From contig DATMML010000007.1 in the NCBI GenBank assembly GCA_035570235.1, positions 1-34,682 of the forward strand: DNA of 34,682 nucleotides, in the 5' to 3' direction. This DNA is from Vicinamibacteria bacterium (GTDB lineage Bacteria > Acidobacteriota > Vicinamibacteria > Fen-336). Every line of letters begins with the position of its first letter. Position 1 is the stretch's first letter. Below, piece after piece: positions 1 to 34,682 of the stretch. A program made the position numbers and the translations under genes. The notes under the pieces are model-generated. The model was given only the letters and a program-made list of their open reading frames with translations. It searched no databases and had not been told where the DNA came from.

Positions 1-178
1 CACCAGAGGAAAGCGCTTCATTTGGATTTCCTCGTTCAGGGACCACCCCTCGGTGGCCGTTTCCAGGGATGGGCCATCGTAGCACGGAAGTGCCTTCGCG
101 TTTTGGTGGGACGCAGTTGCAACCGCAACCGCGTGAGGGTATTGCGCCGCATTCGAAATCGCCTCGAGCCTGATAGCT
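1..178. other. Left-edge stretch without a supported gene
   Basis: No gene is supported here. Short open frames exist on both strands, but they run through the partial tRNA copy that starts at 179 and look like chance frames. The stretch lies outside the outermost tRNA-Phe repeat, so it may be the chromosomal side or an older cassette. Confidence 0.4.
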
Positions 179-226
179 TGGTGGCCTGGGACGGATTTGA
201 ACCGCCGACACGCGGATTTTCAGTCC
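179..226 (-). repeat. Distal partial tRNA-Phe 3' end (att-like copy 1)
   Basis: These 48 bases match the 3' part of the complete tRNA-Phe at 3976-4023 with one mismatch (gatttg here, gaattg in the tRNA). The match runs from the CCA end through the T arm to the anticodon arm and then stops abruptly. The 5' half of a tRNA is absent, so this is not a functional tRNA. A fragment limited to the 3' half of a tRNA is what a tyrosine-integrase attachment site leaves behind. The mismatch suggests it is the oldest of the copies. Confidence 0.85.
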
Positions 227-416
227 CGTCCCTCACCAAAATCGAGGAGGACGAAAAGGGATGATCGGTCACCATTGGCTACCATTTCGGGAGCTTGAGA
301 CGGTTCGTCCAACATGCGGTTTGACCGAAAGTCCCCCTCCTGACCGATGATTCTAGGCAAGTAGTAGACAAGTCAACCTGCCCGGTAGCGTCCGAGACAG
401 ACCTCCATACAAAGGC
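227..416. other. Intergenic stretch inside distal cassette
   Basis: I see no gene between the distal tRNA-Phe fragment and the promoter at 417. Base composition is visibly less GC-rich than in the core region. Confidence 0.4.
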
Positions 417-452
417 TTGTTTCGAGAAGTAGTATCTGTTACACTGATACTC
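417..452 (+). promoter_or_regulatory. Promoter with overlapping 21-bp palindrome
   Basis: A -35 box TTGTTT (417-422), a 17-base spacer and a -10 box TACACT (440-445) put the start of transcription at about 452-453, on the ATG of the nucleotidyltransferase gene. An imperfect palindrome with arms AGTATC (431-436) and GATACT (446-451) covers the -10 box. That is the position for an autorepressing operator. No Shine-Dalgarno sequence precedes the ATG, which agrees with a leaderless message. Boxes and palindrome are read directly; autorepression is inferred. Confidence 0.6.
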
Positions 453-992
453 ATGGATTCGCGCAGCCTCCTCGAGCGGTTCGACCTGTTCCTGGAAGAG
501 CGCGGCGTCGGTTTCGAGGCCATTGTCGTTGGGGGCGCTGCCCTTAACCTTCTGGGCGTTATCTCACGGGCTACGAAAGACTGCGACGTGCTGGATCCGG
601 AAATCCCGCCCGCCGTTGCAACCGCCGCCCGGGCCTTCGCAGCAGAGGTTCGCAAGAGCGGTGAAACGCTCCAGGACGACTGGCTCAACAACGGGCCACG
701 GTCGCTGGCGGTTGATCTGCCCCCAAAGTGGAGGGCGCAGATCCGCCCGATATTTGTGGGAAAGAAGCTGCGGCTCCAGACACTTGGCCGCAAGGACTTG
801 CTCCGAGTAAAGCTTTTTGCGCTCTGTGACCGCGGGATCGACCTCGGCGATTGCCTCGCACTCGCGCCGACCGAGGAGGAACTCGTGCTTGTCCGACCAT
901 GGATCGATCAGCGTGACGCTCATCCAGACTGGCCGAAGCACGTCCACAATACATTGGCCTCACTAGCCGAGAAGTTAGGTCATCGTGTTTAG
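453..992 (+). CDS. DUF6036-like nucleotidyltransferase (putative toxin-antitoxin component)
   Basis: A 179-residue protein with the small (minimal) nucleotidyltransferase signature: GGAALNLLG at 28-36, then RATKDCDVL at 39-47 with the D43-x-D45 metal pair, and a likely third acidic residue in SLAVDL (D88). A later K/R-rich helix (RKDLLRVKLFALCDRG) is typical of the DUF6036/AbiEii-like group. Members of these groups usually act on RNA or protein as toxins or are paired with a regulator. ATG 453 is preferred over TTG 417 because TTG 417 coincides with the -35 box and the family fold begins just after residue 1. The gene overlaps the next one by 8 bases, so the two are probably translated together. 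It sits in a cassette bounded by tRNA-Phe fragments, and composition is lower in GC than the core. The family call is recognition by eye; toxicity is inferred. Confidence 0.7.
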   Translation: MDSRSLLERFDLFLEERGVGFEAIVVGGAALNLLGVISRATKDCDVLDPEIPPAVATAARAFAAEVRKSGETLQDDWLNNGPRSLAVDLPPKWRAQIRPIFVGKKLRLQTLGRKDLLRVKLFALCDRGIDLGDCLALAPTEEELVLVRPWIDQRDAHPDWPKHVHNTLASLAEKLGHRV

Positions 993-1665
993 TCGCGCCG
1001 TCGCCCCGAATGTCATCCCAGACGCATCGAGCCTCACGGCCGCCCTTGCGGGTATCGGTATGAACCTAACCAGCTCCTCGAAGCTCCACCAAGAGCCCAA
1101 CATCGAAGACACGCTGCTCTTCGCGTCGGCGGAAGGGATGGACCAATCCGAGCTGCGGGTTCTCGCGCTCCTCGTCACGTGGTTTGGGATGCATTTCCCT
1201 TGGGTGAACGCCGATCGACTGACGAGGCTGGTCCTGGAGCACCCGTCCACCCGCATCCGGGCGCTATGGTCGGCGCTCGCGAGATGGAAGCGCTCGGATC
1301 GGCGGTTTACACGCCTCGCAAAGGCGTACAAAGGCCAACGCATCGACCTGGTAGGGACGGGATCAGATTTCTTGATCCGACGTGGTGGTGAGGATCCTAG
1401 GTTCGAGAAGACACCCCTGCGAGTTGCGCGGAATGTCTTGCGGGACCGGGCACATGATGTGTTGCCACCGCGTCAGCTTGCGGTACACCACCACGCGTAC
1501 CGGTATCGGGTACTGATCGGGCCAAGCTACCGCGCCGACATGTGGGCTGCCCTCGATCGCGAACCAACCGTCTCGGCCGCCGAGCTGGCTCGGAGGACCT
1601 ATGGCTCCTTCGCGACGGCGTGGCACGTCAAGCGAGACTTCGGCCTCCTCCAAAAGAATCCCTGA
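985..1665 (+). CDS. HTH-tailed partner of the nucleotidyltransferase
   Basis: A 226-residue protein starting with GTG inside the end of the nucleotidyltransferase gene (8-base overlap). Residues 192-226 read as a winged-helix/HTH-like segment (EPTVSAAELARRTYGSF followed by AWHVKRDFGLL). The preceding YRVLIGPSYRADMWAAL resembles the lead-in found in HTH proteins encoded beside small nucleotidyltransferases. The N-terminal 180 residues are helical and not recognised. By analogy with type IV-like pairs such as AbiEi/AbiEii, this would be the DNA-binding antitoxin or regulator, and the palindrome at 431-451 would be its site. Gene order here is nucleotidyltransferase first, the reverse of classical AbiEi-AbiEii. 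It could instead be a second catalytic or substrate-binding partner. The coding call is strong, the role tentative. Confidence 0.6.
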   Translation: MFSRAVAPNVIPDASSLTAALAGIGMNLTSSSKLHQEPNIEDTLLFASAEGMDQSELRVLALLVTWFGMHFPWVNADRLTRLVLEHPSTRIRALWSALARWKRSDRRFTRLAKAYKGQRIDLVGTGSDFLIRRGGEDPRFEKTPLRVARNVLRDRAHDVLPPRQLAVHHHAYRYRVLIGPSYRADMWAALDREPTVSAAELARRTYGSFATAWHVKRDFGLLQKNP

Positions 1666-1703
1666 CGCCCGGGCGGCTCGGGCTTACTGGTCTCGCATTG
1701 CTA
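1666..1703. other. Short spacer before second tRNA-Phe fragment
   Basis: The HTH-tailed gene ends 38 bases before the tRNA-Phe fragment, so the distal cassette is filled almost to its edge. No terminator is visible. Confidence 0.3.
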
Positions 1704-1749
1704 TGGTGGCCTGGGACGGAATTGAACCGCCGACACGCGGATTTTCAGT
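1704..1749 (-). repeat. Middle partial tRNA-Phe 3' end (att-like copy 2)
   Basis: Forty-six bases are identical to 3976-4021 of the complete tRNA-Phe gene, from the CCA end to the anticodon arm. Both sides then diverge. Perfect identity indicates a younger or better conserved junction than the copy at 179-226. It separates the nucleotidyltransferase cassette from the membrane-protein/integrase/HEPN cassette. Confidence 0.9.
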
Positions 1750-2159
1750 AGTGCTCACCACCGCCGACCAAACGTAGGCAAACCGCTCCAACACTCTCCG
1801 TACAGCCACTTAGGCGGCGGTCGCTGAACCCCATTACCCGGCCAGAGACAGCAGGTATCGTTGGTCTGATGCAAGTGGAATGTAAGGCGGCTCGCTCGGC
1901 CGAACCCGAGCCCACCGGCTAACGCACCCAGGCTACGGAAACATGGCTCAGCGGCTGCCGCCCAGTCAAGCCGAACTGTAACGTCGAGACTTAGAAGTCA
2001 TTCAAAGAGTGGTATTTACGCGGTCTTCCAAAGAGACTGCCTGGAGCCAAGCTCCGAAGAAAACGTCTTGACTTACGTATCCACTGTACTAAGAATGCAC
2101 CGAATTTAGCCGCCATTTCTGAGTCCCTCCGAGCGGTTCCGAATTCTGAGGAGAGGACC
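1750..2159. other. Intergenic stretch at the start of the proximal cassette
   Basis: There is no convincing gene in these 410 bases. A Shine-Dalgarno-like gaggagagg lies just before the ATG at 2160. Composition is mixed and clearly poorer in GC than the core region. I could not recognise an RNA gene. Confidence 0.4.
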
Positions 2160-2924
2160 ATGCCAGATAGCGAAAAGCCACAAGACGGGGAACCCAATAT
2201 CAAGGTCGAGCTAGCCAAGCCGGGATCCAAGGTGGGCCGCATCCGCCTTTGGGGAATTGAGGTCGAGTTGCCGCGGTGGGCACTCTCTTTGATCGCCGTC
2301 TTGGTGGTCGTCGCCTTCGGAGCCTATCTCTACGAAAAAGTCGGTCCGCCTGTGCTGAAAAAGAAACTTGTGGAACTCGACCTGTTCACGCAGTTCGAGG
2401 AGTACCAAAAGCATGTTACCGAGACGCCAGGAGTAAGGACAACGTTGTTTAAGGACACGGCGCGAGGTTGGCTCGATGTCAAGTATTTCGACTCGGACGG
2501 TTGTCTCGAAGTGACGGGCCAGACGCCTAGCCACGCCATCGAGCGCTTTGTCCAGGCTTCCGTCATCGAGAAGGCACCGGGGAACACAAGTGGAGGCAGA
2601 CGTAGCGATACGGCAGGCCCCGCCCCTTCGGACACGGCTCTCGCGGAAGCGAATGCGCGGATGCTCTTCGTTTCCACGCCGGAGGTAGGAGTTGACTCGG
2701 GTTCGACCAAGGTTCCTGTTCAGGCGGGTTGCCAAGGCCGTTGCATGAACCCTCACCCTGGGAACTTCAACTCGTGGTTTGGAACGAGGAACGGATGCTT
2801 TGTTCAGGTCTGGCGGCAGTGGCCAGACCGGTGCACCCACTACCAGTGGTACAACAGTTGCACTGGGTACTGGGACTCCGATATGAACGGACCGAGGATC
2901 TACTGGACCTGCTGCGTCCACTAA
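2160..2924 (+). CDS. Single-span membrane protein with Cys/Trp-rich outer domain
   Basis: A 254-residue protein not assigned to a family. A strong ribosome site (gaggagagg) supports the ATG. Residues 1-40 are polar and charged, 41-58 (ALSLIAVLVVVAFGAYLY) form one membrane span, and about 195 residues follow, probably outside the cytoplasm. Residues 140-185 look like a flexible linker. The last ~64 residues are striking: cysteines at 191, 195, 213, 225, 234, 251 and 252, with many Trp, Tyr and Asn residues, ending in YWTCCVH. An eighth cysteine is at 115. This pattern suggests a small disulfide-stabilised or metal-binding domain exposed to the outside. It lies between the middle tRNA-Phe fragment and an integrase stub, so it is likely cargo of the cassette. 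Function unknown; a secreted-effector, adhesion or surface-exclusion role is only a guess. Confidence 0.7.
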   Translation: MPDSEKPQDGEPNIKVELAKPGSKVGRIRLWGIEVELPRWALSLIAVLVVVAFGAYLYEKVGPPVLKKKLVELDLFTQFEEYQKHVTETPGVRTTLFKDTARGWLDVKYFDSDGCLEVTGQTPSHAIERFVQASVIEKAPGNTSGGRRSDTAGPAPSDTALAEANARMLFVSTPEVGVDSGSTKVPVQAGCQGRCMNPHPGNFNSWFGTRNGCFVQVWRQWPDRCTHYQWYNSCTGYWDSDMNGPRIYWTCCVH

Positions 2925-2954
2925 CGCCTTCGTACAGAGGACTTCTGATCCTGC

Positions 2955-3194
2955 GTGCTCTTGCAAGTCGCTGAGTGCTTTGGGTGGGCAATGCACCTTG
3001 CATCAGGCTTTGCCGGAGTCCCGCGCTCGGTCGCGATCAGCATGGTGGGGCACAAGACGGAGAGCGTCTACCGGAGGTATGCCATCGCGGACGAGAAGGC
3101 CCGCAGGGCAGCGGCCGATGCTCTGGGCGCCCTCCACGAGCGGCAGGCGAAGGCCACCGGGAGGGTCGTCCTTATTGGGAAAAGAGGGCGGTGA
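2955..3194 (+). pseudogene. Tyrosine integrase C-terminal remnant
   Basis: The open frame is 79 codons. From about codon 20 it carries the end of a phage-type tyrosine recombinase: GVPRSVAISMVGHKTESVYR, with the catalytic GH at 32-33 and the nucleophile Tyr at 42 (nine residues after the His, the usual spacing), then the typical C-terminal helix. The N-terminal arm-binding domain, the core-binding domain and the catalytic R...K and HxxR boxes are missing, so the protein cannot be an active integrase. There is no ribosome site. Presence of an integrase tail between tRNA-Phe fragments supports integrase-driven origin of the cassettes. Confidence 0.8.
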
Positions 3195-3877
3195 TGTGGG
3201 AGGGGCTCACGGGACACTACATGCACACGGGTTCTCTCTGGTCATCGGCCAATAAACTCGTGGAGCGTTTCGAGACAGCGGAGGGGGAGCTAGACCCCAC
3301 ACGAGTACCCGCGGGCCTCAGCGTGATTCTCTTCTCGGCGATGACGGTCGAGACTCTCCTGAATGAGTTGACCGAGTTGGCTTCACAGCACGGACCCCGC
3401 GAGCCGCAGGCGAAGACCCTGGCGGAGGCGCTGGAAGAGGTCGAGGAGTCTCGGGGGTCGATTCGCCTGAAGCTCCTCATAGCGACCATCGCTCTTGGAA
3501 AACCGGTAGAGAAGGGACATGAGCCGTATCAGAGCTTCGACCTGCTCTTCAAGGTGCGGGATGCCATCGTTCACTTGAAGCCGTACCGCCACACCTTCAC
3601 CGGCACGGGCATCGAAGCAGAACCGAGAGGACTCCTGAACGCGCTTCATGCGCGTGGGCTAGTCCCCGATCCGACTGTTCTGCCCGCACAGTCCTTTCTG
3701 TCAACCGTGGCGTCAGCCGCGCTGTGTCGGTGGGCAGTCCAGACGGCACGGGAGGTCGTCTCCAACGCAGTGAGCTTGCTTCCCGAGGGTGACCTCAAGA
3801 AGCACGTTCAGTTCCTCCTCGCCGACGTCTTGGGGATCGAGCGGGCGGCGCTGACCGAAGCCCCTCGAACGCTGTAG
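3194..3877 (+). CDS. HEPN-like protein (RDAIVH motif), putative ribonuclease/defence protein
   Basis: A 227-residue protein whose ATG overlaps the stop codon of the integrase stub (TGATG at 3192-3196). Residues 122-127 read RDAIVH inside SFDLLFKVRDAIVHLKPYRH. That is the R-x4-H motif that forms the catalytic site of HEPN ribonucleases. An upstream helix AMTVETLLNELTELA (49-63) is like the first helix of many HEPN proteins. HEPN proteins act in abortive infection, toxin-antitoxin pairs and CRISPR-linked RNA cleavage. No nucleotidyltransferase partner lies beside it, although one is in the neighbouring cassette. If the in-frame extension upstream were used it would read through integrase-derived DNA, so ATG 3194 is preferred. 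The motif is seen directly; nuclease activity is inferred. Confidence 0.6.
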   Translation: MWEGLTGHYMHTGSLWSSANKLVERFETAEGELDPTRVPAGLSVILFSAMTVETLLNELTELASQHGPREPQAKTLAEALEEVEESRGSIRLKLLIATIALGKPVEKGHEPYQSFDLLFKVRDAIVHLKPYRHTFTGTGIEAEPRGLLNALHARGLVPDPTVLPAQSFLSTVASAALCRWAVQTAREVVSNAVSLLPEGDLKKHVQFLLADVLGIERAALTEAPRTL

Positions 3878-3975
3878 GCTCAGGTGGGCTTTCCAGTGAA
3901 AAGCGCCTCGCGGGAGAGTGAACTGGCCGCTGATGCAAGTTTGATGGAAAGTCGGCGAACCGAACGCTTGTACCT

Positions 3976-4051
<76 letters not shown>

Positions 4052-4067
4052 AAGGCAGCAAAGGGCA

Positions 4068-4096
4068 ATTCAACCACGAAGGCGGCGGGTCGTCAA
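4068..4096 (-). promoter_or_regulatory. tRNA-Phe promoter
   Basis: On the minus strand, TTGACG (complement of 4091-4096), a 17-base spacer and TTGAAT (complement of 4068-4073) form a sigma-70-type promoter. Transcription would start about 10 bases before the tRNA. Confidence 0.65.
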
Positions 4097-4123
4097 AGCC
4101 GGCTCGACGGTGGTCGGGTGAGG

Positions 4124-4150
4124 TATACTGGCTCGGGAACAGTTAGGAGG
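4124..4150 (+). promoter_or_regulatory. -10 box and ribosome site of the ferredoxin gene
   Basis: TATACT at 4124-4129 is a good -10 box about 30 bases before the ATG, and AGGAGG at 4145-4150 is a strong ribosome site with an 8-base gap. No convincing -35 box is present; the nearest, CTCGAC at 4103-4108, leaves only a 15-base spacer. Confidence 0.5.
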
Positions 4151-4158
4151 AACCCAAA

Positions 4159-4548
4159 ATGCCCGCGCCTCCCGCCGGGAAGCTCCCCAAGGACTACGAC
4201 CGGTTGCCCGTGCCGCAGCCCCAGGCTACGAGCGCCCGCAAGCGGGAGCCCAAGATGCTGGCCATCATCGACCCCGAGCGGTGCTTCGGCCGCGGCTGCG
4301 AGTACTGCGTGGCGGTCTGCCCGGTGCCGGACTGCATCACCCTCACCCCCGACCCGGCCGCTCCCGAGCTGAGCGTGTGCACGGTCAACCTTGACACCTG
4401 CATCGGTTGCATGGCTTGCGAGAAGTGGTGCCCGGACGACTACGACGCGATCCGCATGGTACCCTTCGCCACCGTCGTCGCCAGCCGCGCGGCCTACGAG
4501 ACCAACACGTTCAGCGCCGAGCTTCCCGTCAAGAAGATCGGCGCCTGA
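4159..4548 (+). CDS. Ferredoxin with two [4Fe-4S] motifs
   Basis: A 129-residue cytoplasmic electron carrier. The second cluster motif is classical: C81-x2-C84-x2-C87-x3-C91-P. The first is stretched, C42-x4-C47-x2-C50-x3-C54-P (RCFGRGCEYCVAVCPVPDC), with extra cysteines at 59 and 74. The stretched first motif occurs in some specialised dicluster ferredoxins. The N-terminal 30 residues are Pro/Lys-rich and probably disordered. A strong AGGAGG supports the start. It is followed after 6 bases by a D-2-hydroxyacid dehydrogenase gene and may share its transcript. The redox partner is not evident. Confidence 0.85.
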   Translation: MPAPPAGKLPKDYDRLPVPQPQATSARKREPKMLAIIDPERCFGRGCEYCVAVCPVPDCITLTPDPAAPELSVCTVNLDTCIGCMACEKWCPDDYDAIRMVPFATVVASRAAYETNTFSAELPVKKIGA

Positions 4549-4554
4549 GATGCC

Positions 4555-5508
4555 GTGCCCGGGGCTCCCGTTCCCTTCGCCGATATCCGCGTCCTCTTCT
4601 GCTCGCAGGGCTTCCCGCGGAGCCGCGAGCTCCTGCGCGAGCGCCTCGCCGGGTCTCCCCTTCGCATAGCCGAGGTCGACCCCGGCCGTTCCTTGGAGGC
4701 GCAGGTCGCGGAGGCGTCGGCCCTCATTCCGTCCATGGCCCGCATTAGCGCGACAATCATGGACGCGGCTCCGCTCCCTAAGCTCATCGTCCAGTTCGGG
4801 GCTGGCCTTGAGGGTGTGGACCGGGCGGCGGCGGAGGCCCGCGGCATCGCGGTGCGGAATGTGCCCGGCGCCAACGCCCAGGCGGTAGCAGAGCTGGCGG
4901 CGTTCCTCATGTTGGCCCTGGCCCGCGGCCTGCCGCAGCACCGGCGCTCATTTGCGGCGAGTGTGGTGGGCGATCCCGCGGGCTCCGAGCTGCGGGGGAA
5001 GACCCTCGGGGTGGTGGGCCTGGGGGCATCGGGCCGGGCCCTGGCGGGGATCGCACGCGGGTTCGGCATGGATGTGATCGCCGTGCGCCGGACCCCCGCG
5101 CCCGACCCCCACACCAGCTGGGTGGGGGGCCCGGGTGACTTGGACACGCTCCTGGCCCGCGCCGACTATGTCAGCCTGCACGTACCCGCCTCCGCCGAGA
5201 CCCGGGGGCTGATCGACGCCGCGCGGCTGGCTCGGATGAAGCCTTCCGCCTATCTGGTTAACGTGAGCCGAGGCGAGCTCATAGACCGTCAGGCGCTTCT
5301 CGACGCGCTCCGTCAGCGACGGATCGCAGGGGCGGGACTGGACGTGTATTGGGAGGAGCCTCCCCAACCTGGTGACCCGCTCTTCACGCTGGACAACGTC
5401 GTGGCCACGCCCCACGTGGGTGGCGTCACACAGGAAGCGCTCGCGCGCATTGCGGATAGGGTGGCGGCGCTGCTCCGGGAGTTCCTTCTCGGCGCTCGGG
5501 CCGGCTGA
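4555..5508 (+). CDS. D-2-hydroxyacid dehydrogenase, NADPH-type pocket suspected
   Basis: A 317-residue oxidoreductase interconverting 2-keto acids and D-2-hydroxy acids. The nucleotide-binding loop GLGASG is at 155-160. The catalytic triad of the family is complete: R239 (NVSRGELID), E268 (YWEEPP) and H287 (ATPHVGG). At the end of the second Rossmann strand the usual Asp is replaced by Arg-Arg (AVRRTP, 178-179), a pattern of NADP-using glyoxylate/hydroxypyruvate reductases. The start is GTG 4555, six bases after the ferredoxin stop. It could be called SerA-like, but there is no ACT domain. The substrate is not identifiable from sequence. Confidence 0.85.
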   Translation: MPGAPVPFADIRVLFCSQGFPRSRELLRERLAGSPLRIAEVDPGRSLEAQVAEASALIPSMARISATIMDAAPLPKLIVQFGAGLEGVDRAAAEARGIAVRNVPGANAQAVAELAAFLMLALARGLPQHRRSFAASVVGDPAGSELRGKTLGVVGLGASGRALAGIARGFGMDVIAVRRTPAPDPHTSWVGGPGDLDTLLARADYVSLHVPASAETRGLIDAARLARMKPSAYLVNVSRGELIDRQALLDALRQRRIAGAGLDVYWEEPPQPGDPLFTLDNVVATPHVGGVTQEALARIADRVAALLREFLLGARAG

Positions 5509-5696
5509 CGGAGGCTAGCTCGCGTCCAGTGTGCTCGCGCAGGCTCACCCGGTATCGGGCTGACCACTCCGGCCGAAGCGCCCGCCGGACTTGTCAGGGG
5601 AGACGACATCCCTGCTCCGGCAATCGCGCCGTCGCTGACCGTGACGCCGCGAAGGGAGTCGGGCTCACAGGACCCAGTGCTCCCCTTCGGAAGCGC

Positions 5697-6785
<1,089 letters not shown>

Positions 6786-6995
6786 TGATCCTCTCCTTCA
6801 TGCTCTTCGGTCCGTAACCTATGAGCCGGCCCCTGGTAGGCCTGCCCACGACCGAGGATCATACCGGTGTGGGTAGCCAACCCAGGTCCGAGCGGCTGCT
6901 CCAAGTGTCGGATTTTGGACCCAGGCGAACTGGCACCGGGTGGAGCGTGCACAAAGCCCTACAGACGAAGGGTTTAGTGGATATCCCCAACTGTC

Positions 6996-7013
6996 GAACC
7001 TGACCCTAGGTTC
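6996..7013. promoter_or_regulatory. Inverted repeat upstream of recA (possible operator)
   Basis: GAACCT (6996-7001) and AGGTTC (7008-7013) are perfect 6-base arms around a 6-base spacer, followed by a further GAACC eight bases on (7021-7025 region). It lies about 210 bases upstream of the recA start. The half-site resembles GAAC/GTTC half-sites of some LexA operators, but the spacing is not that of the known Gram-positive or alphaproteobacterial boxes. Confidence 0.3.
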
Positions 7014-7425
7014 TTTTGATCGAACCCCAAGCACAAGGCCTGGTCCTAGCCGGGGGCCCGCTCAGTCACGTTTCCGAGGCTGCGGGCCCCCGCGAATCCG
7101 GTCCCAGTTTCAGGAACGGAAGACCGCCCGGCGCGGATCTCTCGTCCCTGATATCCCGGCGACCCCCGCCGCTCCGGCTACGGTCCTCCATTGCGGTCGT
7201 GCCGTCGGGGCCGACAGGCGGCTTCTCTGGCGCCTTCCACCGGCCTAGGGCCGGAGACGCCACTTCTCGTCAACACCGGAGTCGGTTCTGACGTTCTGCG
7301 ACCAAAGAAAGGCACGTCTTGTGCCTGCTCCCTTGTGCCTCGGGTTGGTTGCACGGGAATGAAGGCCGCCGAAACGGGCCGCGTGCCAACACCAGCTAGC
7401 CTCCGGGAAACCACCAGCCGGACGG

Positions 7426-7447
7426 GAAAAACGCCCTCTTAGGCGTT
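7426..7447 (-). terminator. Rho-independent terminator on the minus strand
   Basis: Read on the minus strand, AACGCC (complement of 7442-7447), a 6-base loop and GGCGTT (complement of 7430-7435) form a 6-bp stem followed directly by a short T tract (GTTTTTCCC). No annotated gene ends here, so it would terminate an unrecognised leftward transcript. Confidence 0.45.
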
Positions 7448-7546
7448 ACCCGACCGCCCTCTCGACATCGGCGGGCCAGCCGGAGCGAGCCAAAGGCCGA
7501 AAATTGCTCTCGTACTCTAGGTGTAATACCTTCAAATGCAGCAACT

Positions 7547-7579
7547 TATAGCACGTGTCCAGTCAGACACGGATCTATA
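7547..7579. repeat. Extended inverted repeat before the 7598 promoter
   Basis: CGTGTC (7554-7559) and GACACG (7566-7571) form a perfect stem around a 6-base loop. The outer arms TATAG (7547-7551) and CTATA (7575-7579) extend it with a small mismatch. It lies just upstream of the promoter at 7598-7625 and could be an operator. There is no T run on the plus side, so it is not a good terminator. Confidence 0.45.
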
Positions 7580-7597
7580 GGGGGCGAAAAAAAAGAA

Positions 7598-7631
7598 TTG
7601 GAAGCGTGCCTGGGTCTGCTACAATTCCTAG
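7598..7631 (+). promoter_or_regulatory. Promoter for a leaderless GTG-start gene
   Basis: TTGGAA (7598-7603), a 16-base spacer and TACAAT (7620-7625) form a strong sigma-70-type promoter. Transcription would begin at about 7631-7632, on the GTG start codon itself. There is no Shine-Dalgarno sequence. Confidence 0.65.
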
Positions 7632-8393
7632 GTGAAATGGGCCCCGAAGAAGCTCCTGAGCATCCTGCTCAAGAGGCGGGCCCAAGATGAGGGCAAGGAC
7701 TTGAAGTCAGGACGCGCAAAACGTAAGGCACATAGATCCATCCGGCCGGTGTCCCGCAAGCCTGCCGCATCAGGGACTCACAAAAAACGCTCGTCTCACC
7801 GGAGGAAGACCACGACTGTGTCCGCCAAGCACTTGAAGGCCAAGGCCCCCGTCAGCCGTGCGCGAGCCGCCGCTCCGGCGCGCAGCACCCACGCCACCGC
7901 TCCTGCCCTAGTCATGCCGGGGAAGCGCCGCATGCACCCGGTACCATCGCCGATGCCCTTGCGGCACGTCGCGCCCCCTCGACCCGTTCTCGTCGCTCCC
8001 GCCCGCTCCATGCCGCCCGCCCGGGACATCCGCCGGCCCGCCGCGGTTGCTGGCAGTCGCGTGCCTGTGGCCGCTCCCGATTTCAGCGAGGCGGGCGTGC
8101 TGCTGGCCATCACGTACTCGATCCGCGAGGGCCGGCGGGGCGAGTTCTTCGATCTCATGCGGGAGTTGAAGCCCCTCCTGGTCGCGATCGGGGGCATGGA
8201 CTGCACCATCTACGAAGACCGGAGCCGACCGAACTACCTGATGGAGGTCTTCCGGTTCAAGGACGAGGCGGAGTTCACCGCCTTTGACGACAAGTTCCAC
8301 AAGGACCGCAAGATCGCTGCGATCTACGCCCTCCTCGACGACATCGTGGAGGCGGAGAAGAGCGACTTCAAGATTTTCGAGCGCCGGCTGTAG
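7632..8393 (+). CDS. Basic Lys/Ala/Pro-rich tail fused to an ABM-like domain
   Basis: A 253-residue protein in two parts. Residues 1-145 are low complexity, rich in Lys, Arg, Ala, Pro, His and Ser, with stretches such as RKAHRSIRPVSRKPA. They resemble the disordered basic tails of bacterial histone H1-like or nucleic-acid-binding proteins. Residues 152-250 (from GVLLAITYSIREGRR) look like a dimeric alpha-beta barrel of the antibiotic-biosynthesis-monooxygenase type (PF03992-like), with the typical central YEDRSRPNYLMEVFRFKD strand pair. ABM-fold proteins are small oxygenases or heme/quinone-handling proteins. Fusion to a basic tail is unusual. The start is GTG 7632, placed by the promoter. 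An internal start near the folded domain would give a plain ABM protein. Function not assigned. Confidence 0.7.
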   Translation: MKWAPKKLLSILLKRRAQDEGKDLKSGRAKRKAHRSIRPVSRKPAASGTHKKRSSHRRKTTTVSAKHLKAKAPVSRARAAAPARSTHATAPALVMPGKRRMHPVPSPMPLRHVAPPRPVLVAPARSMPPARDIRRPAAVAGSRVPVAAPDFSEAGVLLAITYSIREGRRGEFFDLMRELKPLLVAIGGMDCTIYEDRSRPNYLMEVFRFKDEAEFTAFDDKFHKDRKIAAIYALLDDIVEAEKSDFKIFERRL

Positions 8394-8457
8394 AGTCGTC
8401 GTAGAGCTCGGAAGCGCGGCTCTCCCAACCCCTTGTGGCGGCAGCGTCCGCTGACTC

Positions 8458-8985
8458 ATGCCTTCTCCCGTCGGCCACGGTCTCGCCGGTCTGATCGTCC
8501 ATGTCCTGGCGTCCCGGGACCAGCAGGAGCTCACGGATCGCTGGCGGCTGGGGGTGACGCTGGGCGCGGCCCTGATCCCCGACGTGGACCTGCTCTTTCG
8601 GTTCGTTGACGGCCGCAACCACCACGACAACGAGACCCACAGCCTCGGCTTTGCTCTTCTGGCGGCGGCGGCGGCCGCCCTGGTCTTCCCCCTCCTGGGC
8701 TGGGTCCGGCCGGTCGCTCTTGCCGGGGCCGTGGGGGCGGCCTGGTCGAGCCACGTGCTGCTCGACTATCTGAACGTTGATACGAACCCCCCCATCGGCA
8801 TCCTGGCCTTCTGGCCGGTCTCCCAGGAGTATTTCAAGGTCCCCTGGCCCATCTTCCTGGACATCGGGCGTACACTGGAGTGGGCGACCGTCCGGCACAA
8901 TGCGTTGGCCGCGGCCTGGGAGGCGGTCGTGCTCAGCCCGCTCCTCGCGGCCGCGTGGCGCTTCCGTTCCCGGCGGATGGGGTGA
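8458..8985 (+). CDS. YdjM-like membrane metal-dependent hydrolase family protein
   Basis: A 175-residue polytopic inner-membrane protein. It has the conserved polar residues of the YdjM/DUF457 family: GHGLAG (His7), IPDVDLL (Asp42, Asp44), NHHDNETHS (His56, His61) and SHVLLDYLN (His99, Asp103). Hydrophobic segments lie at about 35-48, 63-81, 83-97 and 150-165. Family members are called metal-dependent hydrolases on motif grounds; E. coli YdjM is SOS-controlled. No clear ribosome site precedes the ATG. The next small gene begins 5 bases after the stop. Confidence 0.8.
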   Translation: MPSPVGHGLAGLIVHVLASRDQQELTDRWRLGVTLGAALIPDVDLLFRFVDGRNHHDNETHSLGFALLAAAAAALVFPLLGWVRPVALAGAVGAAWSSHVLLDYLNVDTNPPIGILAFWPVSQEYFKVPWPIFLDIGRTLEWATVRHNALAAAWEAVVLSPLLAAAWRFRSRRMG

Positions 8986-8989
8986 CGGT

Positions 8990-9226
8990 ATGGCACGAGG
9001 GTTCGAAAGCAAGTCGGTAGCGGATCAGCAGGAAGCGGCCCAGGCCGTCGGGTCCGCCTCGGAGCGCGACCTCGGCGATCCCGCCCGCGTCTTGAAGCGT
9101 CGGCGGCTGGAGCTTTCGCGCGCAGACGTGCTTAGGCAGATGAGTGCGGCCCGGGCGGAGGGGCATCGCGAGATGCTCAAGCGCGCGCTGGCGGCGCTCG
9201 ACAAGGAGCTGGCCTCGCTCTCCTGA
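8990..9226 (+). CDS. Small conserved-looking charged protein
   Basis: A 78-residue protein starting MARGFESKSVADQQEAAQ, just after the YdjM-like gene. It is highly charged and helical throughout, with a probable coiled coil at about 32-78 (alternating Leu with Arg/Glu). I recall similar short proteins with the same N-terminal phrase in acidobacterial genomes, but that is memory, not a search. Spacing of 4 bases suggests co-transcription with the upstream gene. Function unknown. The longer open frame in the same phase starting at 8777 overlaps the YdjM-like gene and is not used. Confidence 0.65.
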   Translation: MARGFESKSVADQQEAAQAVGSASERDLGDPARVLKRRRLELSRADVLRQMSAARAEGHREMLKRALAALDKELASLS

Positions 9227-9270
9227 CCGGCCCCCCTTCCGCCCGCTCCCTGACCGCCCCCCTCCCTGAC

Positions 9271-9299
9271 TTGACCCCACTCCGGACGGGGCGTAGCTT
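9271..9299 (+). promoter_or_regulatory. Promoter of the tandem cNMP-binding gene
   Basis: TTGACC (9271-9276), a 17-base spacer and TAGCTT (9294-9299) lie 17 bases before the ATG at 9317. The predicted leader is about 10 bases, too short for a normal ribosome site. Confidence 0.55.
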
Positions 9300-9316
9300 C
9301 AGGGACCGGATCGAAA

Positions 9317-11449
9317 ATGAAGCGCAAATCGCGCGCCCCCAAGGACCCCCGGACCGTCGTCCGCGACCTCGTCGCCCGCAAGGAGCACGCCCGCGCCATT
9401 GCTTTCTTGAAGGGCCAGTTCAAGGGACGAAGCCCGGGCCCCCGGCTGCGGCTTGAGCTCGCGGACGTCCTGGTGCTGGCCGGGAAGGGCGAGGAGGCGG
9501 TGCCCATCCTCATTGAGGTCACCGAAGAGCTGCTGGCCCACGGGAACGTGGCCACCGCGATGGCCGCCCTCAAGAAGGTCGAGCAGATTGATCCGGAGGC
9601 GAGCCGGCTCGAGAAGCGCGTGGCTTCGCTCCTGGGGCCGAAGCCCACCGCACCCCTCCCGCCTCCCGCGCCCTCCCCTCCGGAGCCCGCGGCGGGGGAT
9701 GAACGGGCCAAGACCCAACCGTTGGACCCGGAGGTCTCCCGGCGCCTGGCCGAACCGCTTGTCCAGCGAGACGATGACGAGAGCGCGACCGCGCCCGTCA
9801 TCCTGCCCCCGGAGTTGGCCGCTCTCGGCGCGGCCAACGACGCGGCCGCGGGCGAGGTCGGCGAGCGCATCCGGACCGTGTTCCGGCGCTTCCTGGCCAC
9901 CCTGCCGGGCGGGGTGGCGGAGAGCGCGAACGCGGCCGCGCAGGAGGAAAGCGTCGAAGTCGTCTCCGCGGAACGGGAGGTCAGCGCGGTGACGGTTCCG
10001 GATCCCGCGGGCGAGTCCTCTTCCGCCATGTCCGCGGAGGACTTTCGGACCGAGCTGCTCAATCTCGTCCAGGACCTGGCGCAGAGCCGGCCCCCTCCCC
10101 CGGCGTCCGCGCAAGACCCCGAGTTCCCGGTTGCGGCGACGGTGGCGGGCAGCCCCCTCTTCCGGGACCTCTCCCCGGCCGAATTGACGGCGGTTCTTCG
10201 TGGCCTGCGCCTTCACCGCTTCGAGGGGGGGGACATCGTCCTCACCGAAGGGGAGCGTGGAGACAGCGTCTACATCGTGGCCAAGGGAACCGTCCGGGTC
10301 TGGGTGAGGAACCCCGAAGGGCGCAACTTCCCGGTGGGGGAGGTGGGGGAGGGGGAATTCTTCGGCGAGATCGGCAGCCTCTCGGGCCGCCCCCGTTCCG
10401 CGACCGTGACCGCGGCTGGGCGCTGCGAGTTGCTCGAGATCGACAAAGCCGGCCTCGACCGCCTGGCCCACGAGCACCCGCGGGCCCGCGAGGTCTTGGA
10501 GGAGCTCTACATCCGGCGTGCGAGCAGCCCGGAGGCGGCGGCGGTCAGGGCCGTGCCTTTGGCCATGTCCGACGCCCAGCGGAGGGCCGTCGGGGCCCTG
10601 GAGGCCCTCTTCGGAGAGAGCCGCTGGGACCCCCGAATACGCCTACGCCTGGCCGCGGTGTTGCTGAGGGCGGGCAAGTACGAGGACACCGTTCCCATCC
10701 TCGTCCGTCTGGCGGACGACCTCGCCCGGCAGGGTTACCCGGAGAAAGCCATCGCCGTCCTCAAGAAAATCGAGAGGATCCAGCACCGCCACGTCGAAGA
10801 GCTGACCTTGGCCCCCCGCGCGAAATCCGCGGCGCCGGCAGGGGACGGGCGCCCGGCGGAGCCGCCGGCGGGATCGCCCGCCCGCCCCCCGGCAGCGGGG
10901 AACAGGGAGGGCTACTTCCAGGACTGGCTCCTGGACATGGTGAGGAAGGCCGTGCGCCCGGCCCCGAGCGCCTCCTTCGCCATTGCCCCCGCCGAATCGT
11001 CCGCCCTCCGGGCCTACGCTCCCGGCCTCCTAGCCAGCCCCTTGTTCGTCGGCTTCAGCGAGGACGAGCTCCTAGCCGTCATCCAGGAGCTGCGGCTCCT
11101 CACCTTCGAGGCGGGCGACATCGTGGTGACGGAGGGGGAGCCGGGGGAGAGCGTGTTCATCCTGGCCGTGGGCGCGGTCAAGGTGTTCACACGTGACGCC
11201 GGCGGGCGGAGCGTGGCCATCGCTTCCCTGAAGGAGGGAGGGTTCTTCGGGGAGATCTCCGCGCTCTCCGGGCGGTCGCGCACCGCCAGCGTCACCGCCG
11301 CCGCCCACTGCGAGATGCTGGAGCTCGAACCGGCCGCCCTGCAAGCCCTCGACGTGAGCCATCCGGGCGTTCGGGTGGTGCTGGAAGCGGCCTACCGGGA
11401 GCGCACGACGGATGGCCGGGCGGGCACGTTCCGGACCGCGCCCTCCTGA
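9317..11449 (+). CDS. Duplicated TPR-like + cyclic-nucleotide-binding protein
   Basis: A 710-residue cytoplasmic protein that is an internal duplication. Unit 1 has TPR-like helices at 14-106 (ARAIAFLKGQF, KGEEAVPILIEVTEELLAHG, ATAMAALKKVEQIDPEA), a Pro/Ala-rich linker, then a cyclic-nucleotide-binding domain at about 280-398. Unit 2 repeats this with helices at 419-497 (KYEDTVPILVRLADDLARQG, KAIAVLKKIERIQ), a linker, then a second binding domain at about 575-692. Both phosphate-binding cassettes are recognisable: EFFGEIGSLSGRPRSATV (347-364) and GFFGEISALSGRSRTASV (642-659), each keeping the Gly-Glu and Arg that contact cyclic nucleotide. There is no DNA-binding, kinase or cyclase domain. 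It is probably a cAMP/cGMP-responsive scaffold. Convergent with thiolase, three bases apart. Confidence 0.8.
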   Translation: MKRKSRAPKDPRTVVRDLVARKEHARAIAFLKGQFKGRSPGPRLRLELADVLVLAGKGEEAVPILIEVTEELLAHGNVATAMAALKKVEQIDPEASRLEKRVASLLGPKPTAPLPPPAPSPPEPAAGDERAKTQPLDPEVSRRLAEPLVQRDDDESATAPVILPPELAALGAANDAAAGEVGERIRTVFRRFLATLPGGVAESANAAAQEESVEVVSAEREVSAVTVPDPAGESSSAMSAEDFRTELLNLVQDLAQSRPPPPASAQDPEFPVAATVAGSPLFRDLSPAELTAVLRGLRLHRFEGGDIVLTEGERGDSVYIVAKGTVRVWVRNPEGRNFPVGEVGEGEFFGEIGSLSGRPRSATVTAAGRCELLEIDKAGLDRLAHEHPRAREVLEELYIRRASSPEAAAVRAVPLAMSDAQRRAVGALEALFGESRWDPRIRLRLAAVLLRAGKYEDTVPILVRLADDLARQGYPEKAIAVLKKIERIQHRHVEELTLAPRAKSAAPAGDGRPAEPPAGSPARPPAAGNREGYFQDWLLDMVRKAVRPAPSASFAIAPAESSALRAYAPGLLASPLFVGFSEDELLAVIQELRLLTFEAGDIVVTEGEPGESVFILAVGAVKVFTRDAGGRSVAIASLKEGGFFGEISALSGRSRTASVTAAAHCEMLELEPAALQALDVSHPGVRVVLEAAYRERTTDGRAGTFRTAPS

Positions 11450-11452
11450 GGC

Positions 11453-12634
11453 TCAGACCAGCTCGACCCCCAGGGCCACTCCGTTGCCCCCGCCCAGGCA
11501 AAGGGTAGCGACGCCGCGCGACTTGCCGCGGGCGCGGAGGGCGTAGAGCAGGGTAGTGAGGATCCTCGCCCCGCTGGCTCCAATGGGATGGCCGAGGGCG
11601 ACGGCGCCGCCGTTCACGTTCACCTTGGCCGGATCGAGCTCCAGCTCCCGGCAAACCGCGACCGCCTGGACGGCGAAGGCCTCGTTCAGCTCCACGAGGT
11701 CCACGGTGGACGCGTTCCAGCCCGTTTTCTTCCAAAGCTTTCGCACGGCATCGACGGGGGCCATCATGACGAGAGCCGGCTCCAGGCCGGCCACCGCCTG
11801 GCCCACGATGCGGGCCAGGGGCTTCCGGCCGAGGGAGCGCGCGGTCTCCGCCGATGTCACCACCAGCGCGGCCGCCCCGTCGTTCACTCCGGGGGCGTTG
11901 CCGGCGGTGACGGTGCCGCCCTCCTTGAAGGCCGGCTTGAGCTTGGCGAGGGCCTCGAGCGACGTCTCCTCCCGCGGCCCCTCGTCCACCTCGAACGGGA
12001 CCGGCTCGCCCTTCTTGGCCGGGAGGGGAACGGGCAGGATCTCGTCCCGAAACCGGCCCGCGCGGATGGCGGCCACGGCCTTCCGATGGCTCTCCAGCGC
12101 GTAGGCGTCCTGCTCCTGCCGGGTGACGCCGTACTTCTCGGCCACGACCTCCCCCGTGCAGCCCATGTGGTAGTCCTCATAGGCGTCCCAAAGGCCGTCC
12201 CAGATCATCGAATCCACGGCCTCTCCGTCGCCCAGCCGCATGCCCTCGCGGACCCGGGTCAGAAGGTAGGGGCAGTTGGACATGGACTCCATGCCCCCGG
12301 CCACGACCACTTCCGCATCCCCGCTCCCGATGCCCTGGGCGGCCAGCATCACGGCCTTGAGGCCGGATCCGCAAACCTTGTTGATGGTGAGGGCGGCGAC
12401 CTTGGGGGGCAGTCCGCCGCGGAGCGCGGCCTGACGGGCGGGGGCCTGGCCCAAGCCGGCGGAGACCACGTTGCCCAGGATCACCTCGTCCACCCGCTCG
12501 GGCGGAATGTCGGCGCGGGCCACGGCCTCCCGCACCACCATCGCCCCCAGCGCGGGGGCGGAGAAGCCCTTGAGGGAGCCCAGGAACTTCCCGGTAGGGA
12601 CGCGCACGGCCGAGAGAATGACGGACTCGGGCAT
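11453..12634 (-). CDS. Acetyl-CoA acetyltransferase (thiolase)
   Basis: A 393-residue thiolase II that condenses two acetyl-CoA to acetoacetyl-CoA or runs the reverse in fatty/keto-acid breakdown. The nucleophile C88 ([10 protein letters not shown]), H349 ([10 protein letters not shown]) and the second cysteine C379 (TLCLGGGNG) are all in place at normal positions and length. An aaaggag ribosome site lies five bases before the ATG and overlaps the TAA stop of the upstream DUF721 gene, indicating translational coupling. Whether it serves polyhydroxybutyrate, mevalonate-type or beta-oxidation metabolism cannot be told from the neighbours. Confidence 0.95.
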
Positions 12635-12644
12635 GGCAACTCCT

Positions 12645-13112
12645 TTATGTCGTTGGCGGGCGCGGGGTCCGGGCCAGGTAGCGGCCCGCCGTCTCCAGGA
12701 AGCGGGCTCGGAGTTCGGGATCGAGGATTCTCGCCGCCTCCGCGCTCAAGGCCGGAGAGGGCGGCGGGGCGGGCGCCTCGGGCGCGGGGGGGAGGAAGGG
12801 GGGAAGGGAGGGCGCGGTGCCGGCCGGGAAGCCCTCGGTGAATCCCAGGCGGCGCGGGGCGAGGTCGCCCGCCAGGTCGCGCAAGCGCGCCAGGATCTCG
12901 CGCCGCATGCGGAGAAGGCCCTTGCGCCACCCCGCGTCCGGGACCCGGATGCGCAGGCTGTCGCCCTCGAGCGCGATCACTTCGGTGCGCCGCGCCAACT
13001 CCGGCCCCACCACCCGCGGCCAGGCCGCGCGCAGCAGGGCCAGAGTCCTCTCCGGCGCGGAGCCAAAGAGCCGCGCGGCCAGCCCCATCGCTGCCGCCCG
13101 CTGCAGGCCCAT
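12645..13112 (-). CDS. DUF721 (DciA-like) protein
   Basis: A 155-residue protein. Residues 25-78 match the DUF721/DciA pattern: a helix with [20 protein letters not shown], then [17 protein letters not shown] and a final helix [15 protein letters not shown]. DciA proteins help load the replicative helicase DnaB in bacteria lacking DnaC/DnaI. The C-terminal half (80-155) is Pro/Ala-rich and less conserved. The ATG at 13112 is favoured by a promoter that ends six bases before it; a downstream ATG at codon 9 is an alternative. It is the first gene of a unit with thiolase. The family call is good; the replication role is by analogy. Confidence 0.7.
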
Positions 13113-13118
13113 GCCGCT

Positions 13119-13147
13119 ACTTTACGGCAGAGCGCGGGCACGACCAA
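13119..13147 (-). promoter_or_regulatory. Promoter of the DUF721-thiolase unit (leaderless)
   Basis: Minus-strand TTGGTC (complement of 13142-13147), a 17-base spacer and TAAAGT (complement of 13119-13124). Six bases then separate the -10 box from the ATG (13110-13112), so the message would start on or next to the start codon. No Shine-Dalgarno is present. Confidence 0.6.
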
Positions 13148-13166
13148 GCGTCTCCGTCCGGTGCGC

Positions 13167-13172
13167 TATACT
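13167..13172 (+). promoter_or_regulatory. Divergent -10 box for the zinc-ribbon/receiver gene
   Basis: TATACT at 13167-13172 is a good -10 box about 48 bases before the ATG at 13221. No strong -35 box is seen at the expected place. It sits 20 bases from the -35 box of the divergent DUF721 promoter, so the two could compete. Confidence 0.4.
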
Positions 13173-13220
13173 CGCGGGCGTTGTCGCTTCCGTGGAGATG
13201 GAGGCAAACTGGAGCCGGCC

Positions 13221-14051
13221 ATGCGCTGCCCCAAGTGCAAGACCGAGATCGCGAGCGTGCCCGATGGCGGAGGCGTCACCATCTGCCCGGGCTGCGGCGC
13301 CCGTCTCATGACCCGCTCCACCGCGGCCAAGCTCGCCAAGGCCTCAACGGCGGAGGGACCCCCCGCCTCCTCCGGCCCCCATCCGAGCGCGACCCTGCCC
13401 CCGGGCACGCCGCTCAAGAAGATCCCGCGGCCGGGCGAGGACACCGCCCGCTCGGCCGGGCGCGCCCAGCTGGCGGGAGCGCCCGGCGAGGAGTGGCCGC
13501 CTCCCGCCACCCTCGATGCGGTTCTGGCCGAGATCCAGGCGCTGCGCCGAGCGCAGGACGAGATCCTGGAGTTGCTGCGCAACCGACCGCTCGGGGAGGG
13601 GGAAGCCTCCGGGAGGGAGCCGTCCCCCCCCGAGCACGAACACGACGCCACCGTCCCACCCCCCGTCCGCACGCGGCGCCGGAAGACGGTCCTTCTCATG
13701 GACGACGACCCCCTGACGCGCGAGGCGGCGGTGGCGGAACTGGAGAAGGCCGAGGTTCCCGTGCGGGCGGTGGCGGACGGGGGGAAAGGGCTGGAGGCCA
13801 TCGCCGAGGACAAGCCGGATGTCATCGCCCTCGAGCTGGACCTCCGGGGTGCCTTGGCCGGCAAAGACGTCATCAACATGATCAAGGCCACGATGGAGTG
13901 GGTGGACATCCCCATCCTTCTCTACACCCGTCTCCCCGTGGAGAGCCAGAAGGAAGCACGGACCGCCCACGGAGCGGACGATCTGGTGCCCAAGGCCAGC
14001 GGGCCCGAGGCCCTGGTCTCGCGGGTCATCACCCAATTCCGGAGGGGCTGA
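13221..14051 (+). CDS. Zinc-ribbon / coiled-coil / receiver-like protein
   Basis: A 276-residue protein in three parts. Residues 1-30 hold a four-cysteine zinc ribbon (MRCPKCKTEI ... ICPGCGARL). Residues 97-120 are a short coiled coil (LDAVLAEIQALRRAQDEILELL) between Pro-rich linkers. Residues 155-273 form a response-regulator receiver fold: the acidic pocket DDD at 161-163, the switch Thr at 236 (LLYTRLP) and the Lys at 258 (LVPKAS). The phosphoacceptor strand reads KPDVIALELDLRG. By spacing from the PD pair the usual Asp is E205, with D207 two residues later. Receiver signalling may therefore be phosphorylation-independent. No output domain is present beyond the zinc ribbon. ATG 13221 is chosen because it starts the zinc ribbon; the frame is open far upstream but overlaps other genes. 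Confidence 0.75.
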   Translation: MRCPKCKTEIASVPDGGGVTICPGCGARLMTRSTAAKLAKASTAEGPPASSGPHPSATLPPGTPLKKIPRPGEDTARSAGRAQLAGAPGEEWPPPATLDAVLAEIQALRRAQDEILELLRNRPLGEGEASGREPSPPEHEHDATVPPPVRTRRRKTVLLMDDDPLTREAAVAELEKAEVPVRAVADGGKGLEAIAEDKPDVIALELDLRGALAGKDVINMIKATMEWVDIPILLYTRLPVESQKEARTAHGADDLVPKASGPEALVSRVITQFRRG

Positions 14052-14626
14052 TGGAGCCCCGGCTGGTCTTGGCGTCCGCCTCGCCCCGCCGGGCCCGCAT
14101 CCTCCGCGAGCTCGGGATCCCTTTTCGGGTGACGGTATCGGCCGCGGACGAGACCCTGCACCCGGGCGAGGAGGGGGGAGCGGCCGTCCTGCGCCTGGCC
14201 CGGGCCAAAGCGGAGGCGGTCGCGCGGTCGGAGACGCTCCCCGTTCTCGCCGCGGACACCGAGGTCATCTGCGAGGGCCGCATCCTGGGCAAGCCGGAGT
14301 CTAAAGACTCCGCCTTTTCCATGCTGGCCCACCTTTCCGGACGCACCCACGAGGTCGTGACCGGGGTCTGCCTGATCACCGGGAGCGTTGCGCGTTCGGG
14401 GATCGAGCGAACCACCGTGACCTTCGCAGAGATGACGGAGGCGGAGCGGACCTGGTACGTGGCCACGGGGGAGCCCATGGACAAGGCGGGAGGCTATCAC
14501 GTGGACGGTCGAGGGGGGCTGTTCATTGAGGGCATCTCGGGCTCCCCCTCGAACGTGGCCGGGTTGCCCGTGCGCCTGGTCTTCCGCCTCGCTCGGGAAG
14601 CCGGGCTCTCGCTCGGGCCCCTTTAG
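14051..14626 (+). CDS. Maf-like nucleoside triphosphate pyrophosphatase
   Basis: A 191-residue Maf/YhdE-family enzyme that hydrolyses non-canonical or modified nucleoside triphosphates (dTTP/UTP-type) to monophosphates, as housecleaning. Signature motifs are present: SASPRR (9-14), AADTEV with the catalytic Asp (67-72), GKP (80-82) and SGRTHEVVTGV (96-106). The ATG overlaps the stop of the zinc-ribbon gene (TGATG), so the two are translationally coupled. Length is normal. Confidence 0.93.
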   Translation: MEPRLVLASASPRRARILRELGIPFRVTVSAADETLHPGEEGGAAVLRLARAKAEAVARSETLPVLAADTEVICEGRILGKPESKDSAFSMLAHLSGRTHEVVTGVCLITGSVARSGIERTTVTFAEMTEAERTWYVATGEPMDKAGGYHVDGRGGLFIEGISGSPSNVAGLPVRLVFRLAREAGLSLGPL

Positions 14627-14627
14627 G

Positions 14628-15524
14628 GTGGACGCCCTCGGCCGGCCCGGGGTGGTCGCCTCCCTCGGCGTCGCCCTGGCGGGGATCCTCCACCCTTTCC
14701 TACGCGCGCGCGAGTGGCTGCCCGCGGCCCCGGCCGTGGTTGCGGCCCTCGCTCTTCTCCTGGTGCTCGGGCTCGTGGTCCGCGCGCGATCGGACCCGGG
14801 GGCGCGTGTGCTCGGCCTGGGCGCCCTTCTCGTGCTCGCCGCGGTGGGCTACGACGGTGTCCTCGGCCAGCGGGGAAGCCTCACCTTGATCGGGGGCCAG
14901 GCCAAGAACAGTTTCGAGGAGGAGGGTCCGGAAGCCAGGCCGCTCGGCCTGCGCCCGCTCGGCTTCGAGATCGGCCTCGCGCGCGCGGATGCCCGCGTCA
15001 CGGTCCTGAGGCTCGCCTCGCCCGCGGGGGAGGAGACGGTCGAGCTCGCACGCGAGCAGGCGGTCAGCCGGGGCGGCTTCCGGTTTGGCGAGCCTCGCGC
15101 GGTGCCCACGAGCGAGGCGGCCCGGCTCCGGGTGGCCGTCCAGGGCGGTCAAGAGACGCGGGAAGTCGAGGTCACGCCCGAGCGGCCCGCTCTCGTCGAG
15201 GGCCTGCAGATCGCCTTGGAGCGGTACTTTCCCGACTTCGCCCTCGACGAGAAGCAGCAGCCCTTCTCCCGCTCCACCGAGCCCCGGAATCCCGCCGCCC
15301 TTCTGCGCGTGGAGCGAGACGGAAAGGCCTGGCGGGTCTTCGTGATCCGGGCGCTTCCCGGGGTGCACCGGATCGAGGCTTTGGACCGCACGTTTTCCCT
15401 GACCTCGGTGGAGCCGGAGGTCGCGCTGCGGATGCGCGTCATCCGCGAGCCGGCCGCCCCCCTGGCCGGGGCGGGTGTCCTTCTCATGGTTGGGGGGCTG
15501 GCCCTCGGTCGGAGGCGCCCATGA
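14628..15524 (+). CDS. Membrane protein with ResB-like features
   Basis: A 298-residue protein starting with GTG directly after the Maf stop (TAG at 14624-14626). It has three N-terminal membrane spans (about 8-25, 35-52, 60-77), a long extracytoplasmic domain (about 80-270) and a C-terminal span (272-290, APLAGAGVLLMVGGLALG). The order of short N-terminal helices, a beta-rich periplasmic domain and a final span preceded by REPAAPLAG resembles ResB/Ccs1 cytochrome c maturation proteins, which hold apocytochrome or heme during thioether formation. No heme-ligating histidines stand out, so I call it only ResB-like. ATGA overlap with the next gene suggests they work together. Confidence 0.5.
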   Translation: MDALGRPGVVASLGVALAGILHPFLRAREWLPAAPAVVAALALLLVLGLVVRARSDPGARVLGLGALLVLAAVGYDGVLGQRGSLTLIGGQAKNSFEEEGPEARPLGLRPLGFEIGLARADARVTVLRLASPAGEETVELAREQAVSRGGFRFGEPRAVPTSEAARLRVAVQGGQETREVEVTPERPALVEGLQIALERYFPDFALDEKQQPFSRSTEPRNPAALLRVERDGKAWRVFVIRALPGVHRIEALDRTFSLTSVEPEVALRMRVIREPAAPLAGAGVLLMVGGLALGRRRP

Positions 15525-16543
15525 ACCTCCTTCCCGCGCTGGCCGCGCTCCTCCTGGGCGGCGCGGCCTTCTCGGGCCAGGGGACGGGCTCCTCCCCGGG
15601 GGTGACGCGCGTCCTGGCCGCGCTGGGAGCACTCGCGTTGCTGCCGGGGATCACGGAGCCCGGGTCCTGGCCGGCTGCCGCCCTGGCCGCGGGGGCGGTT
15701 GCGGTCGGCACTCCCCTCCCCAGCCTGTTGGCAGCGGGAGGGGCGGCGCTTCTTTACCTGCGCCCGGTGGTCGTGGCCGCACCCTCCGCGGCCCTCACCC
15801 TGGCGGGGCTGGCGGCGGCGCTGGCGGCGGGGAGCCTCTCCGCGGAGACGCGGGCGCGGCTCTCGGGCGGGGCCGACGCGGGGGGAGCGGCGGTGGCGGG
15901 GGGAGCCGCCCTCTGCCTGTCCCTCGTGACCCTCGATGGCGGGCGCGTCCTGCGCTGGGCCTTCGGCCTTGGTACGGGCCCGGCCCGCCTCGAGCTGCCG
16001 GGGGCCGGTCTGCTCCTCGGCCTGACGCTGCTGGCCTCTTGGGCCGGAACCGTGGCTCTCTCCGCGCACCTGCTGGCCCCTTCCGTGGCCGGGGCGCGCA
16101 CCCTCGGCCGGCGGCTTCTCATACTCGCGGCGGGGCTCGCCTCTCTCGGGATCGGCTTCACCCTGTTCCAGGGCCTGGGTCGGGGATCGGAGGCGCTCGC
16201 CGAGGGTGCGACGCGAGTCGTGGGCTGCGCGCTGGCCACGGGCCTGCTCGTCCTCGGCCTGAAGGCTCTGCTGGCTACCCCGGGCAAGGCGGATCCGGCC
16301 CCGCGCGAAACGGGGGCCGGGCTCTTAGGACGGCTGGCGGCCCTGCTGGCCCTCGTCGCGGCGGGCGCGGCGGGCGGAGAGGGCTGGCTGCGCCAGGGCA
16401 CCTACGCGACACCCTTCGTATCCGCGGGGGTGGCGGCTGCGATCCTGGGCCTCACCGCCCTCGAGCCCTCCCGGCTCGTCCTCACGCGGCGGGTGGCCTT
16501 CCTGGCCGCCTTGGTGCTCCTGCTCTTGGGAGGGGTGCCCTAG
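15521..16543 (+). CDS. Multi-span membrane protein, unassigned
   Basis: A 340-residue, very Ala/Gly/Leu-rich protein with about ten predicted membrane spans and short loops. Its ATG overlaps the stop of the ResB-like gene (ATGA). In two-protein cytochrome c maturation systems ResB is paired with CcsA/ResC, and the position would suit such a partner, but I see no tryptophan-rich WWD motif and no paired histidines of CcsA. Function therefore unknown. Its TAG stop overlaps the stop of the convergent kinase gene within one CTAG. Confidence 0.55.
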
Positions 16544-19113
16544 CGCAGCCCCTCGGCCACGTACAGCTCCGACATGCGGTGGTCGTAGGTGTAGATGTAG
16601 GCCCGGCCGTCGCTCGAGAGATCGACGGTGGAGATGCCCACGATACCCGTGGGGTCGGCGGGCAGCAGCTCTTTCCAAAGCTCTTGGACGTGGCTGGTGA
16701 GGTTGAGGCGAAAGACGCGGGCCGGGACATGCTCTCGGGCGAAGGCGAAGAGGGAACGGCCGTCGCCGCTCCAACGGACGGGCACGCTCCCCGCGTCAAG
16801 GCCCCGGACGGGCTGAGGCGTCCCCCCCGCCACGGGGTAGATCAAGATCTTCCCCTCCGCCCCCCGGGCCGCGAAGGAGCGTCCATCCGGGGAGATGGGG
16901 TTGCCCGTGAAATCGACGCTGGCCCCCGCGGGGGAGACTGGGCGGGGGTCGCCCGAATCGAGATCCTGGACGTAGCAGCGTCGCGCGAAGCCATTCTCGG
17001 TCCCGAGGATGAGGATGCGCTTCCCACCCGGGAAGAACGCGGCCTCCACGTAGCCGGTGATGGCGCCGCTCGGAAGCGTTCGGGGCTCTCCGGGTCCGGT
17101 CGGCAGGAGGACCAGGGTTTCCGGGGGGCCACCCTTGGCGATCGCCGCCCACCCCCCGTCGGGGGAGAGAGCGAGGGGCCGACCTTCTCCCAGCTTCACC
17201 GCCGGCGAGCCGTCCGCGGCGCGTAGGTAGACGGTGGGGGCGGCCTTGGTACCCTCGCCCCTCTCGCAGAAGAGGACCGTCCGGCCGTCCGGGGAGATGT
17301 CCGCCGCCGTCGACCAGTCGAACCAGGAGAGGTCCCGCTCCTCCTTCTGGCCGGGGGGGAGGCCCATGAGCCCGCCCCGGGCGGTCTCGCGGGCCAGGAG
17401 CACTCGTCCGTGCTTGGAGACGTCGTGGAGGAGGAGGCGCGCGGGCGCTCTCAGCACCACCCGCGACTCCCCGGAGAGCGTGACCGCGTGAAGGGACTGG
17501 GCGCGACCGACCTCGGCTGCGGTGAACCAGATCTCCCGGCCGGAGGGATTCCAGGCCAGGCCCCAGATGCTGCTCCAGCCCGGAGAGATCTTTTGGTACT
17601 TGCCCGCCCGGTCCACCACCGCCACCGATCCGCTCTCCTCCGACGGAGAGGGGTGATCGATGAAGGCGATGAGGTCGCCGCGGGGCGAGAAGCGCGGGTG
17701 GCTGATCCAGCCCGGCGTGTCGTAGAGGACGTGCCCGAGGGGGAACTCGAGGCGATGCCGGCCCTCGGCGTCCCGCACCACCGCCAGGTCCGCTCCGTCC
17801 GGCGTCCACTCCGCCTCGTGGACATCCTGCAGCACTTCCCGAGCGGCGCCGCCGGCGAGGGAGGCCCGGGCCAGGGTTCCCTGGCAGCTGCCCCAGAAGA
17901 ACTCGCAGCCGAGCGCGATGGCCATCTCTCCGGAAGAGGAGACGGCCAGCACCCCCGCCGAGGAGAGACCGAGCGACCGCGACTCCGGGCTATCCAGGCG
18001 CGTGGTCAGGATCTCCACCCGGCTGCCGCCCCAGGCCGCCGAATAGACGATGGTCTGGCCGTCGGGCGCGAACCGCGCGGCGGCGATCGTCCCGCGCCGG
18101 AACGTGAGCTGGTGGAAGGTAGGGGGGGCGGTGCGCATCCAATGCGCGCCCGCCCAGAACCCTCCGGCCAGGGCCGCGGCCAGGGCGAGGCCGGCCAGGA
18201 GGGGTCGGCGCGGGGGGCTCGGGGTCCTGGCGTCTGCCGCCCGCAGAGCGGCACTGCTCGAGGCTCCGGAGAGGGCCTGGAGCTGGAAGGCCAGGTCCCG
18301 TGCCGACTGGAAGCGCTCTTCGCGTCGTTTCTCCAGGCAGTGCCTCACCACCCGCTCCAGAGCGGGGTCGAGAGTGCGGTTGGTTTCCACGAGCTCCGGG
18401 GGTTCCTCCTTCAGGATCGCGCTCATCGTCTCGACCGCGGAATCCCCCTTGAACGCGCGACGGCCGGAGAGCATCTCGTAGAGGATGGAGCCAAACGAGA
18501 AGAGGTCGGACCGATGGTCCACCTCGTCCGCCCGAACCTGCTCCGGGGACATGTAGCCCACGGTGCCCATGACCGTACCCGGTTGGGTCATGGGGGTGAG
18601 GTCCAGGGTGTCGCGCTCGTGGGGGGCTTGGGGCGGAGTGACCTTGGCCAGACCAAAGTCCAGGATCTTGATCCGGCCATCCTTGGTGATGAACACGTTC
18701 TCGGGCTTGAGATCCCGATGGACGATTCCCTTGTCGTGGGCGGCCGCGAGTCCGAGGCAGATCTGAAGACCATACTCCACGGCCTTGCGGGGGGGCAGCG
18801 GCCCCGCGGCGAGGCGGGCGCGCAGGCTTTCGCCCTCGAGCAGTTCCATGACCACGAACGCCACCCCGTCCTGCTTCCCGAAGTCGAAGATGGCCAGGAT
18901 GTTGGAATGGGAGAGAGCGGCCACCGCCTTGGCCTCCCGCTCGAAGCGGGTCAAGGATTCCGGATCCCGGCTCAGGTGATCGGGCAGGACCTTGAGGGCC
19001 ACCACGCGGTCGAGGCGGGTGTCCCGGGCTCGGTACACCTCGCCCATGCCCCCCGCGCCAATCTGGGCCTGTACCTCGTAGCCGCCCAACGTGGTGCCGG
19101 AAGGTAGCGGCAT
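16540..19113 (-). CDS. Transmembrane Ser/Thr protein kinase with TolB/WD40-like propeller
   Basis: An 857-residue eukaryotic-like kinase. Catalytic domain: glycine loop [10 protein letters not shown] (18-27), Lys41 (VALKVL), HRDLKPEN (132-139), DFG (152-154) and SPE (189-191), all intact, so it should be active. A membrane span at 304-325 ([20 protein letters not shown]) follows a short linker. The remaining ~520 residues outside the cytoplasm are repeated four-stranded blades of TolB/WD40 type, with phrases such as [22 protein letters not shown] and [12 protein letters not shown]. This design is common in Acidobacteriota and suggests that the propeller senses an external ligand. A minus-strand TATAAT lies about 190 bases upstream. 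It is divergent from the FHA/IPT gene, a possible partner. Known substrates: none inferable. Confidence 0.93.
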
Positions 19114-19306
19114 GAGCGGGAAAGGGGATCCTACCGTGCGGGCGCCGGCGCCTCGGGGGCCCGGGCGCGCGGGGATGGGACCTTATCGATGGCTTCGCGG
19201 GCCGGCCGCCGGGAGTCGACGCCTCCGTCTCCTCGGTCCCGGCGGTTGGGACCGCCCGGCATGAACCGGCGCCACCGCCCTTTCAGAGTGTTCACGGTAG
19301 GGACGG

Positions 19307-19312
19307 ATTATA
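19307..19312 (-). promoter_or_regulatory. Candidate kinase -10 box
   Basis: A perfect TATAAT on the minus strand about 194 bases upstream of the kinase ATG. The expected -35 position (CTGGCC) matches poorly, so strength is uncertain. A nearer TAGGAT box before the ATG is an alternative. Confidence 0.35.
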
Positions 19313-19369
19313 GCGCCGGCCCTGGGGGAGGGCCAGGTCGGCCGGCTTTCGCCCACCGCGCACGAGCCC

Positions 19370-19375
19370 TATAAT
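19370..19375 (+). promoter_or_regulatory. Candidate FHA-gene -10 box
   Basis: A perfect TATAAT on the plus strand. The -35 match 17 bases upstream (TTTCGC) is weak. Transcription would begin near 19382. Confidence 0.4.
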
Positions 19376-19435
19376 CTCCGGAAGAGACGCGAGTTCCGGG
19401 CTAGGATGCCTACGGCCCTGGTGGCACGGTGACCT

Positions 19436-21796
19436 CTGGAAGAGCAGAGTAAAGCGCCGGCCGTCCCCTCCCTGATCGTGACGGGCGGCCCGGCCGATGG
19501 GTCGGTCTTCCCCCTCAGCAAGGGCACCGGAATCCTCGTCGGCTCCGGCCGCCTGGCCCAGCTGCGGCTGGACGCGCCCGAGGTCGGCGCCGCCCATGCG
19601 CGCGTCGACTGGGACGACAGCGGCATCTCGATCACGGACAACGGGAGCAGCACCGGAACCTTCGTCAACGGCGAACAGGTCGAGACCGCCATGCTCTTGG
19701 ACGGGGATCGGGTCTCGTTCGTGCCCGCGGACGCCAAGAACCGAGCGCAGGTGCCCCGGCTGTTGGTCCGAATCCCCCCCGGGAGCGTCCTCGTGGCGCC
19801 GCCGCCCCCCTCCCCCGTGGCGCCTTCCGCGGCCCCCACCCGCCCCCCCTCCCGCGAGCGGGCCACCGCTCCCCCGTCCTCCTTCGACCCCGTCCACGGT
19901 CCAGCGCGCGCGGACGAGGTCCCCGCCCGCGCCGTTCCCCCCCCTGCCCGAGACACCCTCCCGCCCAAGCGCTGGGGGCCCGAGCGGGTCGATCTGACAC
20001 CGATGCTGGCGCGCCTGAACCTGGCCGGGCTGAGCCTGAACCCGGTCGTCATTGGGGTGGCGGTCGGTGCTCTGGCCGTGGGGCTGGGCCTGGTCCTCCT
20101 GGCCTCCCGCCTGCTCTTCGGGGCGCCGGTGCTGTCGGGCACCCAGCCCGGGCTGGTGGAGGCCGGTCAGGCCCTCACCATCTCCGGCAAGCGATTCGAT
20201 CCCGACCCCTCCCGGGACACGGTCTGGTTCGGCGACCAGACCGCGCCCGCCACCTCGGCCACCGACTCCACGGTGACGGTGGTGGTACCCCTCGTGCCCG
20301 CGGTGGGTTCGGTACTGATTGCGGTGGAGACCCCGCACGGCCGCTCGGACCCCCTCTCCGTGCGGGTCCGCACGCCGCTGCAGGTGACCTCCTTCGAGCC
20401 CGAAGCGGCCCTGCCGGGGGAGGAGGTCACCGCCCGCGGTCAGGGCTTTGCGGAGGGTCCCGCCCTGGTGAACGTCGCGGGCAAGAGCGCCCAGGTGCTG
20501 GAGGCGGCTCCAGCCCGGTTGCGCTTCAAGGTGCCGGACATCCCGGTGGAGCCGGGCGTGCCCGCCCCTGTCATCGTCCGCGTCGGTAACGCCACCGCCC
20601 GGCCGGTGGACCTCCTCTTGGGCCACCTTCCTTATGTCCTCGAGGTCTCCCCGCTGCGGGGGGGAGTGGGCGACCTCGTGACCCTGAAAGGCCGCGGCTT
20701 TGCCCCCGACCCTGCGGCCAACGCCGTGACCATCGGGGGAGTGGCGGCCCTCGTGGTCACGGCCTCGCCGCACGAGCTGCGGGTGGTGGCGCCCGCGGCC
20801 GGCGGCTCCCAAGCGCAGGCCGAGGCCCCAGTCGTGGTGGGGATGGGGGGGCGGGTGTCCACCAACCGCGCCGTCTTCACCGTCCAGCGTTCCCCGGGCG
20901 CATTCGTCCTCCGCTTCTTCGCGACCGCGGTGGGGGCGGAGGGCGGTCGGGGGCGGGCTTTCGTGGCCACCGAGGTCGGCCCCTTGCTGCTCCTTGCTTC
21001 CGCAGACGACGCCCCCTCGGTGCCGGAGCGGGCCCTGCGCGTGTCCGCGGCCCTCACCGAGGTGGCCGATGCGCTCCGGGCGGGCCGGCCGGCCGCCCTG
21101 GAGGCGAGGGACCAGCCGGTCCCCGGGGTGGGCGTGGTGGGAGGGCAAGGTTTCCTGGTGAGGGCCACCGCGGAGGACGCGGCCGCCTATTCCGCCCCCC
21201 CTGGCCTGGGGACGAAAACCGCAGTCCCCAGCCTCCGGGTTCTGGCGAGCTTCTGGGCCGCCCTCCTCAACGACTACCTCACGCTCTTCGTCCTGAACGA
21301 GCGGCCCATGCGCCTCCTGGCGGGGTCGCCCCGCGGCGGCGCGCTCTCCGACTTGGGGGTCGCCCTGGGTTGGCGGCCGGGTGTCAGCGTGCCCAGCGAG
21401 CGCGTGCTGACCCTGTCCCCCGACCTGGCCCGTCGCCTCCGCGAGTTGGCCCTCCTCGTTCCCCCGGAGGGACAGACGGTGGAGGCGGCGGCGGTGGAGG
21501 GGACCTGGGAGGGGGAGATGACGGAGGAGTCGGGCAGCAAGAGCATCATCGTCCGGTTTCGCCTGGAGGGGTCGCAGGTGATGGGCTCCCTCACCACAAG
21601 GACGGGGGGGGTGGCCATGGACGTGCCCCTGAAGGAAATTTCCTTCCAGAAGGGCATGCTGCGCTTCCGGCTGCCCTCGGGGACTTCCCCCCGCACGTTC
21701 GTGGGGCGGCTGGAGGGGAGCTCCTTGAGTGGAACCCTGCACGCCTCGGCCACGGGGCCGGCCCTGGGCCGTTTCGTGCTGAAGTACGCGCCCTAG
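19436..21796 (+). CDS. FHA-like / membrane / IPT-TIG repeat protein (start codon uncertain)
   Basis: Residue numbers count from GTG 19478. Residues 1-85 are an FHA fold, with the conserved patterns around LRLDAPEVGAAHARV and DNGSSTGTFVNG. Its first strand (PSLIVTGG) is encoded upstream of GTG 19478, where only CTG codons (19436, 19472) could start, hence the longer coordinates. Residues 189-213 form one membrane span. About 215-460 hold three IPT/TIG immunoglobulin-like repeats, each with a phrase like ITISGKRFDPDP or LKGRGFAPDP. The C-terminal 300 residues are unassigned. FHA domains normally bind phosphothreonine, but here the Arg of the GR motif is Ser23, the Ser of SxxH is Gly37 and the Asn of the NG motif is Thr59, so binding is doubtful. 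It is divergent from a Ser/Thr kinase, which suggests shared signalling. Its TAG stop overlaps that of the convergent phosphoesterase. Confidence 0.7.
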   Translation: MEEQSKAPAVPSLIVTGGPADGSVFPLSKGTGILVGSGRLAQLRLDAPEVGAAHARVDWDDSGISITDNGSSTGTFVNGEQVETAMLLDGDRVSFVPADAKNRAQVPRLLVRIPPGSVLVAPPPPSPVAPSAAPTRPPSRERATAPPSSFDPVHGPARADEVPARAVPPPARDTLPPKRWGPERVDLTPMLARLNLAGLSLNPVVIGVAVGALAVGLGLVLLASRLLFGAPVLSGTQPGLVEAGQALTISGKRFDPDPSRDTVWFGDQTAPATSATDSTVTVVVPLVPAVGSVLIAVETPHGRSDPLSVRVRTPLQVTSFEPEAALPGEEVTARGQGFAEGPALVNVAGKSAQVLEAAPARLRFKVPDIPVEPGVPAPVIVRVGNATARPVDLLLGHLPYVLEVSPLRGGVGDLVTLKGRGFAPDPAANAVTIGGVAALVVTASPHELRVVAPAAGGSQAQAEAPVVVGMGGRVSTNRAVFTVQRSPGAFVLRFFATAVGAEGGRGRAFVATEVGPLLLLASADDAPSVPERALRVSAALTEVADALRAGRPAALEARDQPVPGVGVVGGQGFLVRATAEDAAAYSAPPGLGTKTAVPSLRVLASFWAALLNDYLTLFVLNERPMRLLAGSPRGGALSDLGVALGWRPGVSVPSERVLTLSPDLARRLRELALLVPPEGQTVEAAAVEGTWEGEMTEESGSKSIIVRFRLEGSQVMGSLTTRTGGVAMDVPLKEISFQKGMLRFRLPSGTSPRTFVGRLEGSSLSGTLHASATGPALGRFVLKYAP

Positions 21797-22533
21797 CGCC
21801 CGAGGGCCAGGCGGTCCGCGAGCGGGCGAGGGAGCCCCGCCCTCAAGATCCGCTCCTGGGCCTGCTCCACCCGGTAGGGGATGCGGTGGATGGTCACCGC
21901 CTGCGAGTCGCTGTCGTACATCGCGAAGGAGGCGAGCGGGTTCCCGTCCCGCGGCTGGCCGATGGAGCCGGGGTTGATGAGGTAGCGGGCGCCCGGCCGC
22001 AGCCGGAAACGGAAGGACGGGGCCACGGTCAGGACGGTGGTGATGGCATCGGGGGAGAGGCCGAAGATCACCGGGAAGTGCGAATGGCCGAAGAAGCAGA
22101 CGGGGAAGTTGGTCTGGCGGAACACGTTCAGGGCCTCGATCTCGCCGAAGATATAGGCATCTTCGTCGATGGGCGTGCCGTGGGAGACGGCAAAGGCTCC
22201 GTCCACCACCATCGGCCCCTCGGGTAGGGAGCGGAGCCACTTCAGGTTGGAGGGGGTCAGCTTCCCCCGCGTCCACATCGCGGCCTGGAGGGCCACCCGG
22301 TTGAAGAGCTCGCCGTCCTCGATGCCGGAACAGACCTTGTCGTGGTTGCCGCGGATGGCCACCAGCGGCCGGAGGGCCCGCACCATGTCGACGGTCTGGT
22401 TGGGGTTGGCCCCGTAGCCCACGAGGTCGCCCAGGAAGACCACCTTGTCCCAGGGCTTGCGACGCACGAAGGCCAGGACCGCAGACAGGGCTTCCCGGTT
22501 GGCGTGGATGTCGGAGAGGATCAGATACCTCAT
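21793..22533 (-). CDS. Metallophosphoesterase (YfcE/ApaH-like)
   Basis: A 246-residue calcineurin-like phosphoesterase. The five-block metal site is complete: DIH (8-10), GDLVGYG with D36, GNHD (62-65), SHGTP with H118, and GHSH (149-152). The family includes phosphodiesterases and diadenosine-tetraphosphatase-like enzymes; the exact substrate is not evident. It is the last gene of a minus-strand unit aroA - aroK - phosphoesterase, and its ATG overlaps the aroK stop (ATGA). Confidence 0.88.
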   Translation of the reverse strand: MRYLILSDIHANREALSAVLAFVRRKPWDKVVFLGDLVGYGANPNQTVDMVRALRPLVAIRGNHDKVCSGIEDGELFNRVALQAAMWTRGKLTPSNLKWLRSLPEGPMVVDGAFAVSHGTPIDEDAYIFGEIEALNVFRQTNFPVCFFGHSHFPVIFGLSPDAITTVLTVAPSFRFRLRPGARYLINPGSIGQPRDGNPLASFAMYDSDSQAVTIHRIPYRVEQAQERILRAGLPRPLADRLALGR

Positions 22534-23072
22534 CGATCCGTCGTCCTCTGGCTTCCCGGCTTCCCCTCCCGAAAGACGGCTTGCCGAATCCGGTCCGCCA
22601 CTTCGTCGGGAGTCCCCCCGTCGGCCGCCACTGTGACGTTGGCCAGTTGGTAGGAGGGTTCCCGCTGGGCCAGCAAGGCCTGCATTATGGCACGATTTCC
22701 CGCCCGGGGACGGCCGGGGTCCCCCTGGACCCGGGCCAGGATCGTCTCCAGGTCGCAGCGCAGCCAGACCGTGACCGCTCCCGCCCGCAGCAGGGCCCGC
22801 GTCTCCGGCTCCGCGAAGGCCCCCCCTCCGGCCGCGATCACGTGCCGTCGCAGGGCCGCCCCCTCCCGGGCCACCCGGCGTTCCTGGTCCCGGAACCAGG
22901 CCTCCCCCCTCTCGCGAAAGATCTCCGCCACCTTGAGGCCGGTGTCGCCTTCTATCCGCTGGTCGGTGTCGAGGAACCCCCAGCCCAGGATCCGGGCCAG
23001 GCGCTCGCCCACCGTGGTCTTGCCCGCCCCCATGAAGCCCACGAGCACGATCCGGGCAGGCTCGTCAACCAC
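22530..23072 (-). CDS. aroK: Shikimate kinase
   Basis: A 180-residue enzyme of the aromatic amino acid pathway that phosphorylates shikimate with ATP. Walker A is GFMGAGKTT (12-20), the DTD shikimate/Mg site is at 35-37 (FLDTDQRIE), the FRDQE segment is at 60-64, and the GGG motif is at 82-84. I place the start at GTG 23072, which overlaps the aroA stop by a few bases and puts the P-loop at the usual distance from the N-terminus. The longer open frame upstream lies inside aroA. Order with aroA indicates one operon for consecutive steps of the pathway. Confidence 0.92.
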   Translation of the reverse strand: MVDEPARIVLVGFMGAGKTTVGERLARILGWGFLDTDQRIEGDTGLKVAEIFRERGEAWFRDQERRVAREGAALRRHVIAAGGGAFAEPETRALLRAGAVTVWLRCDLETILARVQGDPGRPRAGNRAIMQALLAQREPSYQLANVTVAADGGTPDEVADRIRQAVFREGKPGSQRTTDR

Positions 23073-24351
23073 GACGGCCCTCCTCCAGGAGATCGAAGAA
23101 GTCGGGGAAGGACACCGACGCGCACTCCGCGTTCTCGATCTCGGTCTCGCCCTCTGCGGCAAGGGCGGCCACGGAGAGGGCCATGGCGATCCGGTGGTCG
23201 TCGTGGGCGCTGACCGTGGACCCCCGCAGCGGGCCCCCCCCCTGGATGACGAGGCCGTCCGGGCGCTCCTCCACCCGGGCCCCCATCCGGGCGAGCCCCT
23301 CCGCCAGGGCCGCGATCCGGTCGCTCTCCTTCACCCGCAGCTCGGCCGCGCCGGATACGGCGAAGGTGCCCTCCGCATGCGCCGCCGCCACGGCCAGGGC
23401 CGGCACCTCGTCGATCAGCCCGGGCACGGCCTCGGGGGGGACCACGGTTCCGTGGAGTCGGGAAGACGCGGCCACGATCCAGCCCACGGGCTCTGGCTCC
23501 GCCTCGGTGAGGCCGGTATCGATGCGGGCCCCCATGGCCTTGAGCACGTCGAGGAACCCGGTGCGGCCGGGATTCAGGGAGATGCCCTCAATCCGCACCT
23601 CCGAGCGGGGCCGGATCAGCGCGGCCACGATCAGGAAGGCCGCGCTCGACACGTCCCCGGGGACGGTCAGGGTGGCTGCTCGCAAGCGCGTTCCGCCTAC
23701 GACCGAGACGGCCAGCCCCGAGCGTTCGACCCCCGCCCCGAAGGCAGGAAGCAGCCGCTCGGTGTGGTCGCGGGAGGGCATGGGCTCGATCACGGTCGTG
23801 GTCCCGTGGGCCTGGAGGCCCGCCAGCAGGACCGCGGTCTTGACTTGGGCGCTCGGCACGGGCAGCTCCCACCGGATCCCCGTGAGGGGCCCGCCCTCGA
23901 TGGTAAGGGGGGGCCGGCCATCGGTGCTGGCCGCGCCCGCCCCCATGGCCCGGAGGGGAGCGGCTACCCGCTCCACGGGCCGCCGCCGCAGGGAGGCGTC
24001 GCCCGTGAGGACGGAGCGGAAGGGTCGCCCGGCCAGGGCTCCCGCGAGCATGCGCAGGGTGGAGCCGGAGTTGCCGGCGTCGAGCGGAGCGGCGGGGGAG
24101 CGCCAGGCCTCGGGGCCGCGGCCGCGGAGAGTGACCGCGTCGCCTTGCTGAGAGACCTCCAGGCCCAGCTCGGCCAGGCAGCTTAGCGTCGCCGCACAGT
24201 CGGCCGCGCTCGAGAAGTTCTCGATGCGGGTCTCTCCCTCGGCCAGGGCTCCGAGGATGGCGGCGCGGTGCGAGATGGACTTATCGCCTCGGAGGCGGAA
24301 GTGGCCGCGGAAAGTAGGGGTGGTGGTGATGCGCACGCCCGGAGGGCGCAT
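23065..24351 (-). CDS. aroA: EPSP synthase (3-phosphoshikimate 1-carboxyvinyltransferase)
   Basis: A 428-residue enzyme joining shikimate-3-phosphate and PEP. GDKSISHRA (22-30) with Lys24, LDAGNSGSTLRML (90-102) and the late motif AAELRVKESDRIAALAEG are intact, as is HDDHRIAMA near the C-terminus. The GNSG...R loop resembles the Bacillus subtilis-type enzyme more than the E. coli GNAGTAMR loop. ATG 24351 gives the usual short N-terminus before GDKS; an upstream in-frame ATG at 24402 would add 17 residues unlike the family. No clear ribosome site precedes it. First gene of the aroA-aroK-phosphoesterase unit. Confidence 0.94.
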   Translation of the reverse strand: MRPPGVRITTTPTFRGHFRLRGDKSISHRAAILGALAEGETRIENFSSAADCAATLSCLAELGLEVSQQGDAVTLRGRGPEAWRSPAAPLDAGNSGSTLRMLAGALAGRPFRSVLTGDASLRRRPVERVAAPLRAMGAGAASTDGRPPLTIEGGPLTGIRWELPVPSAQVKTAVLLAGLQAHGTTTVIEPMPSRDHTERLLPAFGAGVERSGLAVSVVGGTRLRAATLTVPGDVSSAAFLIVAALIRPRSEVRIEGISLNPGRTGFLDVLKAMGARIDTGLTEAEPEPVGWIVAASSRLHGTVVPPEAVPGLIDEVPALAVAAAHAEGTFAVSGAAELRVKESDRIAALAEGLARMGARVEERPDGLVIQGGGPLRGSTVSAHDDHRIAMALSVAALAAEGETEIENAECASVSFPDFFDLLEEGRRG

Positions 24352-24430
24352 CGTAGCACGGAAGCCGGGGGACGCTTTCCGCAAGTATCGGCAGGGCCGC
24401 ATCTTGACCGGTCCGCCCGCGCATGCTAGC

Positions 24431-24460
24431 TTGACGCAAACTCGCCGTCCGCCGGTAACT
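24431..24460 (+). promoter_or_regulatory. Candidate promoter of the RsbW-like gene
   Basis: TTGACG (24431-24436), an 18-base spacer and GTAACT (24455-24460) lie about 30 bases before the ATG at 24491. The -10 box is weak. Confidence 0.4.
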
Positions 24461-24490
24461 TTGGAATCAAGAGAGCGGGCCGCCCTCTAG

Positions 24491-24916
24491 ATGATGAAGA
24501 CGCCCGACGCCCGGACGGTCAAGCTCGACATCGCCAGCCGTTTCGAGATGTTGGATGTGGTCCAGACGGTCCTCTCCCACCTCGCGGGCCTCCTCGGCTT
24601 CGGCGAGGAGGCGTCGCATTACATGAGCGTGGCCGTTCGCGAGTCGGTGGTGAACGCGATCAAGCACGGCAACGGGCAGGACGCGTCGAAGCGGGTCGAG
24701 GTGGAGTTCGTGCTGCACCCCCGGGCCCTGGAGGTCCAGATCCACGACTTCGGGAAAGGCTTCGATCCCAGCGCCGTTCCCGACCCCCTGGCCGAGGAGA
24801 ACTTGCTCAAGGCCGGGGGCCGTGGCATTTTCTTTATGCGGTCCTTTATGGACGAGGTGTCCTACTCCTTCCCCTCCAAGGGCGGGACCATGGTCAAGAT
24901 GGTCAAGCGGCTCTGA
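24491..24916 (+). CDS. RsbW/SpoIIAB-like anti-sigma (HATPase) serine kinase
   Basis: A 141-residue GHKL ATPase. N box ESVVNAIKHGN (51-61), G1 box HDFGKGFDP (85-93) and G2 box GGRGIFFMR (109-117) are intact. Proteins of this kind bind a sigma factor or phosphorylate an anti-sigma antagonist in partner-switching control. No STAS-domain antagonist or sigma factor is next to it, so the partner is elsewhere. Adjacent ATG codons occur at 24491 and 24494. Followed four bases later by a DUF502 gene. Confidence 0.85.
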   Translation: MMKTPDARTVKLDIASRFEMLDVVQTVLSHLAGLLGFGEEASHYMSVAVRESVVNAIKHGNGQDASKRVEVEFVLHPRALEVQIHDFGKGFDPSAVPDPLAEENLLKAGGRGIFFMRSFMDEVSYSFPSKGGTMVKMVKRL

Positions 24917-24920
24917 GTCC

Positions 24921-25532
24921 ATGCAGCCCCCGCCCCGCCTGCCCCCCATCCTCCGCAGCAAGTTCATCGCCGGACTCGTCATCCTGATCCCGATCATCAT
25001 CACCGGCAAGGCTCTGTGGTGGCTCTTTTCCTACCTGGACGACCTGGCCCAGCCCCTTGCCGTGGCCCTCCTCGGGCGCCCGAACCCCGGAGTCGGCTTT
25101 GTCATCACCGTGGCCGTGGTCTTCCTGACCGGCTTCCTCTTCTCCTCCGGTCCCCTGCGCCGCCTTCTGGACGGTATCGATGAGCTGCTGGACATCGTGC
25201 CCGTGGTGGGAGCGGTTTACGGCACCACCAAGAAGGTCCTGACCGGCTTCGGGGGCCCCCAGCCAATGGCGGGCTTCCGGCGCTTTGTGCTTGCGCGCCT
25301 GCCCGGCCGAACCGCCCCCGGCTTCCTGACCGGCAGCTTCACCCTGAAGCGGACGGACGGCTCCCTCCAGTCCCTGTGCACCGTCTACCTCCCCACCAAC
25401 CACCTGTATGTGGGGGACGTGGTGGTGGTGCCGGCTCAAGACGTCATCGAGACCGACCTGTCCCTGGAGGACGGCGTGAGCCTGATCCTCTCCGTGGGGG
25501 CCTCGGTGCCCGCCATAGTGGGGCAGCGATGA
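24921..25532 (+). CDS. DUF502 family membrane protein
   Basis: A 203-residue protein of the DUF502 family, widespread in bacteria, with unknown role. It has two membrane segments, about 14-36 (FIAGLVILIPIIITGKALWW) and 54-73 (GVGFVITVAVVFLTGFLF), with a short loop between. Conserved family phrases follow: IVPVVGAVYGTTKKV and a soluble C-terminal domain with VYLPTNHLYVGDVVVVP. ATG 24921 directly follows the RsbW-like gene and gives the family length. Confidence 0.88.
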   Translation: MQPPPRLPPILRSKFIAGLVILIPIIITGKALWWLFSYLDDLAQPLAVALLGRPNPGVGFVITVAVVFLTGFLFSSGPLRRLLDGIDELLDIVPVVGAVYGTTKKVLTGFGGPQPMAGFRRFVLARLPGRTAPGFLTGSFTLKRTDGSLQSLCTVYLPTNHLYVGDVVVVPAQDVIETDLSLEDGVSLILSVGASVPAIVGQR

Positions 25533-25554
25533 GGCCCGGGCACCCGGGCCTGGA

Positions 25555-26430
25555 TCAGGGTTTCAGGACTTCCTCGAAGTAGGCCAGGGCCCGCGGGTCG
25601 TTGGACTGGCCCAGCCAGAACATCGCCTGTCGGCGTACGGCGGGGTTGCGATTCGAGCGGGCGGTCTCGATGAGGAGCGGAACCCCCCGGTCCCGCGGGA
25701 GCCGGCTCAAGGCGAAAACCGCCTTCTTCTTCACGTCCGTCTCCGGATCCTCCGCGAGCGCCCGCGTGATCCCGGCCACCGCCCGCTCCCCGGCCCGGTG
25801 GGCCAGCCAGAAGAGAGCCTGGCCGCGGACGCTCGTGCTCGGGGCGCTCCGGGCCAGGTTCAGGAGGACGTCCACTGCCTGGGCGTCGGCGTGGAAGGCG
25901 ATGGCGGCGAGTGCCGGCCCGGCCAGGTGGGCGTCTTCTCCCGGAAGCGACGCGAGGAGCCCGACGCTCTCGACGGGCTTCACATCGGTCAGCCAGACGA
26001 GGGGCTGCCCGCACAGGTCGAGGCCGCAGTCTTCGTCGGACATGCGGAGGCGGTGGATCCGGCCCCCGTCGATCCAGAAGAAAACGCGAAGCCGAGCCGG
26101 CGCTTCCCGGATCTCGGGCGCCGGGCTCTCCCCCTGACAGGGGGAGGCGTCCGGGCCTCCCTCGCGGGGGCAGCCCATCCTCTCGTCCTCCCCGTCCTCC
26201 CGGAAGCCGCAGCAGCATCGGCGCTGCCGGCCGGTGGCCGGGAACGCGTAGCCGATCCAGGCCGTTGGGAGCGGGCCCGAGAGCAGGCCTCGAAAAACGC
26301 CTTCCAGCCCGGCCGCCGCCGATCGCGTCTCGAGGCGGGCGTTCCGGATCCCCGGGGGCAGGTTCGCCTGGGGAGCGTTGGGGACACCCAGTGTCTCCAG
26401 GGCGACGAGCAGGGTGAAGCCGAGTCGCAT
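25555..26430 (-). CDS. Exported HEAT-repeat protein
   Basis: A 291-residue protein, last gene of the sigma/anti-sigma/HEAT operon. A short hydrophobic N-terminus (RLGFTLLVALETLGVPNA) looks like a weak signal peptide. Residues ~65-115 are Cys-rich and charged (RRCCCGF...). The C-terminal ~130 residues are HEAT-like helical repeats of about 30 residues, with phrases such as SVRGQALFWLAHRAGERA, DVKKKAVFALSRLPRDRG and AVRRQAMFWLGQSNDPRA. Such repeats mediate protein binding. The ribosome site GGGGAG and a 12-base gap from the preceding gene support the start. It closely resembles the preceding HEAT protein in repeat style, so the two probably arose by duplication. Confidence 0.8.
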   Translation of the reverse strand: MRLGFTLLVALETLGVPNAPQANLPPGIRNARLETRSAAAGLEGVFRGLLSGPLPTAWIGYAFPATGRQRRCCCGFREDGEDERMGCPREGGPDASPCQGESPAPEIREAPARLRVFFWIDGGRIHRLRMSDEDCGLDLCGQPLVWLTDVKPVESVGLLASLPGEDAHLAGPALAAIAFHADAQAVDVLLNLARSAPSTSVRGQALFWLAHRAGERAVAGITRALAEDPETDVKKKAVFALSRLPRDRGVPLLIETARSNRNPAVRRQAMFWLGQSNDPRALAYFEEVLKP

Positions 26431-26442
26431 GCTCAGGCTCCC

Positions 26443-27765
26443 CTATTTATTGAGGATCTCGAGGAGGTAGTTCGTCGCCTCCGGGGAGTCCATGTGAGAA
26501 AGGAGCGAGACGACTTCCTTTTTCATCGCGGAGTCTGTTTCGGCCTTGGCGATCTCGACCAGGCTCTTGGCGTTGCCCTGGACGAACAGTGATCGCAGGA
26601 CGTGCCGGCGCACCTCCGGGTCCTTGTCGCTGGCGTAGAGCGAGGCGAGGAACTCGCCGGTCTTCTCCCCCCCCATGATGCCCAGGCCCCGGATGGCCTC
26701 CCGCCGCAGCCCCGGGTCCTTTTCCGAGCGGGCGACCTCCATCAGTCTGTCGCGGCCGCCCCCCACCGAGAAGGCGTGCAGGATTTCCTTCTTCACCTCC
26801 GGCGCTCCGTCTGTGCGGTACATCTCCCAGAGCTCGGCTTGAGCTCCCATGACCCCCAGCTGGCGGATGGCTTCCCGGCGCAGCTCCGGGCTGGCCTCCG
26901 ACCGGGCCGCGGAGAGAAGCCGTCCCTTCTCCCCCGCCACCATGAAGCCGCGGAGGATGGTCCTCTTTATGTGGGTGTCGGGGGTGGAGGCGTAGATCTC
27001 CGACAGCACCTGGCGGCTCTCCGCGCCTCCGAAGAGGCCGAGGAACTGGATCGCCTTGCGCTGCAGCTCGAGGTTCGACTGGCCGCGGGCGATGCGAACG
27101 ACGACCTCCCGGGCCTTGGGAGAACCGGTCTGGCAGAGGACGAAGAGAGCCCGCTCGCGGAGCCGGGGGGAGGGGTTGCCGGCCAGGAGCTTCTCCAGCA
27201 TGGGCACCGCGCGCTCGGCGTCGGTGGCGAGGAGAGAGTTCAGGGCCATGAGCTTCAGGTCCTCGTCCGGCTGGCTTTCGGGCCGGGGAGCCTGGCCGGC
27301 CCCCTGCTGCACCTCCAACTCCAGAGCCTGGGCCTCCTTTAGCCAGCGGCTCTGCGGGTAGGCCTTCCGGAGGGCCTCCAGGGCGGCGAGGGCGGGGGGC
27401 CTCTGGCCGCTCTTGTTGAGGGCGTAGGCCTTCCAGTAGAGGGCGGCGTCGGCCCGCCGGCCCCCGGCGCTCGCCACTCGGTCGAAGGACTCGACGGCCC
27501 GGTCCCACTGGCCCTCGTCCAGGGCCCCCGTGCCCTGCTCGTACAGCTGCTCCTCGCGGTCGAGCTTCTCCTGCTCCCGATCCGCTTTTTCCGCCCGGGA
27601 GGTCTCATCCGCGGGGCCGGCGGCCACGGCGGGCGCGGCCAGGATGGCGCTTGTGGAGGCGGGCGTGTGGGGGAGCGCCGCCGCAGGCCCTCCCGCAGCC
27701 AGGAGCAGCGCCAGGAGCAGCATCGGCCAGATCCAATTCTCTATCGAACCCATCTCACACCTCAT
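26443..27765 (-). CDS. Exported TPR + HEAT-repeat protein
   Basis: A 440-residue protein. A signal-like segment (WIWPMLLLALLLAAGGPAAA) is at about 11-30. An 80-residue TPR/YbgF-like region follows (EEQLYEQGTGALDEGQWDRA, then AYALNKSGQRPPALAALEAL). From about 170 to the end there are eight or so HEAT-like repeats, e.g. RLRERALFVLCQTGSPKARE, ELRREAIRQLGVMGAQ and GLRREAIRGLGIMGGEKTGE. Two starts are possible: ATG 27765, or ATG 27753, which has a better-placed gagg and begins closer to the signal segment. The gene is third in the operon. The repeated helices suggest a periplasmic scaffold whose production the sigma factor controls. Confidence 0.85.
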   Translation of the reverse strand: MRCEMGSIENWIWPMLLLALLLAAGGPAAALPHTPASTSAILAAPAVAAGPADETSRAEKADREQEKLDREEQLYEQGTGALDEGQWDRAVESFDRVASAGGRRADAALYWKAYALNKSGQRPPALAALEALRKAYPQSRWLKEAQALELEVQQGAGQAPRPESQPDEDLKLMALNSLLATDAERAVPMLEKLLAGNPSPRLRERALFVLCQTGSPKAREVVVRIARGQSNLELQRKAIQFLGLFGGAESRQVLSEIYASTPDTHIKRTILRGFMVAGEKGRLLSAARSEASPELRREAIRQLGVMGAQAELWEMYRTDGAPEVKKEILHAFSVGGGRDRLMEVARSEKDPGLRREAIRGLGIMGGEKTGEFLASLYASDKDPEVRRHVLRSLFVQGNAKSLVEIAKAETDSAMKKEVVSLLSHMDSPEATNYLLEILNK

Positions 27766-27767
27766 CC

Positions 27768-28523
27768 CTACGAGTCGACATCCAAGCCGGGGGGGCGATG
27801 CTCCGGTGCCCGGTTCTCACCCCCCACGCGCGCGCCGATCACCTGCATCTTGAACAGCGTCCCCTGGCGCTCGAGCCGCTGCCGGAAGGCCTCGGCTTCG
27901 GAGGGGGAGAGCGTGGCCGGACCATCGGCGACCTCGATCAGAATCCGCTCCAAGTCGTCGAGGACGCTGGCCATGCCCACATCGCCCGCGCGACGGGCGC
28001 TCTGGCGGTAGAGACGGCTGGCGGCGACGAGCTCCCCGACCGAGCGCTGCTCGCCGGAGACGTCCACCGGCGCCTTGGGGTCGGCATTGACCAGCTCCAG
28101 CAGGACCATTCGCGACCGCTCCAGGTGGTCGCCCACCGCGAGGAGGAGGATCCGCTCGCGCGCCGGCCCCGGAAGGGGGAGCGTGGGCCCTCCGCGCGGG
28201 GTCAGGCTCCGCCCAAGGAGGAAGGCGGCCACCAGGGAAGCGGCCATGGCGAGGGGGACAGCGTACCGACGGAAGAGCGGGGCCCGCGGGGAGGGCTTCT
28301 TGGCCAGCAGCGGCCGCAGCCGCTCCCAGACCCGGGCTCCGTAATCGGCCCCCACGTCCGGAACGGGCTCACCCACGACGGTCCGCAGCGTCGCTCCCCA
28401 GGCGGCGAAGCGGCGGCCACAGTCTGCGCAGGAGGCCAAGTGGGCCTCGATCGCCGACTGATCCGCGCCTTCACCGTAAGAATGGAGGATCAGGTCCTCC
28501 TCGGTCGGATGGATGCCGCTCAT
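27768..28523 (-). CDS. Zinc-type transmembrane anti-sigma factor
   Basis: A 251-residue protein. The N-terminal zinc anti-sigma motif is H28-x3-C32-x2-C35 (AHLASCADCGRR), followed by one membrane span at 87-104 (YAVPLAMAASLVAAFLLG) and a ~140-residue periplasmic domain of charged helices. ZAS proteins hold their ECF sigma factor inactive at the membrane until a signal triggers release. Its ATG overlaps the stop of the sigma gene (ATGA), which keeps the two in balance. Confidence 0.9.
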   Translation of the reverse strand: MSGIHPTEEDLILHSYGEGADQSAIEAHLASCADCGRRFAAWGATLRTVVGEPVPDVGADYGARVWERLRPLLAKKPSPRAPLFRRYAVPLAMAASLVAAFLLGRSLTPRGGPTLPLPGPARERILLLAVGDHLERSRMVLLELVNADPKAPVDVSGEQRSVGELVAASRLYRQSARRAGDVGMASVLDDLERILIEVADGPATLSPSEAEAFRQRLERQGTLFKMQVIGARVGGENRAPEHRPPGLDVDS

Positions 28524-29098
28524 GGCGCCGCTCCCGCGGCAGGGGCGAGGACGACACGGAGCTTTCGCACCGCCCGAAGAATGCTTTGTTTGGTGGCGCT
28601 CTCCTCGAGGTCCAGGGTGCGGCCGATCTCCAGGATCGACATGCCCTCGAAGTGTCGCAGGACGAAGGCCGCACGCTCGCGGGTGCTCATTCGGCTCATG
28701 GCCGCGTTCACCCGGCGCCGCACCTCCGCGCTCATGGCCAGGCGGTCGGGCGAGGGATCGGGGGCGGGCACTGGGAGATCGATCCCCTCCCCGTCAGGGC
28801 CCGAGGGTACCGGCTCTTCTTCTCGCTCGCGACGGCGGCGGGCGCGCAGCACGTCGTAGGCGCAGTTGGCGGCGATGCGGTAGAGCCAGCTCCCGAAGTT
28901 TGCCCGTGCCTCGAACTGGTGGAGGCGCTGGTAGGCCCGCAGGAAGCTCTCCTGAACCACGTCCTCGGCATCGGGCTCGTTCCCCGTCATTCGATAAGCC
29001 AGGCGATAGAGCGTTCGGCTGTGGCGCTCCACGAGGGTGCGGAAGCCCTCTTGATCGCCGGCTCGCACCCGGGCCACCGCCTCGTCGTCTTCGCCCAT
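28520..29098 (-). CDS. ECF sigma-70 factor (RpoE-like)
   Basis: A 192-residue extracytoplasmic-function sigma factor. Region 2 (about 17-90) contains the core and -10 binding phrase DAEDVVQESFLRAYQRLHQF and FGSWLYRIAANCAYD. Region 4 (about 128-182) contains MSTRERAAFVLRHFEGMSI and the recognition helix ATKQSILRAVRKLR. The linker between them is Pro/Asp-rich. There is no region 1 or 3. The gene is preceded by an ECF-like promoter, which implies autoregulation, and followed by its anti-sigma gene and two HEAT-protein genes. The group number is uncertain, nearest RpoE/ECF02-like. Confidence 0.93.
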   Translation of the reverse strand: MGEDDEAVARVRAGDQEGFRTLVERHSRTLYRLAYRMTGNEPDAEDVVQESFLRAYQRLHQFEARANFGSWLYRIAANCAYDVLRARRRREREEEPVPSGPDGEGIDLPVPAPDPSPDRLAMSAEVRRRVNAAMSRMSTRERAAFVLRHFEGMSILEIGRTLDLEESATKQSILRAVRKLRVVLAPAAGAAP

Positions 29099-29106
29099 CC
29101 GTTACG

Positions 29107-29132
29107 TTAGACGCTGGGGATTTTGACCGGTT
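29107..29132 (-). promoter_or_regulatory. ECF-type promoter of the sigma operon
   Basis: Minus-strand AACCG (complement of 29128-29132), a 15-base spacer and GTCTAA (complement of 29107-29112) match the sigma-E pattern (AACTT, 15 bases, GTCTAA or TCTRA) well. The -10 box ends 8 bases before the ATG (29096-29098), so the transcript would carry only two or three leader bases. Box identity is read directly; self-recognition is inferred. Confidence 0.6.
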
Positions 29133-29193
29133 AGGGAGGAGACGGGACAACGCCCAACCGCCGAAGTCCCGCTCGGCCAAGGGGTTGCCGCCA

Positions 29194-30789
29194 CTATCGG
29201 AGTTCGACGCGCAGGAGCACGTTGCCCCGCACGCCCTCGGCCAAGAGATGGGTGGCCAGGGAGGGGATCCCCTCGAGTTGCCGCCGCTCGGCCGGTCCCG
29301 CCAGCACCAGGACCGGCCCCCCGGCGGCGGCCTCCATCACCTCCTTAAGCCCGCCCACTTCCCGTACCTTGCCGTCGTTATAGAAGTACCCCGCCATCCA
29401 GGCCGTGCGCCAGGCGCCCCAGGCCAGAACCTCCCGGCCCATCGCGGGGAGGAGGAGTTTGCGACCGGACTCCTGCCGCGCAAGAACGGGCGGGGCGGCC
29501 AGGGCCAAGAGCAGGAGCAGGCCCGCGCCCCCCACCCGCAGGAGGCGAAGGGCCCCGACCGGGTCACGGCCAAGGCGACGCGCGGCGCCGAAGGAGACGA
29601 TCAGGGCCCACAGTCCGCAAGGGAGGGCCAGCGCCCAGTCGGGGTCCCGGATCCTCAAAAGCCACGCGGGCGTGGCCGCGAAGAGGGCGCCGAGAAGGAC
29701 CCCCAGCATGCCTGCCGCCCGCGGCGTCCCCCAGGAGCGGTCGGCGGCTGTACTGCCCTCCAGCCACTGGGCCGCTGCCCGGCCCATGAGCAGGGCCAGC
29801 GGGCAAAGGCAGGGCAGGATGTAACCGGGGAGCTTGGCGCCCGCGAGGGAGAAGAAGACCAAGGGCAACAGGAGCCAAAGGAGGAGAAAGAGGTCGGCCT
29901 TCGATCGCCGGGGGTGCAGGCCCGCGAGGCCGGGGAGGACAAGGCCTGACCAGGGGAAAAGACCCGCCACAACCACCGGGATGTAGTAGAGGAGGGGCCC
30001 GGGGTGATGGTGAACCGTGGAGGTGAACCGCTCGAGGTTCTGGTTCAGTAGGAACACCTCGAGGAAGCTCCGACCCTGGGCGAGTGTTACGAGCACGTAC
30101 CAAGGCGCGGCTACGAGAAGGAAGATCGCGACCGCCACGGGCGAGAGCACCTCTCGCCAGAGGCTCCGATCGCGCGCGGCCAGGAGATAGCCGGCGACGA
30201 CAAGTCCGGGTAGGAGCACTCCGAGCGGACCCTTAGCCAGAGTGGCCAAGCCCATGAACGCGAAGGCGGTGGGGATGGCAAGCCTTCCCGCGATCCCGAG
30301 CACGCGCAGGCCAGCAAGCCCGGTGGCCACCGTCACCGTAGCCGCGAGCAGCATGTCCATGGCCGCGGCCCGCGAGTATGCGAAGGGCAGGAGAGAAGTA
30401 GCGAGGACGAAGCCCGCGCAGAGACCGGCCCTGCTTCCGTAGAGCCGCGCGCCAAAGAGCGCGGTCGCGCACGTGAAGAGGAGGCCGCTCGCCACCGAGG
30501 GCAGCCGGGCCGCCGTCTCCGTCTCGCCAAAGAGCGAGAAGGCCGCTCCCGCCAACCAATAGTAGAGGGCTGGCTTCTCGAGCCAGGGTCGGCCCTGGAG
30601 CGTCGGCGTGACGTGGTCTCCCGAGCGGTGCATCTCGACGGCCACACGCGCGTAGCGGGGCTCATCCGGGCCCAGGAGGGGCACCGCGCCCAGACGGAAG
30701 AGGAGGAGGGCCGCGCTCAAGGCCAAGAGCACCGCCATCGCACGGGGCGACAGGGCGCCCACGGCGGGCTGCAGAGGGTTTGGAGGCAT
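29194..30789 (-). CDS. ArnT-like GT39/PMT family glycosyltransferase
   Basis: A 531-residue polytopic membrane enzyme of the PMT/ArnT superfamily, which moves a sugar from a polyprenyl-phosphate donor to lipid A, protein or another acceptor on the outer face of the membrane. The catalytic acidic pair D42-E43 lies in LLGPDEPRYA at the first outer loop, and RPWLEKPALYYWL (67-79) matches the family. About 12 spans follow, and the last ~100 residues are soluble. The sugar and acceptor cannot be told. The gene is divergent from the inositol monophosphatase gene. Confidence 0.88.
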   Translation of the reverse strand: MPPNPLQPAVGALSPRAMAVLLALSAALLLFRLGAVPLLGPDEPRYARVAVEMHRSGDHVTPTLQGRPWLEKPALYYWLAGAAFSLFGETETAARLPSVASGLLFTCATALFGARLYGSRAGLCAGFVLATSLLPFAYSRAAAMDMLLAATVTVATGLAGLRVLGIAGRLAIPTAFAFMGLATLAKGPLGVLLPGLVVAGYLLAARDRSLWREVLSPVAVAIFLLVAAPWYVLVTLAQGRSFLEVFLLNQNLERFTSTVHHHPGPLLYYIPVVVAGLFPWSGLVLPGLAGLHPRRSKADLFLLLWLLLPLVFFSLAGAKLPGYILPCLCPLALLMGRAAAQWLEGSTAADRSWGTPRAAGMLGVLLGALFAATPAWLLRIRDPDWALALPCGLWALIVSFGAARRLGRDPVGALRLLRVGGAGLLLLLALAAPPVLARQESGRKLLLPAMGREVLAWGAWRTAWMAGYFYNDGKVREVGGLKEVMEAAAGGPVLVLAGPAERRQLEGIPSLATHLLAEGVRGNVLLRVELR

Positions 30790-30808
30790 GCCCGCGCCAT
30801 CCTACAAT
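30780..30808 (+). promoter_or_regulatory. Promoter of the inositol monophosphatase gene
   Basis: TTGGAG (30780-30785), a 17-base spacer and TACAAT (30803-30808) lie 22 bases before the GTG start. The ribosome site AGGGGGAG (30818-30825) is inside the leader. The -35 box overlaps the start region of the divergent glycosyltransferase. Confidence 0.65.
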
Positions 30809-30830
30809 CGGCTCTCCAGGGGGAGCAAAC

Positions 30831-31631
30831 GTGAGCTGGCAGTATCTGGCGGTGGCGACGGAAGCGGTCTTGCGGGCAGGCGCGATCCAGAAGGAGAGCT
30901 ACGGCCGGGATATCCGCATCGACTACAAGGGCGAGATCGATCTCGTGACGGAGGTGGACCGGGCGTGCGAAACGGCGATCCTCGACACCTTGCGGTCGCG
31001 CTTCCCCGACCATGACTTCGTGACCGAGGAGACCCTCCTCGCCCGCAGCGGTTCCCGCTACCTCTGGTTCACCGACCCCCTCGACGGCACCACCAACTTC
31101 GCCCACGGCTATCCCTTCTTCTGCTCCTCGGTGGCCCTGACCGTAGACGGGCGGGTGGTCGCGGGTGCGGTCTACGACCCGCTGAGGGAAGAGCTGTTTA
31201 CGGCGGAACGCGGCGCCGGTGCCCACCTGAACGGGCGGCGCCTGCGCGTCTCCCACTCCTCGGACCTGCTGCGCAGCCTGCTCATAACCGGGTTCCCCTA
31301 CGACCTACGCGAGGACCTCACGGGCAAGCTGCGGCTCTTCAATCGCTTCATGGGCGAGGCCCGCGCCATCCGCCGCGATGGCGCAGCTGCCCTTGATCTC
31401 TCCTACGTGGCCGCGGGCCGCGCGGACGGCTTCTGGGAGGAGCGCCTGCAGCCCTGGGACATGATGGCGGGGGTGGTCTTGATCGAGGAGGCGGGAGGAC
31501 GCGTCTCGCGCTTCGATGGATCGCCCCTGGGGCTCGGGCCCGACGAGGTCCTGGCCACCAACGGCGCCCTCCACCAAGTCATGCTCGACGTACTCCGCGA
31601 GGAGAGTACGGAGAGGGCTTCGCTGGTGTAG
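30831..31631 (+). CDS. Inositol monophosphatase family protein
   Basis: A 266-residue Mg-dependent phosphatase. Metal ligands are present: E66/E67 (FVTEET), D82, D85, G86 and T87 in DPLDGTTNF, and D210 in QPWDMMAGVVLIEEAGG. Family members hydrolyse inositol-1-phosphate or related sugar phosphates and some act as SuhB-type regulators. GTG 30831 is supported by a good ribosome site and promoter. Its last ten bases (codons CTG GTG TAG) are also the first ten bases of the tRNA at 31622, so processing of the tRNA would cut this mRNA. The ending may have been altered when the tRNA arrived. Confidence 0.93.
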   Translation: MSWQYLAVATEAVLRAGAIQKESYGRDIRIDYKGEIDLVTEVDRACETAILDTLRSRFPDHDFVTEETLLARSGSRYLWFTDPLDGTTNFAHGYPFFCSSVALTVDGRVVAGAVYDPLREELFTAERGAGAHLNGRRLRVSHSSDLLRSLLITGFPYDLREDLTGKLRLFNRFMGEARAIRRDGAAALDLSYVAAGRADGFWEERLQPWDMMAGVVLIEEAGGRVSRFDGSPLGLGPDEVLATNGALHQVMLDVLREESTERASLV

Positions 31632-31698
31632 CCCAATTGGCAGAGGCAGCCGACTTAAAATCGGCACAGTCTGGGTTCGAATCCCAGCACCAGCACCA
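31622..31698 (+). tRNA. tRNA with UAA (Leu) anticodon and short variable arm
   Basis: A complete 77-base cloverleaf: acceptor GCTGGTG/CACCAGC (7 bp), T arm CTGGG/CCCAG with loop TTCGAAT, anticodon stem GCCGA/TCGGC with loop CTTAAAA (anticodon TAA at 31656-31658), discriminator A and encoded CCA. The D arm is slightly unusual (GCC/GGC stem, 11-base loop). The variable region is only five bases (ACAGT), whereas standard bacterial tRNA-Leu is class II with a long variable arm. It overlaps the inositol monophosphatase gene by 10 bases. An internal candidate promoter CTCGAC (31584-31589), 17 bases, TACGGA (31607-31612) is present. The cloverleaf is certain; the amino acid charged is not. Confidence 0.88.
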
Positions 31699-31720
31699 AC
31701 TTCAATTGGTTACAGCTAGC

Positions 31721-31757
31721 CCCGAGAGCCTCTAAAGAGGCCCTCAGACGTCTCGGG
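31721..31757 (+). terminator. Nested stem-loop after the tRNA
   Basis: CCCGAGA (31721-31727) pairs with TCTCGGG (31751-31757), enclosing a second hairpin GCCTC (31728-31732) / GAGGC (31737-31741). It lies 22 bases after the tRNA and could end the transcript, but there is no T run. Confidence 0.4.
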
Positions 31758-32039
31758 ATCGCACCGGGATAGCAAGCACCCGCTTGTGACTGGATGTTCT
31801 GTTCCAGGATGTTTTGCGACGTGCCAGGGTGTTCCAGATCGCTGAGCCCGGACTCTCTGCCTTCGCTTGGTCCGAGGAGGATGTGCACTCCAAGCGGCGG
31901 CGCACCGCCTTGATCATTCGCAGCTCCTCTCCACAAGGAGAGAGTTGACACGTCTCCCACTCTGGGCACTATCGCCGGTCCAAGTGACTAGGATGTTGGT
32001 GCAGCGCAACTCTGAAGCCAATTGGGTCCTGGGCGCAAA

Positions 32040-32111
32040 CGCCGAGAGTTGGACCCAGCGGGCAACTCTGGAGCCGAAGGTCATAGGTCCAAGCCCTATC
32101 GGGCGTACCAA
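32040..32111 (+). pseudogene. Decayed tRNA-like sequence
   Basis: The 3' part reads like a tRNA: T-arm ATAGG/CCTAT with a 7-base loop, then CGGGCGT, A and CCA. A matching 5' acceptor is only partly preserved (ACGCC), and the D-arm region seems shortened by about five bases. The anticodon-arm region CTCTGGA would be CTG (Gln). The T-loop TCCAAGC departs from the normal TTCRA. I read it as a tRNA remnant, probably left at an integration junction. Confidence 0.45.
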
Positions 32112-32192
32112 ATCTCACAACACCTTACAAAGGTACCCCTATGGAAAGGGCGTGCGTGGTACCGTTGTGGTACCAGTCGTGCAAGCTCTGCC

Positions 32193-33110
32193 CTAGATCT
32201 CACGACCAGCAACGCCAGCCCGCTTGAGCTTGATTACGTGCCGCAACGGGGACTCACCGAACATGCGCAAGTATTCTCGGCTGAACTGTGAGGCGCTAGT
32301 GTACCCGACCCGGAAAGACGATTGCTCGGCAGTCTCGCCATGATCGACCATCAGACGTTGTGCTTCCAGCAGGCGAAGTCGTTTCTGATATTGGATCGGG
32401 CTTAGGGAGGTCACGGCCTTGAAGTGTTTGAAGAATGCAGAGCGACTCATGCGGGCCGCCTTCGCCAACGCCGCAACATCCACATCATCGCCAAGGTCGG
32501 ATCTGATCTCAAAGACGGCTCGAGAGATCCTGTGCGTTACGGTCCCTGAACGAGCGAACTGTCGGATGGCGGGGCCTTCGGGCCCCTTCAACAGGTGGTA
32601 GAGGAGTTCCTTCACCACTAGCGGCCCCAGTGCTTGCGCATCCTCGCTCTGTAAGAGCGTCGCCAAGCGGACGGCCGCGTCCAGCATCTCCGCGCTCGCG
32701 GTTCCGCGAAAGAACCCTCGTGCTGGTGTGGCGAAGTCTTGCCGTGCGACAGCCTCGAAGAGAGCCGCCGCTTCGTTCAGGAGGCGCGGTTCAAGATCGA
32801 TCAGGATCGCGAGAAAAGGACTGTCGGGGGCAGCAGCCGCGATTCTGCTGATCACGGGCAAATGGATCGGGGCGGCCGTGAACTGGCCAGCATCGGCAAC
32901 AAACGTATCAGAGCCCACCACGACTTCTTTGCATCCCTGGGCGACGATCGCCAAGCACGCTCGCCACTGCCTCTTGGTCGGCCGGTCTCTCTTGGAATAC
33001 CGGATACAATGGACGCCCGGACTCGGAGCGTGGTGGAGCCCATCAACGGCCGCGAAGCGATGAAGCAGCCGCGCGAGGTCGGAGCAGCGCTGCCTGTTCT
33101 CCTGATCCAT
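32193..33110 (-). CDS. AraC-family transcriptional regulator
   Basis: A 305-residue regulator. Residues ~25-190 are an AraC_N-type cupin-like sensor domain (VVVGSDTFVADAGQF, ITHLPVISRI-like stretch). Residues ~205-300 carry two HTH motifs: VDVAALAKAARMSRSAFFKH and SFRVGYTSASQFSREYLRMFGESP. It is the last gene of a minus-strand run with an SDR and an epimerase-like gene and may regulate them. Base composition is less GC-rich than the core. Confidence 0.9.
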   Translation of the reverse strand: MDQENRQRCSDLARLLHRFAAVDGLHHAPSPGVHCIRYSKRDRPTKRQWRACLAIVAQGCKEVVVGSDTFVADAGQFTAAPIHLPVISRIAAAAPDSPFLAILIDLEPRLLNEAAALFEAVARQDFATPARGFFRGTASAEMLDAAVRLATLLQSEDAQALGPLVVKELLYHLLKGPEGPAIRQFARSGTVTHRISRAVFEIRSDLGDDVDVAALAKAARMSRSAFFKHFKAVTSLSPIQYQKRLRLLEAQRLMVDHGETAEQSSFRVGYTSASQFSREYLRMFGESPLRHVIKLKRAGVAGREI

Positions 33111-33176
33111 GTCTCTTGGCCATCTCGAGACGAGGGAATTTCGGCGTAGCGGCGGGCCGTCGGGAGACCGCTCAGG

Positions 33177-33956
33177 TCATGGCCGAGACGCAGCGAGGCG
33201 ATCCGCCGCCGCAGCATTGTATTGCTGAAAGAACGCCTCGTATGCAGCCTGCCCGCGCTCGGCCGCGAAACGATGGGGGTGCACCCTCTTGACCAGCACC
33301 TCGGCGACGGAAGGAGCGCCCTTCAGGATCGCCAGCGCTTCGTCGACGAACTCCTGCAGCGGCATAGCATTAGGGTCGGTCGCTTGAGCGGGGCCGCCGA
33401 GTTCCGTTTGAACGTACGGGGGCACGATCTCGATCACCCGCACGGAAGTGTCCCTGACTTGAAAGCGCAGGCTCTGCGAATAGGAGTGCAGGGCGGCCTT
33501 CGTAGCGCTATAGGTGGGATAGAGGGCTGCAGGCACGAACGCGAGTCCCGACGTGATGATGAGGACGGCGGCCGTGGGCTGCTTCAGAAGGTGCGGCAGA
33601 AGCGCCTCTGTCAACCGCATCGGGCCTAGTAGGTTCGTTGCCACAGTTTCGTCTCGGACCTGGGCGTTACCGCCCCCCACCAAGTCCTCGCGCTGGCAGA
33701 AGGCGGCATTGTGGACGACCACATTGGTGCTCGGGTACTGTTCGCCGACGGCGCTTGCGAGCGACCGGATGCTCTCGGCATCGGATACATCAGCCTTGAT
33801 GATCTGAAGTCCCCTGTCCTGGGCCGCCTGAAGCTTGTCGAGCGAGCGCGCGGCGATGATCACTTCGTTATCGCGCTCGACCAAAGCTTCTGCGAGCGTC
33901 AGCCCGATGCCGGAGCCGCCGCCGGTGATGAGAAACGTGTTCCGCGTCAGCTTCAT
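33177..33956 (-). CDS. Short-chain dehydrogenase/reductase (DltE-like)
   Basis: A 259-residue classical SDR. The cofactor loop is TGGGSGIG (11-18), the NAG-type motif is HNAA (82-85) and the catalytic triad is S136 (ITSGLAF), Y149 and K153 (YSATK). R37 after the second strand (AARS) suggests NADP. The ATG follows aaaggag with a good gap. The substrate is unknown. It lies 18 bases after the epimerase-like gene and 66 before the AraC gene. Confidence 0.92.
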   Translation of the reverse strand: MKLTRNTFLITGGGSGIGLTLAEALVERDNEVIIAARSLDKLQAAQDRGLQIIKADVSDAESIRSLASAVGEQYPSTNVVVHNAAFCQREDLVGGGNAQVRDETVATNLLGPMRLTEALLPHLLKQPTAAVLIITSGLAFVPAALYPTYSATKAALHSYSQSLRFQVRDTSVRVIEIVPPYVQTELGGPAQATDPNAMPLQEFVDEALAILKGAPSVAEVLVKRVHPHRFAAERGQAAYEAFFQQYNAAAADRLAASRP

Positions 33957-33974
33957 ACTCGTCTCCTTTCAGTG

Positions 33975-34682
33975 TCACACCGTGAAGTACGTGGCGCGGT
34001 CGATGTCGGCAATCAGTCCCGGCTGATGCGTGCGCCATCCCAAGAGCTCTTGCGTCATGGTGCTGGAGGCGGGAACGTCCATGGCGGCAAAGTGAGCGAA
34101 CCAGCCAAAGTGGGCTGCAGCCTCATCAGGGCGCGTGCTCACGACTGGTACCTCCAGGCGCCGCCCGATGACTTCGGCGATTCGCCGGAACGGCACACCC
34201 TCCTCGGCGACGCCGTGGTAGTAGGTGCGGGGGGCGCCCTTTTCCAATACAAGGCGGAACAGGTGGGCCGCATCCAACCGATGCACCGCCGGCCAGCGGT
34301 TGCTCCCTTCGCCGATGTACGCGGAAGCGCCCTTTTCGCGCGCCGTCTTGCTCAAGATGGGGACGAAGCCGTGGTCGCCATCGCCGTGGACCGACGGCGG
34401 CAGGCGAACGACGGACACGCGAACCCCGCGATCCGCAACGGAACGCGCTGCTTCTTCAGAAGCGACGCGCGGCATGTTGTTCGACGCCGAGGGCGTGCTC
34501 TCTTCTGTGGCGAGCCGCCCCTGCGGGAGTAGGCCGACGCCGGACGTGATGACGAGCGGTCTCTGCGAGCCAACCAGGGCCGCGCCCAACGCTTCGATGG
34601 CATGGCGATCGATCTCGCAGCTCGCCGCGAACCGTGAGAAGTCATGGACGAACCCGAGGTGGATGACACCGTCGGCCGCAGC
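33975..34682 (-). CDS. NAD(P)-dependent epimerase/reductase-like extended SDR (partial)
   Basis: An extended-SDR protein; the frame stays open to the right edge of the window, so the N-terminal Rossmann start (GxxGxxG) is missing. The visible part begins AAADGVIHLGFVHDF and includes LVITSGVGLL, VVRLPPSVHGDGDHGFVP, YIGEGSNRWPAVHRLDAAHL and a C-terminus ending RATYFTV. The phrases match the NAD-dependent epimerase/dehydratase-type oxidoreductases. At least 235 residues are present of a usual ~285. First known gene of the minus-strand run toward the AraC regulator. Confidence 0.88.
   Translation of the reverse strand, partial: AAADGVIHLGFVHDFSRFAASCEIDRHAIEALGAALVGSQRPLVITSGVGLLPQGRLATEESTPSASNNMPRVASEEAARSVADRGVRVSVVRLPPSVHGDGDHGFVPILSKTAREKGASAYIGEGSNRWPAVHRLDAAHLFRLVLEKGAPRTYYHGVAEEGVPFRRIAEVIGRRLEVPVVSTRPDEAAAHFGWFAHFAAMDVPASSTMTQELLGWRTHQPGLIADIDRATYFTV

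Follow-up and report, generated by a model that had tools for sequence, protein, structure and literature searches.

A predicted functional leucine tRNA with a short variable loop, apparently the sole reader of UUA codons in an acidobacterial genome

The window (the whole stretch of 34,682 nucleotides analysed here, which is one entire contig, G000:C7, of a 5.7 Mb assembly that is 99.6% complete) carries a gene for a tRNA-Leu(UAA) with a variable loop of only five bases. We consider it very likely that this is a working class I tRNA-Leu charged by LeuRS, that it is the only UUA reader to be found in the genome, and that it belongs to a family common to phages and chromosomes; its prediction as a functional short-armed leucine tRNA, made by sequence comparison, is well supported. 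To our knowledge, textbooks give every bacterial leucine tRNA a long side arm. If our reading is true, this rule would not hold for the tRNA-Leu of many bacteria and phages, and the family would offer a natural experiment in leucine identity without the arm and might supply compact leucine tRNAs.

Structure and leucine identity elements

The gene, present as one copy in the assembly, was called tRNA-Leu(taa) by ARAGORN and matched the Rfam tRNA model at the same position with 63.7 bits (E 9.4e-12; gathering score 29). The original prediction of a complete 77-base cloverleaf with an encoded CCA, a TAA anticodon and a five-base variable region was confirmed by both programs and by the sequence, in which the retention of A73 and the absence of the long arm that it had pointed out are also seen (Table 1). 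The acceptor stem is GCUGGUG/CACCAGC, the D-arm GCCC-AAUUGGCAG-AGGC, the anticodon loop CUUAAAA and the T-arm CUGGG-UUCGAAU-CCCAG, with every stem paired except for the D-stem step C13-A22. The full cloverleaf, conserved T-loop, CCA and a score above the Rfam threshold are the features of a functional elongator tRNA, and the five bases of ACAGU fall short of the long variable arm (about ten or more bases) of a class II tRNA. The folding energy of the gene is 3.6 sd below that of shuffled sequences, with an MFE fold that is not itself the cloverleaf, and no sigma-70-like promoter was found upstream.

Table 1. Positions of the short-armed tRNA, its parts and neighbouring features in the window
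Feature	Position	Strand	Basis and remarks
Class I tRNA-Leu(UAA) gene, 77 nt, CCA encoded	31622..31698	+	ARAGORN, Rfam RF00005; single copy
D-loop AATTGGCAG (A14, A15, G18, G19, C20, A20a, G20b)	31635..31643	+	Own-genome tRNA table
Anticodon TAA	31656..31658	+	Loop CTTAAAA 31654-31660; ARAGORN, sequence
Variable loop ACAGT, five bases, no long arm	31666..31670	+	Last base U48 pairs with A15
Discriminator A73	31695..31695	+	Sequence, own-genome tRNA table
Inositol monophosphatase family gene (suhB-like)	30780..31631	+	ORF list; PF00459 E 1.3e-66; start codon uncertain
Lower-GC segment to contig end, possible island at the tRNA	31699..34682		GC profile, Pfam, tRNA-Arg fragment
tRNA-Arg(CCG) 3' fragment, nt 37-77, 93% identical	32070..32110	+	372 bases behind the leucine tRNA

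A 2023 review of tRNA identity (PMC9976931) lists A73, A15-U48, G18G19 and A20a as required for leucylation in E. coli, where the long variable arm is uncorrelated with leucylation and variants without it stay active, and U8-A14 as important for the Aquifex LeuRS. The table of the genome's own tRNAs gives the window tRNA A73, A14, A15-U48, G18G19 and A20a (under rules measured mainly in E. coli and not in the window lineage), and its D-loop is identical to those of the class II tRNA-Leu(CAG) and tRNA-Leu(GAG) of the same genome. The one LeuRS in this genome is of bacterial type, and would be expected to charge the tRNA via A73, A14, A15-U48 and G18G19/A20a, none of which lies within the missing arm.

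As far as sequence comparison can speak for charging, the strongest evidence for a leucine identity comes from viral contigs searched with a 20-base D-arm pattern which is blind to the anticodon and the variable region. This matched at least 123 sites, 111 of which were called as tRNAs, and among the matches listed 110 of these 111 had leucine anticodons (UAA 49, CAA 31, UAG 22, GAG 4, CAG 3 and AAG 1) and all were class I; a control D-arm pattern recovered 12 isotypes among 114 tRNAs. Several of the 12 uncalled sites among the matches listed were 5' halves breaking off near the anticodon loop. When 169 distinct bacterial and viral sequences were compared, A73 was present in every one and U48 faced A15 in 166, and the acceptor, anticodon and T stems were held by compensatory changes. 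It should be noted that the search patterns fixed the D-arm, whose invariance, A14 and A15 included, follows from the search design and is not counted here as evidence, and that the bacterial set was also selected for UAA, leaving A73, U48 and the viral anticodons as the only free observations.

Bacterial class II tRNA-Leu(UAA), including Streptomyces bldA, has the anticodon, A73, A14, A15-U48, G18G19, A20a, nine-base D-loop and UUA decoding in common with the window tRNA, but the latter has no long variable arm, a different acceptor stem, and C12-G23 and C13-A22 in the D-stem where class II tRNA-Leu(UAA) has G12-C23 and G13-A22. Animal mitochondrial tRNA-Leu(UUR) is also a leucine tRNA without a long arm and with an identity resting on A73 and A14 (PMC9976931); it is, however, mitochondrial and degenerate, whereas the window tRNA is a bacterial and phage gene with full canonical stems. 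A short-loop tRNA-Leu(TAG) mentioned in passing in a report of a mycobacterial tRNA gene cluster (PMC6582537) resembles it in its leucine anticodon and short variable loop, but supplements a normal class II copy as an extra isoacceptor, has UAG rather than UAA, and was not described as a family.

We note that the window genome has further odd tRNAs. Two adjacent class II tRNAs with UCU and UGA anticodons (L056 214-399, G000:C42:198713-198896) have leucine-like D-arms with A15-U48, and the UGA tRNA also has A73; these are candidates for tRNAs in which anticodon and identity disagree. A class II-like tRNA of 89 bases (L062 124-212, G000:C47) has the alanine anticodon UGC, a tRNA-Tyr-like D-arm and a low Rfam score of 35.3.

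Relatives in bacteria and phages

A UAA-tRNA pattern that left the variable region free in length identified class I UAA tRNAs in the window genome (G000) and in G006, G008 and G012 of the same family, and class II UAA tRNAs in G002, G004, G005 and G011, with the class I copies of G009 and G003 seen by similarity. The class I tRNA is thus conserved, at 83–97% identity, in six family genomes, and no family genome was seen to combine it with a class II UAA gene. The UAA tRNAs in other families of the class are class II, and among 119 genomes sampled across the Acidobacteriota phylum the class I signature was found in the window genome only. The class I tRNA of G003 (L036 1501-1577, G003:C98) has C33 in place of U33 before the UAA, which is unusual for a working elongator. 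Class-level matches of about 75% identity were rejected as ordinary tRNA-Lys, tRNA-Thr and one tRNA-Met, and a Monoglobus plasmid match (H21) was set aside as a threonine-like tRNA with the anticodon loop TTTGTAA.

A 38-base class I pattern matched at least 119 stretches, mostly from Actinomycetota (including Cellulomonas, Demequina, Isoptericola, Arthrobacter, Sinomonas, Microcella and Nakamurella) and also from Rokubacteria. In 20 of the 20 carriers tested (mostly Actinomycetota, with two Rokubacteria) the class I tRNA was the only UAA tRNA found, within those detectable by the pattern used, and the strict class I signature occurred in 14 of 149 genomes sampled across Actinomycetota. The core TAGCCCAAYYGGCAGAGGCAGCCGACTTAAAATCGGC is common, to the base, to the window tRNA and those of Rokubacteria and Actinomycetota.

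Short-armed members are also present in phage isolates of Pseudomonas, Citrobacter, Cronobacter, Erwinia, Enterococcus and Lactobacillus, and of Mycobacterium, Rhodococcus, Streptomyces, Corynebacterium, Myxococcus and cyanobacteria, where they are annotated simply as tRNA-Leu; the exact 38-base pattern had no match in viral contigs, where the D-arm-only pattern did. In phages the family comes with all leucine anticodons, and its UAA form is the sole UAA tRNA found on chromosomes of many Actinomycetota, some Rokubacteria and some Acidobacteriota. Horizontal spread is likely, and phages or integrative elements may have been the carriers. Of the phage or plasmid source suggested in the original prediction, the relationship to phages holds for many phages, and delivery to the window genome by this route is plausible and unproven. 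That the tRNA might fall into a known and widespread class had also been foreseen: the family is widespread, but we found no description of short-armed tRNA-Leu as a family in the full-text literature, from which subscription papers are mostly absent and where an earlier description is possible. A sense codon may in this case depend on a type of tRNA gene circulating in phages, and a phage-type tRNA seems to hold an essential decoding job in a soil bacterium.

Decoding and meaning of UUA codons

We collected and typed all 47 tRNA loci of the window genome, among which were four class II tRNA-Leu genes with CAA, UAG, CAG and GAG anticodons; the class II tRNA-Leu(UAA) whose presence had been asked about at the outset was not among them. 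As a CAA anticodon is unable to read UUA, the short-armed tRNA is the only UUA reader found in the genome, and by wobble it would be expected to read UUG too. The tRNA-Lys(UUU) and tRNA-Ile(GAU) were likewise not found among these loci, and an assembly gap is therefore possible, since this is a MAG in which a class II UAA copy might be unassembled. However, the comparative data make such a gap an unlikely explanation, and the class I tRNA appears to be the organism's sole UUA reader. In sampled open frames the codon has a frequency of about 0.55 per 1000 and is, as had been anticipated for so GC-rich a genome, rare but not absent; the eight genes around the tRNA contain a single UUA, in the AraC gene behind it.

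The meaning of UUA was assessed by aligning UUA codons with homologues. Alignment was possible for 24 UUA codons at the actinobacterial loci, with a weighted leucine fraction of 0.73, and leucine was the majority residue at 16 of the 20 Actinomycetota sites with three or more homologues, several of which are the same orthologous position so that the independent sites number fewer than 20. In the window genome and G008, where UUA was masked before the homologue search, 18 UUA sites gave leucine 0.41, valine 0.22 and serine 0.17, compared to leucine 0.46 for a CUA control (an earlier version with few homologues had 9 sites). This result fits leucine and alone is not decisive.

The class I shape, which is not the bacterial leucine norm, and the weak own-genome codon test, with some valine and serine at UUA, might be taken to mean that the tRNA is charged with another amino acid, as a missense tRNA or one that recodes UUA. 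We think this very improbable, given the leucine anticodons of nearly all the viral D-arm tRNAs among the matches listed, the conservation of A73 and A15-U48, and the alignment of UUA mainly with leucine in Actinomycetota having only this tRNA; the atypical leucine tRNA of the original prediction is thus upheld by the identity elements and viral anticodons, while the other amino acid that it had allowed for is disfavoured by the codon alignments. There is similarly only a very slight chance that the gene is defunct, either a pseudogene or a mobile-element relic that is not expressed, with the true UUA tRNA missing from the assembly. Fragments and split copies of tRNAs are common in the family, and the gene overlaps a coding gene and has no evident promoter of the sigma-70 type upstream, but the stems are intact, the CCA is encoded, the gene has been kept in six family genomes, and it is mutually exclusive with class II UAA. 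The rarity of UUA and its single occurrence nearby, in the AraC gene, would suit a mainly regulatory or mobile-element tRNA which, like bldA, controls rare UUA-containing genes. Such a role had been put forward from the beginning, and we regard it as distinctly unlikely: with no other UUA-reading tRNA found, every UUA codon would apparently need the window tRNA, and a dispensable or purely regulatory function is hard to reconcile with this.

The slot behind the phosphatase gene and traces of mobile elements

The TAG stop codon of the phosphatase gene forms bases 8–10 of the tRNA, and the two genes overlap by 10 bases. The stop codon lies within the tRNA in G006 and G012 as well, and we note that processing of the tRNA from a joint transcript (31622-31631 being shared) would deprive the mRNA of its stop codon. 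Of 14 family members, 10 were found to have a close relative of the phosphatase; directly behind it stands a class II tRNA-Leu(UAA) in G002 and G004 and a class I tRNA in G000, G008 and G009. In G006 and G012 the place is taken by the 5' half of a class I tRNA (nt 1-33), and both genomes have intact copies elsewhere. The occupants of the slot suggest that one form was exchanged for the other in place. The acceptor and D-stem pairs of the class I tRNA differ from those of its class II counterpart there. We infer the direction to be from class II to class I because the sister family and the remainder of the phylum have class II; a phosphatase tree could not date or count the changes.

The shared slot, together with a D-loop that matches the host's own class II leucine tRNAs, could also mean that the resident class II gene of this family lost its arm and became the class I tRNA, in an event separate from the origin of the actinobacterial and phage forms. 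This is unlikely in our view, as the core is the same to the base in Rokubacteria and Actinomycetota, the acceptor and D-stem pairs are unlike those of the class II gene in the same slot, and the window genome is the sole carrier among the genomes sampled across the phylum. Rather than arm loss, we offer a phage origin and an integration-driven takeover as hypotheses. Tentatively, a phage-borne class I tRNA-Leu family with the full set of leucine anticodons may have repeatedly displaced class II tRNA-Leu(UAA), here in place behind the phosphatase, so that a sense codon of several phyla would be read by a phage-type tRNA; the driver might be integration events that strike the anticodon loop and thereby destroy the host gene. 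The displacement of the host class II gene at the same locus would then have been helped by elements of this kind.

A plausible route for the replacement, by analogy, is tRNA-dependent lysogeny, in which a host tRNA is broken at integration and another is supplied (PMC10865867). In that system phages integrate into a tRNA gene without rebuilding it and an intact tRNA of the same kind covers the loss, and the 5' halves of G006 and G012, cut at nt 33 with an intact copy elsewhere, resemble this. Unlike the published case, no integrase or prophage was identified here (none of the proteins examined was an integrase), and the split copies are already class I.

The GC content drops from about 0.70 to 0.60 at the window tRNA, in agreement with the edge of a lower-GC segment noted originally. 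The segment encodes an AraC regulator, an SDR dehydrogenase and, on the minus strand, an epimerase-like ORF (Pfam), and no integrase was seen in it up to the contig end. The tRNA-Arg(CCG) fragment within it probably marks where an integrative element was once attached. Splits of tRNA genes close to the anticodon loop are recurrent in this acidobacterial family, and the 3' fragments and anticodon-split copies together suggest that these tRNA genes are integration sites.

Similar remains were observed elsewhere. At the other end of the contig, two tRNA-Phe(GAA) 3' fragments at 179-226 (-) and 1704-1749 (-), which correspond to nt 29-76 and 31-76 and are 98–100% identical, stand in line behind an intact tRNA-Phe at 3976-4051 (-), a layout to be expected from stacked integrative elements of about 2.2 and 1.5 kb. 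In G009 a 5' part of tRNA-Ala(CGC) (L069 2302-2343, G009:C68; nt 1-42, 100% identical to the window genome's gene) adjoins a leucine-tRNA 3' half. Finally, the 1.5 kb between the broken and intact leucine tRNAs of G012 (L065 12055-13680, G012:C226) encodes an HTH protein and a DUF6036 nucleotidyltransferase that is weakly AbiEii-like, and this pair is possibly a small toxin-antitoxin or defence islet.
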